Source of the DNA: Holdemania sp. Marseille-P2844 | GTDB lineage: Bacteria; Bacillota_I; Bacilli_A; Erysipelotrichales; Erysipelotrichaceae | Length of the DNA: 64,000 nt | Assembly: GCF_900120005.1 (NCBI RefSeq) | Contig: NZ_LT635449.1 | Location: 186,001-250,000 of the forward strand | Direction: 5' to 3' | Shown: piece by piece, positions 1-64,000 of the stretch | Numbering within the stretch: position 1 is the stretch's first letter | Layout: each line of letters begins with the position of its first letter | Program-made: the position numbers and the translations under genes | The notes under the pieces: model-generated | What the model saw: only the letters and a program-made list of their open reading frames with translations | What the model was told of the DNA's origin: nothing | Database searches by the model: none

Positions 1-554
1 ATCTGGTAATTATCGTCCTGAATCTGAATCTGATCGTCGCCTAGAATGAAATAATGCGGGTAATGATAAAGCAGATTCTGATTGACGAAAGAAATGCCGC
101 CGATCAGCTGATTGACCTGTTCGATCGAAGTCCGGCGCATCAGATCGGCAATGTAATTGAAGTCGGTCTTCTGCGTCTTGTATTCCTCATCCGCAAACGT
201 ATAAATCTTCTCTTCCGGGATAAAATGCGTCAGCCGGCTCAGCGGTTTGACGACGTTGCGGGCGTATGCCGGGGCGCTGACTGCGTAGCCGTTCATGCTT
301 AACGGAGTGCCGATCTCAACGACCGCTTTCAAGATTCTGGCATTGCCGATGACTTTTTGAAAGTCCTCGTCGTTGACGTTGATGACAAACTTTCTCCCTT
401 CCGCAAACTGACGGATATGATATTCATTCTGGAAAAACAGATACAGATGATGATTCAGGACGTCTGCCAGCTCCTGCTTGACAGGCTCATAGCCAATCCA
501 ACCGCCGAAATCGTTGACATCCACGATTTTAATGCCGTACATGACCTGTTTCAT
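1..554 (-). CDS. Unknown protein, C-terminus cut off by window edge
   Basis: An open minus-strand frame starts at the ATG at 554-552 behind a strong AGGAGG-type site and runs off the left edge without a stop, giving about 184 residues. The protein begins MKQVMYGIKIVDVNDF and is mixed alpha/beta in composition, with no signal peptide or membrane segment. I do not recognise the family. A possible -10 (TATAAT, minus strand, 609-604) lies about 50 nt upstream. A perfect 13-bp palindrome at 575-587 (CTTCTG-T-CAGAAG) lies in the leader. The clean start and strong ribosome site make it a real gene; its function cannot be stated. Confidence 0.75.
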   Translation of the reverse strand, partial: MKQVMYGIKIVDVNDFGGWIGYEPVKQELADVLNHHLYLFFQNEYHIRQFAEGRKFVINVNDEDFQKVIGNARILKAVVEIGTPLSMNGYAVSAPAYARNVVKPLSRLTHFIPEEKIYTFADEEYKTQKTDFNYIADLMRRTSIEQVNQLIGGISFVNQNLLYHYPHYFILGDDQIQIQDDNYQ

Positions 555-686
555 CGAACTTCCTCCTTTGCGACCTTCTGTCAGAAGATCTCTTTCTGTC
601 TTCATTATAGTCCTTTTCAACCGCTTTTCCAGTCAGTTTGATAAACATTTCACATTATTTGTCAATTTTTTAACATGAGAAAGAGA

Positions 687-715
687 ACAGGAAACGCGCG
701 CAATCTCTTTCCTGT
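687..715 (-). terminator. Weak terminator-like hairpin
   Basis: Inverted repeat ACAGGAAA/TTTCCTGT with a 13-nt loop, 50 nt beyond the end of the GIY-YIG gene. On the minus strand it is followed by a pyrimidine-rich tract (TTCTCTTTCTC) rather than a clean T run, so termination is only plausible. Confidence 0.4.
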
Positions 716-764
716 CATTCAAAACTGGCAAGGCTCACCCCACAGCCTCGGCAGCCGGCATTGC

Positions 765-1025
765 CTATTTTTCTGACTCGGCTTCCGCGATCAGCGCCGC
801 TTTTTGCGCCCGCGTCAGCTTCTTGATCGCCGCTTCCTGTTTCAGCGCGGCGGATTTATCAATAAACGCTTTCGCATAGGCCACCCGCACTGGCGGGTGG
901 GAACGGGTATATTTGGCGCCCCGGCCCGCGCAATGCGCCGCGAAGCGTTTTTCGACGTCGTTGGTCCAGCCGGTGTAATAGCTGCCGTCCGCACATTCCA
1001 GAATATAGACCCAGGCGCTCATCAT
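765..1025 (-). CDS. GIY-YIG nuclease superfamily protein
   Basis: An 86-residue protein with the GIY-YIG signature written as 'VYILECADGSYYTGWT' (the usual variant of this small YhbQ/URI-like family), followed by the conserved Arg of 'VEKRFAAH' and a 'GRGAKYTR' segment. The length is typical for single-domain members. The ATG at 1025 overlaps the stop of the upstream FtsX-type permease in an ATGATGA arrangement, so it is translationally coupled to it. Members of this family are putative structure-specific DNA nucleases; the cellular role is generally unknown and the link to an ABC transporter may only be shared transcription. The start could also be the second ATG at 1022. Confidence 0.85.
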   Translation of the reverse strand: MMSAWVYILECADGSYYTGWTNDVEKRFAAHCAGRGAKYTRSHPPVRVAYAKAFIDKSAALKQEAAIKKLTRAQKAALIAEAESEK

Positions 1026-4000
1026 TCCACCGATTTCAGCGATTCCACCATCGGGATCGCGCGCAGCTTGGACTTCATGACCTGATTGACGATCACTGCG
1101 AACAGCATCGTGATGAGGACGGAAATCACATAGCTCTGCGGCAGGATGACGCGGCCGAACATGATGTTGTCCAGCTCGACCACGACCATGATCGTCAAAT
1201 GCAGAATCTTGCCCAGCCCCAACCCGAGCAGAGAACCGATCAGGGTCAGGATGATATTTTCTTTATAAACATAGGTGTTGACTTCCTTGTTATAAAAGCC
1301 CAGCACTTTCAGCGTCGCAATTTCGCGCAGCCGTTCGCTGATGTTGACATTAGTCAGATTGTACAATACGACAAACGCCAGCATCCCCGCGGAGATGATC
1401 AGCACCAGCACGATATAATTCAGACTGCGGATCATGTTGTTGAAGTTATCCTTGATCCCGGTATAAAACGACAGCGAGCTGATCTTCTCATTCTTTAACA
1501 GTTCCTGACCGCTGCGCTGCTCCGCGTCGTCAATCTGGGGGTTGAATTTCAGGAAAACGGCGTTGCTTTGGGCACGCAGATCGTAGGTTTCTTTATAGGC
1601 GTTGGCGTTCATGTACACGTAATGGTTGAGATAGTTTTCCGCGATCCCGGTAATTTCGACATTCCGGCGCAGTTCCTTCTCATTTTCCAGCTCGATCGTG
1701 TCGCCGATATGCAGATTCATGTCGTTCGCCATTTTCTCCGTGATCACCACGCCGCTATCCTTCAGCCGCAGCTCTTCCTGCGGCTGTTTGCGGGGATGCA
1801 GCGACACGAAATCGCGGAACCGCTCCGGATCGGAGGTCACGACCAGCGTCACCTCCGTGCTGTCATTGCCCTGGTAGACGACAGCGTTGGACTGGTACAC
1901 ATCCAGCGAATCGTCGATCATGTCCAGGCTGGAAATCTGATCGAAGACCTGTTGCTTCTCAGTCTCATCCAGATCTTTTTGCAGCGATGCGATCCCCTGA
2001 TATTGGAAGATTTCGCCGAATTGGGAATTGACAATCCGGCTGATCGAATCCTTGATGCCAAAGCCGGCGACCAACAGCGCCGTACATCCGGAAATGCCCA
2101 GCACCGTCATGAAGAAGCGTTTTTTGTACCGGAACAGATTGCGCGCGGTGACCTTGGAAGTGAAGGAGAAGCGCTTCCATACAAACGTCATCCGCTCGAT
2201 CAGGATCTTCTTGCCCAGCTTTGGGGCTTTCGGCCGCATCAGCAGCGCCGGAGTTTCGATCAATTCCTTATAACAGGCCGCAAACGCCGCCAGCGTCGTC
2301 ACCAGTACCGACGCCGTGGTAGAGCCGATCATCAGCGACAGCTGCGGCGTAAAGCTGACCGGGGGCAGCACGTACATCATAAGCCAGGCAGTATAGATGA
2401 TCGCCGGGAAAGCAAACAACCCGACAGCCAGCCCGACCAGACTTCCGGTCAGACTCGCAAAGGCGGCGTAGAACACATACTTGAACGCGATCTGCCCGGT
2501 CGTATAGCCCAGCGCCTTCATCGTCCCGATCTGCGAGCGCTGTTCGTCGACCATCCGGGTCATCGTCGTCAGACAGACCAACGCCGCGACTAAAAAGAAG
2601 AACACCGGGAACACCTTGGCGATCGCGGCCATCCGGTCGGCGGCGCCCTTGTAATCCATATAGCTGTAATGCGACTGGCGGTCGAGGATATACCACTTGC
2701 CCTGTTCGATCTGTTCGATCTTATTCTTCGCCAGCACCAGCTCCTCGCGCGCATCCTCCAGCTTCGCTTCGCCTTCCGCTTTGTTAAGCGCCAGATCAAT
2801 TTCACCCTGGGCGACTTCTTTCTGACCTTGCTTCAGCTTGGCTTCTCCTTCAGCAATCTGCTTATCGGCTTCCGCCTTAGCCTGCACCAGCGTCTGGCGC
2901 TGCTGCTCGATCTGGGCATTGGCCGAGACGATCTGTTCGTCGATCGTCTTGAGCACTGTTTCGGAGACTTCCAGTCCCTGATTGATCAGATCCAGCTGCG
3001 CCTGCGCCGTCGTAATTTCGGTTTCCAGCTGGGTTAACACGGCCAGTTCACCCTGCAGTTCCGTGATCCGGGCATTGACCAGAATCAGCTCACCGGGGAT
3101 TTTTTCCAGCTCAGCCGCTTCCTCTTCACTCAGCGCCGGATATTTCTCCGGATCCGTCTGATTGAGCGCTTTTTTGGTTTCCAGCTCCACCTGACGGGTA
3201 GTTAAGTCGAGTTGTTTCTGCGTCTGCTCGTTTAGTTCCTGCTCAGCCGGAGCCAGCTCGGTCTGCTTGTCCGCCAGATTTTTCTGTTTTTCAGCGATCT
3301 GACTTTCCAGCGCCGCTTTCTGTTCCAGTGCCTGAGCGTTAGTGGTTTCATATTCTTTTTTCTTTTCATCATAGGTGGCGACCAGCGTATCAATTTGTTT
3401 CTGGATCATCTCGATCTGCGCTTCACCCTGTTTCAGCTGCGCTTCGGCCATCGCCTTGCTTGAAGTCAGCGTCGCCTGACCGACTAACAGCTCGTCCTTG
3501 CCCTCCTGCAGCTTTTTCTCCGCTTTTTCAATCTCGGAATTAAACGTCGCCAGCGCTTGGTCATATTCCGCCTGTCCATCCGTATATTCCTTCATCGCCT
3601 CATCGACAATCGACTGCCGGCGCAGCTCTGCTCGTTCGCTGCCCAGCGTCGTCAGCGTTTCGCTTAACGGCTCCAGATAGTCGAAATAGTCCTGATTGTA
3701 GCTGTTGTATGGTTTCGCTCCGCGGGCGGTCAGATAGACGTCGGTATAAACCTCCATCGTGAAATCGTTTTTCGGCACGTACACATAGGTATCGACGCTG
3801 CCGGAGCCGATCGTACTTGTGCCCTTTTCGTAGGAAAGGTAGTACGGCGTGTTGACTGTTCCGACAATCGTGAACGTATCGCGGCTGAAGCTGTCATCCA
3901 GCGGATTGGAAGTGCCGCTTTCGATCTTGATCGTATCGCCGATCTTCATGCCGGACACGACGATCTTGCCATCCTCAATAACGCATTCGCCGCTTTTTTC

Positions 4001-4408
4001 CGGCAGCCGCCCGCTTGTCACGACCAGCTGGTTGATATAATCCGGATCCTGCGGATCAAGATGCTCCAAATCCAGCGCGTGAACTTTCAGCACCAGCTCC
4101 TTTGAGCCGATCCGGGTGATCACATCCTGCGTATAACTGGCCTGAACGCCTTGAACGCCCGCAACCTGACGCAGCTGGCGCACGTCGTCTTCGGTAATGC
4201 CGAAATTGGAAACGACGCGGTAATCCATTAAATTGTAATCGTCAAAATAGCGGTCGGCCGTGTATTTCATATCCGGCGCGGAAGCCAGAACGCCGGCGAA
4301 AAATGCGACGCCGATCGCGACGATGCCGAAGATCGAGAAAAACCGGCCCCTGGTTTTCCGGATCTCCCGCAACGTGTCTTTCAATAGAGGACTGCGCATG
4401 CCTACCAC
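1022..4408 (-). CDS. FtsX/MacB-type ABC permease with giant coiled-coil domain
   Basis: A 1128-residue permease. TM1 is around residues 24-42, followed by an extracytoplasmic domain. A very long Lys/Glu/Gln-rich coiled coil spans roughly residues 265-565. TM helices around 600-730, with the signature 'GTMKALGYT', form the first FtsX core. A second core begins near residue 765 ('MTVLGISGC'), carries another outer domain, and ends with three helices and 'REIATLKVLGFY'. Two FtsX domains in one chain act as a full MacB-like permease with the adjacent ATPase. Such transporters act on the envelope or on peptides and lipids rather than as simple importers. The GTG at 4408 has an ideally spaced AGGAG; an in-frame ATG lies at 4399. 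It overlaps the ATPase gene by 7 nt. The substrate is unknown. Confidence 0.9.
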   Translation of the reverse strand: MVGMRSPLLKDTLREIRKTRGRFFSIFGIVAIGVAFFAGVLASAPDMKYTADRYFDDYNLMDYRVVSNFGITEDDVRQLRQVAGVQGVQASYTQDVITRIGSKELVLKVHALDLEHLDPQDPDYINQLVVTSGRLPEKSGECVIEDGKIVVSGMKIGDTIKIESGTSNPLDDSFSRDTFTIVGTVNTPYYLSYEKGTSTIGSGSVDTYVYVPKNDFTMEVYTDVYLTARGAKPYNSYNQDYFDYLEPLSETLTTLGSERAELRRQSIVDEAMKEYTDGQAEYDQALATFNSEIEKAEKKLQEGKDELLVGQATLTSSKAMAEAQLKQGEAQIEMIQKQIDTLVATYDEKKKEYETTNAQALEQKAALESQIAEKQKNLADKQTELAPAEQELNEQTQKQLDLTTRQVELETKKALNQTDPEKYPALSEEEAAELEKIPGELILVNARITELQGELAVLTQLETEITTAQAQLDLINQGLEVSETVLKTIDEQIVSANAQIEQQRQTLVQAKAEADKQIAEGEAKLKQGQKEVAQGEIDLALNKAEGEAKLEDAREELVLAKNKIEQIEQGKWYILDRQSHYSYMDYKGAADRMAAIAKVFPVFFFLVAALVCLTTMTRMVDEQRSQIGTMKALGYTTGQIAFKYVFYAAFASLTGSLVGLAVGLFAFPAIIYTAWLMMYVLPPVSFTPQLSLMIGSTTASVLVTTLAAFAACYKELIETPALLMRPKAPKLGKKILIERMTFVWKRFSFTSKVTARNLFRYKKRFFMTVLGISGCTALLVAGFGIKDSISRIVNSQFGEIFQYQGIASLQKDLDETEKQQVFDQISSLDMIDDSLDVYQSNAVVYQGNDSTEVTLVVTSDPERFRDFVSLHPRKQPQEELRLKDSGVVITEKMANDMNLHIGDTIELENEKELRRNVEITGIAENYLNHYVYMNANAYKETYDLRAQSNAVFLKFNPQIDDAEQRSGQELLKNEKISSLSFYTGIKDNFNNMIRSLNYIVLVLIISAGMLAFVVLYNLTNVNISERLREIATLKVLGFYNKEVNTYVYKENIILTLIGSLLGLGLGKILHLTIMVVVELDNIMFGRVILPQSYVISVLITMLFAVIVNQVMKSKLRAIPMVESLKSVE

Positions 4409-5106
4409 TCGATCTCCTGAATCGGCTTCGGATGCTCGTTGACTTCAATCGAGCGGATCTTGCCGCTTTTAACGCGGATGACTTTGTCGCCCATCGGCGT
4501 CAGGGCCAGGTTGTGCGTGATGACGATGACGGTCATCTGTTGCTCGCGGCAGGTGTCCTGCAAAAGCTTCAGGATTGCCTTGCCGGTTTGATAATCCAGC
4601 GCGCCGGTCGGTTCGTCGCATAACAACAGCTTCGGATTTTTCGCCAGCGCCCGGGCAATCGCAACCCGCTGCTGCTCGCCGCCGGAAAGCTGGGAGGGAA
4701 AATTGTTGCGCCGCTCCCGCAGGCCGACCGCCTCGATCGTCTGATCGACGTCCAGCGGATTCTTGCAGATCTGCACGGCCAGCTCAACGTTCTCGCGGGC
4801 AGTCAGATTCTGCACCAGATTGTAAAACTGGAAGACAAAACCAATGTCGTAGCGCCGGTAGGTCGTCAGCTGGCGGGCATCCATCTTGGACACTTCCTCG
4901 CCGTCGACTAGAATCTCGCCGCTGGTGCAGGTATCCATACCGCCCAGAATATTCAAAATCGTGCTCTTGCCCGCGCCGGAAGCGCCGGCAATCACGACAA
5001 ATTCACCTTTTTTAATCTGAAAGCTGACGCCGTCCAGCGCCGGAATCTCCACTTCCCCCATCTTATACACTTTCCGGACGTCCCGGAACTCAATAAACTC
5101 GCTCAT
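4402..5106 (-). CDS. MacB/LolD-type ABC transporter ATP-binding protein
   Basis: A 234-residue ATPase with Walker A 'GASGAGKST', signature '[15 protein letters not shown]', Walker B '[12 protein letters not shown]' and switch His in 'VIVITHN'. The 'PTGALD' form is typical of LolD/MacB/FtsE ATPases that pair with FtsX-domain permeases, here the next gene. The open frame extends further upstream, but the ATG at 5106 has AAGGAG seven bases before it and overlaps the TetR stop codon (ATGA), so that start is chosen. It powers mechanotransmission by the permease on the cytoplasmic face of the membrane. Confidence 0.93.
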
Positions 5107-5735
5107 TGTTGATCTCCTTTCACAGCCGGACTGAACATGCTCAAAAACAAACCGAAGTAAATCCGCAGCACCTCGCAAAGCTGGTTTTGATCCAGTTCGC
5201 CAGCTTGGGAAAAGACTTCGCGCACGCCTTGAAACAACGACGCGGAAAACATCCGGCACAGCGCGTGAAACTCAGCGTCCCGGTTGAATGGAAACAGCGC
5301 CCACTCTTTAGCCAGCACTTCCAATAAGGAAACAAGCCAGCTTGAAATCTGTTCGCTCAGATCGCTGTGCAGCATTAAAATCCGCATCTCCTGCGGCATC
5401 CGCACCGACAGCTCAGCCAGATCCAAAGCCAGCCGGTCAATTTTCGGCCGCAGCTCGCCGATGGATAAACCGACCGCCGTATTGGTCTGGTTCAGCGAAA
5501 TCCGATCATCCGTCAAACTGCGCACCAACTGATCCAGCTGTGTCAGCGCCGGCGAGGTGATCGCCTGAATAAGCTGATCCTTGCTTTCAAAATAGCGGTA
5601 TAAATTGCCGACCGTCATCTTGGCCTGCGCGGCGATCCGGCGCATCGAAGCATCCCGATAGCCATATTGCAGCAGCTCCTGTTTGGCGGCTTCCAGAATT
5701 TTATCCCGCTGGATTTCTTTCAATACCTGCGCCAT
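5103..5735 (-). CDS. TetR/AcrR-family regulator
   Basis: A 210-residue protein with an N-terminal TetR HTH: 'ILEAAKQELLQYGYRDASM' then 'RRIAAQAKMTVGNLYRYF' and 'SKDQLIQAI'. The C-terminal ligand-binding helices are divergent, as usual. The ATG at 5735 has GGAGG six bases upstream. It is the first gene of a four-gene coupled operon (regulator, ATPase, permease, GIY-YIG nuclease; ATGA or 7-nt overlaps throughout), so it most likely autoregulates and controls the transporter. An inverted repeat overlapping its own -10 (5757-5788) is the probable operator. Confidence 0.92.
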   Translation of the reverse strand: MAQVLKEIQRDKILEAAKQELLQYGYRDASMRRIAAQAKMTVGNLYRYFESKDQLIQAITSPALTQLDQLVRSLTDDRISLNQTNTAVGLSIGELRPKIDRLALDLAELSVRMPQEMRILMLHSDLSEQISSWLVSLLEVLAKEWALFPFNRDAEFHALCRMFSASLFQGVREVFSQAGELDQNQLCEVLRIYFGLFLSMFSPAVKGDQQ

Positions 5736-5756
5736 AGTAAACCTCCGTTCATTATT

Positions 5757-5797
5757 CCAGTTACTAATAATATACGGTTGTTCACTGGCTTTGTCAA
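5757..5797 (-). promoter_or_regulatory. tetR-operon promoter with overlapping operator
   Basis: On the minus strand, -35 TTGACA (5797-5792), a 17-nt spacer and -10 TATATT (5774-5769) form a near-consensus sigma-A promoter 34 nt before the TetR gene. An imperfect inverted repeat, CCAGTTACTAA (5757-5767) against TTGTTCACTGG (5778-5788), matching at 8 of 11 arm positions, straddles the -10. This is the geometry expected for TetR autorepression; the repressor assignment is inference. Confidence 0.75.
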
Positions 5798-6042
5798 TCG
5801 TTTAAAAATAGACAGATCTTTCCGGGTGTCCAAATTCAAAATTTTCTGAAATTTTGATCCTGACCCTTTTAGTTTATGCTCCTTGTTTTAGTCCAGATCG
5901 CCGATTCTGTCCCGACTTATTTTTTTAAATCGCCCCCGGTATTGCTCAGCACCGGCTTGTTTCAGCCAATGAATAAGACAGAGGACTCGCCTTATTCAAA
6001 ATCCGGATTTCAGACTTTCTTCATCCTTAGAAACTTTTAAAT
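5798..6042. other. Intergenic stretch without a gene
   Basis: Together with its flanks, 5736-6179 is a 444-nt gap. This inner part holds no credible open frame. It contains a small hairpin (5970-5977 with 5991-5998, GAATAAG arms) with no T tract. Nothing else was recognised. Confidence 0.6.
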
Positions 6043-6074
6043 GAAAAATCCCGCGGGATGCTTCATCCTGCGGG
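6043..6074 (-). terminator. Terminator of the ABC exporter operon
   Basis: Arms CCCGCGGGATG (6050-6060) and CATCCTGCGGG (6064-6074) pair with one mismatch around a 3-nt loop. On the minus strand the stem is followed by TTTTT. It lies about 105 nt past the exporter stop codon. Confidence 0.85.
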
Positions 6075-6179
6075 AGATCTTCTTTCCCTGATTCTTGAAC
6101 GTTAAATCAAGCTTGCAAAATGATTCTTGCGAACAGGCGGCTCTGCGTTTCGCGCCCCTTCAGCATCGGACCATCCGGT

Positions 6180-7913
6180 TTATTCGCCCGCGAACTGACT
6201 GTTATAGAGCTGACTGTAAAAGCTGCCCTGCTTCAATAATTCGTGATGGCTGCCCTGTTCCAGAATCTGACCGTGATTCATCACAAGAATCCGATCGGCC
6301 TGTTCGATCGTCGATAAGCGGTGAGCGACGATGAAGCTTGTGCGGCCCTGCATCATCTGATCGAACGCCGACTGCACCAACAGCTCCGTCCGGGTATCAA
6401 TCGAACTGGTCGCTTCATCTAAAATCAGGATTTGCGGATCGCAAAGCAGCACCCGCGCGATACACAGCAGCTGCTTCTGTCCCTGCGACAACGAAACGGT
6501 TTCATCCAGCAGCGTATCATAGCCCTGCGGCAGCTGATGGATAAAGTAATCAAGATGCGCCTGCCGGGCGGCCTTCTCCACATCCGCAAGCGAAGCGTCA
6601 GGCCGGCCGTAAGCGATGTTCTCACGGATTGTGCCGCGGAAGATCCAGGAGTCCTGCAGCACCATCCCAAAATGGGCGCGCAGCTCATGGCGGCTGAGCG
6701 TGCGGGTGTCCACGCCGTCCAGCCGGATCACCCCGCCGCCAATCTCGTAGAAGCGCATCAACAAGTTGATCAACGTCGTCTTGCCGCAGCCGGTCGGGCC
6801 GACGATCGCAATTTTCTGACCCGGCTTGACCGTGAGATTGAAATCCTCGATCAGCGGCTCGTTTGCCTGATAACGAAACGACACATGCTCCAGCCGCAGC
6901 TCGCCGCGGCCCTGTTTTCCTGACCCCTGATCTGCCTGATCGCTTTCCTGCGGCTGATCAAGCAGATGGAAAACCCGCTCGCAGCTGCTTAAGGAGGCCT
7001 GCAGCTCGGTAACGACGCCGCTGATTTCATTAAACGGCTTGGTATATTGCGAAGCGTAGCTTAAAAACGAAGTCAGCTGACCGACGCTCATGCCGCCGCC
7101 CAGCGCCGTCAGGGCGCCGATGATGCCGACAGCCGCATAGGCCAGATTGTTGACGAACCGCGTGCACGGATTGGTCAGGGAAGAAATGAACTGCACCTGC
7201 GTGCCAACCTGGTTAAGCCGCTGATTGATTTCATCAAAGGCCGCTTCTGAAACTGCCTGCTGATTGTAGGCTGCGACCAGACTCTGCCCATTGACCCGTT
7301 CCTCGGCAAAACCGGACAGCTCGCCCTTAATCCGCGCCTGCTGCTTAAACAAGCGCGAGCTGCGGGAAGCGATGAATGAAGCGACGCCAAAGGACAGCGG
7401 CGTGATGAGCACGACGGCCAGCGTGATTCCCGGATGGATCGAAAGCATGAAGCCCAGCGTGCCGACAATCGTGATCACGCCGGTAAACAGCTGTGTGAAG
7501 CCTTGCAGAAGACCGTCGGAGATCACGTCGATATCGTTGACCAGCGTGTTCATAAAATCTCCCTGCTGCGTTTTATCCAGCGTCGCCAGAGGCAGCGCGT
7601 GAAACTGCGCGAAGCATTGCATGCGCAGATCCCGGATCGTCCGGTAGCAGCAGACATTGGTGCAGCAGGTCATCAACAGCTGAAAGAGCGCGGCCAGAAT
7701 CACAACGGCCGCCAGCGCGGTCAGTGTCTGAGTGACCCGGATAAAATCAACCTGCCCCGCCGCTACGATCGCATCGACCGCCTGACCGATGATCACCGGC
7801 GCGCTCAGCGTCATCGCAACCTGCAGCAGCGCGAAGACCAGCGCCATTGCCAAAAGCAAGCTATAAGGTTTTACATAGCGCAGTAAGCGCCGCAATAAAG
7901 CTGACTGACTCAT
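6180..7913 (-). CDS. Heterodimeric ABC exporter, catalytically complete half (BmrD/TM288-like)
   Basis: A 577-residue half-transporter: a six-helix exporter membrane domain (about 1-310) fused to an ATPase. Walker A is 'GPTGCGKTT', the Q-loop is in 'MVLQDSWIF', the signature is 'LSQGQKQLLCIARVLL' and Walker B is 'ILILDEATSSID' with the catalytic Glu. The signature reads LSQGQ instead of LSGGQ. This is the usual lesion of one subunit in heterodimeric exporters, because it completes the degenerate site formed with the partner's Walker motifs. Its ATG at 7913 overlaps the stop of the partner gene (ATGA). It probably exports drugs or other amphiphiles; the substrate is unknown. Confidence 0.93.
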   Translation of the reverse strand: MSQSALLRRLLRYVKPYSLLLAMALVFALLQVAMTLSAPVIIGQAVDAIVAAGQVDFIRVTQTLTALAAVVILAALFQLLMTCCTNVCCYRTIRDLRMQCFAQFHALPLATLDKTQQGDFMNTLVNDIDVISDGLLQGFTQLFTGVITIVGTLGFMLSIHPGITLAVVLITPLSFGVASFIASRSSRLFKQQARIKGELSGFAEERVNGQSLVAAYNQQAVSEAAFDEINQRLNQVGTQVQFISSLTNPCTRFVNNLAYAAVGIIGALTALGGGMSVGQLTSFLSYASQYTKPFNEISGVVTELQASLSSCERVFHLLDQPQESDQADQGSGKQGRGELRLEHVSFRYQANEPLIEDFNLTVKPGQKIAIVGPTGCGKTTLINLLMRFYEIGGGVIRLDGVDTRTLSRHELRAHFGMVLQDSWIFRGTIRENIAYGRPDASLADVEKAARQAHLDYFIHQLPQGYDTLLDETVSLSQGQKQLLCIARVLLCDPQILILDEATSSIDTRTELLVQSAFDQMMQGRTSFIVAHRLSTIEQADRILVMNHGQILEQGSHHELLKQGSFYSQLYNSQFAGE

Positions 7914-9628
7914 CGTTGATCCTCCCTCGTCTGTGAACGGACGATTTCCTGATACACCGCACAGGTGTCCAGCAATTCTTCATGCGTCCCCTGGCCGACC
8001 AGCCGGCCCTGATCCATCACCAGAATGAAATCCGCGTGCCGGATCGAGGCGATCCGCTGAGATACGATCAGCACCGCGGGACTGCCCTCAATCTTTTTTA
8101 ACGACTGCCGCAGCCGGGCGTCGGTTTGATAATCAAGCGCGCTGGTGCTGTCGTCCAGCACTAACAGAGATGGCCGGCCCACGAGCGCGCGGGCAATGCA
8201 CAACCGCTGCCGCTGACCGCCGGAACAATTTTTGCCCCCCTGTACCAGCAGCGTATCCAGTCTCTGCGGCATAGCTTCGACAAAATCTCTGGCCTGCGCC
8301 AGCGTCAGCGCCTGCCATAACGCCGCGTCATCGGCGTCTTGATTGCCCCAGCGAAGATTCTCGCGGATCGTCCCGGAAAACAGCACCGCCTTCTGCGGCA
8401 CAATCCGGATCTGACGGCGCAGGTCCGCTAATGAAAATTCCCTCAGCGGCACTCCACCCAGCCGGATCTCGCCCGCTGTCGGATCGATCAGCCGCGGCAG
8501 AAGCTGCACGATTGTGCTTTTGCCGCAGCCCGTTCCGCCGATCAGTCCGACGGTCTGGCGCGGCTGAATTGTAAAGCTGATCTGTTCGATCGCGCTTTCC
8601 CCTTCGCTGTAACCAAAGCTGACCTTATCCATCTCCAGCACAGCATCCTTATCCTTTGACAGTTCCGTGATTCCGCCAATGATCGCCGGCTCTGTTTTCA
8701 AGACCGCTTCAATCCGGCCGGCTGAGGCGGCGGCTTTCGTGAAGATTACAAACAAATTGGCCAGAACGACCAAGGCCAGAAACATCTGCGTCATGTAATT
8801 GACCAGCGCAACCAGGTTGCCCTGACTCAAAGCGCCGCCGTTGACTTGAAAGCTGCCGCAGTAAAGCAGCGCGACAATACCCAAATTGATGACAATCTGC
8901 GTCGCCGGGTTAAACAAACCGCTGATCCAGCCGACGCGCATCGACGCTTGATAGCTCGCCTGGGCAGCTTCGTCAAACCGATGCGTTTCCAACCGCTGCC
9001 GCGAGAATGCGCGGATGACGCGCTGACCTTCGAGGTTCTCCTGCGTAATCTGCGAAATCCGGTCCAGCTGCCGCTGCACAGCTCTGAAAAAATGCGAGGA
9101 ACACGTCATCAATACGCTCAAAACCAAAGCGATCACTACGATCGCCGCCAGAAAGATCAGCGCCATCGTCCGATCGATCACCATCGCCATCGTCAACGAC
9201 CCCAGCACCAGAAACGGCGCCCGGATCGCCAGCCGGATCAACATCGCGACGGCCTGCTGGACCTGATTGACGTCGTTGGTTAAACGCGTGATCAGCGACG
9301 AAGAAGAAAACTGACTGACCTGCTGGGCCGAGAATAAATTGATCTGATGATACACAGCCCGCCGCAGCTCCGTGCCCATCCCCTGCGAACACCGTGCCGC
9401 AAAATACTGACACGTCAGGGAACAGGCGATGCCGACCAGTGCGAAGCCGACGATCACCCCACCCTGGCGCAATATATAAGCCAGATCTTTCTGCGCGATG
9501 CCAACGTCGATGATCCGGGCCATCACCAACGGCACCAACAATTCAAAAATTGCTTCCGCCAGCTTGAACAACGGGCCGAACACAAGTTCTTTTTTAAAAT
9601 ATCGGAAATACGAAACAATCGTTTTCAT
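7910..9628 (-). CDS. Heterodimeric ABC exporter, degenerate half (BmrC/TM287-like)
   Basis: A 572-residue half-transporter with six membrane helices followed by an ATPase. Walker A is 'GGTGCGKST', the signature is a normal '[15 protein letters not shown]', and Walker B is 'LLVLDDSTSALD', where the catalytic Glu is replaced by Asp. The Glu-to-Asp change here and the LSQGQ signature in the partner together build one non-hydrolytic site, so the two genes clearly encode one heterodimer. The ATG at 9628 is preceded by AGGAAG. The gene is transcribed divergently from a LysR regulator 106 nt away, which is its likely controller. Confidence 0.93.
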   Translation of the reverse strand: MKTIVSYFRYFKKELVFGPLFKLAEAIFELLVPLVMARIIDVGIAQKDLAYILRQGGVIVGFALVGIACSLTCQYFAARCSQGMGTELRRAVYHQINLFSAQQVSQFSSSSLITRLTNDVNQVQQAVAMLIRLAIRAPFLVLGSLTMAMVIDRTMALIFLAAIVVIALVLSVLMTCSSHFFRAVQRQLDRISQITQENLEGQRVIRAFSRQRLETHRFDEAAQASYQASMRVGWISGLFNPATQIVINLGIVALLYCGSFQVNGGALSQGNLVALVNYMTQMFLALVVLANLFVIFTKAAASAGRIEAVLKTEPAIIGGITELSKDKDAVLEMDKVSFGYSEGESAIEQISFTIQPRQTVGLIGGTGCGKSTIVQLLPRLIDPTAGEIRLGGVPLREFSLADLRRQIRIVPQKAVLFSGTIRENLRWGNQDADDAALWQALTLAQARDFVEAMPQRLDTLLVQGGKNCSGGQRQRLCIARALVGRPSLLVLDDSTSALDYQTDARLRQSLKKIEGSPAVLIVSQRIASIRHADFILVMDQGRLVGQGTHEELLDTCAVYQEIVRSQTREDQR

Positions 9629-9656
9629 ACAAACTTCTTCCTTTCAGACTTCACTT

Positions 9657-9665
9657 ATTATACCA
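9657..9665 (-). promoter_or_regulatory. Extended -10 promoter of the ABC exporter operon
   Basis: Minus-strand TGG-TATAAT (9665-9657) is an extended -10 about 29 nt upstream of the exporter start. No good -35 is seen at 17 nt, consistent with an activator-dependent promoter. Confidence 0.65.
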
Positions 9666-9691
9666 GCGCCCTTGATATAGAAAAAATATTG

Positions 9692-9706
9692 GTTTACTAT
9701 ATAAAC
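9692..9706. promoter_or_regulatory. LysR-type operator candidate
   Basis: A perfect inverted repeat GTTTA-CTATA-TAAAC, which contains the T-N11-A motif of LysR regulators. It lies midway between the divergent exporter operon and the LysR gene, about 30 nt from either coding start or -10. Both promoters could be controlled from it. Confidence 0.6.
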
Positions 9707-9734
9707 TATACTTAAATCATATAGGAGGATCACG

Positions 9735-10616
9735 ATGGAACTGCGTCAGCTCGAATATTATGTCGCTGTTGTCCAGCATGGCAGCATCTTACAGGCCGCT
9801 TCCGCGCTGAACTTATCCCAGCCGCCGCTCAGCGTGGCGATGAAGCAGCTGGAACAGGAGCTCGGAACGCCGCTGTTTTTCCGCGGAGCACGGCGGATCC
9901 AACTCACCGCGGCCGGCGAGCGCTTTTATCAGCGGGCCCTGGACATTCTCAGCCTGACGGAAGACACGCGCCGGGAGATCACCGGCTATGCCCAGGGACA
10001 GGGGGGCGTCCTGCGCCTGGGCGCGGTCTCCTCCTCTGCCGCTTCCTTATTATATCCAAGACTTTTCCGTTTCGCTGCACGGCATCCGAAAATGCGATAT
10101 CAGATCGACGAAGGCAATACGTTTGAACAGTTGAACAAACTGGCGGCAGGCCTGATTGAAGCCGCGATCGTGCGCACGCCCTTTTACGACGCTTCGGTTC
10201 ACGTCCTGGAGCTGGACGCCGATCCGCTGGCCGTCGTCGTCCGGCGGGAAACGGATCAATTTCCAGACGATCAGATCACAATCCGGCAGTTAAAGGATCA
10301 GCCGCTGGTTTATTACCGCCGCTTCGCGGCCCTGTTAGCGGAGGAATGCGAAAAGGAAGGCTTCACGCCTTCCCCGCTTTGTCTTAATGACGATGCCCGG
10401 ACTTCGATCCAATGGGCGCAGGCCGGACTGGGCACGGCTATCGTGCCCTATTCCTCCGCCGGCTTCATTGATCTGACGCAGATGTCCGTCAAGCCGATCG
10501 CCTGCGAACGGCTGGTCACCAAAACGTGTCTGATCTGGTCGAAAAAGCGGCCGCTTTCCGCCGCGACCGCGTTGTTTCTGGATTTTCTCCGTCAGGATTC
10601 CAAGGTTGACGTATAG
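9735..10616 (+). CDS. LysR-family regulator next to the ABC exporter
   Basis: A 293-residue protein. The winged HTH covers residues 1-60 ('MELRQLEYYVAVVQHGS', 'LNLSQPPLSVAMKQLEQE', 'FFRGARRIQLTAAGERF'), followed by a LysR substrate-binding domain to the end. The ATG at 9735 follows TAGGAGGATCACG. It is divergent from the two-gene exporter with a palindrome between them, so it probably senses a toxic or metabolic ligand and activates export. Its last 25 nt overlap the 3' end of the convergent second LysR gene. The effector cannot be named. Confidence 0.92.
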   Translation: MELRQLEYYVAVVQHGSILQAASALNLSQPPLSVAMKQLEQELGTPLFFRGARRIQLTAAGERFYQRALDILSLTEDTRREITGYAQGQGGVLRLGAVSSSAASLLYPRLFRFAARHPKMRYQIDEGNTFEQLNKLAAGLIEAAIVRTPFYDASVHVLELDADPLAVVVRRETDQFPDDQITIRQLKDQPLVYYRRFAALLAEECEKEGFTPSPLCLNDDARTSIQWAQAGLGTAIVPYSSAGFIDLTQMSVKPIACERLVTKTCLIWSKKRPLSAATALFLDFLRQDSKVDV

Positions 10617-11485
10617 ATCGCCTGGATATCGCGCAGGATTTCCGGATGCCGGAATTCCCGGTAATACACCATGTTGATTTCACGCACCATCGTCATGTTT
10701 TCAATCGGCAGCGTCACCAGCTTTTTCTTCTGCACCTCACTGCGGCAGGCATTTTTCGAGATGATCGTAACGCCCATGTTGGAAGCGACGAGTTCTTTGA
10801 TCACGACGACGCTGTCGATCTCCATGATCACGTTGAAATCATGGATGCTTAAATTTTGTGAGATCAGATGACTTTCAAACAGACTGCGGGTACCGGCGCT
10901 GGAGGAACGCAGAATGAAGTTTTCATTCCGCAGCTCGCTCAGCGATACACTTTGCTTTTTGGCCAGCGGATGATTGACCGAAACGGCTACGCACAGCGAA
11001 TCGGTGTCCAGCAGGATGGAAGTGAAATGCGGGGCGGTGATATTGCCCTCGATGATCGCCAGATCCGCTTCGTACATTTTGAGTTTATTATAAATATTAT
11101 TTATGTTATCCGTAATAATATTAATATGAACGTTAGGATGCTCGTTGCAGTATTTTGCGAATAAATGCGGCACGATGTTGTTCTGGGCGGTCGGCGTGAT
11201 GGCCAGCGTCAGGCTTTTCACCTGGCTGCGGACGTCGCTTAACGCCTGGCGCAGATTCTCGGAAAGCGCGTAAGCCCGCCGTGCATACTTGATCAGCACC
11301 TCGCCTTCCGGGGTCGGAACCAGCTGACGGCGGTTTTTATAAAAAATCTTAATGCCGAATTCCTCCTCCAGCAGTTTGATGTGATGGGTGATCGCCGGCT
11401 GCGTTAAAGCCAGCTGTTTCGCCGTTTTGGTATAATTGCCGCATTCCACTAACGCCAGCAATGTTTTAATCTTGGGATCAATCAT
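10592..11485 (-). CDS. LysR-family regulator next to the CPA2 antiporter
   Basis: A 297-residue LysR protein: HTH in 'YTKTAKQLALTQPAITHHIK' and the wing 'FYKNRRQLVPTPEGEVLIKY', then an effector domain resembling the CysL/CbbR group in outline. It starts at the ATG at 11485 behind AGGATGACCTGATG, where AGGATGA is a usable ribosome site. It is transcribed divergently from the cation:proton antiporter gene with an AT-rich palindromic region between, making that gene its probable target. Its tail overlaps the first LysR gene tail to tail by 25 nt. Confidence 0.9.
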   Translation of the reverse strand: MIDPKIKTLLALVECGNYTKTAKQLALTQPAITHHIKLLEEEFGIKIFYKNRRQLVPTPEGEVLIKYARRAYALSENLRQALSDVRSQVKSLTLAITPTAQNNIVPHLFAKYCNEHPNVHINIITDNINNIYNKLKMYEADLAIIEGNITAPHFTSILLDTDSLCVAVSVNHPLAKKQSVSLSELRNENFILRSSSAGTRSLFESHLISQNLSIHDFNVIMEIDSVVVIKELVASNMGVTIISKNACRSEVQKKKLVTLPIENMTMVREINMVYYREFRHPEILRDIQAIYTSTLES

Positions 11486-11517
11486 CAGGTCATCCTCCTA
11501 TTATTAAATATATTTAT

Positions 11518-11532
11518 AATATACAAAATATT
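11518..11532. promoter_or_regulatory. LysR-type operator candidate upstream of antiporter
   Basis: Inverted repeat AATAT-ACAAA-ATATT, embedded in a wider near-palindrome (TTAT...ATAA). It lies immediately upstream of the antiporter -35, the usual LysR activation position. The local sequence is very AT-rich, so chance is not excluded. Confidence 0.5.
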
Positions 11533-11538
11533 CATAAT

Positions 11539-11567
11539 TTGATTTTATCCTCTTTGATCCATATAAT
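11539..11567 (+). promoter_or_regulatory. Promoter of the CPA2 antiporter gene
   Basis: -35 TTGATT (11539-11544), 17-nt spacer, -10 TATAAT (11562-11567), 32 nt before the start codon. Confidence 0.75.
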
Positions 11568-11599
11568 CAAGTAGGAAACGACAAGGGGGAATTCAAACG

Positions 11600-12844
11600 A
11601 TGTTAAGTTCATTTAATTTACAGCCCAATTCCGAGCTGGGGCTGTGTCTGGCGATTATTTTGTTAAGCGGGTTTCTGTTAACCCGGATCACAAAGCTGCT
11701 GAAGCTGCCCAATGTGACAGCTTATATTTTGACCGGCGTGCTGTTAGGGCCGTTCTGCTTCAACGTGATCCCGACGGAAATCATCAACAGCCTCGGTTTT
11801 GTCACCGACGTGGCGCTGGGCTTTATCGCTTTCGGCGTCGGCCGCTACTTTCTGTTTCATGAGTTGAAGCGCAACGGCATCAATATTCTGATCCTGACGT
11901 GCTGCGAAGCGTTGATCGCCGCGGTGGTCATCATCTTCGTGATGGTTGTGATCTTCCGCCAGCCGCTGGCCTTCGCGCTCTTGTTGGGGGCGATCGGATC
12001 GGCGACCGCGCCGGCTTCCACAATCATGACGATCCGGCAGTATCAGGCCAAGGGCGATTTCGTCAATTTAATCCTGCAGGTCGTCGCGCTGGACGATGCG
12101 GTATCCATTCTTGCCTTCAGCGTCTGCGCGGCGATCGCGGAAGCGCTGGTTCAGCACTCGGCGATGAATCTTATGGTGTTTATCGAGCCGGTCTTAACCA
12201 ACGGTTTAGCGGTGGTCATGGGCATCGGCTGCGGTCTGATCATGCATAAGATGATTACGGAAAAACGTTCCGACGATAACCGTCTGATCATCGCGGTGTC
12301 GATGATCTTAATTATGAGCGCGCTGTGCACCGCGTTGGATGTCTCGCCGCTGTTGTGCTGCATGGCGATGGGCGCGGCTTATCTGAATTTATCCAAGGAT
12401 ATTCAGCTGTTTGATCAGGTCAGCAGCTTCACCCCGCCGATCATGACGATCTTCTTCGTCGTCAGCGGCATGAATCTGAATATTCCGGCGCTGCGCTATG
12501 TCGGCTTGATTGGTCTGGGGTTCTTCTTCTTCCGCATTGTCGGCAAGCTGATCGGTTCGTGGATCGGTTGTACCCTGATCCAGGCGCCGGCCACAACGCG
12601 AAATAATTTCGGCCTGGCACTGGTGCCGTCAGCCGGCGTCGCGATTGGTTTAGCGGCCCTGGGCCAGCGGATCTTACCCGGCGAATATGGAACGTTGTTG
12701 TCAACGGTCATCCTGTCAACGGCGATCCTGTATGAAATCATTGGTCCGCTGTGTGCGAAGACCTCGCTAATCTTATCCGGATCCATTCCCAAAGAAAATC
12801 TGCATCCTGCCCATCACAAGCATTCTCATCAGGCCGCGGTCTGA
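11600..12844 (+). CDS. CPA2-family cation:proton antiporter
   Basis: A 414-residue membrane protein with about 12-13 helices and no cytoplasmic regulatory (KTN/TrkA) domain. Helix 1-2 'LLKLPNVTAYILTGVLLGP' and the helix 5 region 'GSATAPASTIMTIRQY', followed by 'VVALDDAVSI' with the conserved Asp-Asp pair of the ion-binding core, place it in the CPA2 Na+/H+ (or K+/H+) exchangers. The start ATG at 11600 is preceded by AAGGGGGAA. It is divergent from a LysR regulator. Ion selectivity cannot be read from the sequence. A His-rich tail (HPAHHKHSHQ) ends the protein. Confidence 0.9.
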   Translation: MLSSFNLQPNSELGLCLAIILLSGFLLTRITKLLKLPNVTAYILTGVLLGPFCFNVIPTEIINSLGFVTDVALGFIAFGVGRYFLFHELKRNGINILILTCCEALIAAVVIIFVMVVIFRQPLAFALLLGAIGSATAPASTIMTIRQYQAKGDFVNLILQVVALDDAVSILAFSVCAAIAEALVQHSAMNLMVFIEPVLTNGLAVVMGIGCGLIMHKMITEKRSDDNRLIIAVSMILIMSALCTALDVSPLLCCMAMGAAYLNLSKDIQLFDQVSSFTPPIMTIFFVVSGMNLNIPALRYVGLIGLGFFFFRIVGKLIGSWIGCTLIQAPATTRNNFGLALVPSAGVAIGLAALGQRILPGEYGTLLSTVILSTAILYEIIGPLCAKTSLILSGSIPKENLHPAHHKHSHQAAV

Positions 12845-12860
12845 CTCTCTTAACCAGAAA

Positions 12861-12910
12861 CGAGTGGAAACGTCTGGGGTTATCCCCTTCGCTTCCACCC
12901 GTTTTCTTTT
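12861..12910 (+). terminator. Terminator of the antiporter gene
   Basis: Nested arms CGAGTGGAAACG / CGCTTCCACCCG enclose GGGGTTATCCCC and are followed by TTTTCTTTT on the plus strand. Confidence 0.8.
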
Positions 12911-12991
12911 GCCTTGTTTTCAGCGCCCTCTTCCGTGAAAAATACAACCCCTCGCAATCGGGTGGCACCAATCCAATCAGACAGAAAGCAT

Positions 12992-13018
12992 AAAAAAAAC
13001 AGCGTCGTGAAACGCTGT
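12992..13018 (-). terminator. rpsO terminator
   Basis: ACAGCGT (12999-13005) pairs with ACGCTGT (13012-13018) around a 6-nt loop. Eight T follow on the minus strand, starting 8 nt past the rpsO stop. Confidence 0.92.
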
Positions 13019-13026
13019 CTTCATCC

Positions 13027-13293
13027 TTACTTTCTCAGGCCCAAGCGCTGAATCAGATCACGGTAACGGTTGATATCCGTGTCGCGCAGATAAGCTAAGA
13101 ACTTTCTTCTGCGGCCGACCATCATCATCAGACCCCGTGTGGAATGGTAATCCTTCTTGTGTTCCTTTAAATGTTCTGTCAGACGGTTGATCTGCGCTGT
13201 CAGAACGGCAACCTGAACCTCAACGGAACCGGTATCGCCTTCAAAACGAGCGTATTCTTTAATGATCGCGGTCTTTTCTGCTTTACTTAACAT
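13027..13293 (-). CDS. rpsO: 30S ribosomal protein S15
   Basis: The 88-residue S15: '[16 protein letters not shown]', '[16 protein letters not shown]', '[19 protein letters not shown]', ending 'LIQRLGLRK'. The length is exactly typical. The start ATG at 13293 has AGGAGG seven bases before it; the open frame further upstream is leader, not coding. S15 binds the 16S rRNA three-way junction in the small-subunit platform. It is a single-gene unit with its own promoter and terminator. The roughly 80-nt leader may bind S15 for feedback control, as in other bacteria. Confidence 0.98.
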
Positions 13294-13370
13294 GTGTTTT
13301 CCTCCTATATCGTTAAGACCTGATGGACCGAGCGTGCCGACGGAGTCATCGTGCATCCCAGTTCAACAGC
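13294..13370 (-). ncRNA. rpsO 5' leader, possible S15 autoregulatory RNA
   Basis: The transcript leader contains GATG...CATC and CCG...CGG pairing blocks (13321-13353) just upstream of the AGGAGG. Structured rpsO leaders that bind S15 are known in several phyla, but they differ in shape. I cannot match this one confidently to a described class. Confidence 0.35.
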
Positions 13371-13376
13371 GTGTTA

Positions 13377-13406
13377 ATCATAGCATAAACATCCCCTGCT
13401 TGACAA
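13377..13406 (-). promoter_or_regulatory. rpsO promoter
   Basis: Minus strand: -35 TTGTCA (13406-13401), 18-nt spacer, extended -10 TGC-TATGAT (13385-13377). Confidence 0.75.
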
Positions 13407-13483
13407 GTCTTATTTTCATCTGATCCTGCTTTATGAAGCGGTTTAGGAGCCAGAGGGCGCAGTCAGGACACAGGGAGCAATGC

Positions 13484-13513
13484 TTGTGTTTTGCCCCCGG
13501 ATGAAGGTATAAT
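13484..13513 (+). promoter_or_regulatory. Promoter of the hydroxyacid dehydrogenase gene
   Basis: -35 TTGTGT (13484-13489), 18-nt spacer, -10 TATAAT (13508-13513), with the start codon only 18 nt downstream. Confidence 0.65.
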
Positions 13514-13531
13514 AGGACAAGAGGTGATACG

Positions 13532-14386
13532 ATGAGTAAAATTGCATGGATCGGAACCGGGGTCATGGGTAAGTCTATGGTTTCCCATTTATTGAATCAG
13601 GGCGATGAGGTCACCGTCTACAACCGGACGGCCGCCAAAGCGGAAGCATTAAAGGAAAAAGGCGCGCAGGTCGCTTATTCCGTGGCCGAGGCCGTCAAGG
13701 ATGCGGACTTGATCTTCACGATCGTCGGTTTCCCGAAAGATGTCGAAGAAGTTTATGATGAAATCTTCAAAGCGGCCAAGCCGGGGGCCATCGCGGTCGA
13801 TATGACGACATCCTCCCCTTCGCTGGCGGTGAAGCTTCATCAACAGGGAAAAGAGCATCAGATCCGCGTATTGGACGCGCCGGTTTCCGGCGGGGACAGC
13901 GGCGCGGCGGCGGGCACGTTGTCGATCATGGTCGGCGGCGAGGAAGCGGATTTTAACGCCTGTCTGCCGTATTTCAACAAGATGGGCAAATCGGTGCTGC
14001 GGATGGGACAGGCAGGCTGCGGCCAGCATACCAAAATGGCGAATCAGATCGCAATCGCCGGCACGGTCAGCGCAGTGGCGGAAGCGATCGTTTATGCCAA
14101 GGCGAACGGTTTGGATCCGGAAAAACTGCTCGGCGCCATCAGCAAGGGCGCGGCCGGCAGCTGGCAGATGAGCAACAACGGCGTCAAGATGCTGCAGCAG
14201 GATTATAATCCGGGTTTCTTCATCAAGCATTTCATCAAGGATATGCGGCTGGCTAAGGAAGCGGCAAAAGCGCAGAACGTGGAGCTGCCGGTGCTGGAAA
14301 TCGTGCTTTCCATGTACGAACAGATGCAGGATGAGGGCGAGGGCGATCTGGGTACTCAGGCCATCATCAAGCATTACGAAAAATAG
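13532..14386 (+). CDS. Beta-hydroxyacid dehydrogenase (3-hydroxyisobutyrate dehydrogenase family)
   Basis: A 284-residue NAD(P)-dependent oxidoreductase. The N-terminal Rossmann fold has 'IAWIGTGVMGKSMVSHL' (GxGxxG) and the substrate motif 'LDAPVSGGDSGAAAGTLSIM'. The C-terminal all-helical domain contains the catalytic Lys region 'GCGQHTKMANQI'. Family members oxidise 3-hydroxyisobutyrate, tartronate semialdehyde/glycerate or similar short hydroxyacids; the exact substrate cannot be told. A coenzyme discriminator 'YNRT' after strand 2 suggests NADP preference. The gene is monocistronic with its own promoter and terminator. Confidence 0.9.
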   Translation: MSKIAWIGTGVMGKSMVSHLLNQGDEVTVYNRTAAKAEALKEKGAQVAYSVAEAVKDADLIFTIVGFPKDVEEVYDEIFKAAKPGAIAVDMTTSSPSLAVKLHQQGKEHQIRVLDAPVSGGDSGAAAGTLSIMVGGEEADFNACLPYFNKMGKSVLRMGQAGCGQHTKMANQIAIAGTVSAVAEAIVYAKANGLDPEKLLGAISKGAAGSWQMSNNGVKMLQQDYNPGFFIKHFIKDMRLAKEAAKAQNVELPVLEIVLSMYEQMQDEGEGDLGTQAIIKHYEK

Positions 14387-14395
14387 CTTCTTTTC

Positions 14396-14423
14396 GACCT
14401 TCGGATGTTTCCGGAGGTTTTTT
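14396..14423 (+). terminator. Terminator of the hydroxyacid dehydrogenase gene
   Basis: ACCTTCGGA (14397-14405) pairs with TCCGGAGGT (14410-14418) around TGTT, followed by a T6 run. The opposite strand lacks a comparable T run. Confidence 0.88.
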
Positions 14424-14459
14424 AGTGGATCATCTTGACCTCAATGGAAAAGAAGTTTC

Positions 14460-15572
14460 TTAATCCAGAAACTCCTCCAGTACCGTATTTAGAAGCGCCA
14501 TACCGGCTTCGGTCGGCATCAGGCGGTTCTCCGTCATTCTGAGCCAGCCCTGCCTGATTCCTTTCTGCACCGCATCCGGGTAGACCTCGCTCAGCGGCAA
14601 CCCGAACTTCTGTTCAAAGTCAGCCAGCGATAACCCCCATGCGGTGCGCAGATTCATCATCACCATTTCGAACATCTGATCCCGCCGCGACAGTTCGATC
14701 GTTTCCCCGATCCAGTTTCCTTTAAAATATTCCTGAAAATTGCACGTGTTGTCATAACGAAAAGAACTCAGCTTCCCGCTGGCGCCCAGCCCAACGCCGT
14801 AAAAATCATCATAGTTCCAATAATGCAGATTATGCCGCGACGCATAGCCCGGCTTCGCGAAATTGGATATTTCATAATGTTGATAGCCGGCCTCGGTTAA
14901 AAACCGGACCGCTTCAAAATACATGCTGGCTTCGGTGTCCTCGTCCAATGGCCGCTGGCCGGTTCGGCCGAATTCGCTGTGTTCCTCAATCGTCAGCGCA
15001 TACAGCGAGCAATGCGGAATGTTCAGCGACAGGACGTCCTGGAGTGTTTTTTTCCATTGTGTCCTCGTCTGACGAGGAAGGCTGTAAATCAAATCGCAGG
15101 AAATATTCGTCAAGCCGGCCTGCTGAAGCAGCCGCACTGCCTGACGCGCCTGAGCGAACGTATGCCGCCGGCCGATCTGTTTCAGAATTTCATCGTCGCA
15201 GGATTGCAGGCCGAGCGATATCCGGTTGATCCCGCCCTTTACCAAAATTTCGATCAGTTCTGTGCTGATCGCTTCCGGATTGGCTTCGATCGTGACCTCC
15301 GTCGCCCCTTGAAGATAAGGCTGAAGCAAGTCCAGCAGCCGCCGCAGCTGATCGAGCGATAAAGCGGTCGGCGTCCCCCCGCCGATGTAGACTGTTTCCA
15401 TGCCTTTGCAGGGCACCCGTTCTTCCAGTTCTCTGGCCAGCTGCGTCAAATACTGATCAGCCAGTCCGGTCTGGTAGCGCACGCGGGTGAAATCGCAGTA
15501 CGCGCAGATTCCCTGACAAAAGGGAATGTGAACATACAGCGCGCGATTCTCAAAGGTAGCGGCGGCGCACAT
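14460..15572 (-). CDS. hemW: HemW-type radical SAM protein
   Basis: A 370-residue radical SAM protein. 'YVHIPFCQGICAYCDF' gives the CxxxCxxC cluster motif, then 'VYIGGGTPTAL' and 'ISLGLQSCDDEILKQIGR'. The C-terminal HemW winged-helix ends 'NRLMPTEAGMALLN'. The family was long annotated as oxygen-independent coproporphyrinogen oxidase (HemN), but HemW proteins act as heme chaperones. The start at 15572 (MCAAATFENRALYVH) is behind GGGAGA; the upstream extension is coding for MazG in another frame. It overlaps mazG by 23 nt. Position next to lepA is conserved across Firmicutes. Confidence 0.92.
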   Translation of the reverse strand: MCAAATFENRALYVHIPFCQGICAYCDFTRVRYQTGLADQYLTQLARELEERVPCKGMETVYIGGGTPTALSLDQLRRLLDLLQPYLQGATEVTIEANPEAISTELIEILVKGGINRISLGLQSCDDEILKQIGRRHTFAQARQAVRLLQQAGLTNISCDLIYSLPRQTRTQWKKTLQDVLSLNIPHCSLYALTIEEHSEFGRTGQRPLDEDTEASMYFEAVRFLTEAGYQHYEISNFAKPGYASRHNLHYWNYDDFYGVGLGASGKLSSFRYDNTCNFQEYFKGNWIGETIELSRRDQMFEMVMMNLRTAWGLSLADFEQKFGLPLSEVYPDAVQKGIRQGWLRMTENRLMPTEAGMALLNTVLEEFLD

Positions 15573-15822
15573 CGGCAAACTTCTCCCGGATGACTTCCTC
15601 GGCGTCCCATCCTTGATCGATGCAGATCGACATCGCATACATCAAAACATCGGCGACCTCGCTTTTCACCGCGTCCCAGTCCGGTGTTTCTTCGGTTTGA
15701 ATAAAGCATTCCAGCAGCTCCCCGGCTTCGGCAAAGACCGACTTGGCTAAAATCGCCGGTGTGTCGGTTTGATCCCAGCCGCAGTCGATCCGCAGCTGTT
15801 GGATTTCATCTGATATTGCCAT
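15550..15822 (-). CDS. MazG-like nucleotide pyrophosphohydrolase
   Basis: A 90-residue single-domain MazG-fold protein with the paired metal-binding motifs 'EAGELLE' (ExxE) and 'EVADVLMY' (ExxD) on consecutive helices. Family enzymes hydrolyse non-canonical or surplus NTPs to NMP and pyrophosphate, a house-cleaning role. The start ATG at 15822 follows AGGGATAAGTT. It is 126 nt downstream of lepA, beyond a terminator-like structure, and overlaps hemW. The exact substrate is unknown. Confidence 0.85.
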   Translation of the reverse strand: MAISDEIQQLRIDCGWDQTDTPAILAKSVFAEAGELLECFIQTEETPDWDAVKSEVADVLMYAMSICIDQGWDAEEVIREKFADVRRRYL

Positions 15823-15873
15823 AACTTATCCCTGACCTTTCTTCGCTCGTTCCTATTTTTAAACTCGTCAATC

Positions 15874-15946
15874 AAAAAAACAGGCGCGGCACTGAAACCT
15901 GTGAAAGGATGATCCAATCGCTGAGGTTCGCCTGCCACCGGCCTGT
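15874..15946 (-). terminator. lepA terminator, two-armed structure
   Basis: On the minus strand ACAGGC (15946-15941) pairs with GCCTGT (15885-15880), followed by a T7 run. Inside are AACCT/AGGTT arms (15896-15900 with 15924-15928). It begins three bases past the lepA stop. Confidence 0.7.
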
Positions 15947-15948
15947 TT

Positions 15949-17754
15949 TTATTTATCGTCGTCCATCGACAGGACAGCCATGAACGCTTCCTGCGGAATT
16001 TCTACAGATCCGACCGCCTTCATCCGCTTTTTGCCTTCCTTCTGTTTTTCCAGCAGCTTCTTCTTTCGTGAAATATCGCCGCCGTAACACTTGGCCAGAA
16101 CGTTTTTGCGGAGCGACTTGATATTGGTCCGCGCGATAATCTTCCCGTTCACCGCCGCCTGCACCGGAATTTCAAACTGCTGCTTCGGGATCAGTTCCTT
16201 CAGCTTCACAGTAATGGAATTGCCGCGGGCATAAGCGAAATCGCGGTGCACGATGATCGACAAGGCGTCGATCAATTCGCCGTTGAGCAGAATGTCCATC
16301 TTGACCAGATCGCTCTTTCTGTATTCGCTGATTTCATAGTCCAGCGACGCATAGCCCTTCGTACAGCTTTTCAGCTTATCAAAGAAATCAAATACGATTT
16401 CGCCTAATGGAATTTCATATTCCAGCGTATTGCGGTTTGCGTCAATGTAATGCATGTCCTTATAGATTCCGCGCTTGTTCTGACACAGCTCCATAACTGC
16501 ACCGATGTATTCGTTGGGCACCATGATGTTCGCGGTGACATACGGTTCTTCCAGCCGTTCAATCCGCTGGACTTCCGGCAGATGCGCCGGGTTGTCGATC
16601 TTGACCATCGAGCCGTCGGTCAGGTAGCAATGATAGATAACGCTGGGCGCCGTCGCGATCAGCGACAGGTTATACTCCCGTTCCAGCCGTTCCTGAACGA
16701 CGTCCATGTGCAGCAGGCCGAGAAAGCCGCAGCGGAAGCCGAAGCCCAGAGCTTGGGACGTTTCCGCCTCAAACTGCAGCGAAGCATCGTTCAGCTTGAG
16801 CTTTTCAAGCGCGTCGCGCAGATCGTTGTATTTCGCGGAATCCGTCGGATACAGACCGCAGTAAACCATCGGATTCATCTTCCGGTAGCCCGGCAGCGCT
16901 TCGTTCGCCGGATTGTCTGCCTTCGTGACGGTCGCGCCGACGCTGACATCCTGCACGGATTTGATGCTCGCCGCAAACCAGCCAACTTCGCCGCACTCCA
17001 AAGCGTCTAGCTTGACTTCCTTCGGATTGCGCACGCCGCATTCCAGCACTTCATATTCAGCCTGATTATTCATGAAACGGATTTTATCGCCGACCTGAAT
17101 CCGGCCGTCCTTGACACGGACAAAGACGATAACGCCGCGATAGGAGTCATAGACTGAATCAAACACCAGCGCTTTTAACGGCGCTTGCGGATCGCCGGCA
17201 GGCGCCGGAATCTTCTTCACGACTTCCTCCAGCACATCCTGGACATTGAGTCCGGTCTTCGCTGAAATCAACGGCGCTTCCGTACAATCCAGCCCGATGA
17301 CGCTTTCAATTTCTTCCTTGACGACTTCCGGCTGCGCGCTCGGCAAATCAATTTTATTGATGACCGGCACGATCTCCAAATCGTTGTCCAGCGCTAAATA
17401 GACATTCGCCAGCGTCTGCGCCTCAATTCCCTGCGCCGCGTCCACGACCAGCACCGCGCCTTCGCATGCCGCCAGTGAACGTGAAACCTCATACGTAAAA
17501 TCGACGTGCCCCGGGGTGTCGATCAGATGGAATATGTATTCCTCGCCATCTTTCGCTTTATATTTCAGCTGAACCGCGTTCAGTTTGATCGTAATGCCGC
17601 GTTCCCGTTCCAGATCCAGAGAATCCAGGATCTGATCAACCATTTCCCGATGCTGAACCGTTTCCGTCATTTCCAGAATCCGGTCCGCCAATGTGGATTT
17701 GCCATGGTCGATGTGGGCAATGATCGAAAAGTTCCTGATCTTCGACTGATCCAT
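15949..17754 (-). CDS. lepA: Elongation factor 4 (back-translocase)
   Basis: A 601-residue LepA, full length. G1 'AHIDHGKST', switch '[13 protein letters not shown]', G3 'DTPGHVDF', G4 'NKIDLP' and G5 'SAKTG' lie in the GTPase domain. Domains II-III follow, then the LepA-specific C-terminal domain ending '[18 protein letters not shown]'. It binds ribosomes and promotes recovery from stalled or mistranslocated states, mainly in biogenesis and stress. The start at 17754 has AAGGAGG seven bases upstream and an extended -10 just before it. It is conserved next to hemW, spoIIP and gpr. Confidence 0.98.
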
Positions 17755-17781
17755 TGTCCTTCCTCCTTAAACTTCTGTCCT

Positions 17782-17790
17782 ATTATATCA
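17782..17790 (-). promoter_or_regulatory. lepA extended -10 promoter
   Basis: Minus-strand TGA-TATAAT (17790-17782), about 27 nt before lepA; no clear -35. Confidence 0.6.
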
Positions 17791-17799
17791 AAAGCCGAC

Positions 17800-18256
17800 C
17801 TCAAAGAAAAGCAGAACCGCGCCTCCGTCGCCGGGAAACAAGCCTGAATAGACGATTTTCGGTCTGTTTTCTTCATCGTCTGCAAGCTTATTGTCTGCTT
17901 GGCTCCGTCAGGGACACTCCCATTAAAAAACACAAGAATCCGAAAGCTGTAAAAAACAATTCGGTATTCCCGATCGATTCAGGCAGAAATCGCCGCCATT
18001 CCGTTGCCATTTATCAGAAAGTCCGGATGCATAACCATCCAATCTGAATAATCTTGGCCGCAACCAACAAGACAAAACCCCAGGCCAGTTTTCCAACTGA
18101 CATGGGGTTGTCGGCAATCCTTCGATGAGAACGTTTTCTTTGGAACAGGATGCGAATCACGATCTGCCTATTTTTCAGATACGGATCATCCGCAGGTTCC
18201 CTTCCAACTCATTTTTTTGTCGGCGCCAAACAGACTTGAGCCAACTAAGCTTCGCT
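17800..18256. other. Non-coding gap between lepA and fmt
   Basis: About 450 nt with no credible gene: the short open frames here have no ribosome sites and unnatural composition. The only structure I see is the strong hairpin at 18076-18109. No tRNA or recognisable riboswitch was found. Confidence 0.6.
18076..18109 (-). terminator. Strong hairpin, probable fmt terminator
   Basis: AACCCCA...CCAGTT / CAACTG...TGGGGTT forms a long interrupted stem with a TTCC-type loop. On the minus strand it is followed by TTGTCTTG, a poor T tract. It lies about 150 nt past fmt. Confidence 0.5.
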
Positions 18257-19210
18257 TTATTGCGAATCAGTCAACGCTTCAAACTGGCAGCCGATCAGCT
18301 GCTTGCCTTTGCCATTGTAGAAATCCCTGGCGCTGACCCGTTTTTTGCCTTCCATCTGCAGCTCGGTTACGATAAGCATCCCCTCGCCCGCGGCGACCTG
18401 CATCCCGGTTTCATCAAAACCGAGAATGGTGCCGCTCGGCTTTCCGGACTTTTCGTCGCGATAGCGCACGCCCCAGAACTTCATTTTCTGTCCCGCGATC
18501 ACGCCATAGCCTACCGGCCAGGAGATCAGCCCGCGGATCTGATTATAGATCTGCCAGCCTGATTTAGAAAAATCAATCCGCTCCTGTTCTTTCGTGATAT
18601 TCCAGGCGAAGCTGACCTGCGATTCATCCTGGGGAACCGGCGTAATCCGGCCTTCGATATAGTCCAGCAGACATTCCTTCAGCAAGGCCGCGCCTGCCGC
18701 CATCAGCTTGTCATGCAGGATTTCCGTCGTATCTTCCGCTTCAATCGCTACCTTTTTGACCGCCAGCATATCCCCGGCGTCCATTTTCTTTACCATCTGC
18801 ATGATCGTCACGCCGCTTTCCGTTTCGCCCTGAATGATTGCGGTATGCATCGGTGAGCCGCCGCGGTATTTCGGCAGCAGCGAAGCATGAACGTTGATGC
18901 AGCCGTATTTCGGAGCGTTCAGCACGGCCTCCGGGACCATCTGACCATACGCGCAGGTGACGATCAGCTCCGGGTTTAACGCCAGCACTTCCGCATACTC
19001 CGTGCGGATCTTCTCCGGCTGCAGCACCGGCAGCGCCAGCTGCTGCGCCAGGGCATGCACCGGCGTCGGCTGCAGCTTCTGCTGCCGCCCGACCTTCTTG
19101 TCCGGCTGCGATACGACCCCGACCAGTTCAACAAACGGCAGCTCGGCCAGCGCCTGTAAAATCCCGCAGGCAAAGTCCGGCGTTCCCATAAATAAGACTC
19201 TTGTTTTCAA
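18257..19210 (-). CDS. fmt: Methionyl-tRNA formyltransferase
   Basis: A 317-residue protein of typical length. 'VLFMGTPDFACGIL' opens the formyltransferase fold. 'NVHASLLPKYRGGSPMHTAI' carries the catalytic His and the SLLPKYRG signature, and the C-terminal tRNA-binding domain starts near residue 205 ('WQIYNQIRGLISWP'). It transfers a formyl group from 10-formyl-THF to Met-tRNAfMet. The start is TTG at 19210, with GGAGGG seven bases upstream. The only nearby ATG is out of frame, so the TTG start is well supported. An extended -10 lies 32 nt upstream. Confidence 0.96.
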   Translation of the reverse strand: MKTRVLFMGTPDFACGILQALAELPFVELVGVVSQPDKKVGRQQKLQPTPVHALAQQLALPVLQPEKIRTEYAEVLALNPELIVTCAYGQMVPEAVLNAPKYGCINVHASLLPKYRGGSPMHTAIIQGETESGVTIMQMVKKMDAGDMLAVKKVAIEAEDTTEILHDKLMAAGAALLKECLLDYIEGRITPVPQDESQVSFAWNITKEQERIDFSKSGWQIYNQIRGLISWPVGYGVIAGQKMKFWGVRYRDEKSGKPSGTILGFDETGMQVAAGEGMLIVTELQMEGKKRVSARDFYNGKGKQLIGCQFEALTDSQ

Positions 19211-19241
19211 GAGGCATCCCTCCTTTTCGTTTACGTCAACG

Positions 19242-19250
19242 ATTATACCA
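19242..19250 (-). promoter_or_regulatory. fmt extended -10 promoter
   Basis: Minus-strand TGG-TATAAT (19250-19242) between the preceding small gene and fmt. Confidence 0.6.
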
Positions 19251-19273
19251 TAAACAAAAGGAAGATGCGCGGT

Positions 19274-19552
19274 TCATTGGCCGAAAGCCGAGGCGATCAT
19301 GCGCACGGAACCATCGACGACGCGGATGACCATCTCGGAAATATTCGCCCCCAGCTGACCGGCAGCGTTCTCCTGAATCTGATACATCGAGGCCCGGTGG
19401 ACGGGCGGCTCAATCACTTCTTCCTGTTCAATCTGACGGTTGAATTCGTCGATCCGCTGCTGGATCGTGGATTCCGGCTGCTGCTGATTGAGCGTACTGC
19501 CGATGCTGACGACGATTAAAATCAAAAAGGCGTCCAGAATAAACCGTTTCAT
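19274..19552 (-). CDS. Small membrane-anchored protein of the spoIIP operon
   Basis: A 92-residue protein with an N-terminal hydrophobic segment (residues 4-20, 'FILDAFLILIVVSIGS'). A Gln/Glu-rich helical stretch and an amphipathic tail follow ('MVIRVVDGSVRMIASAFG'). The ATG at 19552 overlaps the spoIIP stop (ATGA), so it is co-translated with SpoIIP. I do not recognise the family. Coupling to SpoIIP suggests a role at the engulfing or forespore membrane, but that is inference. Confidence 0.75.
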   Translation of the reverse strand: MKRFILDAFLILIVVSIGSTLNQQQPESTIQQRIDEFNRQIEQEEVIEPPVHRASMYQIQENAAGQLGANISEMVIRVVDGSVRMIASAFGQ

Positions 19553-20391
19553 TCGATCCCTCCGTTCGTTAACGCTTCGACTAAGATTCGTAAGGAGTGG
19601 CGGACTTCCTCCGTGCTGTTCTGGTCCGTTCCCAATTCCAGCAGCACCATGTTCTCCGCCATATCCTGGTTGTAAACCGACTGCCGTTCAAAAACTGATC
19701 TCATTATACCCGGCATCACCTGGTTGATTTTGTCGGTTAATTGCCGGGAATGTTCCATGACGTGAGCGGCATTGGAAGATTTCATGCCGACGACAAACAT
19801 CATCTTCGCATAAGTGACCCCGTCGCTCTCCAGAATGGAAGCAGAACGCGGCGCGGAGTCGCGGTGCAGGTCGATGACCAGATCAAAGCCGCCGTGTTCG
19901 GCAAACGTATCGTTGATATGACGGCGGGAAATCGTATATAATTGGTTGTATTTCAGCCCTTCCTCCTCTGCTTCACGCAGGAAATTCCCGGTCTGAAAAT
20001 AAACATAATACCCCTCTTCTTCTAACATTTTCGCCAGCTCCATGCCGATTTCATATGTCGTCGTGCCGTCGCTGTACGTTTCCGACTGATGGGTGTTATA
20101 GATGTAAACGGATTTTTTCTCCGGTTTTTCTTCCTTTTCAAATTTCGGTACAAACGGCTCGTTGATCACAACCTCATCAATCCGTTCCACCGCCTGTTTG
20201 AAGTCCGGCAGCAGCGCCAGCTGTTCCTTGATCGAGATGCGGTCCAGATCGATTACCGGATGCAGGATCGACTCCAGCACCGAGGTTTTATTCTGCGAAA
20301 GTAAATCGCGGAAGCCGGTAAAGAATGACGTCATGACGAGAAAGGCCAGGATCAGCAGACATTTGAGTGTGATTTTCAGCTTTGTTTTCAA
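19549..20391 (-). CDS. spoIIP: Stage II sporulation protein P (cell-wall hydrolase)
   Basis: A 280-residue SpoIIP with an N-terminal membrane anchor (about 7-25) and an amidase/endopeptidase domain. 'YIYNTHQSETY' carries the first zinc His and Glu, 'DLVIDLHRDSAP' the second His, and 'MVLLELGTDQNS' the catalytic Glu near the end. It is shorter than the B. subtilis protein, with a compact linker. SpoIIP degrades septal and lateral peptidoglycan with SpoIID/M during engulfment. It starts at TTG 20391 with GGGGG eight bases upstream; that ribosome site lies in the 3' arm of the gpr terminator. Confidence 0.95.
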   Translation of the reverse strand: MKTKLKITLKCLLILAFLVMTSFFTGFRDLLSQNKTSVLESILHPVIDLDRISIKEQLALLPDFKQAVERIDEVVINEPFVPKFEKEEKPEKKSVYIYNTHQSETYSDGTTTYEIGMELAKMLEEEGYYVYFQTGNFLREAEEEGLKYNQLYTISRRHINDTFAEHGGFDLVIDLHRDSAPRSASILESDGVTYAKMMFVVGMKSSNAAHVMEHSRQLTDKINQVMPGIMRSVFERQSVYNQDMAENMVLLELGTDQNSTEEVRHSLRILVEALTNGGIE

Positions 20392-20393
20392 GG

Positions 20394-20439
20394 AAAAAGC
20401 CCCCTCTCTTTCCGCAGTTTATGCGGGGCAAGGGGGGCT
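20394..20439 (-). terminator. gpr terminator overlapping the spoIIP ribosome site
   Basis: AGCCCCC (minus 20439-20433) pairs with GGGGGCT (20404-20398), with an inner CCGCA/TGCGG helix, then T5. The 3' arm GGGGG is also the spoIIP Shine-Dalgarno. Confidence 0.8.
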
Positions 20440-20444
20440 CATGA

Positions 20445-21314
20445 CTACATCTGGGAGTAGCGGGGATGAAGCACCTGATTGATCGCCGTTGATATCACTT
20501 CCGTCAAATGCTTGACTTCCTCGTCCATTTCTTTGGGCGTCACGACCATCTGGTAGGATTCCTGATAATGGATATGTTCCATCACCTTTTCATAATCGTC
20601 GCATTGAATCGTCGAAAGAACCTGATCGATCAGCGCTTCAATACTGACGACCGTTGCGACGCCGATCGCGACGACGGGCGCCTGCACCAGTTCCTCGTTG
20701 AGCACTTTGCGGTGATTGCCGACCCCGCCGCCAGGCTGAATCCCAGTATCGCTGATCTGAATCACCCGGTTGATCCGTTCGATGGAACGGGTTGCCAGCG
20801 CGTCGATCGCGATCACAAAGTCGGGCTTAAACTGCCGGGCTACCGCCTGGACAAATTCCGCGGTTTCCAGACCGGTCTGTCCCATCACGCCGGGAACGAT
20901 GACCGCGACCTCGCTGGTTCCCTGCGCCAGTTCTGCTTCATTCAGCCGGTGCAGATGGGCGGTGACGATCACCTCGCGGGCCGCCATCGGGCCTAAGGAA
21001 TCCGCTGTGATCTCCTGGTTGCCCAACCCGACGATTAACGCCCGGGTTCCCTGCGTGGGAAGTCCGCTGATGATTTGTTTAAGACAATCCGACGTCACGG
21101 CAATCGCCTCTTCCCGTTGGGATGCATCGTTCAGATCGTCCAGCTCGATCGTGACATACTCACCCGGCTGCTTGTCAATTTCCTCGCACGGATGATGGAT
21201 TGAAATATGATGGGTTGTAATGCCCCGGTACGCTTTCTTCGTATGGGTAAAATTCTCATTGTCCTGTAAATCCAGCACTTCTTCATAGGCCAGATCGGTT
21301 CTGTGTTTGCGCAT
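20445..21314 (-). CDS. gpr: Germination protease GPR
   Basis: A 289-residue GPR. An N-terminal region with 'MRKHRTDLAYEEVLDL' includes a pro-segment. The protease core has 'VGLGNQEITADSLGP', 'VPGVMGQTGLETAEFV', 'VIAIDALATRSIERINR' and 'SDTGIQPGGGVGNHRK'. The zymogen is made in the forespore and cleaves small acid-soluble spore proteins on germination. The ATG at 21314 has GAGGTG upstream. Its promoter matches the forespore sigma consensus. A gpr-spoIIP pair next to rpsT is a conserved arrangement. Confidence 0.96.
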   Translation of the reverse strand: MRKHRTDLAYEEVLDLQDNENFTHTKKAYRGITTHHISIHHPCEEIDKQPGEYVTIELDDLNDASQREEAIAVTSDCLKQIISGLPTQGTRALIVGLGNQEITADSLGPMAAREVIVTAHLHRLNEAELAQGTSEVAVIVPGVMGQTGLETAEFVQAVARQFKPDFVIAIDALATRSIERINRVIQISDTGIQPGGGVGNHRKVLNEELVQAPVVAIGVATVVSIEALIDQVLSTIQCDDYEKVMEHIHYQESYQMVVTPKEMDEEVKHLTEVISTAINQVLHPRYSQM

Positions 21315-21330
21315 ACGCTCACCTCGGACT

Positions 21331-21360
21331 TAGTATGCGCGGATCTTCTGCCGGTTATGC
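21331..21360 (-). promoter_or_regulatory. Forespore sigma-F/G promoter of gpr
   Basis: On the minus strand GCATA (21360-21356), exactly 18 nt, then CATACTA (21337-21331). This fits the B. subtilis sigma-G/F pattern GHATR-N18-CATWHTA at every position, 16 nt upstream of the gpr ATG. Confidence 0.8.
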
Positions 21361-21434
21361 GCGGGTTTTAATCGGAATCAACCTTTATTTTTGTCATTCC
21401 CGCTTCGTTTCTTGTCACCTTTTTCCATTAGTGT

Positions 21435-21463
21435 TTGCATTTTCACCTTCCTTTTGTTATAAT
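21435..21463 (+). promoter_or_regulatory. rpsT promoter
   Basis: -35 TTGCAT (21435-21440), 17-nt spacer, extended -10 TGT-TATAAT (21456-21463). Confidence 0.85.
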
Positions 21464-21495
21464 TCTTAAGGTATAAATGCGGAGGAGGTGTCAGA

Positions 21496-21756
21496 ATGCC
21501 AAACATCAAGTCTCAGAAGAAACGTTCGATTACTAATTTAAAGAGAAATGCAGCGAAAACTGCGGAAAAATCCGCGCTGAAGACAGCGATCAAGGAAGTC
21601 CTGGTTGCGGTTGAAGCGAAGGATAAGGAAAAGGCAGTTGCAGCGTACAACACTGCAAATTCTTTATTAGATAAAGCCGTTACCAGCCATCTGAAGCACA
21701 AGAACTACACAGCACGTCAGAAGGCTCGCTTAGCGAAAGCGGTCAACTCTCTGTAA
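21496..21756 (+). CDS. rpsT: 30S ribosomal protein S20
   Basis: An 86-residue Lys/Ala-rich all-helical S20: 'MPNIKSQKKRSITNLKRNA' at the N-terminus and 'KAVTSHLKHKNYTARQKARL' near the end. The length is typical. The ATG follows GAGGAGGTGTCAGA. It binds 16S rRNA early in small-subunit assembly. It is monocistronic, with a strong promoter and terminator, and divergent from gpr. Confidence 0.97.
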   Translation: MPNIKSQKKRSITNLKRNAAKTAEKSALKTAIKEVLVAVEAKDKEKAVAAYNTANSLLDKAVTSHLKHKNYTARQKARLAKAVNSL

Positions 21757-21762
21757 GATGCG

Positions 21763-21790
21763 AAAAAGATCCGGGTTCCGGATCTTTTTT
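21763..21790 (+). terminator. rpsT terminator
   Basis: GATCCGG (21768-21774) pairs with CCGGATC (21778-21784), extended by A/T pairs, followed by a T7 run. Confidence 0.93.
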
Positions 21791-21847
21791 TATGGTTTGC
21801 TGCACTCGGTACAAGTCGGAGACCTCCGCTCCGTCCCTGTCCGGCTT

Positions 21848-22405
21848 CTAAGCGCAAGGAAAATCCGCGGACTGATCCTGATCGATCACCAGCTCTCCTT
21901 CTCCCTGCGGCGCTTCAACGTCCTGAAGATATCCGTTGAGAATATCGCCGGTGATTTCAAACGCGGCATTGGCGTCGCGGCGCTGAGCCCGCTGACGCAG
22001 ACGGCGGCGCAGACATTCCGGACTGGCTTTTAAATAGAGCAGCCGGGCCTGACCGCCGGCCGCGGCAATCCGCTGGCGGTAAGCATCGCGTTTCTTCCGG
22101 CTCCAGAAACTAAAATCAATGACCACCGGCCGATGTTCTTGAATCGCTTTCACCAGCTGATCTTGCAGCTGGGCCTCAACCGCGGCTGAATACGCAGCAT
22201 AGGCTGAGGGTGGATAATCCACGCCATACCGGCCATATTGCCGCCATACCTCCTCGTCAATTGACAAGCGCAGATACCCCGCGGCTTCCAGCTGCTTCGC
22301 CAGCGTCGTCTTCCCGGCTCCGGCCACGCCGCACATCATCACGACGAGCGGTTTCTGCGGATCCGCTTCCTGATGAAGCCATGCAAGAATCGCTTCCCCT
22401 TTCAT
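21848..22405 (-). CDS. P-loop kinase-like AAA protein
   Basis: A 185-residue P-loop protein: Walker A 'CGVAGAGKTTLAKQLEAAG', a kinase-like 'RLSIDEEVWRQYG', 'PVVIDFSFWSRKKRDAYRQR' (aspartate of the B strand plus lid arginines), and 'LLYLKASPECLRRRLRQRA'. This is the layout of small-molecule or nucleotide kinases of the zeta-toxin/chloramphenicol phosphotransferase-like AAA_33 group. The substrate is unknown. I place the start at the ATG at 22405 behind GAAGGG; the longer open frame lacks a ribosome site. It is 31 nt downstream of the LytTR operon. Confidence 0.8.
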   Translation of the reverse strand: MKGEAILAWLHQEADPQKPLVVMMCGVAGAGKTTLAKQLEAAGYLRLSIDEEVWRQYGRYGVDYPPSAYAAYSAAVEAQLQDQLVKAIQEHRPVVIDFSFWSRKKRDAYRQRIAAAGGQARLLYLKASPECLRRRLRQRAQRRDANAAFEITGDILNGYLQDVEAPQGEGELVIDQDQSADFPCA

Positions 22406-22436
22406 TGGTTTCCCTTCTTCCTTTTCTGAATTCTTT

Positions 22437-22820
22437 TCAGCACTTTCCGGTCGTGGATGAATCCTTATTTTCTTCCGCGAGCCGCTGTTTAAAGTGATCA
22501 AGGGCCAGCGAATATTGGCGCAGCGATCGGGTCAGCCGGATCATCGGCACGCCCAGCGCGATCAGAAGAAGAAAGCGTTCCAGCGTAAAATGACTGAAAA
22601 CCACCAGCGCGATCAGCACCAGGCTTCCGCCCGTGATCCAAGGCTGTCCTTTGCGCAGCGACTGCATCCAGATCCGGTAGCTTTCCAAAAACAGCGCGTA
22701 GCCAATGCCGGTCAGTACAATCCAGATTCCATCCGGCGACGCCGCGCGGGGATTGAAGAAACTGGCCGTCAGGGGAATCGCCATCCCGATCAGGATTTGA
22801 TAGAGCCATCGTTCGATCAT
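22437..22820 (-). CDS. Small four-helix membrane protein of a LytTR system
   Basis: A 127-residue protein with about four hydrophobic segments (roughly 5-21, 31-48, 62-80, 82-95) and a charged, probably cytoplasmic, tail. The ATG at 22820 overlaps the LytTR stop (ATGA). In several Firmicutes a LytTR DNA-binding protein is encoded directly before a small membrane partner that restrains it (LytTR regulatory systems, DUF3021-like). Gene order and topology fit that model; sequence identity to that family cannot be confirmed here. Confidence 0.7.
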   Translation of the reverse strand: MIERWLYQILIGMAIPLTASFFNPRAASPDGIWIVLTGIGYALFLESYRIWMQSLRKGQPWITGGSLVLIALVVFSHFTLERFLLLIALGVPMIRLTRSLRQYSLALDHFKQRLAEENKDSSTTGKC

Positions 22821-23341
22821 CGTTTTCCCTCCATTCCAATCGCTTTGCGGAAATGCGGCGCATAGCTGCGGCTGACCTCCAGCTGCACGCCTCCGCTTAA
22901 CACCAGCGTCAGCCGGCCGTTAAAGCTTGGGGCAATTTGTTCGACCTTCGCGAGGTTAACAAGATACGACTTGCTGATACGGATAAACTGACGCGGATAC
23001 AGCTCCTCCTGCAGCTGATACAGCTTGCGGTTGAGCTGCAGACACAGGCTGGCGGTATAAGCGAACGTTTCCCGCTGCAGCCCTTCGATATACAGCACGT
23101 CCGCCAGCGCGACGACATAGGTCCGCCCCTCATGCTGCCCGGTCAGTGTCTGCCGCTTTTCCTGCAGAAAATGGTGATTGAGGAATGCGGTCAGTTCCGC
23201 CAGATCCTCCATCTGAAACAGAATTCCAATCGAGTCATAATCAACCCCTTTTTCGACCAGTGTCAGATCCAGCGCGTCAAAGGGCTTCAGCTTTTCCCGC
23301 AGCTGGGCCTCATGCTCGGGCAAACAGATCAGTTTGATCAT
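22817..23341 (-). CDS. LytTR-domain transcription regulator without receiver domain
   Basis: A 174-residue protein. Residues about 1-65 form a small alpha/beta region that lacks a receiver phospho-Asp pattern. Residues 70-170 form a LytTR DNA-binding domain: 'VVALADVLYIEGLQRETF', 'YPRQFIRISKSYLVNLAKVE' and a final 'VQLEVSRSYAPHFRKAIG'. The middle segment with 'RISKSYLVNL' is diagnostic. It is coupled at both ends by ATGA overlaps to two membrane proteins, suggesting it is held or controlled at the membrane. It probably binds direct repeats near its own promoter, which I could not define. Confidence 0.88.
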   Translation of the reverse strand: MIKLICLPEHEAQLREKLKPFDALDLTLVEKGVDYDSIGILFQMEDLAELTAFLNHHFLQEKRQTLTGQHEGRTYVVALADVLYIEGLQRETFAYTASLCLQLNRKLYQLQEELYPRQFIRISKSYLVNLAKVEQIAPSFNGRLTLVLSGGVQLEVSRSYAPHFRKAIGMEGKR

Positions 23342-24750
23342 GGCTGCTTCACCAGCTCTATCGTTTCCTCATAGAACTTTTTCCCCTTCGCGTCGCTGAC
23401 CCAGATTGTGATTGCTCCGCGGACCACTTCCTCATCATCAAAGTTTACGCCCCATCCTGAGTTACTTTGGCTTAACGTCAGACTGCCGCGGATCGTTCCG
23501 TTGCTGGAGCTTTCAATAACCGGCTGATCCTGCGCGTCAAACATGGTCATCTGATATCCCAGATTCCGAAACCGCAGCAGATTGATCCGCAGCGTGTTTT
23601 TGGCCTGCACATCCGGGGAAGAGAAGTAACCATAGCCTGCGGTCAGATTGCGGATTTGAAAATATTGGCCCTCGCCCGCAAAGACCGGAAGCCTAAGCGG
23701 CTCGCAGCTCAACGTCTGGGTTTCAAGGACCGTTTCGTTCTTGAGAACAGACCAGGTCACCGTCCAGGGAACCGGCCGGCGGGCGCTGAGATTCGTTCCC
23801 GGCAATTCGCTGATGATCCAATAACTGCCCGGTTCGGTTCGTTGATCATCCAGCGCTTCCTCCGTTTCATAAACGACTTCGCCGCTTTCCGTCTCCGTGA
23901 TCCGCAGCTTTATTCGCGTATCCGCATAAGCGTCGCTGACCGGATAAGCCAGGTTCAGTTTCAGTTTTTCCCCCTCGATCACGATCAGGTTGCTAAGATG
24001 TTCGTCCTCTGTCCGGTATACCCAGACCAGGGGCCGGGCATTTTTACTTTCAGATCGCACCAGCCCTGCCTGCACCCCTGCTAACAAAAGCGCTGAGATC
24101 ATGACCAGCATGCCTGCCTGAATCGGTTTTAACTGCCGAATCCCCCGCTGCTTCTGCACAAAATAGAATTGTTCGCGGAAATCCAGCGCCCGGGAATAAA
24201 CCTTATAGGCACAAATCAGCTGTAACAACGACTGCAGCGGCAGCCACTGTGCGTTATTGCGGCCTAAAAACGCGACCCCAAACAACAACGCCTGCCACCC
24301 CATCAAGCTCTCAAGCCGCCGGCGCACTCCGGCTTCCGTGGAATGGACCATAAACCCGGCCGCCGCACATTCATAGCTGATCAAAAAGACAAGCGGCAGC
24401 AGCTGTTTCATCACTTCATCGTCCCAAACCAGTTTCATCAACATTCCCGCCAGCAGCAGTAAGGCCGCTCCGGCGAACAAGCCCTGGCGCAAACTGCGCG
24501 CCAATAAAACGAGACCCGCGGCGGCGGCCGCAAACATCAGCCATTGCAGCGGAGAGGCTGGCGAATCCCATTGAAAAAGTAAAAGTGCCAGACCCGCGCC
24601 AGCCATCACGATGGACTGCGGACTTCCGTCCAGCGGCGTTTCCTTGCCGCACATCCCCAGCCGCCGACGCCGGGAAAAGGTTAAAAACAAAAACAAGCTC
24701 AAGCCGAAGATGACCAACGAGATCATCAGCATCATTCCAACGCCTGCCAT
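23338..24750 (-). CDS. Unknown polytopic membrane protein with C-terminal soluble domain
   Basis: A 470-residue protein. About seven hydrophobic segments lie between residues 5 and 235 (first 'MMLMISLVIFGLSLFLFL', last near 'AGMLVMISALLLAGVQAGLV'). A beta-rich domain of about 230 residues follows, probably outside the cell, with repeated 'ETESGEVVYETEE'-like strands. The ATG at 24750 has GGAGG seven bases before it. The stop overlaps the LytTR start. I do not recognise the family. The layout suggests an envelope sensor or effector controlled with the LytTR protein. Confidence 0.75.
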   Translation of the reverse strand: MAGVGMMLMISLVIFGLSLFLFLTFSRRRRLGMCGKETPLDGSPQSIVMAGAGLALLLFQWDSPASPLQWLMFAAAAAGLVLLARSLRQGLFAGAALLLLAGMLMKLVWDDEVMKQLLPLVFLISYECAAAGFMVHSTEAGVRRRLESLMGWQALLFGVAFLGRNNAQWLPLQSLLQLICAYKVYSRALDFREQFYFVQKQRGIRQLKPIQAGMLVMISALLLAGVQAGLVRSESKNARPLVWVYRTEDEHLSNLIVIEGEKLKLNLAYPVSDAYADTRIKLRITETESGEVVYETEEALDDQRTEPGSYWIISELPGTNLSARRPVPWTVTWSVLKNETVLETQTLSCEPLRLPVFAGEGQYFQIRNLTAGYGYFSSPDVQAKNTLRINLLRFRNLGYQMTMFDAQDQPVIESSSNGTIRGSLTLSQSNSGWGVNFDDEEVVRGAITIWVSDAKGKKFYEETIELVKQP

Positions 24751-24941
24751 GATATCCCCTCCTTTAATTCATTTTTATTGTACCCGAAAGGGAAATTGTC
24801 CGCTACAAATCCAGCGTAAGCGGCCGATATTGATACCTAAGTGGCAGAACAGCTCCCTGACGGCTAAAGGCTGGATCTCAAGATAACCCGATCCCATCCT
24901 TTCACAATCATTTCAGATCGCTGAAATAATGACAAGTAATC

Positions 24942-26222
24942 TTACGCCGCAGAAACTTTTTCGAATTCTGTTTGCGTTTTATTCAGCAGCACTTCGGCCA
25001 CCAGGCGTGAGCCTTCCTTCTCCCACTGGGCCTGACCCTGATACTTTTCAGCAATCTGCGTGATGATCTTCGTTCCATTGCCCTGAATCAGCTTCTTTTT
25101 CGGCCGCGGCTGACCGCAGGAATTCACACAGCGGATAAATAACATCTGTTTTTGTTGGGTGATCGTTAAACAAACCTCCGGCTTCGCCGCACTCTCAGCG
25201 GCTTCCAGCGCATTTTTTAACAGGTTGGACAACAGCGTGTTCATGTCGAAATCATCGATACCTGAAAGTAAGGAAGCTTCAATCGTAATCTGAAAAGAGA
25301 CAGCTTGTCTGGCAAATTGTCGTTCAAATGAGGCCAGCATCGTGTTGACTGACGGATTATCGCAGTAAATCAGGTTGCGGATAGCGCCGATCTGATCCTG
25401 CGCAGAGCGGAGTTGCTCCACATCAACCTGCCCGATCTGGTTCTTTACCGTCTGCCAAACCTCATCCATCACGTCCTGCTTTTCATACAACGTCAGGATC
25501 TGCGCCTGAATGCGCTCGTTATTTTCCCGTTTTTGTTCGGCATTTTTACGCGCTGCCTTCATTCGCAGCAGGCTGCGGATCAGGAAAAATGCCGATCCCT
25601 GCAGACACAGCCAGGATCCAATGAAAAAAGCGGTCAGATTCATCGTAATTTGATAAGCGTAGATCAATTTATAGGAAAGCAGATAAATCCACAGCCCATG
25701 TACGACGATCAGCGGAATCAAGCGCGCCTGTTTCTGCCAGTCAATCGCGGGAAATACCTTGCGTTTCAATAAAATAACGAGACTGAAGAACAAGGCATTC
25801 CAAAAGTCCATCACCAGAAAACCTGCCGTGCTAAAGAACGAAGCATCCTGAAACGCCGCCTGATCAAAACCGCTGGCCGCAACCATGACCAGAATGGCCA
25901 GCATCTCGGAAAACAGGATGCATACTGTGTGAAAGATCATAGCGAACACCGTATTCATCCACGAGTCCTTCACCACGAATTTCACGACCAGAAGCATGAA
26001 CATGATCGTCGTCAGCGTCCGCAGACTGTTGACCGCAAAGAACTCGTCAAAGACCAAAAACAGAATAAAATTAAAAATAAAGTTGATGACAATTGCCAGA
26101 TACAGCTTGGGAAACAGCGTTTTTAACGGCTCCCGGTGATTGAGAAAAGCGCAGTGAAAAGCAGCCCAGATCAGAAACAGGATCAAATGATTGAAATAGA
26201 AAAAAGGTTCGTTGTTTAACAT
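24942..26222 (-). CDS. GHKL sensor kinase-like protein lacking a phosphoacceptor His
   Basis: A 426-residue protein: six or seven TM helices (about 8-215) in AgrC-like style, a linker helix region (220-310), then a GHKL ATPase with N-box 'LLSNLLKNALEAAE' (Asn333, Asn337) and G-box 'IQGNGTKIITQIAEKYQG'. The region where AgrC-type kinases have His-Asp...Asn-His (about 245-285, 'MDEVWQTVKNQIGQV') contains no histidine at all. It overlaps the preceding paralogue by 7 nt and is the last of three coupled genes. It probably acts as an ATPase partner of the others rather than as a stand-alone histidine kinase. Confidence 0.85.
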   Translation of the reverse strand: MLNNEPFFYFNHLILFLIWAAFHCAFLNHREPLKTLFPKLYLAIVINFIFNFILFLVFDEFFAVNSLRTLTTIMFMLLVVKFVVKDSWMNTVFAMIFHTVCILFSEMLAILVMVAASGFDQAAFQDASFFSTAGFLVMDFWNALFFSLVILLKRKVFPAIDWQKQARLIPLIVVHGLWIYLLSYKLIYAYQITMNLTAFFIGSWLCLQGSAFFLIRSLLRMKAARKNAEQKRENNERIQAQILTLYEKQDVMDEVWQTVKNQIGQVDVEQLRSAQDQIGAIRNLIYCDNPSVNTMLASFERQFARQAVSFQITIEASLLSGIDDFDMNTLLSNLLKNALEAAESAAKPEVCLTITQQKQMLFIRCVNSCGQPRPKKKLIQGNGTKIITQIAEKYQGQAQWEKEGSRLVAEVLLNKTQTEFEKVSAA

Positions 26223-27478
26223 GACTTCGCCGGCTTTCCCCGTTCCACAACGATCTCTGCCGTCGCGATATCCTGATCCAGACTGAAGCGGCGCACGCCA
26301 AGGCAGCGGTGCAGAATTGCGTCCATGATCGCCGTTCCCTGACCGCTGATTTTTTTCTTTGGCTGCAGCCCGTTTTTTGCCACGCGGTTGCGGCAGCGGA
26401 TCAGCAGCAGTCCGGCTTTTTCCGCCGCCTGAAAATCAATAAACGGAGAATCGCTGAATTCCGCGGCTTCCACCGCATTCTTTAACAGATTGGACAACAG
26501 CGTATTCAAATCGTACTCGTCCAAAATCCCGCTGAGACTGGATTCAATCTCAAAGGTGACGGCGATCTGCTTCTGATCGCACAGCTGACGATAGTAATTA
26601 AATAATGCGTTGGCATACGGATTTTCACAATACAGTTCTTCACGCAGCTTTCGCAGTCGTCCCCGGAGTACCTGCAGATGATCGATCTGCGCATCCGGGT
26701 CGTGCATTTCATGGAAAACCGTTTCGAGCCCCGCCTGCTTCTCCGCCAGTTTTTCCAGCTGCGTTGCCAGTTCCGCATTCATTTGCGTGCGGGTGTCCAG
26801 CTCTTGTTTTTTTCGCTTCTGCCGGATAATCCGGACAGCGCTGAAAAAGACGACAACGTCAGTCACAATCAGAAACCCCAGCGCCTGCGTCAACAATCCC
26901 AGACTGGCTTCCTTGATGTAAATCAGTTTATAGGACAAGATATACAGCCACAAAAACTGACAGGTGAAAAGCAGCGTACCGATCGTATAGTATTCTCCTT
27001 CGATCGAGCGCCTGCGTTTTTTTCCCAAGCTCAGTGCGGCTTTGAAAAACAACAGGCTCATTCCGTCCAGCAGCAGATAGGAAAACACATTCATATAGAA
27101 GGCGCTCTCATACGCGCTGCGGCTGAACTGCACGCCGATCAGCGTGATCAGCATCGTCACCATTTCCGCGGTGATCGAAAGCAGCTGCTGAGCAAACAGC
27201 GCAAATAACGTTGCTTTTAACCCCGGGCGCTTCACAAGGTAAATCACAACCCCGATCACCGACGCGGACACCGTCATGCGGACAACCGCATTGTCCTGCA
27301 CCGATCCGGGAAGCGCGTAGATATGCAGCAGGAGGAACACCGCCAGTGTGATGCTCAGATCCAACGTTAGATAATCGCGCCAGTAGCTCTTGCGGACCGG
27401 CAGGATTTCATTGTAACAATAAGCCCAGGTCATCATCAGCGGAATATGATTCAAAGAATAGTAAATGGAATTCGTCAT
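26216..27478 (-). CDS. GHKL sensor kinase-like protein with atypical H-box
   Basis: A 420-residue paralogue of the next gene; both share 'LWLYILSYKLIY'-like text in the membrane domain. About six TM helices end near residue 215, then a coiled linker. The putative H-box 'VFHEMHDPDAQIDHLQVL' (His256, His259, His267) has extra residues compared with the usual HDxxNHLxxL. The GHKL ATPase has N-box 'LLSNLLKNAVEAAE' and 'KKISGQGTAIMDAIL'. It is coupled by ATGA overlap to the upstream short sensor gene. No receiver-type response regulator lies nearby. Confidence 0.85.
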   Translation of the reverse strand: MTNSIYYSLNHIPLMMTWAYCYNEILPVRKSYWRDYLTLDLSITLAVFLLLHIYALPGSVQDNAVVRMTVSASVIGVVIYLVKRPGLKATLFALFAQQLLSITAEMVTMLITLIGVQFSRSAYESAFYMNVFSYLLLDGMSLLFFKAALSLGKKRRRSIEGEYYTIGTLLFTCQFLWLYILSYKLIYIKEASLGLLTQALGFLIVTDVVVFFSAVRIIRQKRKKQELDTRTQMNAELATQLEKLAEKQAGLETVFHEMHDPDAQIDHLQVLRGRLRKLREELYCENPYANALFNYYRQLCDQKQIAVTFEIESSLSGILDEYDLNTLLSNLLKNAVEAAEFSDSPFIDFQAAEKAGLLLIRCRNRVAKNGLQPKKKISGQGTAIMDAILHRCLGVRRFSLDQDIATAEIVVERGKPAKSC

Positions 27479-28182
27479 TCTGCCGTCACCCCGATAATGT
27501 CCAACAAGCTGTTTTCCTGTTTCAGCGTTTCGATTTCCTTTTGTTTCTGCGCGAACTCCGCCGCCGGCAGCTCCACACGCAGCGCCGGCTCAAAGCACAA
27601 GGTTACCGGCGTTCCCGGACAGATTTCCGCCAGTTTCTGCAATCCATGCAGCAGTGCTGAGAAATCGAATTGTTCCGGAACCGCACCACGGACGGTCAGC
27701 GGGCAGGCCGGCTCATGAAGCTGATTGTACTGGATTAAGATATCGAGCATGACGTTGCCGGTCTTGTAGGCGGGCAGCTGGTGCTCAAATTGTGTCTTCA
27801 GCTTTTCCGCATACGCGTTCAGCTCCTCCGTCTTACCCTGTTCCTTCAGGATTTCCAGGGTAATCAGATGATTCGACAGGTCATGATAAAAATAACGGAT
27901 ATTCTGCTGCTGCATCACGGCGAATTGATAGAACTGATAGTTCCGCTGGTTCAGTTCGGTGAGCCGGCGCAGCTCCAGTTCTTCTTCGTTATACCGCATC
28001 ACGCTGCGGATAATTCCGAAGATGCAGAAATCGCCGACCAGCGTGATCGCAATGGCCAGCGAGAGAATGATAAAAATCTGAACGATCGCCATCTCTTTCC
28101 GCACGCCGAAAACCGCGACGACCAAAACGAGCTGGCTTATAAAGAAGCCCGCCAGATAAAGCATTGTTTTCTTATTGCTCAT
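27475..28182 (-). CDS. Short sensor protein with intact H-box but no ATPase domain
   Basis: A 235-residue protein: two TM helices (about 8-27 and 33-58), a coiled linker, and a perfect AgrC/GHKL-type dimerisation motif 'RYFYHDLSNHLITLEIL' (His100, Asn104). Then comes 'YKTGNVMLDILIQYN', as in complete kinases. After that the ATPase is missing: the N-box position reads 'LLHGLQKLAEICPG' and the chain ends at 235 without G-boxes. It starts at the ATG at 28182 behind AAGGGG; the longer frame upstream is not coding. It is the first gene of the coupled trio. Confidence 0.85.
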   Translation of the reverse strand: MSNKKTMLYLAGFFISQLVLVVAVFGVRKEMAIVQIFIILSLAIAITLVGDFCIFGIIRSVMRYNEEELELRRLTELNQRNYQFYQFAVMQQQNIRYFYHDLSNHLITLEILKEQGKTEELNAYAEKLKTQFEHQLPAYKTGNVMLDILIQYNQLHEPACPLTVRGAVPEQFDFSALLHGLQKLAEICPGTPVTLCFEPALRVELPAAEFAQKQKEIETLKQENSLLDIIGVTAE

Positions 28183-28403
28183 GACTATCCCCTTCAGCGT
28201 CAACGGCCCCCAATGCCGTCCGCTGTCCCTTCCAAGCTGAATGATCGTCAGTATCAGGAACTGACTTTGTTTTTTCATTGTAGCGCAGTTTGAAATCAAA
28301 GTCCAGACCCCTGTCCTTTCAGAGCGGGTTCGCCGGCGGGAGGACTGGCCAAGGAACAACGTCTGACTTCGATCATCCTCGCTTTCGAAATCCCGTCGCA
28401 GTA

Positions 28404-28431
28404 CAAGAAAAGAAGGACTTTACGGTCCTTC
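28404..28431 (-). terminator. Terminator of the dnaG-rpoD-trmK operon
   Basis: GAAGGAC (28412-28418) pairs with GTCCTTC (28425-28431), followed on the minus strand by TTTTCTT. It lies 18 nt past trmK. Confidence 0.88.
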
Positions 28432-28448
28432 CCTCTGCTTATTTAGGT

Positions 28449-29114
28449 TTAGCGGTTTAAAATCACCGCATTCATATCCTCGATCTGTCGCAGGATCTCG
28501 CTGCGTTTGTCCGGATCCTCAATCTGACGGGCAATCCGTTCCAGCTTGGCTTTCCGGTAGTGATAATATTCGATGAAGACCGGTTCCCGGCGCGCTAACA
28601 GAAACGGGCCGTACTGCAGCTGGGCTTCGGTATAAACTACCGGCTGAGATGCCTTACGGAAACCGACGATCTGATAGTAATGCCGGTCGTGCACCAGCTT
28701 CTCCGTGACAATTTCAAACCCGTGATCCATGATCCAGCGACGCAGTGAAGCCACCTCGCGGTTGACCTGCACAAGAATCCGCTGAAACTGTCCCAGCCGT
28801 TCAAAATCGTTTTCCAGAATTTCCCTGGCTGTCATCCAGCCCATCCCGGCAATCACGGCGACCTGTGCATCCTGCGGCACTTTCTCCAGGCCCGGCGTCA
28901 GAATCAACGAAATCTGCGCCTGCAGCCCGGCTTCCGCCACCGTCGCGCGGGCATGCTCCAACGGTCCGGTTCCGATATCGCAGGCATACGCTCTTTCAAT
29001 CTTTCCGGAGGCAATCAGTTCCACCGGCAGAAAGGCGTGATCCGTTCCGATATCGGCGACGATCGTCCCTTCCGGAACGCAGTCGGCAATCGCTTTAAGT
29101 CGGACGCTCAGCAT
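28449..29114 (-). CDS. trmK: tRNA (adenine22-N1)-methyltransferase
   Basis: A 221-residue class I SAM methyltransferase of the TrmK (YqfN) family. 'RLKAIADCVPEGTIVADIGTDHAFLPV' is shortened here to its core 'VADIGTDHAFLPV' (SAM motif I). 'AYACDIGTGPLEHA' and the catalytic-site 'VIAGMGWMTAREIL' (GMGG-like, here GMGW) follow. It methylates A22 in the D-loop of some tRNAs. It begins five bases after the rpoD stop, and this rpoD-trmK order is conserved in Firmicutes. The ribosome site (AAGGG, two bases from ATG) is poor, suggesting coupling to rpoD. Confidence 0.92.
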   Translation of the reverse strand: MLSVRLKAIADCVPEGTIVADIGTDHAFLPVELIASGKIERAYACDIGTGPLEHARATVAEAGLQAQISLILTPGLEKVPQDAQVAVIAGMGWMTAREILENDFERLGQFQRILVQVNREVASLRRWIMDHGFEIVTEKLVHDRHYYQIVGFRKASQPVVYTEAQLQYGPFLLARREPVFIEYYHYRKAKLERIARQIEDPDKRSEILRQIEDMNAVILNR

Positions 29115-29119
29115 AACCC

Positions 29120-30313
29120 TTAGTTCTTATCGACGAAATCCCGCAGCCGCTTGGAGCGGGTCGGATGTTTCAGCTTGCGCAGCGCCTTGGCTTCAATCTG
29201 ACGGATACGTTCACGCGTAACGTTGAATTCCTTACCGACTTCTTCCAAAGTGCGTGTCCGGCCGTCATACAGCCCGAAGCGCAGCCGCAGCACCTTTTCC
29301 TCCCGTTCCGTCAGCCCCTGCAGGACATTGTTGATCTCATCCTTCAGCAGCTGATTGTTGGCGTACTGATCCGGCGACATCGCGTCTTTATCCTCGATGA
29401 AATCACCCAGGTGGGAATCGTCTTCCTCGCCGATCGGCGTTTCCAGCGAAACCGGCTCCAGCGCGATTTTCTGGATCTCGCGAACCTTGTCCGGCGTAAT
29501 GTTTTCCATCTTTTCCGCGATTTCCTCAGCCGTCGGTTCCCGGCCCAGATCCTGCACAAGCTGCCGCTGAACACGAGTCAATTTGTTAATCGTTTCTACC
29601 ATATGTACCGGGATTCGGATTGTCCGGGCCTGGTCGGCAATCGCACGGGTGATCGCCTGGCGGATCCACCATGTCGCATACGTTGAAAATTTAAAACCTT
29701 TGGTGTAGTCGAACTTCTCAACCGCCTTGACCAATCCCATGTTGCCTTCCTGGATCAGATCCAGAAACAACATGCCGCGGCCGACGTATTTCTTCGCGAT
29801 CGAAACGACCAGACGCAGGTTGGATGAAATCAGAATCCGCTTGGCTTCCTCATCCCCGGCCTGAATCCGGCGAGCGATTTCCGGTTCATCTTCCGGATTC
29901 AGCAGCGGTACCCGTCCGATTTCTTTCAGATACATCTTCACCGGATCGTTGATCCGCACATAAGGAGAGCTGCTGTAAGTTTCGCTGAGATCGATCGGGA
30001 CTTCCACATCCTCGACTTCCTCGTCAAAATCTTCCCCGGCGTCTTCCGCCAGGAATTCCAGATCGTCGCCGATATCCTGGGTCATCGCTCCTGCTTCCGG
30101 AATTTCGATATTTTCCAGTTCTTCGATATCGTCGTCCTCGCTGATGTCGATGCCTTCCGCGGCGAACCATTCGTACAGGTCGTCCATGTCGTTATCCGTC
30201 AGATCGAGATGTTCCAGGGCATCCATGACATCCTTCTGATAAACGACCTTATCCGCAAGATAGGTCTTTTTGAATTCTTCCTTTAATTGGTCCAACGTTT
30301 TGTAAACTGGCAT
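29120..30313 (-). CDS. rpoD: Primary sigma factor RpoD/SigA
   Basis: A 397-residue housekeeping sigma factor. An acidic region 1.1 ('[17 protein letters not shown]') is followed by region 1.2 '[16 protein letters not shown]', region 2 '[17 protein letters not shown]' and '[20 protein letters not shown]' (-10 recognition), region 3 and region 4 '[20 protein letters not shown]' (-35 recognition). I place the start at ATG 30313, which has AAGGAG six bases upstream made from the dnaG stop codon. An in-frame ATG at 30346 behind GGGGG would add eleven residues. It is an operon with dnaG and trmK. Confidence 0.97.
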
Positions 30314-30323
30314 TTTTGTCTCC

Positions 30324-32093
30324 TTAGTCTTGGTGTTTTTCTTCATCAAGGTACCCCCTTAATTCTCTTTGCAGCTGCATCCGTTCATTGAGAAGGGCAG
30401 CCTGGCTTTCCGGATTGCTGATGCGCAGGATCTGTTGTTTCAGATCATTTATTCTTTCTTCCAGCATACACCGCTGCAGGCGGCGGATCGCTCCGTCCAT
30501 GACCTCCGGCGTAAATTGTGGACACTCCCATTCTGAAAGATCCAGAACCTTTTGTCTCAGCGTTTCCTCGTCGATCGTACTGATGAAATCCGCAATCTGC
30601 AGCTGCGGATGAGACCGGCTGTAATCCAGAATCATCATCGCAAGCTGCTGATTTTCTTCATTCAGCAGAAAACCGAGTTTTTCTTTGAACATTTCTACCG
30701 CTTCGCGGCGGGTAAGCATTAGCGCAAGAATCAGGTGTTCTGCATTAGTCTTACCATCTCGCGACGGATTTAAACGAATCGGAACTGTTTTTACCCGGCC
30801 GGCACCGGAATTGTCCGGTTTCGGAGCGGGGGCTGCGCCCAGATCGAGATGAAATCCGGTCAGCTGCTCCAGCTGATGGGCAAAATTCTGACGGTCGAAT
30901 TCATCACTCAACTGTTTGATTTCGTCTTCCACCTTAAGCGTGAATTCTTTTTTTTCGGAATAGTTTTCCAGATCATAACGCGTCGATAGATACTGAAAGA
31001 CAAATTCCATCCACGTCAGCTCTTTGCGGACCATTGCTCGAAGTTCTTCCGCACCGTGCTGGCGCAAAATTTCATCCGGATCCAGTCCGGTCGGATTGCT
31101 GACGATGCCGACCTCAAAGCCGGCCTCGCGGGCCAGCTTCGCCGCCTTGTAGGTCGCGTTCTGCCCGGCCTTATCGCCATCATAACAAAATGTCAGATGC
31201 AGCGAGCATTGCCGCAGTAAGCGCAGCTGTTCCTTGGTGCACGCCGTGCCCAGCGTCGCCACGACGTTGTCCATTCCCGCCCGGGAAAAGGCCAGCACAT
31301 CCGTGACACCCTCGCATAAAAGCACCCGCCCTTCCTGACGGGAGGGCTGTTTGGCGCGGTGATAATTGAAGACCGTATGACCTTTGACATAGACGTCGGT
31401 CTCGGTCGTGTTGATATATTTGCTCTGCGCTTCGGGATCCATACTGCGGGCCGTAAAGCCGATCGGATTGCCGAGCGAGTCGTGGATCGGAAACGTAATC
31501 CGGCTGGCGAACACATCGTGCAGACCGCTCTCGTTCAGCCGAACGACATTCGCCGCCACCATGTCCTGCTCGTTGTAGCCTTTAGCCTGCAGAAACCGCA
31601 GCAGCTCGTCGCCCGGACCGTTCCAGCCGATCTCAAACTTTTCGATCGTCGCCTCGTCGATCCCGCGGTTGGCCAAATACTCGCGCACCGGCGTTCCCGC
31701 CTGCGCTCCCAGCTGATAATGCGTGTAGCGGATCGTTTCCGCCAACACCTTATATAATGCGTCTTTCCTCGGATCGACCGGCGCTTTTAAGGCAGAAGGA
31801 TCAAACGAAAGCTTGTAGCCGCTGATTTCCGCAACTTTCGCTACGGCCTCCGGGAAACTGACTTTTTCATAATTCTGAACGAAGGTAAACACGTTGCCGC
31901 CGGCTCCGCAGACGAAGCATTTATAAATCTGCTTATCCTGGGAGATCGAAAGCGACGGGTCGTGATCGTCGTGGAAGGGACAGACACAGGCCATGGAACG
32001 GCCTTTTTTGACTAACGGCACATAGTGGCCGATGACTTCCGCGATATCCGCGCTGTTTCTGACCGCGGTGATTTCTTCATCGCTCAGACGCAT
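30324..32093 (-). CDS. dnaG: DNA primase
   Basis: A 589-residue primase. The N-terminal zinc ribbon has '[15 protein letters not shown]' and '[11 protein letters not shown]'. The RNA polymerase core follows, then TOPRIM with '[17 protein letters not shown]' and '[13 protein letters not shown]', and a C-terminal helicase-interaction domain from about residue 440. It makes RNA primers on the lagging strand with DnaB helicase. The ATG at 32093 has GGGGG seven bases before it. It lies 36 nt downstream of glyS, so the two may be co-transcribed. The 3' end supplies the rpoD ribosome site. Confidence 0.98.
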
Positions 32094-32107
32094 TCGTCAT
32101 CCCCCCT

Positions 32108-32120
32108 GTTCGTACCGAAC
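32108..32120. other. Small palindrome between glyS and dnaG
   Basis: GTTCG-TAC-CGAAC is a perfect 5-bp-arm inverted repeat in the 36-nt gap. It is too short to call a terminator; it may be a protein site or chance. Confidence 0.3.
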
Positions 32121-32129
32121 GGATTCTGA

Positions 32130-33506
32130 TCAGAACTTCAGCGACGCTTCAATATGCGCCTGCAATTCGCTGATCGGCAGCCGCACCTGCTCCATGCTGT
32201 CGCGTTCGCGCACGGTGACGCAGCCGTCCTTCTCGGTATCGAAGTCGATCGTGACGCAGAACGGCGTGCCGATAGCGTCCTGACGGCGGTAACGCTTGCC
32301 GATACTGCCGGCTTCGTCATATTCGCATACAAAGCTGTCAGCCAGCTGAGCATAGATTTCCTTCGCCGAAGCGGAAAGCTGCTTCGACAGCGGCAGGATG
32401 CAGGCCTTGACCGGAGCCAGCGCCGGATGCAGGTGCAGCACGACGCGGGTGTCCTTTTCATTGAGAACTTCCTCGTCGTAAGCGTCGCATAAGAACGCCA
32501 GCATCAGCCGTTCCACACCGACGGCCGGTTCTACGCAGTACGGCAGATATTTTTCATTGGTCTGCGGATCAAGGTATTCCAGCGATTCGCCGGAATGCTC
32601 CTGATGCGTTTTCAAGTCGTAATCCGTGCGGTCGGCAATGCCCCACAGCTCGCCCCAGCCGAACGGGAACAGATATTCAATATCGCTGGTGCCCTTCGAA
32701 TAGAACGCCAGCTCCTCCGGCGTATGCTCGCGGAAGCGCAGACTTTCAGCAGTCAGGCCCAGGTTCGTCAGCCAGTTCATGCAGAAGTTTTTCCAGTATT
32801 CGTACCACTGCAAATCCTCGCCCGGCTTGCAGAAGAATTCCATTTCCATCTGCTCGAATTCCCGGGTACGGAAAATGAAGTTGCCCGGCGTGATCTCGTT
32901 GCGGAAGCTCTTGCCGATCTGGCCGATGCCAAAGGGCAGCTTGCGGCGCATGGAGCGCTGGACGTTCTTGAAGTTGACGAACATGCCCTGGGCCGTTTCC
33001 GGCCGCAGGTAAATCGTGCTCTTTGCGTCTTCCAGAATTCCCTGGAACGTTTTAAACATCAGGTTGAACTGACGGATATCGGTAAAGTCATGACTGCCGC
33101 AGTTCGGGCAGGCGATGTGGTTTTCCTTGATGAAATCCATCATTTTTTCGTTGCTCCAGCCCTCCGGCACAACCTTGCCTTCCGTCGCCTCCTCGATCAG
33201 ATGATCGGCGCGGTGGCGGGTCTTGCAGTGACGGCAGTCCATCAGCGGATCCGAGAAGCCCTTCAAGTGGCCGCTGGCCTCCCAAACCTTCGGATTCATT
33301 AAGATTGCGGCCTGGATGCCGACGTTATTCGGATGGGACTGAATGAACTTCTTCCACCAGGCCCGTTTGATATTGTCTTTAAGCTCAACGCCGAGCGGAC
33401 CAAAATCCCAGGTGTTGCTCAAGCCGCCGTAAATTTCGGAGCCCTGGAACACAAAACCGGAGTTTTTTGCGTGCGCGACGATCGTGTCAAATTGTTTCAC
33501 TGCCAT
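32130..33506 (-). CDS. glyS: Glycyl-tRNA synthetase (homodimeric type)
   Basis: A 458-residue class II synthetase of the alpha-2 type. Motif 1 region '[18 protein letters not shown]', a Cys4 insertion ('DCRHCKTRH' and 'ACPNCGSHD'), motif 2 '[20 protein letters not shown]', motif 3 '[11 protein letters not shown]', and an anticodon-binding domain ending '[14 protein letters not shown]'. It charges tRNAGly. The start is ATG 33506 behind GGGG; two codons upstream a TTG is in frame. It has its own sigma-A promoter just after recO. No T-box leader is present. Confidence 0.97.
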
Positions 33507-33545
33507 GATCAATTCCCCATTTCTTTATTTTTATAGACAAAGTTT

Positions 33546-33575
33546 ATTATAGTACAAATCAGCGCTTTTCGTCAA
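33546..33575 (-). promoter_or_regulatory. glyS promoter
   Basis: Minus strand: -35 TTGACG (33575-33570), 18-nt spacer, -10 TATAAT (33551-33546). It overlaps the last codons of recO. Confidence 0.85.
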
Positions 33576-34324
33576 TTGGCTAAACGGTCCAGAAAGCGCC
33601 AACTTTCCAGCTTTACACCGCTGTGTAGCATTAAAAATTCGACCAGCAATTCCGCGTCTTTTTTTGTCCACGGGCCATACGGCCGCAGCTGGGCAAAATG
33701 AACGAGCTGCGCCTTGTTGATCAGACGGAAACGTTTCAGCGCTCCGACCTCCATCGGCCGGGCATGCACCATCGCCGCACACTCCGCGCACAGAAAACCG
33801 CCGTCTTCAACAGAAATCGTCTGCACCTGAGTGTTGGAGCACAGCACGCACTCGTCGACGACCGGCTCGATCCCTTCGGTTTTTAAGGCCAGCGCGGTAA
33901 ACTGCGCTAAAATCAGATAGCTGTCGGTCTCGCTGTCCAGCCGGTCCAGACTGACGCTCAGCAGCTCATAAACTTCGCCAGCCGCTTCCAGATCGCTTTC
34001 TCCCTGTTCCAGGAGCTTGTCGGCAATCTCGCACATCACCTGGGCAATTGTCATTTTTTCCAAATCTTCGCGGATATGCCGGTGCGCCGCCAGAACGCGC
34101 GCGCTCTTTAGTGAAAACAGCGTGGCTTGTTCCTTGTAGTCAAACATCAGCTCCGACAGCACAAACGGCATGCACGAAACGGCATTCTTGCTCGCCATCT
34201 TGCGGATGCCCCGGCATACGAAGCCCAGCTTGCCATAGTCCTTTGACAGCACCGTAATCAGCGCGTCGTTTTCACGATAGTCCTGCTGCTTGAGGATCAC
34301 CGCCTCAATCCGGGCTTTACTCAT
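33572..34324 (-). CDS. recO: DNA repair protein RecO
   Basis: A 250-residue RecO: N-terminal OB fold 'EAVILKQQDYRENDALITV' and 'GKLGFVCRGIRK', a helical middle, and a zinc site from 'DECVLCSN' and 'FLCAECAA'. RecO works with RecF and RecR to load RecA on SSB-coated gaps. The ATG at 34324 overlaps the era stop by 8 nt; its Shine-Dalgarno is GGAG inside the last era codons. It is the final gene of the ybeY-dgkA-cdd-era-recO operon. Confidence 0.95.
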   Translation of the reverse strand: MSKARIEAVILKQQDYRENDALITVLSKDYGKLGFVCRGIRKMASKNAVSCMPFVLSELMFDYKEQATLFSLKSARVLAAHRHIREDLEKMTIAQVMCEIADKLLEQGESDLEAAGEVYELLSVSLDRLDSETDSYLILAQFTALALKTEGIEPVVDECVLCSNTQVQTISVEDGGFLCAECAAMVHARPMEVGALKRFRLINKAQLVHFAQLRPYGPWTKKDAELLVEFLMLHSGVKLESWRFLDRLAN

Positions 34325-35213
34325 CCTCCAGCTCCGTCTGGATATACCCCAGCTGCTGCAGCTTGGCCTTCTTGTTGCGCCAGTCTTTTTCCACCCGGAC
34401 AAACAATTCAAGGAAAATCGGTTCGCCCAACAGCCCCTGCAGTTCTTCCCGCGCCAGCGTGCCGATCTGCTTGATCATCCGACCCTGCTTGCCGATGATG
34501 ATACCCTTTTGGGAATCCCGTTCGACCAGAATCATCGCGTTGATGATCAGATGCTCGCGGTTCTTGCGGATTCTTTCAATCACGACCGCGACGGAATGCG
34601 GCACTTCTTCTTCCGTCAGCAGCAGCACCTTTTCCCGGATAATTTCCGCCATGATGAACTGTTCCGGATAGTCGCAGATCTGGTCAGCCGGATAATACTG
34701 GACGCCGTCTGTCAAATCATTCTTGGTGACTTCGATCAGCTGATCCAGATTGTTCTGCGTCTTCGCGCTGATCGGAATGATCTCTTTGAAATCCATCCGC
34801 CGCTGCCACGCTAACAACAGATCGATCAGCTGTTCTTTTTCCAGCAGATCAATTTTATTGAGAATCAGATACACCGGCAGATGCATCTGCCGCAGCGTAT
34901 TCAAAACGAATTCATCGCCGCTGCCAAACGGCACTGAGCCGTCGACAAGGTAGTAGATCAAATCGACGCCCGACGCCGCGGAGTAGGCTTCCTTATTCAT
35001 CTGGGTGCCCAGCTCATGCTTCGGCTTATGAATTCCCGGCGTATCGACGAAAATGATCTGCGAATCGGCATCGGTGCGGATCGCCCGGATGGAATTGCGG
35101 GTTGTCTGCGGCTTGGGGGAAATGATCGCGACCTTCTGCTGGACCAGAGCGTTCAGCAGTGTGCTTTTGCCGGCATTGGGCCGGCCGATCAAAGCGACAA
35201 AGCCGCTCTTCAC
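34317..35213 (-). CDS. era: GTPase Era
   Basis: A 298-residue Era: G1 'GRPNAGKST', 'PKPQTTRNSIRAI' switch I, G3 'FVDTPGIHKPKHELG', G4 'LNKIDLL', G5 'ISAKT', and a C-terminal KH domain 'RDSQKGIIIGKQGRMIKQIG'. It is an assembly GTPase that binds the 3' end of 16S rRNA. The start is GTG 35213 with GGAGG seven bases upstream, overlapping the cdd stop (GTGA). The longer open frame upstream is the cdd shadow. Confidence 0.97.
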   Translation of the reverse strand: MKSGFVALIGRPNAGKSTLLNALVQQKVAIISPKPQTTRNSIRAIRTDADSQIIFVDTPGIHKPKHELGTQMNKEAYSAASGVDLIYYLVDGSVPFGSGDEFVLNTLRQMHLPVYLILNKIDLLEKEQLIDLLLAWQRRMDFKEIIPISAKTQNNLDQLIEVTKNDLTDGVQYYPADQICDYPEQFIMAEIIREKVLLLTEEEVPHSVAVVIERIRKNREHLIINAMILVERDSQKGIIIGKQGRMIKQIGTLAREELQGLLGEPIFLELFVRVEKDWRNKKAKLQQLGYIQTELEDE

Positions 35214-35605
35214 GCCAGATCCTCCATGCCGAAGCTCATCGGAAGCAGCTCGGCTATCGTTGTTTCCATCGTTTCTTTCCCGTTGGACAGGATGATCGGC
35301 GTATCGCTTTCCAGCAATTCGCTGAGCACCTGGCGGCAGATGCCGCACGGCGTTCCGATGCGGGCGCCGTCGCTGACGATCGCAATCGCCGCGATGTCCG
35401 CCTTGCGGTAACCGTAGGAATACGCGCCGAACACCGCGCTGCGCTCGGCACAGTTCGTCGCCCCGTAGGATGCGTTTTCAATGTTCACGCCGCGAAAGGT
35501 GCGGCCGTCCTTGCATAACACGCAGGCGCCGACATGATAGTTGGAATACGGTGCATACGCGGATTTCATCGCCTCAAAGGCTTCGCTGACTAAGTTTTCG
35601 TACAT
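35210..35605 (-). CDS. cdd: Cytidine deaminase
   Basis: A 131-residue homotetrameric-type cytidine deaminase: 'YAPYSNYHVGACV', the zinc/catalytic motif 'NCAERSAVF' (Cys-Ala-Glu) and 'PCGICRQVLSEL' (CxxC). It deaminates cytidine and deoxycytidine in pyrimidine salvage. The conserved place between dgkA and era agrees. It starts 16 nt after dgkA with a usable AGGAG-type site. Confidence 0.97.
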   Translation of the reverse strand: MYENLVSEAFEAMKSAYAPYSNYHVGACVLCKDGRTFRGVNIENASYGATNCAERSAVFGAYSYGYRKADIAAIAIVSDGARIGTPCGICRQVLSELLESDTPIILSNGKETMETTIAELLPMSFGMEDLA

Positions 35606-35621
35606 CGTTGTTTCTCCTGTT

Positions 35622-35969
35622 CTATCTTATTAGATGGCGGATGACGATCATCCCCCCGACGATCAGCGCCGCCAGGGATGCGCACAGCACAGCGCCCGCC
35701 GCCAGATCTTTTATCGTTTTAATGCGGGCATCCTGCTTGGGCTGAACAAAGTCGCACAGCCGCTCGATCGCGGTGTTCAAAATCTCCGCTGTGATGACCA
35801 GGGCCGCCAGCGTAATCACAAGCGCCCATTCCCAAAAGACGAAGCCCAGTCCCATCCCGGCCAGTCCGGCCAGCACCGCAAAGCCCAGCTGAATCGCCAC
35901 GCTGCGGTCCTGCGCCGCCAGAATCAGTCCGTTCAGCGCCGGCTTGAATTTTTTGATCAGCGCGCGCAT
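35622..35969 (-). CDS. dgkA: Diacylglycerol/undecaprenol kinase (DgkA family)
   Basis: A 115-residue membrane kinase with three TM helices. 'VITAEILNTAIERLCDFV' and 'IKTIKDLAAGAVLCASL' carry the conserved Glu, Asn and Asp of the DgkA active site. In Gram-positive bacteria this family phosphorylates undecaprenol, feeding the lipid carrier pool. The ATG follows the ybeY stop directly (TAAATG). Standard operon position. Confidence 0.95.
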   Translation of the reverse strand: MRALIKKFKPALNGLILAAQDRSVAIQLGFAVLAGLAGMGLGFVFWEWALVITLAALVITAEILNTAIERLCDFVQPKQDARIKTIKDLAAGAVLCASLAALIVGGMIVIRHLIR

Positions 35970-36437
35970 TTACGCCCTCGGCACCAGCGGATCCAGAATT
36001 TCATGCTGCAGATCGAACATGACCTTTTCCTCATCCGGCTGCATGTGGTCGTAGCCGAAGCAGTGCAGCAGCCCGTGCGTAAACAGGAAACAAATTTCCC
36101 GCCGCAGCGAATGGCCATATTCCTCGGCCTGACTGATCGCGGCTTCCACGTTGATAAAAATATCGCCCAGTTCGACTTCCGCTTCCTCGATCAGCTCAAA
36201 TTCATCCTGATCATCACATGCCGCAAACGAAATCACGTCCGTCGGCCGGTCGACCTGCCGGTAATCGCGGTTGATCTCATGGATTTTGCGGGACTTCACG
36301 AAAATCACTGAAATGGTATAGTCGCCCTGCTTGTTTAAGACCTCCAGCGCATGCTCGGCGATCCGCTGGAAATCCGGATAGTTTTCTTTCCATTGCTTTT
36401 CCCTTGTCTTGTTGACAAACGTACAGGTTATCATCAT
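35970..36437 (-). CDS. ybeY: Endoribonuclease YbeY
   Basis: A 155-residue zinc-dependent endoribonuclease with the diagnostic 'HGLLHCFGYDH' motif (three metal-binding His) and 'DRPTDVISFAA'. It functions in 16S rRNA 3'-end maturation and ribosome quality control. The start is ATG 36437 behind GAGG; an extra ATG follows at once at 36434. Here it is the first gene of its operon, with its own promoter. In most Firmicutes it follows phoH and pgpH; here phoH is 10 kb away. Confidence 0.95.
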   Translation of the reverse strand: MMITCTFVNKTREKQWKENYPDFQRIAEHALEVLNKQGDYTISVIFVKSRKIHEINRDYRQVDRPTDVISFAACDDQDEFELIEEAEVELGDIFINVEAAISQAEEYGHSLRREICFLFTHGLLHCFGYDHMQPDEEKVMFDLQHEILDPLVPRA

Positions 36438-36462
36438 CTTCACCTCTTGATTTTGCATTGCT

Positions 36463-36471
36463 ATTATAGCA
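36463..36471 (-). promoter_or_regulatory. Extended -10 promoter of the ybeY operon
   Basis: Minus-strand TGC-TATAAT (36471-36463), about 26 nt before ybeY. It drives ybeY-dgkA-cdd-era-recO. Confidence 0.7.
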
Positions 36472-36571
36472 TATTCTGCCTCTTTTCGACCGAAAACAAA
36501 CGGCTTTTCCCGTTTTCTTTCACAAGTTGGGAAGCGCTGAAATCGCAAGTTTGTCAGATTTTGTCTGGAAA

Positions 36572-36610
36572 TGTTAAATTTGTGTTAAAACTTCGTAATG
36601 ATTCTGTTAA
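36572..36610 (+). promoter_or_regulatory. Candidate PhoP box before the Na/Pi cotransporter
   Basis: Four hexamers exactly 11 nt apart on the coding strand: TGTTAA (36572), TGTTAA (36583), CGTAAT (36594), TGTTAA (36605); on the other strand they read TTAACA. Tandem TTAACA-like repeats with 5-nt spacers are the known PhoP-binding pattern of Bacillus. The fourth repeat overlaps a -10-like TAAAAT. The pstS upstream region has the same design. Confidence 0.75.
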
Positions 36611-36665
36611 AATAAACGTGAATCAAGAGAAGAAAAGAGAAGAAACAGGAGAGAGAGAAAAACAA

Positions 36666-38357
36666 ATGAATATCGTAGCGACGGAAATGATCACGCTGGG
36701 AGATATCTCGTGGGACATGATCCTCGGCGGATTTGCGCTGTTTTTGTTTGGCATCAAGTTTATGGGCGACGGCTTGAAAAATGTCGCAGGTCATAAGCTC
36801 CGGGAATACATCGACAAATATACGTCCAATCCAATAATGGCGGTGCTGGTCGGCATTGTCGTGACCATCGTCGTGCAGTCTTCCTCAGCCGCGACCGCGA
36901 TCACCATCGGTCTGGTCCGCGCGGGATTAATGAAGCTGGAACAGGCGGCCGGGGTCGTCGTGGGCGCCAACATCGGAACGACGATGACGGCGTTTCTGAT
37001 CGGCTTGAAGGTCGAGCAGTTCGCAATGTACTTCGTGTTCATCGGCGGCATGATCATCTCGTTTGGCAAGAAAAAGAAAACCCGCTACATCGGCGACATC
37101 ATCCTCGGCTTCGGTCTGATGTTCTATGGTCTGAAGATCATGGGCGACTCGCTGAAAATGCTGAAGGATCTGCCAGCCTTCATCGAATTTGCCAAGGTGA
37201 TGTCGGAAAAACCGCTGCTGGGCTTACTGGCCGGCACGGTGCTGACCGGACTGATCCAGGGCTCGGCCGCGACGATCGGCGTCGTCCAGAAATTATATGA
37301 ATCCGGGGCGATGACCCTGAACGCGGCGATGCCGTTTGTCTTCGGAGCCTGCATCGGTACGACCGTCACCGGCGTGTTTGCGGCGATCGGCGGCAGTCTG
37401 GCGGCGAAACGAACCGCCGGTCTGCATACGCTGTTCAACGTGATCGCGGCGACGATCGGCATGATCTTCCTGCCGTTTTACATTCAGTTCATCACCTGGA
37501 TCTCCGATCTGCTGCTGATCCCGCCAATGATGCAGATCGCCGTCGTGCATATCTTATTTAAGATCGTCGGCGTCATCGTTTATCTGCCGCTGCTGAACGT
37601 CATGTGCAATTTCATCAAGAAGCTGATTCCGGGCAACGAACCGGAGCGGATTGAAATCAACCTCGACGACATGGACGCCGGGATCGCGCATCAGATGCCG
37701 ACCGCTGCGCTGGCCATTGCCAAACAGGCCGTTCTGAAAATGAGCACAGTCGTCGATGCCGCGGTCGACAAAGCCCGCGACTTCATGAATACGCGCGGCG
37801 GTTCCGATGAGAAGGAACTCGTCAATCAGACCGAGGATCTGATCAATTCCATCGACACCAAGATCACCAATTACCTGATGAGCGTTTCCAAGGAAGACCT
37901 GAACGACCGGGATATGCAGGATTTCAACCTGCACCTGCAGGTCATCAAAAATCTGGAGCGCATCGGCGACCTGTCGGTCAACCTCGTCGAATTCTTCGAC
38001 ATGGTGCATGAAGATAAAAACGACTTCAGCGACGGTGCGAAAAAAGACGTGCTGGAAATGTTTGAGCTGTTCAAGCACATGCTGAACACGTCGATCGGAA
38101 TTTACCGCGATGAAGACTACGCGCAGTATTCCGCGTTGATGGAAGATGAGAATTACATGGATTTACTGGAATACAAAGCCCGGCAGAAACATTTCGACCG
38201 GATGGCCCGCAACGAATGCGCGACGGCTGTCGGCGGCAGCGTCTACTGCGATATTCTGGGAAACCTGGAACGTATGGCCGACCATTGCTGCAACATCGCC
38301 CGCTGTTCGATCGAAGCCTCCTCCAGCAAGGAAGCACCGGTGCTCGAGCATCACTGA
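36666..38357 (+). CDS. Na/Pi cotransporter family protein with PhoU-like tail
   Basis: A 563-residue transporter. Two inverted Na_Pi_cotrans repeats carry 'IVVQSSSAATAITIGLV' and 'LIQGSAATIGVVQ', each followed by GxxIGTT ('GANIGTTMTAFL', 'GACIGTTVTGVF'). The C-terminal 200 residues are PhoU-like helices ('NLERIGDLSVNLVEF', 'NLERMADHCCNIARC'). The family includes YqeW/NptA-type phosphate importers; direction and ion dependence are inferred. The start at 36666 (MNIVATEM) is the first ATG after AGGAGAGAGAG, with long spacing. The upstream tandem repeats suggest control by PhoP. Confidence 0.92.
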   Translation: MNIVATEMITLGDISWDMILGGFALFLFGIKFMGDGLKNVAGHKLREYIDKYTSNPIMAVLVGIVVTIVVQSSSAATAITIGLVRAGLMKLEQAAGVVVGANIGTTMTAFLIGLKVEQFAMYFVFIGGMIISFGKKKKTRYIGDIILGFGLMFYGLKIMGDSLKMLKDLPAFIEFAKVMSEKPLLGLLAGTVLTGLIQGSAATIGVVQKLYESGAMTLNAAMPFVFGACIGTTVTGVFAAIGGSLAAKRTAGLHTLFNVIAATIGMIFLPFYIQFITWISDLLLIPPMMQIAVVHILFKIVGVIVYLPLLNVMCNFIKKLIPGNEPERIEINLDDMDAGIAHQMPTAALAIAKQAVLKMSTVVDAAVDKARDFMNTRGGSDEKELVNQTEDLINSIDTKITNYLMSVSKEDLNDRDMQDFNLHLQVIKNLERIGDLSVNLVEFFDMVHEDKNDFSDGAKKDVLEMFELFKHMLNTSIGIYRDEDYAQYSALMEDENYMDLLEYKARQKHFDRMARNECATAVGGSVYCDILGNLERMADHCCNIARCSIEASSSKEAPVLEHH

Positions 38358-38380
38358 TCCCGTCGATAAAACAAACAAAA

Positions 38381-38426
38381 GAAGCTGCCTTGACCGGATC
38401 GTTCCGGAAAATCAGCTTCTTTTTTT
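38381..38426 (+). terminator. Terminator of the Na/Pi cotransporter gene
   Basis: GAAGCTG (38381-38387) pairs with CAGCTTC (38413-38419) around an inner CCGGA-TCGT-TCCGG hairpin, then T7. The reverse strand has TTTTGTTT, so it may also stop antisense transcription from the convergent gene. Confidence 0.88.
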
Positions 38427-38495
38427 CATACCTTTCCAGTTTCTTTTTATAACGGCCAGACCCGCTCAGATCCTGCGCTTCCTACAATGCACCGG

Positions 38496-39467
38496 TTATG
38501 AATGCCGGCCAGAACGTGCCATCAGCCATCCAACTGCGGCGCAGAGTCCAAAGCCCGCCGCAATCCAGCCATACAGATGAAACAAATCGGTATACAGGAA
38601 ATTCGTGTAGTAATTCCAGGCTACCCCCTGCAGCCGGTTGATCAGGATGATCAGAACCGGAATTTCAAGCACCGCGATCAGACCGGTCATACCGCAGCTG
38701 CGCCCCAGAATATTCAGGGCGGAAGCCGCAGGCGTCTGTTTTTTCTGCCGGCGCACTTCGTGCAGCGTCAACGCCAGCGCGGCCAGGGTGCTCCCGACGG
38801 CAATCCCGAAAATCTGTCCTGACCGCTGATTCGCCAACGTATCGGAAACCGTGCTGTCCACGGCGATCGGCTGCTTGATGAATGTCATGTCCGGAAATTC
38901 CTGACGCAGCTGATAAATCAAGGCGATCCAATCCGACGGCTGTTCCGCAAAGAACCACAGCGTTGCGGTAGTCCCGGTCTGTTCCACGCTGTTGTAAAAC
39001 GGTTCGACCCGAACGTCCGCGCTTTGAATCATCGTCATGTGCGGCGCCGATAAATCCTTTCGGTCAGCCGTATAATACACCGGCCGCGCCTGGTTGAAGC
39101 TGATCTGCGGCGTTCCGGAAACCGGAAACAAATCATGCAGCGGATTTTTCATCCCGCCGTAATAAAAGCTCAGCCCGGATTCAGCGTCCGGCTTGACCTC
39201 CATTACCGCCAGCTTGCGGGCATTCAGCCGGTCTTCCTCGCTGGCTTCACTTTCCTGACCGACCGCGATCAATTCCGCGATCCGCTCGCGCTGACGCGCC
39301 TGCTGCCCCGCGGTAAACTGAACTTCGTAACAAGCCGACGCATACCCCGCTGACGCCCATTTTAAACGCGGCATTTCCGCCATCATCTGCTTTTGCGCAC
39401 TGGACTGGAACCCCTCAATCGTCGCGATCAGCGCCAACGTCAGTCCCAGCAGAAAGAGTTTTTTCAT
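38496..39467 (-). CDS. Unknown membrane protein with FtsX-like topology
   Basis: A 323-residue protein: an N-terminal membrane segment (about 3-18), a roughly 190-residue extracytoplasmic domain, then three helices near 218-237, 253-278 and 293-316. This one-plus-three layout is that of half-size FtsX/MacB permeases, but no ATPase gene is adjacent and no FtsX signature is certain. It has a strong promoter and is monocistronic. The position between the Na/Pi transporter and phoU may be incidental. Function unknown. Confidence 0.75.
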   Translation of the reverse strand: MKKLFLLGLTLALIATIEGFQSSAQKQMMAEMPRLKWASAGYASACYEVQFTAGQQARQRERIAELIAVGQESEASEEDRLNARKLAVMEVKPDAESGLSFYYGGMKNPLHDLFPVSGTPQISFNQARPVYYTADRKDLSAPHMTMIQSADVRVEPFYNSVEQTGTTATLWFFAEQPSDWIALIYQLRQEFPDMTFIKQPIAVDSTVSDTLANQRSGQIFGIAVGSTLAALALTLHEVRRQKKQTPAASALNILGRSCGMTGLIAVLEIPVLIILINRLQGVAWNYYTNFLYTDLFHLYGWIAAGFGLCAAVGWLMARSGRHS

Positions 39468-39492
39468 GTCTTCACCTCTTGAGTTTACCCTC

Positions 39493-39522
39493 AGTATAGC
39501 GAACCCGACCCGCGGATGTCAA
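39493..39522 (-). promoter_or_regulatory. Promoter of the FtsX-like membrane protein gene
   Basis: Minus strand: -35 TTGACA (39522-39517), 18-nt spacer, -10 TATACT (39498-39493). Confidence 0.8.
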
Positions 39523-39621
39523 TGTTCTGCGAAGAAATTCCCACGAAGACCCGGAAGCCCGTTCCCCGTAAGACATGATCTCAAAATCCCACTTGACGCG
39601 GGGTTATCCTTTGCTGAAAGC

Positions 39622-39652
39622 AAAAAAATCCCGCGCTTTGGCGGCCGGGATT
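39622..39652 (-). terminator. pst-phoU operon terminator
   Basis: AATCCCG / CGGGATT stem around a GC-rich loop, followed on the minus strand by T7, 13 nt past phoU. Confidence 0.88.
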
Positions 39653-39664
39653 CCTTGCGGGCCT

Positions 39665-40306
39665 TCATCCGAAATCAATGTGCTGCCCTTTTACCTGATA
39701 GATCAGGTGCTCGCAGATATTTTTAGTATGATCGCCGGCCCGTTCAAAGTTGCGCAGCATCGCGACTAACGGCACGACATGTTCCAGCTGCATTCCCTGC
39801 ATAACGGCGGTTTCAATCTGTCCGGACAGCTCGGCAAACTGATCGTTAATCTGTTCGTCCTGCTGCGGAATCCGATACGCCTGCGCGACATCCTCCTTCT
39901 GATAGGCGTCCATCGCCGCGTCCAGCATCGCCAGAAACAACCGCCCGATCGCTTCCGCCTGTTCGCCGACAAACGGAGGTTCCGCCGGGCCTTTTTTGAT
40001 GACGTAGTCCGCGATGTTCTTAGCGTAGTCGCCGATCCGTTCCAAATCCGAAGCGATTTTAATCCCGGCGATCACTTTGCGCAGATCCGTGGCCACCGGG
40101 GAAAGCAGCGCCAGCACCGTCTGCGCCTGATCGTTGATTTCCTCCTCCAGATGATTGACGAAGTCATCCATGTAGATTAACTGCAGCGCTTTCTCCTTAT
40201 CGCCGCTTCGAAGAATGTCCAGCGCCAGCTCGTGCATCGTTTTCACCTTGCGGTACATCTGCAGGATCAAAGCCTGGAATGCGGCGAGCGATTCATCCAT
40301 TTTCAT
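39665..40306 (-). CDS. phoU: Phosphate signalling regulator PhoU
   Basis: A 213-residue protein with two PhoU three-helix repeats, each with the metal-binding signature: 'KIASDLERIGDYAKNIADY' and 'RNFERAGDHTKNICEHLIY'. PhoU links PstSCAB to PhoR and restrains the kinase when phosphate is ample. It is the last gene of pstSCAB-phoU, 19 nt after pstB, with its own AGGAGG site. Confidence 0.97.
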   Translation of the reverse strand: MKMDESLAAFQALILQMYRKVKTMHELALDILRSGDKEKALQLIYMDDFVNHLEEEINDQAQTVLALLSPVATDLRKVIAGIKIASDLERIGDYAKNIADYVIKKGPAEPPFVGEQAEAIGRLFLAMLDAAMDAYQKEDVAQAYRIPQQDEQINDQFAELSGQIETAVMQGMQLEHVVPLVAMLRNFERAGDHTKNICEHLIYQVKGQHIDFG

Positions 40307-40325
40307 AACTTATTCCTCCTGATTC

Positions 40326-41081
40326 CTAGCCGAACCGGCCGGTGATATAATCCTCAGTCCGCTGATCTGCCGGTTTGGAAAAGAGCTTGCGGGTCGTGTC
40401 GGCCTCTACGATTTCACCGAGCAGAAAGAACGCCGTATCATCGGAAACCCGGGAAGCCTGCTGCATCGAGTGCGTTACGATGACGATCGTATAGGTTGTC
40501 TTCAGCTGCTCGATCAGCTCTTCGATCTTCGCTGTCGCAATCGGATCCAGCGCAGAGGTCGGCTCATCCATCAGAATGACCTCCGGTTCCATCGCGATCG
40601 CCCGGGCGATGCACAACCGCTGCTGCTGACCGCCCGAGAGCGCCAGCGCCGAGTCGTGCAGACGGTCCTTGACCTCCTCCCACAGCGCCGCCGATTTCAG
40701 CGAGTGTTCCACAACGCCGTCCAGCACTTTCTTATCGCGGATTCCCTGACAACGGGGACCGTAAGCGATGTTGTCATAGATCGACATCGGAAACGGGTTT
40801 GGCTTCTGAAACACCATTCCGACCTCCGTGCGCAGCTGGACGACGTTGGTTTTTGAATCATAAATATTCTCGCCTAACAGGCGGATTTCACCGCTGATCC
40901 GGCAATTTTCAATCAGATCGTTCATCCGGTTCAGACACCGCAGAAACGTCGATTTGCCACACCCCGAAGGACCGATCAGCGCGGTGACCCGGTTCTTGCC
41001 GATCGTCAGATTCAGCTGTTTCAGCGCCTGTTTTTCACCATAATATAAATTCAAATCTTTTACTTCAAAACAAGTTTCCAT
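40326..41081 (-). CDS. pstB: Phosphate ABC transporter ATPase PstB
   Basis: A 251-residue PstB: Walker A '[19 protein letters not shown]' (a PstB-specific run), '[17 protein letters not shown]' Q-loop, signature '[14 protein letters not shown]', Walker B '[12 protein letters not shown]' and H-loop 'VTHSMQQA'. It energises phosphate import through PstCA. It lies 12 nt after pstA. Confidence 0.98.
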
Positions 41082-41093
41082 AACGATTCCTTT

Positions 41094-42332
41094 CTAGCGG
41101 AAGCTTTTCTGCAGCCGCCGCGAAAGCAGCTTGACCGTCAGATTCAAGATCAGCACAAAGATCAGAATGATGATTGAAATCGCGCAGGCCAGTTCAAAGT
41201 TAGGCTGCTCGCCCGACATCACCGACCAGATGTGAACGGCCAGCGAAGTACCTTGCTTCAATAAGCCCGGCTGATCGTTAATAAAGGTACCCATCGTATA
41301 GATCAGCGCCGCCGATTCGCCGACCACCCGGCCGATGCTTAACAGAATCCCGCTGAGAATACCCGGCATCGCGCAGGGCAGTGTGATCTTGAATATCGTT
41401 TGGGTCTGGCTTGCGCCTAACGACAACGACGCGTCGCGCAGACCCTGAGGCACAACCCGCAGCGCTTCTTCAGTTGAGCGGATGATCGTCGGCAAGAGGA
41501 TGATCGCCATCGTCAGCGCGCCCAGCAGAATATTCGTCGTCTTTGCCCCCATGGCCGCGGTAATCGGAAACAGCACGCTGACGCCCATTAAACCATAAAC
41601 GATCGAAGGAACGCCGGTCAGCGTTTCAATCCCGGTGCGGATCGCGGCGTTCACTTTGTTTTTTTTAGCCATTTCGCTTAAATAGACAGCGCTGGCAATG
41701 CCGATCGGCAGCGCGATCAGCAGCGATACCAGAATTAAGTACGCGGTGCTCACCAGCGATCCGCGGATGCCCCCGCCCGGCGTCTTGATAAACATCGACG
41801 TCAGCTTCGCCGCTGACTGATCCAATGTTTCCGCCACTTCAGCAGCCCTTGCGGAAGCGAGCATCCCGGTGAAGTCCGCTGTTCCGGAAGCGTCGGTAAA
41901 ATCAATTTTTTCCACCTGCAGTCCGGCGCTCATCGCGACCGGTTTCCCCTGGTTCGCCCCGGAGCTGGTATCCACAGCTGATGCCAGCGGCGAATTCTCC
42001 GCCACGGCTTCGATCAGGACAAGCTGCTTCTTTTCATGGGAAAGATGGTCGACAAAGCCCACACCCCACTTTTCGCTCCACGCCACCTCAGCACCGAGAT
42101 TTTCCGGACGCGGATAGCTCCCGGGCTGATTGCGTGTTTCATCCAGGGCCACGATCTTGCTGAGGGACCAGTAATCGCTGCGCAGCAGATCCGCGTTGAT
42201 CAAGGACAGACCATGACTGAAAATATACACGAACAGACTGGTCAGCACCACAACGGCCAGCGCTGCGCTCAGCACCGTCAGCAGCTGCAGAAAACGATCG
42301 CTGATCACACGCGGCATTCGATTGGTTTTCAC
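41094..42332 (-). CDS. pstA: Phosphate ABC permease PstA with large PDZ-like insertion
   Basis: A 412-residue permease, against about 280-300 for usual PstA. TM1 is at about 17-38. An extra extracytoplasmic region of about 130 residues follows (52-185). Then come TM2-TM6 with the EAA-type loop 'VPQGLRDASLSLGASQTQTI' and 'TGVPSIVYGLMGVSVL'. The insertion contains 'WGVGFVDH', 'LVLIEAVAENSPLASAV' and 'AGLQVEKIDF', the spacing of a PDZ fold. The ATG at 42332 overlaps pstC (ATGA). The core is clearly a functional permease. Confidence 0.93.
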   Translation of the reverse strand: MKTNRMPRVISDRFLQLLTVLSAALAVVVLTSLFVYIFSHGLSLINADLLRSDYWSLSKIVALDETRNQPGSYPRPENLGAEVAWSEKWGVGFVDHLSHEKKQLVLIEAVAENSPLASAVDTSSGANQGKPVAMSAGLQVEKIDFTDASGTADFTGMLASARAAEVAETLDQSAAKLTSMFIKTPGGGIRGSLVSTAYLILVSLLIALPIGIASAVYLSEMAKKNKVNAAIRTGIETLTGVPSIVYGLMGVSVLFPITAAMGAKTTNILLGALTMAIILLPTIIRSTEEALRVVPQGLRDASLSLGASQTQTIFKITLPCAMPGILSGILLSIGRVVGESAALIYTMGTFINDQPGLLKQGTSLAVHIWSVMSGEQPNFELACAISIIILIFVLILNLTVKLLSRRLQKSFR

Positions 42333-43270
42333 TGTCCATTCCCCACTTTCTTCTTTACCCAGTTCAGACTGAGATTCGACAAAAGGATCACGACCATCAG
42401 CAACAGACCGACGGAGAACCGGATATCGTAATCCAGTCCGGTTGTTTCCTTCAATCCCGCCAGCATCGTCGAGGTCAGCGTGCGGGTGATGTCGAACAGA
42501 TTGAACGTCGGGCCGAACAGCTTGTTGCCGGCCACCATCGCAACCGCTGTCGCTTCGCCAAACGCCCGGCCCAGTCCCAGAATCGCTCCGGCGAAAATCC
42601 CTGACTTGGCGCTGGCCAGGACAACTTTGAAATGGGTCTGCGTCGCACTCGCCCCCAAAGCCAGTGAACCCAGCTCCAGATCCGGATCGACCGCTTCGAT
42701 GGCCGTCACCGCCAGCGAGGTGATCGTCGGGAAGATCATGATCGCCAATAACAGAATCACCGCAAGCAGCGAACTGCCCCCGGCCGTACTGACCCCCGCC
42801 AGCGACGCCAGCCCTTTCACCAGCGACGTAATCACCCCTGCCGCAAAGACGCCGTAGACGACGCTGGGAATCGACGCGAGCAATTCCACCACCGTTTTCA
42901 TCAGCGGTTTAACCGGCTTGGGCGCGATCTTGACGATGAACAGCGCCGTCAGCACCGCGATGGGAAAGGCCAGCAGCAGCGCTCCAAAAGCGGAGATCAG
43001 CGTATTGATCACGATAAATCCAACGCCGTAGACGCCCTGATCCTGCCGCCACAGCGTTCCTAACAGGAAATCTTTCAGCGATACAGAGCCATAGGCATAG
43101 CCGGGTAAAAACGGCTGGATTCCTTTCATCAGAATAAACAGCGTGATCAGCACGATACAACTGCCGGAAATCAGCGCCGCCAGAAAGAAAACGGCTCTGA
43201 CCGTCCGGTCCGTTCTCTGCTTGCGCCGGGCCTGGCCGGGGCGGATTCTCGCTTTCAGATTGCTTTCCAT
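42329..43270 (-). CDS. pstC: Phosphate ABC permease PstC
   Basis: A 313-residue permease: a basic N-terminus, TM1 near 27-50, 'FPIAVLTALFIVKIAPKPVK', 'VVELLASIPSVVYGVFAAGV' and the coupling loop 'LELGSLALGASATQTHFKV'. It partners PstA in the membrane. It has an extra-long outer loop near residues 55-90, as is usual for PstC. It lies 76 nt after pstS and overlaps pstA by 4 nt. Confidence 0.97.
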   Translation of the reverse strand: MESNLKARIRPGQARRKQRTDRTVRAVFFLAALISGSCIVLITLFILMKGIQPFLPGYAYGSVSLKDFLLGTLWRQDQGVYGVGFIVINTLISAFGALLLAFPIAVLTALFIVKIAPKPVKPLMKTVVELLASIPSVVYGVFAAGVITSLVKGLASLAGVSTAGGSSLLAVILLLAIMIFPTITSLAVTAIEAVDPDLELGSLALGASATQTHFKVVLASAKSGIFAGAILGLGRAFGEATAVAMVAGNKLFGPTFNLFDITRTLTSTMLAGLKETTGLDYDIRFSVGLLLMVVILLSNLSLNWVKKKVGNGQ

Positions 43271-43346
43271 AACCTCATCCTTCCTTCGAAACGAAACCGC
43301 TCCGCCGGCAAATCCGCCGGGGAAGCGGTCGCATCCCGTTTACAAA

Positions 43347-44294
43347 TTACTGAATCTGATCCCAGGACGTTACCGTGCCGGTAAAGATATCGTGAACCTG
43401 AGCCTGCGTCAGATTGGCAACGGCCGTATTCGCTTCATTGACAATCGTTACCACCGCATCAATGCAATACTGACCTGAAGCCATCGCCGATGATGTGTCT
43501 TCCTCGCCGCTTTTGAAAGCCCGCGAAGCAAAGCCGATATCCGCGCGGTTAGCACCGTCTTTTTCTGAACCGAGGACGCGCTTGTAGCCGTCGCCCGAAC
43601 CGGTCTGGTTCATCGTGAACTGGAAGTTGCCCGCCAACGGCTGGAATGCTTCCAGCGCGGCTTTCAGCGTTTTCTCCACGGATGTCGAACCGCAGGTCGC
43701 GATCGTAATCGCCGAGTTGTCTTCGTTGACGATCGGATGATTCGCCGCCAGTTCAGCCCAGGCTTTCCCCTGGCTCTTATCGACAACGCCGCCGGCCTTT
43801 TCCACCACCAGCATGCCTTCTGTGGAATTCTGCAGGAAGTCTAAGAACGCTGCGATCAGCTGTTCTTTCTCCGCACTTTCATAGTCACCGGCCGCCCGGG
43901 TTGTGAAGGCAAACGGACGCTGCATCCCGTAGGTTCCGTCCAGAACTGTCGCTTCGCTCGGCGCCACGCCTTCAAAGTTCAGCGGCTTCACGCCGTTGGC
44001 CGCAAAATCGGTGGACAGCGACACATAACCGATGCCGTTTACATCCGCTCCGACCTTGGTCGCCATATCGCCGTTGCTGGAAACTTCAATCGCGGAGGAC
44101 GTCAGCTGTTCCGCAAAATCTCCAGCTTTTTCAAACGCTTCCCGCGTACCGGAAGTCGCGTCGCGGGTATAGACGTTGATGGCTGCGGACGCTGACGGCG
44201 TAGCTGTTCCTCCCTCTGTTGGATCTGTCTTGGGTGCTGTGCTGCAGCCAGCGACAAGCAGCGCTGTCAGTACGAATACAAATAATTTCTTCAT
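43347..44294 (-). CDS. pstS: Phosphate-binding lipoprotein PstS, permuted domain order
   Basis: A 315-residue lipoprotein. The signal peptide ends in the lipobox 'LLVAGCS' (Cys19). The mature chain starts with what is normally the second half of PstS: 'INVYTRDATSGTREAFEKAG', 'GIGYVSLS', 'DGTYGMQRPFAF', 'AAFLDFLQNSTEGMLVVEKA'. It continues with the usual first half, 'ATCGSTSVEKTLKAALEAFQ', 'ADIGFASRAFKSGEE', and ends at 'HDIFTGTVTSWDQIQ'. It captures phosphate for PstCAB. The start at 44294 has AAAGGG nine bases upstream. A candidate PhoP box lies 47 nt before it. Confidence 0.94.
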   Translation of the reverse strand: MKKLFVFVLTALLVAGCSTAPKTDPTEGGTATPSASAAINVYTRDATSGTREAFEKAGDFAEQLTSSAIEVSSNGDMATKVGADVNGIGYVSLSTDFAANGVKPLNFEGVAPSEATVLDGTYGMQRPFAFTTRAAGDYESAEKEQLIAAFLDFLQNSTEGMLVVEKAGGVVDKSQGKAWAELAANHPIVNEDNSAITIATCGSTSVEKTLKAALEAFQPLAGNFQFTMNQTGSGDGYKRVLGSEKDGANRADIGFASRAFKSGEEDTSSAMASGQYCIDAVVTIVNEANTAVANLTQAQVHDIFTGTVTSWDQIQ

Positions 44295-44340
44295 TTCATT
44301 CATCCCTTTCTTGAACAGTTCCCAGTTTACCGCGCTACGA

Positions 44341-44390
44341 TTAACAGAAAATGAAGCTTGCGTTAAGAAACGGTTAAAAAATAAATTACC
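44341..44390 (-). promoter_or_regulatory. Candidate PhoP box before pstS
   Basis: Read on the plus strand, TTAACA (44341), TGAAGC (44352), TTAAGA (44363), TTAAAA (44374) and perhaps ATTACC (44385) are spaced exactly 11 nt. On the pst coding strand the order is TTTTAA, TCTTAA, GCTTCA, TGTTAA, with the third unit degenerate and the fourth near the -10, as before the Na/Pi gene. Confidence 0.75.
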
Positions 44391-44544
44391 CAAAGCATTG
44401 TCCTTTCTCTGTTCCCCCACATGGAAAAACATCTTTCAGCCGGCAGGCTGGCTGCCAAATCATGAATCAAGGCTGAAAAACGGAGGCTTCCTGTCAGGAC
44501 ATTCCTTTTTTTCCCATCCACCGCTCCCAACGAAAAACAAGCAC

Positions 44545-44570
44545 AAAAAAAAGCCAGGGAATCCCTGACT
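44545..44570 (-). terminator. phoPR terminator
   Basis: AGTCAGGG-ATT-CCCTGGCT (one G-T pair) followed on the minus strand by T7-8, 24 nt past phoR. It separates phoPR from pstSCAB. Confidence 0.88.
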
Positions 44571-44594
44571 GAGGACGATCTTTCTGGCTGGCTT

Positions 44595-45908
44595 TCAGCT
44601 TGAAGCGCCGGCGTTTGTATTCTGCGGCGAAGGTTCTGGAGGGCGTGAGGAATGTTCCGCAGGCGAAGGGTGATCCGCCGCGTCAGAACGAACCGGCAGC
44701 CGGATGACGAAGCGGCTTCCGCGGCCAACCTCGCTGTCAACCTCAATCTCGCCCTGATGCGCGCTCACGATTGCCTTGACGATCGCCAACCCCAAACCGC
44801 TGCCCCCGCTGGCTCGGGACCGGGATTTATCTACCCGGTAAAAACGCTCAAAAATCCGATCCAGATGTTTGGCGTCGATCCCGCAGCCGTCATCGCTGAC
44901 CATCAGCACCAGCCAACTGTCCTGACGCCGCGCCTGCATGCGGATATGCTCTGGCTGGCTGTGCGCCAGCGCATTGTTCAATAAATTCGCCAGCGCCTGA
45001 TGGATTTTCTGTTCATCCAGCCAGAACGTTTCGTGCGTTTGATCCTCCGCCTCCACGATCACACCCTGACTTTTTGCCTGCGGCGCAGCCTCCTTGATCA
45101 GACTGTCAAACAGTCCGCTGATCTCACAGGGCGACAGCTCCAGCGCCAGCGTGCTCATGGATAAGCGCGACAGCTTTAACAGATCGGCGACAATCATTTC
45201 CAGCCGTTTTGTTTCCTTTTCAATCTGGATATGAAAGTCCTTCATCGTCTTGGGATCATCAAAATCATCCCGGTTCAGAATTTCAATCATTCCCTTGATC
45301 GCCGCAATCGGTGTTTTCAGCTCATGCGACGCGTCGGCGATGAAGCGTTTCTGCATCCGTTCCTTTTCCATCGCCTGCGTAATATCCTGAAACACCAACA
45401 GACATCCGGTAAACCGACCGTTCTCCTGAATCGGCACGGACAGGCACTGGAAGTCGACATTGTTATAGCACAGATTGCGCACGATCGCATTCTCGCTCAA
45501 ATACGCTTCCTTCAGAAACAACTGCACCTCAGGAGCAATCCGCTCGTCGCGATACGTGAATTCTTCCTCACCCTCTTCGCTCAGAAACCGGCTGAATCCT
45601 TCATTGTATAAAATCAGATGACCATAGGAATCCATCATGGCTAAGGGGGAGGGGATATTCGTCAGGATCGTCATGATCTGCTGCTGCTTCAGCGAAGCAT
45701 CCTTGGCCGAGCTGCGAACCTGCGTTTTTAACGTCTGTTCTTTCGTCCGCATCGTTTCGCGCAATGTGTCCTGACTGTGCCACAGCAGCGCCATCGCGAC
45801 CAGTCCGAGCAAGACCAGCGCGCTCCAGGCTTCCAATAAGCCCTGGGCGCAGAACAGCGCCAGACCCGCGACGGTGACAATCAGAATTAGAGCTTCACTC
45901 GTTTTCAT
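44595..45908 (-). CDS. phoR: Phosphate sensor histidine kinase PhoR
   Basis: A 437-residue kinase: two N-terminal TM helices with almost no extracellular loop (about 5-45), a linker, a PAS domain (about 80-185), HisKA 'FIADASHELKTPIAAIKGM', and HATPase with N-box 'ANLLNNALAHS', 'VSDDGCGID', 'RFYRVDKSRSRASGGSGLGL'. The lack of an outer sensing domain fits PhoR, which reads phosphate through PstSCAB-PhoU. A Pro/Ser-rich tail of about 30 residues ends it. It lies 15 nt after phoP. Confidence 0.93.
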   Translation of the reverse strand: MKTSEALILIVTVAGLALFCAQGLLEAWSALVLLGLVAMALLWHSQDTLRETMRTKEQTLKTQVRSSAKDASLKQQQIMTILTNIPSPLAMMDSYGHLILYNEGFSRFLSEEGEEEFTYRDERIAPEVQLFLKEAYLSENAIVRNLCYNNVDFQCLSVPIQENGRFTGCLLVFQDITQAMEKERMQKRFIADASHELKTPIAAIKGMIEILNRDDFDDPKTMKDFHIQIEKETKRLEMIVADLLKLSRLSMSTLALELSPCEISGLFDSLIKEAAPQAKSQGVIVEAEDQTHETFWLDEQKIHQALANLLNNALAHSQPEHIRMQARRQDSWLVLMVSDDGCGIDAKHLDRIFERFYRVDKSRSRASGGSGLGLAIVKAIVSAHQGEIEVDSEVGRGSRFVIRLPVRSDAADHPSPAEHSSRPPEPSPQNTNAGASS

Positions 45909-45923
45909 GCCTGTCCCCGCCGT

Positions 45924-46595
45924 TTATGCCTGGACTTCAAGTTTATAGCCGACCCCGCGCAGGGAGGCAATCTTCACACCGCTGCCCTGCAGCTTATTGC
46001 GCAGCTTGAAAATGTGGACGTCAACGATCCGGGTATCCCCGTCGTAATCAAAATCCCAGATCTCGTTGAGAATGTTATCGCGGGATAAGACGATCTGCGG
46101 ATTGCGAAGCAGATATTCCAGCAGCTCAAATTCCTTTTTCGTCAGGCTGACCGGCTGACCGTTGACCGACACTTCCCGGCTTCCCAGATCCATCGTCAGA
46201 CCACCCATTTCCAGCACCCGCCGGCTTGTCTTGACGATCCGTTTGACATGGGCCTGGATCCGCGCCAGAAGCTCGCGCGGGGAAAATGGTTTAGTGATGT
46301 AATCGTCGACGCCGGCCTCGAAGGCTTCCAGAATGTCTTCTTCCTCATCCTTCGCCGTCAGCATCATCATGACGCTGTCAATACCTTTGCCGCGGAACAG
46401 CCGCACCAGCTCAATCCCGCTGATTTCCGGCAGCATCCAGTCGATGATCATGATATCAAAGCTTTCGTTCAGCCCCTTTTCCCGGGCGCTGGCGCCGTCT
46501 GAGCAGCCGGTGACGTCAAACCCGGCGTTTTTCAAATCGTAGCTGATCAGGTGGCGGATGCTGTCCTCATCCTCAATTAAAAGAATCCGCGGCAT
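45924..46595 (-). CDS. phoP: Phosphate response regulator PhoP
   Basis: A 223-residue OmpR-family regulator: receiver with 'LLIEDEDSIRHL', phospho-Asp in 'MIIDWMLPEISG', Thr and Lys in 'MLTAKDEE' and 'DDYITKPFSPRELLARI'; a winged helix with 'LTKKEFELLEYLLRNPQ' and 'TRIVDVHIFKLRNKL'. Paired with PhoR and beside pst genes, so PhoP. Its ATG is 3 nt after the phoH stop, with GGGGG from the end of phoH as its ribosome site. It probably binds the 11-nt repeats at 36572 and 44341. Confidence 0.94.
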   Translation of the reverse strand: MPRILLIEDEDSIRHLISYDLKNAGFDVTGCSDGASAREKGLNESFDIMIIDWMLPEISGIELVRLFRGKGIDSVMMMLTAKDEEEDILEAFEAGVDDYITKPFSPRELLARIQAHVKRIVKTSRRVLEMGGLTMDLGSREVSVNGQPVSLTKKEFELLEYLLRNPQIVLSRDNILNEIWDFDYDGDTRIVDVHIFKLRNKLQGSGVKIASLRGVGYKLEVQA

Positions 46596-46598
46596 GCT

Positions 46599-47546
46599 CT
46601 ATTCCCCCTTTTCACCATAGCGGTCAATGATTTTCTGCACCAGCGGATGCCGTACGACATCGTCGCTGGACAGCTGCAGTACGCCGATTTCCTCAATTCC
46701 TTTCAACAGGCCGACGGCGTCCATCAGACCGCTGCGCTGGGATTTCGGCAGATCCACCTGCGTCACATCGCCGGTGATGATCATCCGCGACTGAAAGCCC
46801 AGCCGGGTTAAAAACATTTTCATCTGGGCCGGCGTCGTGTTCTGCGCTTCGTCCAGAATAATCACGGCATCATCCAGCGTCCGCCCGCGCATATAAGCCA
46901 GCGGTGCGATCTCAATCGTGCCTTTTTCGATCAGCTTCTCTGTCGTTTCCGCACCCATCAGATCATGCAGCGCGTCATACAGCGGGCGTAAATACGGATC
47001 GACTTTTTCCTTCAGATCGCCGGGCAGAAATCCCAGGCTCTCCCCCGCTTCCACTGCGGGCCGGGTCAGAATGATCCGGTGAATCTCACCTTTCTTCAGC
47101 ATACTGACGGCGTAGGCCACAGCTAAATAGGTCTTGCCCGTGCCGGCGGGGCCGACCGCGAAGACAATCGTTTTCTTTTCCATCGCTTCGATAAAGCTGC
47201 GTTGACCCTCGGTTTTCGGCGATATCGCCTTGCCGCTATGGGTGCGGGCCAGCACCTTGGACTTCAGATCGCCCAGATCGACCGCCTGCTGCTTGCGCTG
47301 CGTGCGGACTAAGTATCGGATTTCCTGCTCGCTGATCTGTTGGGAACGCCGGATCATCTTCAGCATTTCCTGCAGAATCTCCGCCACCGCTTCGGGATCC
47401 TGGCAGCGGATCGTAAACTGATTGTCGCGGAAGACAATCTCCGCCCCATACAGTTCGCATAAGCAGTTCAGGTTGCGGTCCTGGTAGCCGATCAAATCAG
47501 CCGCTTCCGACGCGCTCAGATGTTCCATCGACAGGACATAGGTCAT
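46599..47546 (-). CDS. phoH: PhoH-family ATPase
   Basis: A 315-residue PhoH/YbeZ-type ATPase. A KH-like N-terminal region (about 1-100) is followed by Walker A 'FAVGPAGTGKTYLAVAYAV', 'TRPAVEAGESLGFLPGDLKEK' shortened to its core 'VEAGESLGFLPGDL', Walker B 'AVIILDEAQN' and sensor 'MIITGDVTQVDLP'. It is thought to act in RNA metabolism with YbeY. It follows yqfD as in other Firmicutes, but is then followed by phoPR instead of pgpH-ybeY. Confidence 0.95.
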   Translation of the reverse strand: MTYVLSMEHLSASEAADLIGYQDRNLNCLCELYGAEIVFRDNQFTIRCQDPEAVAEILQEMLKMIRRSQQISEQEIRYLVRTQRKQQAVDLGDLKSKVLARTHSGKAISPKTEGQRSFIEAMEKKTIVFAVGPAGTGKTYLAVAYAVSMLKKGEIHRIILTRPAVEAGESLGFLPGDLKEKVDPYLRPLYDALHDLMGAETTEKLIEKGTIEIAPLAYMRGRTLDDAVIILDEAQNTTPAQMKMFLTRLGFQSRMIITGDVTQVDLPKSQRSGLMDAVGLLKGIEEIGVLQLSSDDVVRHPLVQKIIDRYGEKGE

Positions 47547-47563
47547 GGTTTTCCTCCTCGAAT

Positions 47564-48514
47564 TTAAGGTCGTGTCAGATCCTCCAGTAACGTATAGTGG
47601 ATCTTCATCGTTATTGTACCCGCATTCCTGTCAAAAAGTAAAACATTTTCTTTGATAATTTTCTCATCCTCCTGCAGCTGCTCAGCGATCTGACTGCGGC
47701 AGTCCATCAACAGACGAAAAAACGCCAGCGCGTCATGCAGCGGGAAATCCGGTGCATCTGACAGCGAGCTTTCCACGGTGTACCAGGTGTAGCCGTAAAC
47801 CTTGCCCTTGACATAGAGCGGTTGAGGCACCTCAAAGGCATCTTTCAGTTCATTGTCGATCAACAGATCCCCGGGGTGAACGATCTGGTTGATTTTTACC
47901 TTTTTCTCCCCATGCTGAACGTCAAAACGCACAACCATGCCTTCCTTCTGCGCATAAATCGGATCGTTGGTCAGCTGCGGAGTTTCAACGTATTCCTTAT
48001 CCGTAAACTGAAGCTGCAGCCGCGAGCCTGTGCGAATGACCTCAGTCCAGCCCAACCGGTCCTCAAAGCTTTCCTTGATCAGAAATTCAATCGTTTCCGC
48101 CAGATTCTGATCGGCGGTGAAAAACGGCGCGGCATAGCCGTTCTCCGCCAGCTGCTGCTCGATCTGGCGCTGCAGGGTTGGATCCGTTCCGGTTACGCTG
48201 ACCTGAACAATGCAATGGGAATAAAACATCCACAGCGCCGCCGCCAGCGCAACAGAAAACAACCGCAGCGGCTGCTGGAACTGGTGCAGCAAAAAACCGG
48301 TGACGCCGCTGGTCCGCAAACATTCCGCGTCCTGAAACAAACCGGTGATCCGCCGCCGGCTCGTCACCGGCGTCCAGAAAACCAGCCCTTCCGGGGTCTG
48401 CTTGAGTTCCATGACCTCGATATCCTGGCGCAGACATTGATTGAGAAAAAACGTCAGCGGTATTTTCAGCCGCCAGCAGTCCATGCCGAACAGAAAAGGC
48501 AGTCTATTCCGCAT
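47564..48514 (-). CDS. yqfD: Sporulation protein YqfD
   Basis: A 316-residue protein with an N-terminal soluble region of about 85 residues, a single TM near 88-108 ('PLRLFSVALAAALWMFY'), then a long outer domain ('NQIVHPGDLLIDNEL', 'VKGKVYGYTWYTVE'). This matches the YqfD/spore IV family by layout and by gene order yqfC-yqfD-phoH. In B. subtilis yqfCD are sigma-E genes. It overlaps yqfC by 11 nt. Confidence 0.9.
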   Translation of the reverse strand: MRNRLPFLFGMDCWRLKIPLTFFLNQCLRQDIEVMELKQTPEGLVFWTPVTSRRRITGLFQDAECLRTSGVTGFLLHQFQQPLRLFSVALAAALWMFYSHCIVQVSVTGTDPTLQRQIEQQLAENGYAAPFFTADQNLAETIEFLIKESFEDRLGWTEVIRTGSRLQLQFTDKEYVETPQLTNDPIYAQKEGMVVRFDVQHGEKKVKINQIVHPGDLLIDNELKDAFEVPQPLYVKGKVYGYTWYTVESSLSDAPDFPLHDALAFFRLLMDCRSQIAEQLQEDEKIIKENVLLFDRNAGTITMKIHYTLLEDLTRP

Positions 48515-48701
48515 CGAACTTCACCCGCCTGATCTGCCCGGAAAGAATGATTTCGTCGGCGCTGAACACCCGGATATGAAGGCCGCTGCCTTCGACGATC
48601 ATTCTGCCCTGTTTGGACTCGGTGATAATTTGTTCGGGGCTGACGAGGATCAGCCGCTCGAAGTCTTCGATCATGGCCTGTTTTTCACTGACTGTGATCA
48701 T
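48504..48701 (-). CDS. yqfC: YabP/YqfC-family sporulation protein
   Basis: A 65-residue beta-rich protein: 'ERLILVSPEQIITESKQGRM', 'VEGSGLHIRVFSADEIILSG', ending 'IRRVKFDAE'. It fits the YabP/YqfC family (spore-coat/mother-cell proteins) in size, motif and synteny with yqfD. I choose ATG 48701 with AAGGAG eight bases upstream; a GTG at 48710 is in frame but too near the ribosome site. Confidence 0.88.
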   Translation of the reverse strand: MITVSEKQAMIEDFERLILVSPEQIITESKQGRMIVEGSGLHIRVFSADEIILSGQIRRVKFDAE

Positions 48702-48753
48702 CGCGCACACTCCTTCCTCTGATGTAGGTTATGCGCCAGCACAGGCAAACATG

Positions 48754-48778
48754 AAAAAAGCGTCCGCAAAGGGACGCT
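48754..48778 (-). terminator. Terminator after the 325-residue unknown gene
   Basis: AGCGTCC (48759-48765) pairs with GGACGCT (48772-48778); T6 follows on the minus strand. Confidence 0.88.
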
Positions 48779-48827
48779 GAGGCGTTATGATCCTGTCAGA
48801 TCAAAATGACAACGAGGCGAAAGCGCG

Positions 48828-49793
48828 CTAATTCATTGACTCGGGAGTTGTCAGCGGCGACAGGGCGGCCGCCAGTTCTTCGCTGAGCTGTTCCGTCAGA
48901 ATCAGATTCTCCACATGAACGATCCGGATTCCCAGCCGCTGCGCCAGATCGGCCAGAATGAATTCATACAGCCCGTGGTTGACCTGCAGGCGGGCAGGAA
49001 TCCCGGCGATCAGGATAAATTCACGCAGGGCTTCTACCAATGCTGTGCACAAATCTTCCCGTTTGCGGAAACTGAATTCAATATGTGTCTGATGCCGGTT
49101 GGAGCACACCAGCACCAACATCCGAAACGCCACCGCAGTGCCATGTTCCGCTTCCAGCGGATCGAGCAGGCTGACCACATCCAGCTGCGCGGTTTCCCGC
49201 GTATGCTTGAGCTGACTGAGCTTGTCGGCTGCCGCTTCGTCGATCATACAGGCTGGACCTTCGATCCGCACAGCGCCCTCTTTCGGCACTAAACGCCAGC
49301 TCTGATCACTTAATCGTGCCGCTTCCACCCATTGTTCATCCGTCGTTTCCGGACCGTTGTACGCTGCCAGGATTTCGCTCAGCGCTTCAACGAGCAGCCG
49401 GGTTTCCTCAATCCAGCGGGAGGAAGGACGCACCTCCAGCAGACCGCAGTGAATATCGTTGATAAAAACCTGCAGTCCATCCTGCTGAAATAAAGCAACC
49501 TCCGCTTCCTCCGCGCAAAACGGCCGCCACATGATCCGCCGCGACGCCTGAACCGCCATGTGGTAGGAATCCTCCTGGGCCAGCGAATTGCCGACCAGCT
49601 GATCCCAGTCGTCATCACAGATTTCCAGCACCGTTTCCTCGCCCATCTGTAAAAACGAAGCGCATACCGGCGCGTCAAACAGCGGCAGCTCCAATTTGAT
49701 GTTCATCATTTCCCATTGCTTATCCCGCCACTGCTGATAAACCTGTGCTAAGGCCCGCTTAAACTGCTGGAGTGCTTGTGTTGAACTTTGCAT
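48828..49793 (-). CDS. Unknown protein between rpsU and yqfC
   Basis: A 321-residue soluble, acidic alpha/beta protein without signal or TM. The C-terminal domain ('FILIAGIPARLQVNHGLYEF' and 'LAQRLGIRIVHVENL') resembles, in pattern only, the DUF6930/DUF7309-like domains with a conserved position-dependent 'LxVxxxxxxxxLxxLAxxLGI'. It starts at ATG 49793 behind AAGGAGGAG; earlier in-frame ATGs lack sites. It replaces yqeY/yqfA/yqfB at this place in the conserved rpsU-yqfC order. Function unknown. Confidence 0.75.
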   Translation of the reverse strand: MQSSTQALQQFKRALAQVYQQWRDKQWEMMNIKLELPLFDAPVCASFLQMGEETVLEICDDDWDQLVGNSLAQEDSYHMAVQASRRIMWRPFCAEEAEVALFQQDGLQVFINDIHCGLLEVRPSSRWIEETRLLVEALSEILAAYNGPETTDEQWVEAARLSDQSWRLVPKEGAVRIEGPACMIDEAAADKLSQLKHTRETAQLDVVSLLDPLEAEHGTAVAFRMLVLVCSNRHQTHIEFSFRKREDLCTALVEALREFILIAGIPARLQVNHGLYEFILADLAQRLGIRIVHVENLILTEQLSEELAAALSPLTTPESMN

Positions 49794-49992
49794 TGTGACC
49801 GTCTCCTCCTTCATTCTGATGCTTTCCTGCATCATCGCGCTGATCGCTTTTTCCGATCCGCTTTGATTTCAGTCTGTTCTTTAATTTACTGCTTTCGGAT
49901 TTCCCTTTGATCCTTCGCTGGCCGTTACTGAGGATTCAAGGATTCAGCGATCATCCGCCTGTCCTCATTTCAGCCAGAAAAGCTCATCCTAC

Positions 49993-50016
49993 GAAAAAAG
50001 AAGCTTGCGCTTCTTT
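49993..50016 (-). terminator. rpsU terminator
   Basis: AAGAAGC-GCAA-GCTTCTT followed by T5-6 on the minus strand. The stem begins within the rpsU stop codon. Confidence 0.9.
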
Positions 50017-50194
50017 ATTTTGAACGTCTAGCCTTTCTTGCAGCCTCCGACTTCAATTTACGACGGACGCCTGGTTTTACATAAAACTCTCTTTTGCGAG
50101 CCTCAGCAAGGGTTCCGTTGCGAGAAACCTGACGCTTGAAACGACGTAATGCGTCATCCAATACTTCGTTCTCTTTTAAGACAACTCTTGGCAT
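50015..50194 (-). CDS. rpsU: 30S ribosomal protein S21
   Basis: A 59-residue basic S21: '[20 protein letters not shown]', '[19 protein letters not shown]' and '[16 protein letters not shown]'. Correct family length. The ATG at 50194 has GGAGGG five bases upstream. It is monocistronic, with promoter and terminator; it stands at the head of the conserved rpsU-yqfCD-phoH region. Confidence 0.97.
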
Positions 50195-50225
50195 ACTTAC
50201 CCTCCCTTCTGATGCAAGCAGATAT

Positions 50226-50254
50226 ATTATAACCAAACCATCCGAAAAAAGCAA
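50226..50254 (-). promoter_or_regulatory. rpsU promoter
   Basis: Minus strand: -35 TTGCTT (50254-50249), 17-nt spacer, -10 TATAAT (50231-50226). Confidence 0.8.
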
Positions 50255-50387
50255 CCTTTTCGGAACGATTTGAGGAATGTTTTTCAAGAATTTTCATTCG
50301 TTATTTCTTACAGGAAGACTGCACTGCACAGCTGCGAAATTGACAGCGCTTTCATTCGGACAGATCCCACTTTTTATTCATCCTGTT

Positions 50388-50446
50388 AAAAAAGAGCCCA
50401 ATCTCAAAAGAACCCGATGAAACAGAAGCCGGGATGAATCATGCTC
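50388..50446 (-). terminator. Possible terminator of the Crp-family gene
   Basis: Inner CCCG/CGGG hairpin with outer GAGC/GCTC arms, followed by T6 on the minus strand. The stem is interrupted, so moderate support only. Confidence 0.5.
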
Positions 50447-50452
50447 GATCTT

Positions 50453-51106
50453 TTAAAAAGAGGAACGTCGCTTTAATTCAATGTTATTCAGAATGTAGTA
50501 CCCACTTTCTCTCTTCTCCAGAATTCCATCGCGGCAAAGCTTGCCTAAAATACGGAACAAATGCCGATAACTCATCCCCACTGAGGCAGAAACATCAGTA
50601 AGAATATCACTAAATACATTTTTATGCGAATTTTGCAGGATGTACGTACATAGACGATGCTCGCCGGAACATAGCGCTGATAATGTATAATTATCTGAAC
50701 TTTTAGACAACTTGGCTGCCAGTTCGCCGCCTAAAAAATTAAGAAATCGAAGATTTACTGATAATTCGTCAGCACATGTCGGATAATTCACGGCGATACA
50801 GTCCAGGGCGGTGATCGCTTTAACCGTCGTTGTGGCATTTTTCTGTCTCATCATGAGTTCAATATCACCAATCAGACCGGAAGAAATGTAATAACACAAA
50901 ATCAAGCTTTTTCCGTCGGGCGTTGTCCGGCAAACCTTCGCACTGCCGCTGATCACAATGAGGATCCATGGCATGGAAACACCTTCTTGACAAACATTTT
51001 CCCCGGGCGCAAAACGCAGGCAGCCGCAAGATTGAAGCGGAACATTTTCCAGGCCATATTCTGCGAGCTTATTTTCATGGGCTTTAGTAAGGGGTATATT
51101 CTCCAT
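50453..51106 (-). CDS. Crp/Fnr-family regulator (YeiL-like)
   Basis: A 217-residue protein: a cyclic-nucleotide-binding-type beta barrel (about 20-120, 'CLRFAPGENVCQEGVSMPW', 'YYISSGLIGDIELMM') and a C-terminal Crp HTH ('DVSASVGMSYRHLFRILGKL'). No Fnr-type N-terminal Cys cluster; isolated Cys30 and Cys32 are in the barrel start. The YeiL group is the nearest I recognise. ATG 51106 has AGGTG six bases before it. It is divergent from a DMT transporter, its likely target. Lower GC than its neighbours. Confidence 0.85.
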   Translation of the reverse strand: MENIPLTKAHENKLAEYGLENVPLQSCGCLRFAPGENVCQEGVSMPWILIVISGSAKVCRTTPDGKSLILCYYISSGLIGDIELMMRQKNATTTVKAITALDCIAVNYPTCADELSVNLRFLNFLGGELAAKLSKSSDNYTLSALCSGEHRLCTYILQNSHKNVFSDILTDVSASVGMSYRHLFRILGKLCRDGILEKRESGYYILNNIELKRRSSF

Positions 51107-51217
51107 ATCAATCACCTCAAATCAATTATATACGAATGCGTTTGAAAGCACTATGACCTATGTCCTATGCAGGATAAACAGAATTTTGTTATTCTCGAAG
51201 TAAAGAGGTGGTCTGAA
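51107..51217. promoter_or_regulatory. Divergent control region of the Crp and DMT genes
   Basis: Minus-strand TATAAT (51131-51126) probably serves the Crp-family gene. A plus-strand TTGAAA (51141-51146) lies upstream of the transporter, without a good -10. ATTGAT occurs twice close together (51108-51126), reminiscent of half-sites. No clear Crp palindrome was found. Confidence 0.4.
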
Positions 51218-52135
51218 TTGTATCCGATTTTAGCGCTGGTTAACGGTATACTATTAGCCATTATGGTTTCAATAAACGGAGAATTATCGAAACAATATGG
51301 CGTATTCTCAGCATCCATATTGATTCATATCGCAGGCACGGCTTCCGCATCTCTCTGCCTTTTGAAAAAAGGAAAAAAGCCACTGTGGACGCATCATCCA
51401 AAATGGATTTATCTGGGCGGAGCGATCGGGGTCTGCACTACTGTATTTCAATGTATTGCGGCAGAGTCGATGAGTATAACCAGCGTCGTTGCACTGGGAT
51501 TGCTGGGGCAGACAATTGCCTCCTTGTTCATTGATAAACTGGGTTTGTTGGGGATGAAGAAAAGACCGTTTCCACAATCAGCACTGATCAGTCTGTGTCT
51601 TTCAGTTCTCGGAATCTTCATGATGTTGGATGATGAAAATGCAGTCGTTGCGATTGGAATTGCGTGTGCCGCAGGCATATCCGTGGTCTTATCCAGAACC
51701 ATCAACGCATATCTGGCAGAAAAAACAGGAGCGCTGCAGGGCGCGCTGATCAACCATCTGATCGGACTTCCTATTACAATACTGCTCGCCGCAGCCACCG
51801 TGAAATGGAGTGATCTTGTCCAAAGAGCACCGTTAAGCGGAACGTCTCAACCCTGGATTTATTTTGGCGGAGTCCTGGGTGTGGGGGTTGTGATGTTATT
51901 TAACATCATTGTTCCCAAACTCTCTTCATTTTTGCTGACCTCACTGGTCTTTATTGCGCAGATATTTACGGGAATTATCTTAGACAGTATGCAGGGGCTC
52001 TCCTGTTCTGATGCCTCTCTTTACGGTGGGCTTGTCATTGCTTTCGGCGTTGTTGTCTACATGGCCGCGGATCGCATTAACCCTTGCAAAAGAACAAAAG
52101 CGTCAGGAAAGTGTGGCAGAAACAAAACGGATTGA
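51218..52135 (+). CDS. DMT-superfamily transporter (YdcZ/DUF606-like)
   Basis: A 305-residue membrane protein with about ten helices, made of two related halves ('LALVNGILLAIMVSINGELS' and 'IGIACAAGISVVLSRTINAY' open each half). This fits fused YdcZ-type DMT transporters. The best start is TTG 51218, seven bases after AGAGGTG; the upstream ATG 51167 has no ribosome site. The last 18 residues (after 'VVYMAADRI') look unnatural. The +1 frame continues as a charged helix to a stop at 52181, suggesting a frameshift near 52080. Substrate unknown. Confidence 0.82.
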   Translation: MYPILALVNGILLAIMVSINGELSKQYGVFSASILIHIAGTASASLCLLKKGKKPLWTHHPKWIYLGGAIGVCTTVFQCIAAESMSITSVVALGLLGQTIASLFIDKLGLLGMKKRPFPQSALISLCLSVLGIFMMLDDENAVVAIGIACAAGISVVLSRTINAYLAEKTGALQGALINHLIGLPITILLAAATVKWSDLVQRAPLSGTSQPWIYFGGVLGVGVVMLFNIIVPKLSSFLLTSLVFIAQIFTGIILDSMQGLSCSDASLYGGLVIAFGVVVYMAADRINPCKRTKASGKCGRNKTD

Positions 52136-52255
52136 AGAAGAATACCAGAATGGCTTAAAAGAGAAACAGGTTAAAAATTGATTTATTTCATGGAACAACT
52201 CGAGATTTTATGCTGGATGATATAATCAGACACCTCTAAAATCTTCTTTGCATGC

Positions 52256-52281
52256 AAAAAGAGGAAGTTTTCAGCTTCCTC
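52256..52281 (-). terminator. deoC operon terminator
   Basis: GAGGAAG / CTTCCTC stem with a 7-nt loop and T5 on the minus strand, about 60 nt past deoC. Confidence 0.8.
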
Positions 52282-52288
52282 TTCGTTG

Positions 52289-52308
52289 ACCGGCAGTGCC
52301 GGTTTTTT
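52289..52308 (+). terminator. Plus-strand terminator for the DMT gene
   Basis: ACCGGC-AGT-GCCGGT followed by T6 on the plus strand. It is back to back with the deoC terminator. Confidence 0.82.
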
Positions 52309-52341
52309 ATTTTTCTTTTTTACGAATTCCAAGAGCAGCGG

Positions 52342-53010
52342 TTAATACCCCGCGGCTTCCTGGCCCGCCAGCAACGCGACGCCGCTGGAGGTTCCGATCC
52401 GGTCGGCTCCCGCTTCGATCATTGCCTTTAAATCATCAAAGCTGCGCACGCCGCCGGCCGCTTTCACCTGGCAGACATCGCCGACCGTCTGTTTCATCAG
52501 ACGCACGTCTTCCACCGTTGCGCCGCTGGTAGAAAATCCTGTCGAGGTTTTTACGAAATCCGCGCCGGCTTCCATGCAGGCCTTGCAGGCGAAGACCTTT
52601 TCTTCATCGCTCAGCAGGCAGGTTTCAATGATGACTTTCAGCGTATGTGCGCCCGCCGCTTCCCGGACCATTTTGATATCCCGGACAACGCCGTCATGAT
52701 CGCCGTCCTTCACGCCGCCGATGTTGATGACCATGTCAATTTCATCCGCGCCTTTTTCAATCGCGTCGCGGCATTCAAACGCCTTGGCTTCGCTGGTCAT
52801 CGCGCCCAGCGGAAAGCCGATGACGGTGCAGACCTTGACGTCGCTGCCTGCCAGCTGCTGCTTGCAGAAGGGAATCCAGCAGGGATTGACGCAGACGGTC
52901 GCGAAATCATGTTCGCGGGCTTCGGAACACAGCTTTTCCAGCTGGCTGCGGGTACTGGCAGGTTTTAGCAGAGTGTGATCAATGTACTTATTCAACGGTT
53001 TCATCTTCAT
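52342..53010 (-). CDS. deoC: Deoxyribose-phosphate aldolase
   Basis: A 222-residue class I aldolase: '[15 protein letters not shown]', '[15 protein letters not shown]', '[15 protein letters not shown]', Schiff-base Lys in '[20 protein letters not shown]' and '[14 protein letters not shown]'. It cleaves deoxyribose-5-phosphate to glyceraldehyde-3-phosphate and acetaldehyde. The start is ATG 53010 or 53004, both behind GGAGGAGG. It overlaps the end of murE by about 20 nt, an unusual pairing of nucleoside catabolism with cell-wall synthesis. Confidence 0.95.
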
Positions 53011-54463
53011 CTTCCTCCTCCGTTTCAAAATAATACTTGCGCAGGGCGTCGCGGACCGCCGCCGGATCGCTCATCCACGGTTCCCGGCCGAATTCCCGGT
53101 AAATAAAGGTTTCGTCGCCCTTGCCTAAAATCAGGATCGTATCTCCGACATTGGCCACTTCCACCGCCTGACGGATTGCGTCATAGCGGCTTTCAATGAT
53201 AATGCGGTTGGTCTTCTGAATACCCGAAGCAATTTCTTCAGCGATCTGAATCGGATCCTCGTCGCGCGGATCGTCTTCGGTTAAGATAATCAGGTCGCAA
53301 TATTTATCCGCAAGCTGACCGAAAACCGGTCGTTTCTTCGTATCCCGCTTCCCCGCGGAGCCAAACACGGAAATGATTCGTTTCTCCTTCGGCGTGATCG
53401 CGGACGCGAACTTGAAGATCTGTTCCAGGCCGTCCGGAGTATGCGCGAAGTCAACGATGATATTGAACGGCTGGCCTTCTTCAATCCGTTCCATCCGGCC
53501 TTCGATCTGCGGAATCGTATTGAGCTGTTCCAGAATCTGTTCCATGGGCAAACCGCCCTCATGCAGCGCGGCGATCACCGCCAACAGGTTATACAGATTG
53601 AACATCGCAACCAGATTGGTCTGGACCGGGTATTCATGGCCATTATAAACTAAGGTAAAGATGGTTTTGTCCGCGTTGAGCTGGATATCCTTCGCTTCAT
53701 AATCCGCTTTTTCCAGCACGCCATAGGTCACAACACGGGCGGGGCAATCGGCGACGATCGCCATGCCGTGAGGATCATCCTTGTTGGTAATCGCTGTGCC
53801 ATCCGGCTTCAGCTGGTCGAACAGGCGTTTCTTCGCTTCAAAGTAATTCTCCATCGTCCCGTGATAATCGAGATGATCATGCGTCAGATTCGTAAAAATC
53901 GCGATGTCGACGTCCACGCCGTCCGTGCGGTGCTGTTCCAGACCGATGCTGCTGATCTCCAGCGCGCAGGCTTTCATCCCGTCTTCCGCCATATCATGCA
54001 GAATCTGCTGCAGCGGCACGATGTCCGGGGTCGTCAGTAACGGCGGCAGCTTCGTGTCGCCATACTCAATCGAAATGGTACCGATGTAGCCGCAGGCATA
54101 GATCGGATCCAGCAGGTTGCGGATCATGCAGGCGATTGACGACTTGCCATTAGTACCGGTCACGCCGTAGACCACCATCTTCTTTGACGGATAGCCATAG
54201 AAGCAGGCCGCGACCTGATTGAGTGCGGCGGTGACGTCGCGCACCTTGATGTAAACGACATTCGCGTTGTTGCGCTTGATATCCTCGCTGTGAACGACGC
54301 AGACCGCGCCGTTTTTCACGGCCGCGTTGACGTAGCGGTGACCATCATGGATCATCCCTTTAATACAGAAGAAGATGGAATTGGGCAGCACATCGCGGCT
54401 GTCCACCATCAGATTTTCAATTTCAATGTCCGGAGCGTTGTCAAACAATGCGGATAATTTCAT
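52988..54463 (-). CDS. murE: UDP-MurNAc-tripeptide synthetase
   Basis: A 491-residue Mur ligase: P-loop '[14 protein letters not shown]', '[12 protein letters not shown]', '[21 protein letters not shown]' shortened to '[13 protein letters not shown]', the carbamylated-Lys region in 'AKKRLFDQL', and the C-terminal domain with '[10 protein letters not shown]'. The substrate-selection motif is 'DDPRDEDP' where meso-DAP enzymes usually read DNPRxEDP, so the third residue of the stem peptide (DAP or another diamine) is uncertain. An acidic C-terminal tail follows. The ATG overlaps mtaB (ATGA). Confidence 0.94.
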
Positions 54464-55761
54464 TTTTCCTGACCTCCTTGTGCCTGCGCTGCCAGCTGAT
54501 CCCCGATCATATGTGTACAGCGGGCCACAATCCGTTGTCCGCTGGCAAACTCGCCTTCAATTTGCACCGGCAGATACTCGCTGCTGTGTCCGAACGCAGC
54601 GCCGTTTTCACAGGTTTCGATAATTACGTCGACGTCCTTACCGATCCAGCTGCTTTTTACCGCGTAATAACTGTTGCGGGAGAATTCGCCAACCTGATGG
54701 GCCCGCTGCTTCTTCACCTCCGATGAAACCTGACCGCTCATCCGCTGCGCCGGGGTTCCGGTTTTCGGGGAGAAAGGGAAGACGTGGATGAAGCTGAAGT
54801 GGATCTGCTTCAGAAAGGCCATCGTTGCGGCAAATTCCGCCTCGCTTTCCTGCGGAAAACCAACGATCAGATCGGTGCTGATCGAAATTCCGTCAATCCG
54901 GCTGCGGATTTCTTCCACCCGCGCCAGAAACTGCGCCGTCGTATACGGCCGGCCCATCCGTTTCAGCGTGGCGTCGCAGCCCGCCTGCAGCGGAATATGC
55001 AGATGCCGGGCGATCTTCGGCTGCGTTTCCATCAGCGTCAGCAGCTCATCAGTGATCTCTGTAATCTCGATCGACGAAATCCGGATTCGCTCCAGCGGTT
55101 CAATCTGACACATCCCGCGGATCAATTCGCACAGGCTGGTGTCTCTATCTTTCCCATACCGGCCGGTATGTATCCCGGCCAGAACAATTTCCTTATGCTT
55201 CTGCGCCAGCCGCCGCGCTTCCTTCAGCGCTTCGTCCAACGGCAGCGAGCGCTCCCGGCCGCGGGCATACGGGATGATGCAGTAAGCGCAGAACTGGTTG
55301 CATCCATCCTGCACCTTTAAGTACGCGCGCGTCTGATGTTCAAATTCATCCAGCGGCAGCATTTCAAACTCGGCGGACGTCCGCACGTCATGCAGCTCGA
55401 CAATCGGCTCGCGGCGCTGGCGCAGCGCTTCGTCGATCAGCTGCGGCAATTTGTCCTTGCCGCTGGAACCGACCAGAATGTCGATCTTTTCCTGCTCACA
55501 CATCTGTTCCGCCTGAATCTGGACGTAACAGCCCACAGCGCACACCAGGGCGTCCGGGTTCTGCCTGCGGGCCTGATGGATTTTCTGCCGGCTCTTGCTG
55601 GCGGCGGTATTGGTCACCGCACAGGTAAATATGATGTAAACGTCGGCTTTCTCCTTGAAGTCCACCGTCTGATAGCCACGCTGCCGCAGCGCCTGAGCGG
55701 TACTTTCCGACTCGTAGGCGTTGACTTTGCAGCCCAACGTTGAAATTGCGACACTCGCCAT
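54460..55761 (-). CDS. mtaB: tRNA t6A37 methylthiotransferase
   Basis: A 433-residue radical SAM methylthiotransferase. The N-terminal UPF0004 domain has 'STLGCKVNAYESES', 'IFTCAVTNTAASKSRQ' and 'VCAVGCYVQ' (three cluster Cys). The radical SAM core has 'QDGCNQFCAYCIIPYARGR' (CxxxCxxC), and a C-terminal TRAM domain starts near 375. MtaB (YqeV) makes ms2t6A37 in tRNAs reading ANN codons; it differs from MiaB by its shorter N-terminus. The start at 55761 follows AAGGGG. An extended -10 lies 26 nt upstream. Confidence 0.94.
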   Translation of the reverse strand: MASVAISTLGCKVNAYESESTAQALRQRGYQTVDFKEKADVYIIFTCAVTNTAASKSRQKIHQARRQNPDALVCAVGCYVQIQAEQMCEQEKIDILVGSSGKDKLPQLIDEALRQRREPIVELHDVRTSAEFEMLPLDEFEHQTRAYLKVQDGCNQFCAYCIIPYARGRERSLPLDEALKEARRLAQKHKEIVLAGIHTGRYGKDRDTSLCELIRGMCQIEPLERIRISSIEITEITDELLTLMETQPKIARHLHIPLQAGCDATLKRMGRPYTTAQFLARVEEIRSRIDGISISTDLIVGFPQESEAEFAATMAFLKQIHFSFIHVFPFSPKTGTPAQRMSGQVSSEVKKQRAHQVGEFSRNSYYAVKSSWIGKDVDVIIETCENGAAFGHSSEYLPVQIEGEFASGQRIVARCTHMIGDQLAAQAQGGQEK

Positions 55762-55786
55762 GAATTCGTCCCCTTCCATGATGGAT

Positions 55787-55795
55787 ATTATACCA
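55787..55795 (-). promoter_or_regulatory. Promoter of mtaB-murE-deoC
   Basis: Minus-strand extended -10 TGG-TATAAT (55795-55787); no good -35. Confidence 0.65.
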
Positions 55796-55844
55796 AACTT
55801 TTAACCCCGGAGGTAGTCTTTTAGCGGTCATTCTCACCCTGCCA

Positions 55845-55866
55845 AAGGAAAAGGCCTTACGGCCTT
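55845..55866 (-). terminator. Terminator of the rsmE operon
   Basis: AAGGCC-GTAA-GGCCTT followed by TTCCTTT on the minus strand. The loop contains the stop codon of the unknown gene. Confidence 0.75.
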
Positions 55867-56624
55867 GAAATGCGGGCGATTTTTGATTTCAGTTTCGGCA
55901 GGATATAGCCGCTGGCGCAGCACGCATCGCGGATCTGAAGCGGATCCTGACTCAGCACCGCGGCCGCCAGCGGCGCGCCCTGAGCGGGATCAAGCTTTTC
56001 GCCGGTACAGACCAGCGAAAGCGGCAGCTCGGTTTCCGTGCCGTCAAACGCAAAAACTTCCAGACAGTGCACGCGGCCCTCGTAAACCGCGAAACCCTGC
56101 TCATTCTGAAAAATCACCTGCGGCGAGGCAAAGCCCGCGTCGTAGGGCAGTCGTCCATAGATTAACGGATCAACGATCTTATCCGCAAAGCTTTTGACCA
56201 TTTTGAAAAACTGCGGCAGTTCCAGCACCGCGGTTTCGTGATCGTACAGCGCGTTGATCAGCGGATCGAAGAATGGGATCATCACCAGCTTGTCCTCAAC
56301 CGTAAACTTCTTCATGTCCGCAATCGCGGCCTGAATTTTTGGCCGTACAAATTCATTGCGTTTGGGATAATCGATGATCTCCCAGATATCCAGCATTTCC
56401 GTCCGCGTCTGTTCGTACAGTTCCTCAATCTTCTGCTTGTTTTTCAAGCCCTCTTCCAGAATGCTCAGCGTATACACATCCCGCGCCGTTTTTACCGGAC
56501 GATCGAGCTGATAGGGTTTCAGCCGGGCGTTGATGCGCGCGGTTTCCTTGCGGACCTCATTCAGTTTCAGAAATTCCCGATCGTTGCCTTTGCGCAGAAT
56601 TTTAATCATTTTCGGATTCATCAT
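55857..56624 (-). CDS. Unknown 255-residue protein after rsmE
   Basis: A soluble protein: a basic helical N-terminal half (about 1-110, many Lys/Arg/Glu, 'LKLNEVRKETARINARL') and a mixed C-terminal half with 'NEQGFAVYEGRVHCLEVFAF'. No TM or signal. The ATG follows the rsmE stop directly (TAAATG) with GGAGGG four bases upstream, so translation is coupled to rsmE. I do not recognise the family. Its stop lies within the operon terminator. Confidence 0.75.
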   Translation of the reverse strand: MMNPKMIKILRKGNDREFLKLNEVRKETARINARLKPYQLDRPVKTARDVYTLSILEEGLKNKQKIEELYEQTRTEMLDIWEIIDYPKRNEFVRPKIQAAIADMKKFTVEDKLVMIPFFDPLINALYDHETAVLELPQFFKMVKSFADKIVDPLIYGRLPYDAGFASPQVIFQNEQGFAVYEGRVHCLEVFAFDGTETELPLSLVCTGEKLDPAQGAPLAAAVLSQDPLQIRDACCASGYILPKLKSKIARISRP

Positions 56625-57338
56625 TTAACCCTCCAGCACGGCTCCAGCCAGACAGACCGCCGCCACTGCCGCCGTTTCCGCCCGCAGAATCCGTTTGCCC
56701 AGCGAGCAGCAGCGATAGCCCTGTGCCTGCAGCCTTTCAATCTCAGCCGGACTGAAACCGCCTTCCGGGCCGATCACCAGCGTCACGCTGCGGCCCTTTT
56801 CCAGCTGAGCGCTCAGCAAACCACCGTGCAAAGCTTCATCTTCATACGCCACGAAGTTCTGCTCGCTCCGCCACGCGCCGGCGTCGGCCAATTCGATCGG
56901 TGCGCACACCTGCGGCCTTTGCGTACGCTTGCATTGTTGGCTGGCTTCCTGAACAATCTTCTGCCAGCGCTCTAATTTTTTATCTATTTTATCCTGTTCC
57001 AGCTTCACGACCGTGCGGCTGGATTGAAACGGAACGATCCGGCTGACGCCCAGCTCCGTGCATTTCTGCAGCAGCCAGTCCCAGCGCTCGCCTTTGATCA
57101 GACCGGCGACTAATGTCAGCGTTACCGGAAGCTCGCGGTCCTCGTCCAGCAGTTCTGTGATCTGAATCTGACCCGCGCCGTCCAGCACGCCGCAAAAAAC
57201 GGTGCCTTCCGCGTCGATCACGCGCAGCGTTTCCCCTTCCTTCATCCGCAGGACACGCTGTAAATGATGGCGCTGCTGCGGATCCGGTTCGATCACGCTT
57301 CCGACGTGGGTTTTCTGTTGTATAAATATCTGCTGCAT
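56625..57338 (-). CDS. rsmE: 16S rRNA (uracil1498-N3)-methyltransferase
   Basis: A 237-residue SPOUT methyltransferase: N-terminal PUA-like region 'QRHHLQRVLRMKEGETLRV', then the knot with 'LIKGERWDWLLQKCTELG', 'RWQKIVQEASQQCKRTQRP', 'VTLVIGPEGGFSPAEIE' and 'LGKRILRAETAAVAA'. These are RsmE signatures. The start at 57338 follows GGTGA. It is the first gene of a two-gene operon. Confidence 0.95.
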   Translation of the reverse strand: MQQIFIQQKTHVGSVIEPDPQQRHHLQRVLRMKEGETLRVIDAEGTVFCGVLDGAGQIQITELLDEDRELPVTLTLVAGLIKGERWDWLLQKCTELGVSRIVPFQSSRTVVKLEQDKIDKKLERWQKIVQEASQQCKRTQRPQVCAPIELADAGAWRSEQNFVAYEDEALHGGLLSAQLEKGRSVTLVIGPEGGFSPAEIERLQAQGYRCCSLGKRILRAETAAVAAVCLAGAVLEG

Positions 57339-57354
57339 GTTATCACCGTGCTTT

Positions 57355-57363
57355 ATTTTACCA
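57355..57363 (-). promoter_or_regulatory. rsmE extended -10 promoter
   Basis: Minus-strand TGG-TAAAAT (57363-57355), 17 nt before the start codon. Confidence 0.55.
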
Positions 57364-57494
57364 GAAAACAGGCCGGAAGGGAATGAAAATCCCGCCTGGC
57401 AATCAGGAAAGCCGTTCCGGGCTAAAAAAGCAACGAAACGACCCAGCTCTTGTGAACCAATCCGAAACTTGGAATTGATCCCTCTTCGCCGTCA

Positions 57495-57518
57495 GAAAAA
57501 AAGCAGCGGCATGCTGCT
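57495..57518 (-). terminator. Uracil permease terminator
   Basis: AGCAGC / GCTGCT stem with T7 on the minus strand, about 20 nt past the permease gene. Confidence 0.88.
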
Positions 57519-57538
57519 TTCTGAGTGAGATCTGAGAT

Positions 57539-58843
57539 TTATTTTGATTTTTCCGCAGTTTGTTTCTCCCGCGGCAGGATCAGGTTCAGCACAATGCCCA
57601 CAGTCGCCGACAACGCGGTGCCCGACAGGGTGACCAGTTTGCCTAACGGCAGAACCGCGCCGCCCAAGCCGATGACCAGCATGGCCGAAGCGATGATCAG
57701 ATTGCGCTGCTGCCCAAAATCGACCTGATTGTCGATCAGAACCCGCAGACCGTTGGAAGCAATGACGCCGTACAGAATGATCGACATTCCGCCTAATACG
57801 GCGTTGGGAATCGTTGAGATGAACGCCGATACAATCGGGACGCAGCTCAGCACGATCGCGATGCAGGCCGCACCGACAGTCACGTACACCGAGGACACCT
57901 TCGTCATCCCGATGACGCCCGTATTTTCGCCATAGGTCGTATTCGCCGGTCCGCCCAGCAGCGCCGAAATGGACGTCGCGATGCCATCGCCCATTAACGT
58001 CTTATCCAAGCCCGGTTCCTTCAGGAAATTGCGGCCGCAGATCTTGCCCAGCACGGTATGATCGCCGATATGCTCGGAAATGGTCACCAGCGCCACCGGC
58101 AGGATCGCGAACGTTTCCGGTCCGAAATACAGGTGATAGCTCTTAAACCCCGGAATAGCAATCGGCAGAATGAATTCCGGCAGCGATAAGAACCGCCCCG
58201 ACTGCAGGACTTCCTGCAGCGGCGCAAAGTCCACGATGCCTAAAGCCAGCGCAAACACATACCCACCCAAGATTCCGCAAAGGAATGGAATGATTTTGAA
58301 AAAGCCTTTTGCCTTCGTGGAGATCAGAGCAGTGAGAATAAAGGTAAAGACCGCTGTCAGCATGACTTTCCAATCCCCGCCGGTCACAAAGCCGGCGTTG
58401 CCGACCGCATTGGCCGCCAGGCCCAGACCGATAACGGCGATCATCGGGCCGATGACAATCGGCGGAAGCAGCTTGTCAATCCAGTCCTTGCCGATGAAAC
58501 GGACAAGAATCGAAACGACGACATAGACCAGACCGATCAGGATTAACCCGGTCTGCGCTGCGCTGACATCGCCGCTCATCGCGGCGACCGCAATCTGGAC
58601 GGCGCTGATGTAGGCAAAGGAAGAACCTAAGTAGACCGGAACCTGAAACCGGGTGATGCAGCTGTAAATAATCGTTCCGATGCCGGAAGCAAACAAGGCG
58701 ACGGAAATCGGAAAGCCGGTCAGCACCGGGACCAGGATGGTGGCGCCAAACATCGCAAAGACATGTTGGAAACTTAACAGAATCCATTGAGTCGGTTTTG
58801 GTTTTTCGTTGACGTCGAGGATCATTTCTACTCGCTGTGACAT
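57539..58843 (-). CDS. uraA: Uracil permease (NCS2/UraA family)
   Basis: A 434-residue NCS2 transporter with 14 TM helices: 'QHVFAMFGATILVPVLTG' (helix 1), 'VPVYLGSSFAYISAV' (helix 3), 'ALVTISEHIGDHTVLG' (helix 8, with the ligand Glu and His) and 'GDGIATSISALLGGPANTTY' (helix 10). These residues are those of uracil rather than xanthine carriers. It imports uracil with protons. A PyrR-type attenuator in the leader indicates repression by uridine nucleotides, which supports the assignment. Start ATG 58843. Confidence 0.95.
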   Translation of the reverse strand: MSQRVEMILDVNEKPKPTQWILLSFQHVFAMFGATILVPVLTGFPISVALFASGIGTIIYSCITRFQVPVYLGSSFAYISAVQIAVAAMSGDVSAAQTGLILIGLVYVVVSILVRFIGKDWIDKLLPPIVIGPMIAVIGLGLAANAVGNAGFVTGGDWKVMLTAVFTFILTALISTKAKGFFKIIPFLCGILGGYVFALALGIVDFAPLQEVLQSGRFLSLPEFILPIAIPGFKSYHLYFGPETFAILPVALVTISEHIGDHTVLGKICGRNFLKEPGLDKTLMGDGIATSISALLGGPANTTYGENTGVIGMTKVSSVYVTVGAACIAIVLSCVPIVSAFISTIPNAVLGGMSIILYGVIASNGLRVLIDNQVDFGQQRNLIIASAMLVIGLGGAVLPLGKLVTLSGTALSATVGIVLNLILPREKQTAEKSK

Positions 58844-58865
58844 AAATACCCCTTTCCGGGCTTAA

Positions 58866-58900
58866 ATAAAAAGCCCTTTTGATTTTGTGCAAAAGGACTT
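58866..58900 (-). terminator. Attenuator terminator of uraA
   Basis: AAGTCCTTTTG (58900-58890) pairs with CAAAAGGGCTT (58881-58871) with one mismatch on the minus strand, then TTTATTT. It lies between the PyrR-like site and the start codon. Confidence 0.82.
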
Positions 58901-58920
58901 TCCCCTTAATGTAGTTCAGC

Positions 58921-58940
58921 CTTGCGATCTCTCTGGATCC
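58921..58940 (-). promoter_or_regulatory. PyrR-binding RNA element
   Basis: The minus-strand transcript contains UCCAGAGAGAUCGCAAG, matching the conserved PyrR-binding loop (UCCAGAGAG...GCAAG). Placed upstream of an intrinsic terminator, it should promote termination when UMP-bound PyrR is present. Confidence 0.82.
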
Positions 58941-58964
58941 GCTTAAAAGCCCTATGCGGTTTTC

Positions 58965-58993
58965 ATTATAACATAACTAAGCGGCGATTTCAT
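58965..58993 (-). promoter_or_regulatory. uraA promoter
   Basis: Minus strand: -35 ATGAAA (58993-58988), 17-nt spacer, extended -10 TGT-TATAAT (58973-58965), about 120 nt before the gene, leaving room for the attenuator. Confidence 0.72.
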
Positions 58994-59156
58994 CCACTTC
59001 CGGTAAAAAGCCTGAAATGAATTTTCTGACATTCCCGAACATCTTTAATTTCAAACTGGATTCAGCGATGCCAAACAAGGGCGGACTAGTCAGAAATCCC
59101 GGCAGAGAGCCTGACCGGCAGTTGATCGTCAGTTTGTCAGAAGGCGAACTTCTGAA

Positions 59157-61742
59157 TCAATAATTTTCCAGCATAGAATAAAACTCGTCGCGACCGTCTT
59201 TTTTCGCCTGCGTTCTGAATTTAGCGATATCCGCCGAATTCAATTCACAGACCACCATCTCGAAATAACGGACTTGCTGATCATCGTAGGCCTTCTGCGC
59301 CAGCGAAAGAACCTGATCGTGCGGAAGATCGTAAATCAGGTTTGACAGAATATCCAGATTCTGATTCTCATACGCCTGATTGGCATATTCTGCCTTTTGT
59401 TCGCTGGTCAAATCATTGCACAAATTCATAAACACATCCGTGCGATGATCGTTAAAGGCTTGATCAACCAGCGCCTTCAGGGTTTCGTTATCAACTTTGG
59501 AATAGAGCCGGTAAAGCACTTCTGTCCGATTGTCGGCATACGCCCGCTCAAGCAGCGTCTTCGCGGTTTCCTTGGAAAGGCCCCAGATAATTCGGTCAAA
59601 CAGCTCATCCTGCTTTTCATCATAAGCCTGGATCGCCAGCTTATCCATCAGCTCGCCAGGCAGATCCCCGTCAAAGACAAACAGATAATCCCGGCAACGC
59701 TGATCGTCGATCACTCGCTGAGCATACGCCGCGACGCTCTCTTGTGGCAAATCATAGAAAGCTTCTTTAAAATATTCGACGCGGTTATCGGCATAGGCCT
59801 TTTCTGCCAAAGCTTTCCGCTGCCTGGAATTCAGCGAACTTGCAATCTCTTCAAAGAATTCAAGACGCTGATCAGCATAAACCCGGTCGGCCCACGCACC
59901 GAGCTGATCGGTTGTCAAATCGCGGATCGTTTCCATAAAATACGCCAACTGGTTATCCGCATAGGCTTTCTCCGCCCATTCAGACCGCTGCGGAGCCGGC
60001 AGGGAAAGCAGCGCGATTTCAAAATCATCAAGCCGCATATCCGCATAAGCCTGCTGCGCCAACGTCTCAATCTGATCCTGCGGCAGCTTCGGTACCAACA
60101 GATCAAACGCATCCTCATATCGACTCTGATAAGCCTGCCGGCTCAAATTGAGAATTTCGGATTCCGGAAGCGCGTCGGCCAGCACCGCAAAATAATCCAT
60201 TTCCTTCGATGCATAGAAGGTGCGGGCCATGTTTACAGCCGCTTCCTCGTTCAGCTTCGCAGCCACGGCTCTGAACTGCGACATTTTCTTTTCCTTATGA
60301 AAGCGGACAGCCAGTTCCTCCGCAGATTCGGTGTAGGGACCTTCGATCGAGGTTAAAAGCGGCGTACGCGAAGCCAGTGAGCTGTTGTTGCGGACTAACC
60401 GCGCATGTTGTTCGGAAACCGCCTGACGGACGGCTTCCATCTGTTCCTCATTGTCCATGACCGCTTTCATGCTTTCGTCAAAGGCGACGCTGATCAGCGA
60501 ATCCTGATACACGCTGCCCTCCTCCGACCGGTCGGCTCCCGCCCAGTTCAGCGTCACGATGTAGCCCTGCGTATAGACGCTGCCGGAAAAATAGAAGGTT
60601 CTCTGGTTTGTCGAGGTCGTGGCCGTCATCACCGGCGCCGCGGCCGGCGTCGGCGTTTTCCAGCTCAACGTAGAACCGCACAGAATACCGCTGGCAAACA
60701 ATACAGCCCCGGCAGCCATCGAGATCAACGCCCGTGCAGTTCCTGACTTTTGTTCATCCATAATTGCACTCAGCCTTTCTTTTAACAAGCTCAAGTTTTC
60801 ATTCAACGTAATTGATACGATGATATCGCCATAGGTTCCCTTATCCTTTAACGTGTGGATCAACGTGTCGCCGTAGCAGCGTTTTTCCCGCGCCGAGAGA
60901 GACCGCAGCACCTGTTCATCGCAGGCCAGCTCACACAGACTTTCCATATGGCGGCCGATCAGGCGAACAACAGGATTAAACCAGTGAATGCAGACCGCCA
61001 GCTGAACCAGCCATTTTGTAAAGATATCTTTGCGCTGATAATGCGTGAGTTCGTGGCGCAGAATCATTTGCATTTCCTCAGGGCCGCAATCCTCCGTAGT
61101 CAGAATGATCATCGGATGAAAGACACCGGGCAGCATCGGCGATACTGCCAGCTTGTTAATCCAGACTGGCAGCTGGCGGCGGATGCCCATTTTCTGGCGA
61201 ACCTCGTCCAGACATTGCCGGGTCTTCGGGCTGGATGGAAAACTGCCGGCTTTAATAAACCGCAGAAATCCTTGATAGCTCGTGATCCGACGAACCATCA
61301 GCACCACGGCAACGCTTAACCACAGCACCCAGGCTGATCGGATCAGATCGTCCAGCCAGGCGGGCTGATCAACCTGGCAGGTTGATCGGGAAGGCTCCGG
61401 TGTTGGAAGGAATCGGATATCCTGAACCGGATCACTCTGGACTTCCTGTTCAGGATGTTTTGTTTGTTGATCCGCAACAGGATTCCTGATGGTTTCCGGC
61501 GTCCTTGCCGCAAGCTGAGCTTGCGGCTGCGGGTTCCAGGTTTCCTCAGAAAACAAAGTACCGACAACCCCGGCTACCGGCGATACCGGAATTAAAAGCC
61601 GCAGAATCACAACCAGCCAGAGTCCGTAGCGAAAACGGAAACTCAAATGATTTTTCAGCAGCTTTTCCAGCAGTACAACGATGCCGGCCATCCATAACGC
61701 GGAAACCGAAACTGAAAGGAAACCGATCATGAAGGTGTTCAT
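59157..61742 (-). CDS. BlaR1-like M56 membrane metallopeptidase with fourteen 28-residue repeats
   Basis: An 861-residue protein. TM helices lie near 4-26, 38-56, 135-152 and 337-357. The M56 peptidase has zinc motif 'RHELTHYQ' (His230-His234) and 'ELACDEQV' (271-278). After the last TM a roughly 100-residue outer region leads into fourteen tandem 28-residue helical repeats (469-861), e.g. 'LPQDQIETLAQQAYADMRLD', consensus LPxxQxxxLAxxAYxDxRxxxF. No penicillin-sensor domain is present. The ATG at 61742 overlaps the blaI-like stop (ATGA). By analogy it senses an outside signal and triggers loss of the repressor. Many shadow frames here are not real. Confidence 0.9.
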   Translation of the reverse strand: MNTFMIGFLSVSVSALWMAGIVVLLEKLLKNHLSFRFRYGLWLVVILRLLIPVSPVAGVVGTLFSEETWNPQPQAQLAARTPETIRNPVADQQTKHPEQEVQSDPVQDIRFLPTPEPSRSTCQVDQPAWLDDLIRSAWVLWLSVAVVLMVRRITSYQGFLRFIKAGSFPSSPKTRQCLDEVRQKMGIRRQLPVWINKLAVSPMLPGVFHPMIILTTEDCGPEEMQMILRHELTHYQRKDIFTKWLVQLAVCIHWFNPVVRLIGRHMESLCELACDEQVLRSLSAREKRCYGDTLIHTLKDKGTYGDIIVSITLNENLSLLKERLSAIMDEQKSGTARALISMAAGAVLFASGILCGSTLSWKTPTPAAAPVMTATTSTNQRTFYFSGSVYTQGYIVTLNWAGADRSEEGSVYQDSLISVAFDESMKAVMDNEEQMEAVRQAVSEQHARLVRNNSSLASRTPLLTSIEGPYTESAEELAVRFHKEKKMSQFRAVAAKLNEEAAVNMARTFYASKEMDYFAVLADALPESEILNLSRQAYQSRYEDAFDLLVPKLPQDQIETLAQQAYADMRLDDFEIALLSLPAPQRSEWAEKAYADNQLAYFMETIRDLTTDQLGAWADRVYADQRLEFFEEIASSLNSRQRKALAEKAYADNRVEYFKEAFYDLPQESVAAYAQRVIDDQRCRDYLFVFDGDLPGELMDKLAIQAYDEKQDELFDRIIWGLSKETAKTLLERAYADNRTEVLYRLYSKVDNETLKALVDQAFNDHRTDVFMNLCNDLTSEQKAEYANQAYENQNLDILSNLIYDLPHDQVLSLAQKAYDDQQVRYFEMVVCELNSADIAKFRTQAKKDGRDEFYSMLENY
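59160..60338 (-). repeat. Coding tandem repeats, 14 units of 84 nt
   Basis: Thirteen units of 28 codons and one of 29 codons fill the 3' end of the M56 gene. The protein units are conserved at position 1 (Leu/Val), 9-10 (Leu/Trp-Ala), 13-14 (Ala-Tyr), 16 (Asp) and 22 (Phe/Leu). DNA identity between units is much lower, so they are old and kept by selection, not recent expansions. The first unit, starting PYTESAEEL, is the most degenerate. Confidence 0.88.
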
Positions 61743-62119
61743 TTCAATTTCTCCTTCCCCTGCTCCCAAAATTTTTCCAGTTCTTCAATGTCTTTGGATT
61801 CCAGGCATTGCTGCCCGAACAGCGACGTCAGCAGCGTACTGACATTTCCGCCAAACACCTGATTCACAAACTGAACCGACTGAGTTTTTAAATATTCTTC
61901 CTCGCTGATGCGCGCAACGTACAGCGCGCCCCGGCCTTCCTTCTGGCTGATCAGCATTCCTTTGTCGATCAATCTGGAGATAAAGGTCCGCACTGTCGTG
62001 CGTTTCCAATCATGGTCAGTTTGTTCTATCTGGTCCAGCAATTCACTGATCGTCATCGTACCCCCATGATCCCAGATCAATCTCATGATTTCCTTTTCAG
62101 AATCAGACATCAGTTCCAT
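61739..62119 (-). CDS. BlaI/MecI/CopY-family repressor
   Basis: A 126-residue winged-helix repressor: 'MELMSDSEKEIMRLIWDHG', 'TMTISELLDQI', recognition 'DWKRTTVRTFISRLIDKGML', and a C-terminal dimerisation region. It is paired with the M56 protein as in BlaI-BlaR1 and MecI-MecR1, where the peptidase triggers repressor cleavage. The ATG at 62119 follows GGGAG. Two inverted repeats in its promoter are probable operators. No beta-lactamase or penicillin-binding protein gene is next to it. Confidence 0.93.
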   Translation of the reverse strand: MELMSDSEKEIMRLIWDHGGTMTISELLDQIEQTDHDWKRTTVRTFISRLIDKGMLISQKEGRGALYVARISEEEYLKTQSVQFVNQVFGGNVSTLLTSLFGQQCLESKDIEELEKFWEQGKEKLK

Positions 62120-62142
62120 GTTCTCTTCTCCCTCCCTTTTTA

Positions 62143-62181
62143 TTACATCTTGTAGTCAATTATCATACTACACTTCGTAGT
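62143..62181 (-). promoter_or_regulatory. Twin operators of the BlaI-like repressor
   Basis: Two palindromes share TAC(T)ACA/TGTAGT text: TACA-TCT-TGTA (62144-62154, extending to GTAGTC) and ACTAC-ACTTC-GTAGT (62167-62181). BlaI/MecI sites have TACA/TGTA cores. They cover the probable -10 (TATGAT or GATAAT on the minus strand). Confidence 0.72.
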
Positions 62182-62298
62182 CATTAATTGCAAGCTCTTT
62201 TGTTCAATTTCCAACTTATTTTCTCATTCTTCGAAAAATTTCTAACTTTTCTTGTTTTCACCCTTTATTTGGTCTTTTGCTTCAGTTCAAGGCAGCAA

Positions 62299-62347
62299 CA
62301 AAAAAAACGAATTCTGACAGAGCGTGATCGTCCTGTCAAAATTCGTG
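62299..62347 (-). terminator. Terminator of the lipoprotein gene
   Basis: A long stem, CACGAATTTTGACAG against CTGTCAGAATTCGT with one mismatch, followed by T8 on the minus strand. Confidence 0.92.
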
Positions 62348-62358
62348 GGCATGGCAGT

Positions 62359-62907
62359 TTAGTTCGATTGCCAGCGTTCCTCAAACCATTCCGGTTTTTT
62401 TAACCGTTGGAAGTCGCCGGATTCAAAAAGCGCATGGAAATGGCATGTCTGCGAAGAAGTTAACGTTTTCAAGCTGATCGTTCTGGTTTTCCAATTTAGA
62501 GATTCAGTTAACCCAAAATGATCCAGAATAGCGATCACGTCTTCCTTTTTCGGATCAAAGTCGGAAGCCTCAAAGTTAAAGTTATAGAAAACCACTCCGC
62601 CTTTTCCCGGATCCGTATAATGGACTAGAAAAAACGTTTCGGGATGTTCTCCGATTTCAAAGTAATCGCCGACGTCCAGCCCTTCCAGCCATGCCTTCTC
62701 CTTGTTGAGCTTCACAGCTTCCGACGGACTTACATTGGTAATAATAAGCATCCGTTGGACTTTTCCAGCTTTGACGCTGAGTTTTATGGAAGATTCCGAC
62801 TGCGTATACCAGTAATAATGGATCGAAGCGCAGCTGACGAGGGACAGAGCGCAAAGAAACATCAAAGTTATCGCGGTTCCCTTTCTCTGCCATTTTCTTT
62901 TTATCAT
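62359..62907 (-). CDS. Unknown lipoprotein
   Basis: A 182-residue protein with a lipoprotein signal ('ITLMFLCALSLVSCAS', lipobox LVSC, Cys near 26), then a mixed beta domain ('VGDYFEIGEHPETFFLVHYT', 'GKGGVVFYNFNF'). I do not recognise the family. It is monocistronic with a strong terminator. It is adjacent to the BlaI/M56 pair, which could make it a regulated partner, but there is no direct evidence. Confidence 0.78.
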   Translation of the reverse strand: MIKRKWQRKGTAITLMFLCALSLVSCASIHYYWYTQSESSIKLSVKAGKVQRMLIITNVSPSEAVKLNKEKAWLEGLDVGDYFEIGEHPETFFLVHYTDPGKGGVVFYNFNFEASDFDPKKEDVIAILDHFGLTESLNWKTRTISLKTLTSSQTCHFHALFESGDFQRLKKPEWFEERWQSN

Positions 62908-62983
62908 CGTTCAGTCCCCCTTTCTTCTATGACATCCCGGATTTTGACCTCTATATTCGTCATTCCTGTTTGTTGATTTTTAT

Positions 62984-63661
62984 TTACTTCTTTGATTCTC
63001 TTCCTGATGATCCCGCTTTCTGCTTCGCCTGCAGCGTTTCCCGCCTGACTATCCAAATATCATCACCGGTAAAACCGCATTTTCGATAAAACAGCTCTGG
63101 GGAGCAGGGGCCATCCGCCCTGCCGCTGACTGTGGCGAAGCGTGCCCTGTCCTTCATGTTGGACAACAGCTGCATGACTAAACTTCTGCCGATCCCGCGG
63201 CCGCGCTTCCCGGGCAAAACCTGAATCCATTCCAGACTGATTTCCTGCATCTGCCGATCCAACGCCGCAATTCCGCAGGCCAGCGGTTTGCCGCTCTGGC
63301 GATCAAGAGCTACAACCCAACCCTCAGGGCTGAAACAGGCCTGCGCCTGTAATTGAAGCAGCTGCGCTTCGCTGACCCGCAGATCCGGATATGACGCATT
63401 GATGATTTCCGCGAATACGTTTACTTCTTTCCAAGCCGTCTGCAGCACAATTTCTGAATGAGAGTCTATGGACAAAGTATCGAGATGATGAAAAAGCCGG
63501 AAATAGCATTCAACCGCAGTGCTGACGTCTCCGATCCTTTTTCCAGCTTCTTTTTCGTGAATGACCTCAACACCTTCCGGCAGATTTCCAGCACAAAGTT
63601 TCCAATAGGGAAGCGCCGAAGCCCGGCATGGATTTTGAAGATATTCCTGCCTTGTCAACAT
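62984..63661 (-). CDS. GNAT-family N-acetyltransferase
   Basis: A 225-residue protein whose C-terminal part is a GNAT domain: 'EISLEWIQVLPGKRGRGIG' (strand 4 and acetyl-CoA loop RGRGIG), 'RSLVMQLLSNMKDRARFATV' and 'ELFYRKCGFTGDDIWIV'. The N-terminal 80 residues are unassigned. The substrate is unknown. The ATG at 63661 has GGAGGG seven bases upstream. Confidence 0.88.
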   Translation of the reverse strand: MLTRQEYLQNPCRASALPYWKLCAGNLPEGVEVIHEKEAGKRIGDVSTAVECYFRLFHHLDTLSIDSHSEIVLQTAWKEVNVFAEIINASYPDLRVSEAQLLQLQAQACFSPEGWVVALDRQSGKPLACGIAALDRQMQEISLEWIQVLPGKRGRGIGRSLVMQLLSNMKDRARFATVSGRADGPCSPELFYRKCGFTGDDIWIVRRETLQAKQKAGSSGRESKK

Positions 63662-63707
63662 CCTGCGTCCCTCCTTCTCGCTCTATGTTTTTATTGTAAA
63701 GGAGAGT

Positions 63708-64000
63708 CTAAGAATGGGCAAGTTTATTATTCTGATCCGCGCTCTGCTTGTTTTGATACATTGCCTGATCAGCCAATGTAAACCAGGTTTCCCAATCCTG
63801 AATTTCCGGTTTGTATTCTACGATGCCTACGCTGATCGACATGTGATAGTCTCGCGCCGCTTCGCTGAATTGAAGCTGCGCCATTTCCTGACGGAATGCC
63901 TGAATTACCTGCGCTGCCTGTTCTTGATTTAAACCGTTAAACGTAATCAGGAATTCGTCGCCGCCAACTCGGCAGGCCCAGCCGCCATGGCTCTCCGCAC
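63708..64000 (-). CDS. GGDEF-domain protein, N-terminus cut off by window edge
   Basis: The last 96 codons of a diguanylate cyclase-type protein. 'WACRVGGDEFLITF' gives an intact GGDEF active site, followed by 'HMSISVGIVEYKPE' and 'FTLADQAMYQNKQSADQN' typical of the domain end. The upstream portion is outside the window, so sensor domains are unknown. It would make cyclic di-GMP if the rest is complete. It ends 46 nt before the acetyltransferase gene, with no clear terminator between. Confidence 0.85.
   Translation of the reverse strand, partial: AESHGGWACRVGGDEFLITFNGLNQEQAAQVIQAFRQEMAQLQFSEAARDYHMSISVGIVEYKPEIQDWETWFTLADQAMYQNKQSADQNNKLAHS

Follow-up and report, generated by a model that had tools for sequence, protein, structure and literature searches.

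The window, which is the whole stretch of 64,000 nucleotides that was analysed, contains a phosphate-transport operon whose binding protein, PstS, begins with the half that ends the usual protein. Can a receptor with exchanged halves still serve its transporter, and how did the exchange come about? Here, A stands for the N-terminal and B for the C-terminal half of canonical PstS, so that the usual order is A-B and that of the window protein B-A. Labels with f and g are family and genus codes of the genome sample, and family f1 includes the window.

Permuted pstS and its operon

The pstS gene (43347..44294, minus strand, as are its parts given below) has 315 codons and a stop codon. The protein starts with a signal peptide and the lipobox LVAGC (residues 1–17, 44244..44294). 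With LPAM_1, the lipoprotein model of Pfam, it reaches 15.6, below the cut-off of 20, and Cys17 is invariant in the alignment of permuted proteins (15 of 15). Half B follows at residues 38–172 (43779..44183); it gives a half-profile match of 208 bits over profile positions 2–135, and contains, in this order, the hinge strand, the R-D-x-x-S-G-T-R motif, GIGYVSL and the C-terminal helix. A joiner of 23 residues (173–195, 43710..43778) leads from the old C-terminus to the old N-terminus. Half A occupies residues 196–315 (43350..43709), from the GSTSV motif to IFTGTVTSWDQIQ, and matches its half profile over positions 1–117 with 186 bits.

The original prediction had proposed permuted halves with a breakpoint at the hinge strand, and both proposals were borne out. 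Residues 37–164 of the window protein correspond to the C-terminal part of canonical PstS 4gd5 and residues 191–314 to its N-terminal part (i-Evalues 7.2e-8 and 2.7e-10). The model TIGR02136 matches in two swapped stretches, with residues 185–314 falling on model positions 28–155 of 295, and so does PF12849 (72.7 bits, cut-off 27), which places the protein in a family with the PBP-like fold. A canonical relative (L024) matches TIGR02136 in a single colinear stretch. Colinearity of the window protein with canonical PstS from end to end was looked for and is absent; such colinearity was found only with 4h1x. The whole-protein cut-off of TIGR02136, a model of the canonical order, is missed (131.4 versus 206.6), and the window protein is therefore filed as a circularly permuted PstS and not as a canonical member. 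The same model gives 229.2 for the canonical L024 and 202.4 for L025, a permuted protein with a short joiner; the re-ordered A-B proteins L118 and L119, described below, score 114.2 and 121.5, also below the cut-off, so that divergence counts as well as order. Relatives in six other public records, among them Holdemania filiformis DSM 12042, H. massiliensis AP2 and Dielma fastidiosa JC13, are full-length or nearly so, 69–98% identical, and have the same B-A order, which is therefore not an assembly slip in the window. The window protein is thus confirmed as a circularly permuted PstS, with B first and A last.

The gene heads an intact pstSCAB-phoU operon on the minus strand. It is followed by pstC (42329..43270; TIGR02138, 209.9 bits, cut-off 196.45), an enlarged pstA encoding 412 residues (41094..42332; TIGR00974, 225.5 bits, cut-off 193.45), pstB (40326..41081; TIGR00972, 427.1 bits, cut-off 343.2) and phoU (39665..40306; TIGR02135, 180.2 bits, cut-off 130.25). 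The operon lies behind a PhoPR-like pair, also on the minus strand, which consists of a PhoP/PhoB-like response regulator (45924..46595; best match TIGR02154 PhoB, 207.4 bits, below the cut-off of 296.2) and a PhoR/PnpS-like histidine kinase (44595..45908; best match NF046044 PnpS, 305.5 bits, below the cut-off of 400). In the source genome (17 contigs, 96.6% complete), PF12849 has three matches, two of which are the halves of the window protein and the third a distant lipoprotein; besides the window gene, no pstS gene was found in a pst operon in this genome.

The surroundings contain further genes. An Na/Pi symporter whose C-terminal part resembles PhoU (36351–38357; NF037997, 207.5 bits, cut-off 50; TIGR02135, 66.2 bits) adjoins the pst operon on the opposite strand, and phoU is separated from it by a 323-residue membrane-protein-like reading frame (38496–39467, minus strand). 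Elsewhere in the source genome (G000, contig C15), positions 1156–2046 of locus L001 encode a second PBP_like_2 lipoprotein, of 296 residues, in which half A alone is well recognised; no pst genes were found around it in a 3.2-kb stretch.

A protein as divergent as this one, which misses the TIGR02136 cut-off, might have changed its ligand and ceased to be a phosphate receptor. Such a change is very improbable, since the protein heads a pst operon, the only one seen in the window, and its motifs are conserved. Residues R44, S48–R51, G202, S203, S205, S233, S257, R258 and D279 are invariant in 15 of the 15 permuted proteins aligned, and we take these motif residues to be the ligand residues. 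Compared with canonical PstS, only the chain ends differ: they now lie at the hinge strand between the lobes, and a short linker connects the old termini. With the chain ends there, the lipid anchor would enter at the hinge, which is the visible novelty in mechanism, and, since lobes and motifs are kept, ordinary clamshell binding and delivery of phosphate are expected. Judged from its sequence, the window PstS most likely takes up phosphate in its cleft and passes it on to PstC and PstA in the usual way.

B-A order in 4h1x and across genomes

The B-A order of PstS is in itself not new; the new part is the re-permuted relatives. The PDB entry 4h1x, 'Phosphate-binding protein pstS 2', aligns with the profile of the window family from end to end (E 9.9e-68) in a single stretch that spans profile positions 28 to 309 and residues 4–265, i.e. 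262 of its 265 residues. Among the 31 distinct PDB sequences matched by the profile, the 30 besides 4h1x have their best stretch at the place expected for the canonical order. The B-A order has therefore already been solved structurally, and the guess that it is a known variant in Firmicutes was right. The similar order that the original prediction ascribed to streptococcal PstS fits 4h1x, which we take to be pneumococcal PstS2, SP_2084, whereas 'pstS 1' (4exl/4lat) is canonical. The suggestion that the breakpoint allows a normal fold is supported indirectly, by the crystal structure of 4h1x with the same order, whereas AlphaFold2 reached only a mean pLDDT of 31 and a pTM of 0.23 for the window protein from a 7-row alignment that included the six public relatives. 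By analogy with 4h1x, the window protein would adopt the normal fold. Our search, which covered open-access but not subscription papers, found no paper describing PstS, or 4H1X, as circularly permuted. Pneumococcal Pst2 is reported to be functional in vivo (PMC4913102), and the string 'permut' is absent from the accessible part of that article.

4h1x shares its half order and breakpoint with the window PstS but has a short joiner, and operons of this short-joiner type have an ordinary PstA. Canonical PstS proteins of the TIGR02136 type (4gd5, 4q8r) have halves, binding motifs and operon role in common with the window protein and differ in order. In operons of the long-joiner type, to which the window belongs, PstA has 390–500 codons from stop to stop, regardless of whether the accompanying PstS is B-A or one of the derived forms BABA, B2-A-B1 and restored A-B described below. 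PstA has 276–318 codons in other A-B operons and 280–358 in short-type B-A operons; these lengths were taken from frames wholly inside the loci, excluding those cut by locus ends. The window PstA measures 604 codons from stop to stop and 412 from the chosen start. Its extra region, of about 110–140 residues, precedes the conserved permease part (41793..42215, minus strand). The region is common to the relatives with long-type PstS, and Pfam found nothing in it.

Two loci depart from the length pattern of PstA. Downstream of pstC in the H. filiformis DSM 12042 record (L004), pstA is split into two overlapping frames, possibly by a frameshift in the draft. The B-A gene of L124 (G425, contig C6) is very divergent and of unsure position in the tree; behind it comes a PstA-like frame of 759 codons, perhaps a fused permease. 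The PstC frames of two canonical operons of f7 (L077, L078), at 425 and 444 codons, are longer than elsewhere.

Among 245 genomes drawn evenly from the phylum, 43 had a single B-A PstS, four BABA and one B2-A-B1, and the order of all 48 was checked with half profiles. Canonical A-B proteins were found in at least 15 genomes of the draw, one of which (G281) holds both kinds, and most of the remaining genomes had a weak match or none; these counts favour B-A because the query was a B-A profile. Further, overlapping draws gave matches in 44 of 88 genomes of f3, 73 of 160 of the order of G215 and 153 of 195 of f1, and the B2-A-B1 protein as query matched 86 of 395 genomes of the class at 1e-30. 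Lactobacillales and Clostridia lie outside the genome sample. One large lineage, which surrounds the family of the window, is dominated by the B-A order and marked by the enlarged PstA.

The relationships among the forms were calculated with FastTree from 137 rows, 134 units and three PDB sequences. Duplicate loci, L109–L117, the divergent or partial L001, L105–L108, L136 and L137, and the split first unit of L125 were excluded. A tree of 88 rows was obtained by leaving out 49 rows for speed or because of long branches, and three further long rows were removed when the single origin was retested.

The Holdemania-type permutation with its long joiner and the 4h1x type with its short one may have arisen independently from canonical PstS by a cut at the same hinge position, and we give this an even chance. 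Canonical lineages stand between the two types in free trees, the joiners differ in length (24–34 residues in the long and 12–14 in the short type among the rows listed; 17 in f12), and PstA is enlarged in company of the long type only. However, the branches that separate the types are weak (80/49, 89/78 and 90/87), and a single permuted clade is not rejected (AU p 0.116, or 0.15 without the three long rows). The breakpoints of both types also coincide to within a few residues, which speaks for one origin. 4h1x groups with the short type with weak support (90/48, in the tree without the three long rows). One discordance is that, when the PstC tree is rooted at its midpoint, the PstC of the two f12 genomes of the 88-row tree falls on the canonical side, which their PstS does not.

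Tandem, re-cut and restored forms

Some relatives encode two or three B-A units in one reading frame. Six BABA genes are intact and in frame (L069–L072, L121 and L122), three in f3 (G198, G074 and G172) and three in f14 (G215, G391 and G393); a further one, L125 (G361, f3), is frameshifted. L164 (G679, f21) is a BABABA gene of 910 codons. Each tandem has one signal peptide, at its front, and is followed by pstC. Within the six intact BABA proteins, the units are 79–96% identical in protein and 85–99% in DNA, and their uninterrupted stretches of identical DNA measure 47 to 798 bases. Long open frames in G425 and G311 had made these genomes candidates for tandems, which were rejected, as each has a single B-A unit; the frame of G311 is a run-on from the upstream gene through an ambiguous codon.

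A second permutation is present in G286, which has the same genus code as the BABA-bearing G198. Its gene L073 is an intact B2-A-B1 that has the lipobox LAGC at its front and is followed after eight bases by pstC. Compared with the B-A proteins, half B is cut between RPFMFVTR and the last helices, and a middle piece of BABA has exactly the B2-A-B1 order. In the draw of 395 genomes, the closest match of the B2-A-B1 protein is the middle of the G198 BABA (49% identity over residues 34–308). No second B2-A-B1 gene was found in any genome draw, including the 395 genomes of the class.

Three proteins of f14, L118, L119 and L120 (from G390, G389 and G371), have the order A-B, and TIGR02136 matches L118 and L119 in one colinear stretch. 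They could be canonical PstS acquired from elsewhere instead of reversions, as their order is canonical and canonical PstS is present in the same class. We consider this extremely unlikely, because both of their halves lie inside the permuted clade, on starred branches of 100/100 (53 rows), 100/97 (43), 95/93 (37) and 99/99 (15), and FastTree concurs. A B-A protein, L131, is joined to the three on a branch of only 82/75. A tree that holds all 25 A-B rows together was rejected (dlnL 202, AU p = 4e-70), where about 21 of the 202 log units are the cost of forcing a single origin of the permutation at the same time. The PstC of these operons falls within the permuted-lineage clade (46 rows, 100) and a 12-row f14 clade (99), and their PstA, at 398–414 residues, is large as in that lineage. 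Their C-termini also run 24–25 residues beyond half B, compared with 1–9 residues in canonical A-B proteins outside f14, except for the divergent L106 (13) and L105 (16). When 41 A-B frames were compared with a profile of 82 joiners, L118–L120 scored E 1.6e-6, 3.9e-6 and 1.1e-4, and the next frame 0.038. Going by this match, the tail is a scar of the B-A joiner, as reversion from a permuted ancestor would leave.

Most genomes with tandem, re-cut or restored forms are drafts, L125 is frameshifted, and in L070, L121 and L122 the BABA units are identical in DNA over stretches of 725–798 bases, a kind of repeat prone to misassembly. It is nevertheless very unlikely that these forms are artefacts of assembly or annotation. 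The G198 BABA lies on a single contig of 1.88 Mb and its units have diverged to 79% identity in protein and 87% in DNA, so that collapse or duplication during assembly does not explain the tandem. The three A-B proteins, each from a different genome, are in agreement. The B2-A-B1 gene comes with a signal peptide, a stop codon and an operon of its own, and misassembly makes no correctly placed lipobox.

The units of one BABA protein pair together in the 88-row tree, in which the BABA label requires five changes, three of them forced by starred branches. The pairing is consistent with repeated or recent duplication, gene conversion, or both, and does not prove the descent of any particular A-B or B2-A-B1 gene from any particular tandem. 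In the 160-genome draw from the order of G215, no tandems were found in the genera of the three restored proteins.

Proposed permutation by duplication

Based on the tandems, the re-cut genes and the trees, a route can be proposed. The B-A order would have arisen through permutation by duplication, in which an in-frame tandem was trimmed in another register. Later in the lineage, B-A genes would have been duplicated again to BABA and BABABA, and tandems cut either to A-B, which restored the order, or to B2-A-B1. The simplest route to the restored proteins would be the loss of the first B and the last A from BABA. Taken together, we regard it as very probable that the permuted PstS is the phosphate receptor of PstSCAB and the product of permutation by duplication, a process that went on in the lineage.

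Permutation by duplication has been described for DNA methyltransferases and swaposin, among others, and predicts fused tandems and truncated, functional intermediates (PMC3320104). Compared with the cases in the accessible part of that review, from which the string 'revert' is absent, PstS has a tandem, a second permutation and a reversal of order in one orthologous operon gene. A natural circular permutation is also known in TpMglB-2 (Tp0684), a glucose-binding protein of Treponema pallidum. Like the window PstS, it is anchored by a lipid, serves an ABC importer and has a permuted topology, and its authors reported relatives in Gram-positive bacteria (PMC4990184). It differs in having a Type I, cluster B fold and in that the first strands of its N lobe were moved. 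The accessible part of its article does not contain 'duplicat', i.e. tandem intermediates are not discussed there under that word. As a speculation, its authors suggest that a permuted chain is well suited to tethering (PMC4990184); the tethered PstS of the window fits this idea and is no test of it.

Profiles of the canonical order split or under-score permuted PstS, which may therefore be overlooked or annotated as truncated. Most circular permutations in nature are known as end products, and their route is inferred. We think it likely that the PstS lineage represents a permutation cycle that is still running, from A-B to B-A, on to chains of two or three units, and from these to new orders that include B2-A-B1 and A-B, the latter recognisable only by its scar of 24–25 residues, and that topology is evolutionarily reversible. 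One essential, operon-fixed receptor shows the start, the intermediates and several outcomes, including the reversal, in living relatives. With this family one can examine which cuts in the chain are tolerated by a two-lobed binding protein, and whether they alter lipid anchoring, affinity or handover.

Follow-up and report, generated by a model that had tools for sequence, protein, structure and literature searches.

A BlaR1-type receptor core with a predicted extracellular array of helical repeats, which behaves as an exchangeable sensor cassette in gut Firmicutes

BlaR1 is known for the sensing of beta-lactams. In a stretch of 64,000 nucleotides from Holdemania sp. Marseille-P2844 (contig NZ_LT635449.1, positions 186,001 to 250,000; the whole stretch is called the window below), a BlaI-type repressor is encoded together with a BlaR1-like membrane metallopeptidase of family M56, the C-terminal part of which consists of helical repeats. 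This raises the question of what such a receptor could respond to, and by which route a signal would reach its repressor. The locus was examined by computation with respect to gene coupling, catalytic residues, fold, topology, conservation, operators and the exchange of sensors. Features are compiled in Table 1; unless stated otherwise, residue numbers are those of the M56 protein.

Table 1. Features of the blaI-M56 operon, with positions counted from the first letter of the window.
Feature	Position	Strand	Basis or remarks
blaI, BlaI/MecI/CopY-type repressor, 126 aa	61739..62119	-	Pfam Penicillinase_R, 106.9 bits (cut-off 22.6)
M56 receptor gene, 861 aa	59157..61742	-	Pfam Peptidase_M56, 174.3 bits (cut-off 31)
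Likely -35, TTGCAA	62188..62193	-	read from the sequence; conserved in alignment
Likely -10, TAGTAT	62165-62170	-	spacer of 17 bp from the -35; conserved in alignment
Putative operator O1, ACTACGAAGTGTAGTA	62166..62181	-	lies within the spacer between -35 and -10 and overlaps the -10; G002 and G003 conserve it, and G106 has a counterpart
Putative operator O2, ACTACAAGATGTAATA	62141..62156	-	25 bp from O1, downstream of the -10
Residues 1-358: TM1-TM2, TM3, cytoplasmic zinc protease, TM4	60669..61742	-	hydrophobicity, AlphaFold2 model, BlaR1 alignment
HELTH zinc motif, residues 230-234	61041..61055	-	collinear with BlaR1
Small conserved extracellular domain (predicted), residues 381-468	60339..60602	-	beta hairpin 382-403, helices, strand 462-467
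Array of fourteen 28-residue units, residues 469-861, predicted alpha-solenoid	59160..60338	-	repeat analysis, AlphaFold2

Both open reading frames were read together with their overlap, an ATGA in which the start codon of the M56 gene (ORF start 61742) meets the stop codon of blaI, and both Pfam matches lie far above their cut-offs; the coupling of a BlaI-type repressor to an M56 protein, proposed in a preliminary description made from the letters alone, is thereby substantiated. The Penicillinase_R score places the repressor in the BlaI/MecI/CopY family. The repressor contains a Leu-Phe dipeptide close to the part of BlaI in which cleavage takes place (residues about 99-103). The pairing of a BlaI-type repressor with an M56 receptor in one operon is shared with BlaR1/MecR1 and BlaI/MecI, but no beta-lactamase or PBP2a gene adjoins the window pair. 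Upstream of blaI, a conserved predicted lipoprotein of 182 residues without a Pfam match is encoded in all three genus members (62359-62907, minus strand), and a terminator-like hairpin lies between its gene and blaI. Downstream of the operon, the leader of a gene for a uracil/xanthine-type permease (58844-59156, minus strand) is strongly conserved in the three species and resembles PyrR-type attenuators; a search of it against Rfam gave no family at threshold.

Assignment of the receptor to the BlaR1-type M56 peptidases follows from the Peptidase_M56 score, the HExxH and ExxxD residues, and an arrangement of transmembrane helices and protease like that of BlaR1. The residues His201, Glu202, His205, Asp210, Glu242, Asp246, Tyr261 and Arg294, named in the cryo-EM paper on S. 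aureus BlaR1 (PMC9834060), have counterparts in His230, Glu231, His234, Asp239, Glu271, Asp275, Tyr290 and Arg323, at a constant offset of 29. From three sequences AlphaFold2 already gave a confident array, but no resolved M56 part; from an alignment of 54 sequences it yielded a model with the M56 part resolved and a mean pLDDT of 80.7. Residues 4-321 of this model superimpose on BlaR1 (8ext_A) with Z 20.4 and 3.6 A over 245 residues.

Four hydrophobic segments were found (6-24, 43-61, 132-150 and 338-356), and the distribution of lysine and arginine would place the loops 25-42 and 151-337 inside and residues 357-861 outside. The topology of BlaR1 is N-out, C-out (PMC9834060), and the same is predicted here; four transmembrane helices, the HExxH and ExxxD zinc site and the catalytic D, Y and R are likewise common to both. 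The intact HExxH and the four helices noted earlier were thus recovered. An array on the cytoplasmic side, acting on BlaI or another intracellular partner, would be in keeping with the frequent use of solenoids as intracellular scaffolds and with a weak likeness of the array to the intracellular MgtE N domain, but it was rejected as very improbable because the four helices, a clear positive-inside pattern and homology to a solved N-out, C-out receptor predict that everything after residue 357, including the array, lies outside.

A genuine BlaR1/MecR1 beta-lactam receptor with an unusual sensor would likewise possess M56 and BlaI domains, and NCBIfam blaR1_generic does match the M56 part. This match, however, has 121.9 bits where 400 are required, and it covers residues 10-344 only; scans with Pfam and NCBIfam revealed no penicillin-binding family in the C-terminal region, as the preliminary description had supposed. 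Sensing of beta-lactams was rejected on these grounds and is regarded as extremely improbable. Where BlaR1 and MecR1 carry a penicillin-binding sensor, the window protein has a small domain followed by fourteen helical units.

The small domain (residues 381-468), which was absent from the preliminary description, is set between TM4 and the array and is separate and strongly conserved; its linker to TM4 is poorly predicted in the model. As to the array, the fourteen units with one exception in length that had been proposed were reproduced: the lag-28 BLOSUM autocorrelation is 0.99, the highest value among 500 shuffles being -0.32, and one extra residue stands between units 8 and 9. The units share a mean identity of 23%, which declines slowly with distance; no longer super-repeat is evident, and an origin by clear block duplication was rejected. 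AlphaFold2 predicts a regular alpha-solenoid, with pLDDT values of 82-98 in blocks of ten, and together with the predicted topology this favours the outer alpha-solenoid of the earlier reading.

Searches of the array with profile HMMs gave no described sensor family at curated cut-offs. No Pfam model covered it at cut-off in the window protein, and in eight relatives only Peptidase_M56 exceeded its cut-off, the array yielding just sub-threshold matches at E 0.1. Assignment to MgtE_N (PF03448) was rejected (18.6 bits against a cut-off of 25.9; hhalign probability 68%): this helical superhelix has a similar hydrophobic spacing, but as a domain it is short and lies on the cytoplasmic side of a magnesium channel. 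LRV, HEAT/ARM and PUM-type alpha-solenoids in the PDB also have stacked short helices, but they fit with a high rmsd, at Z values as for unrelated helical repeats, and without a sequence match; no Pfam repeat model of the LRV, HEAT, ARM or TPR type matched. The best structural neighbour was 1lrv (9.2 A over 218 residues), its Z of 11.3 being uninformative for helical repeats, and the neighbours as a whole are generic helical repeats which carry no functional information.

Some indications may nevertheless be drawn from composition. Acidity is common in extracellular and secreted proteins. All arrays that were scored are acidic, with a mean net charge of -0.09 per residue, compared with +0.01 for the protease domain; a cationic ligand would fit with this. 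Unit positions 5, 6, 21, 23 and 24 are conserved between species yet differ among units, and are for this reason candidates for unit-specific contacts.

The operon is present, with fourteen units, in two congeners, G003 and G002, at 91% and 72% identity, respectively, and with total lengths that agree to within one residue; the small domain has an identity of 100% in G003 and of 84% in G002. For the array, a dN/dS of 0.13 was obtained against G003, the only congener used because dS against G002 was saturated for several segments. The array is under purifying selection, and since each unit best matches its own counterpart across species, it has remained stable within the genus. Outside the genus, a profile of the small domain and the first units gave a strong match in only one other genome, G106, among 245 genomes of the window's family. 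The window's own genome contains seven M56 genes, and the six others are without the repeat; two of these paralogues have a C-terminal M23 peptidase-like domain (L041:4179-5903, plus strand, 88.4 bits; L037:1964-4699, minus strand, 26.9 bits, just below the Pfam cut-off).

A predicted autoregulatory promoter with two operators is common to the M56-BlaI pairs of the genus and of their clostridial relatives. Dyads of the type TACA-Nx-TGTA lie over the putative promoter at two sites, conserved in three genomes, as would befit a member of the BlaI/MecI/CopY family and as in BlaR1/MecR1 and BlaI/MecI systems with their palindromic operators; the genus pattern for the two sites is ACTACRANRTGTARTA. 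A loose pattern, [CT][AT]AC[AG]-N-[AT]GT, counted without a shuffle control, is present ahead of blaI at 31 of the 36 distinct loci from Clostridia, often as two sites about 25-27 bp apart in the same promoter positions as in the genus. When the 16-mer operator was searched with up to three mismatches, the two own sites were returned with a scatter below the reversed-pattern control, and the paired-site pattern was found in the three genus genomes (G000, G002, G003) at the own promoter only, plus one unshared place in G002; such scans are insensitive to weak or degenerate single sites elsewhere. A look for TACA/TGTA operators elsewhere in the genome, as the preliminary description had suggested, gave no second shared pair: the own operon carries the sole paired operator common to the three genomes and is for this reason the only supported BlaI target.

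A genome collection was scanned for relatives with an M56-based alignment, which yielded 80 loci, mostly from Lachnospiraceae and Oscillospiraceae. The repeat of the window protein recurs four or more times, mostly four to six, in 56 of the 79 M56 ORFs at these loci (shuffled null: mean 0.35 units, maximum 2), a proportion which is no prevalence, since the ORFs were chosen by similarity to the query; the survey of M56 proteins for this repeat, which the preliminary description had suggested, was thus rewarded. In an even sample, the array was found in 11 of 250 genomes (about 4%) in each of two clostridial families, with the centre genome counted. By reading, the arrays of Hungatella effluvii and of G798 have about six or seven units, and the fourteen of the window's genus are the longest seen, the range being 4 to 14. 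In five-unit relatives a region resembling the small domain precedes the repeats; in the four-unit relatives L146, L118 and L161 it is missing and the array begins almost directly after TM4.

Inspection of 37 non-redundant relatives from Clostridia showed blaI directly upstream of the M56 gene in nearly every case, mostly with an overlap at the M56 start. Pairs such as those of Acetatifactor muris (L105), Pseudoflavonifractor sp. (L118) and Clostridium sp. (L102) share with the window the type of M56 core, the repeat, the blaI overlap and the promoter with paired operators, but have 4-7 units, and many possess extra C-terminal or inserted domains. The downstream genes vary from locus to locus, and by inspection no common partner was seen. 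None of the viral contigs encodes an array, and several proteins which the repeat profile matched weakly, among them an ABC transporter and a solute-binding protein, looked unrelated on reading. In a tree of M56 cores, which has several long branches, the window's genus falls with an array-bearing clade and not with the paralogues of its own genome; nine changes in array presence or absence are required, far fewer than with shuffled labels. The design is not confined to the M56 protein of the window, which belongs, as a long form, to a broader family in Clostridia that apparently has no name. The literature searched, with many subscription papers outside its scope, contained no description of an M56 sensor of the array type. 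The operon with its array is real, ancient and selected, and belongs to a family of sensors on the BlaR1 core which has apparently not been described.

Two further observations concern single loci. The blaI and M56-array proteins at L087:5355-7605 (in G106, placed in the window's family) and at L104 (a Clostridia assembly) are nearly identical, which suggests recent transfer or assembly contamination. At L195:997-1848 (minus strand), L231:1048-1845 (plus strand) and L232:790-1755 (plus strand), ORFs starting inside the M56 C-terminus contain TM4 and an array without the protease domain; these may be decayed genes or stand-alone anchored arrays.

The most interesting result, which goes beyond the preliminary interpretation, is the exchange of sensors. 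Up to TM4, several M56 proteins of Clostridia are near-identical to ones that bear the array; beyond TM4 the two kinds are unrelated. At the DNA level, 104 of 308 pairs with cores more than 80% identical show no substantial nucleotide match between their sensors; these pairs are non-independent, since a few loci recur, and a missing nucleotide match can also mean divergence. L152, for example, still shares a protein-level domain with the array-bearing L165. The best case is a single syntenic locus in two strains: between L136 and L140 the upstream flanks match, the cores are 96.9% identical and the downstream flanks 90% identical over 98%, and the sensor-coding nucleotides (7044-7857 and 7044-7809, respectively) have no match; the sensor of L136 is a Toastrack-like domain (DUF4097, 23.4 bits, cut-off 22.9) and that of L140 a four-unit array. 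L167 and L172 match in their cores and in short downstream stretches. Some of the contigs with exchanges are metagenome assemblies. In L160, with a core near those of five-unit relatives, a domain of beta-helix-type appearance (TGTFNGNGFEIAGLTM), without a Pfam match, replaces the array after about residue 345.

Since near-identical cores carry different sensors, the array is argued to be the input module, and in these comparisons of sequences it behaves like a cassette, an extracellular sensor that can be exchanged on receptors of the BlaR1 type. A more far-reaching proposal is put forward tentatively, as one which may well prove too broad: the BlaI-M56 operons of gut Firmicutes could be a modular platform, on which whole sensor cassettes, among them arrays of 4-14 units and Toastrack-like domains, are swapped through recombination at a single locus, directly behind TM4, and the array could represent a new class of extracellular receptor modules, with ligands that vary and are perhaps antagonistic, for example bacteriocins or peptides of the host.

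The array could instead be a scaffold or tether which binds the envelope, through a cell-wall polymer or a partner protein, with the small domain as the true sensor. The small domain is indeed the most conserved extracellular part and has its counterpart before the repeats of five-unit relatives, and variation of the unit number from 4 to 14 would be poorly tolerated by a precise ligand site. On the other hand, the four-unit relatives manage without the small domain, and in the exchange pairs everything from just after TM4 is swapped; we consider the tether rather unlikely.

The reading which we favour, and hold to be probable, is that of a one-step membrane receptor of the BlaR1/MecR1 kind, in which the small extracellular domain and the solenoid control the M56 protease. 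The small domain would serve as a coupling domain, and the two would together form the extracellular sensor of a zinc protease facing the cytoplasm. Contact of a ligand with the solenoid would lead to a change, transmitted through the coupling domain and TM4, in the protease; the latter, by homology to BlaR1 and from the anatomy of the protein, would cleave BlaI, which would then leave O1 and O2, so that the own operon would be derepressed. The solenoid would be one of several interchangeable sensor cassettes on this core in gut Firmicutes. The best guess for the ligand would be a peptide or protein of the cell surface, possibly a cationic one in view of the acidic arrays.

A different output was also considered. 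The protease could act on proteins other than BlaI, or the useful product could be the array protein, for example as a shed or anchored binding protein, with the BlaI circuit setting its level only. The restriction of the shared paired operator to the own operon would agree with this, as would the ORFs with TM4 and array which lack the M56 domain, and cleavage of the sensor domain by signal peptidase has been described for BlaR1 (PMC9834060). However, the protein has every catalytic residue that regulated proteolysis requires, the ORFs in question may be decayed genes, and degenerate single sites would escape the operator scan; such an output is judged unlikely.

With a one-step receptor as the preferred reading, a BlaR1 signalling core here carries a different, apparently undescribed extracellular sensor, which has spread and changed its length in gut bacteria. 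Near-identical cores with different sensors amount to natural chimeras, with which the input part and the output part are directly testable. If ligands were found, a large set of unannotated receptors of the gut microbiota would become interpretable.
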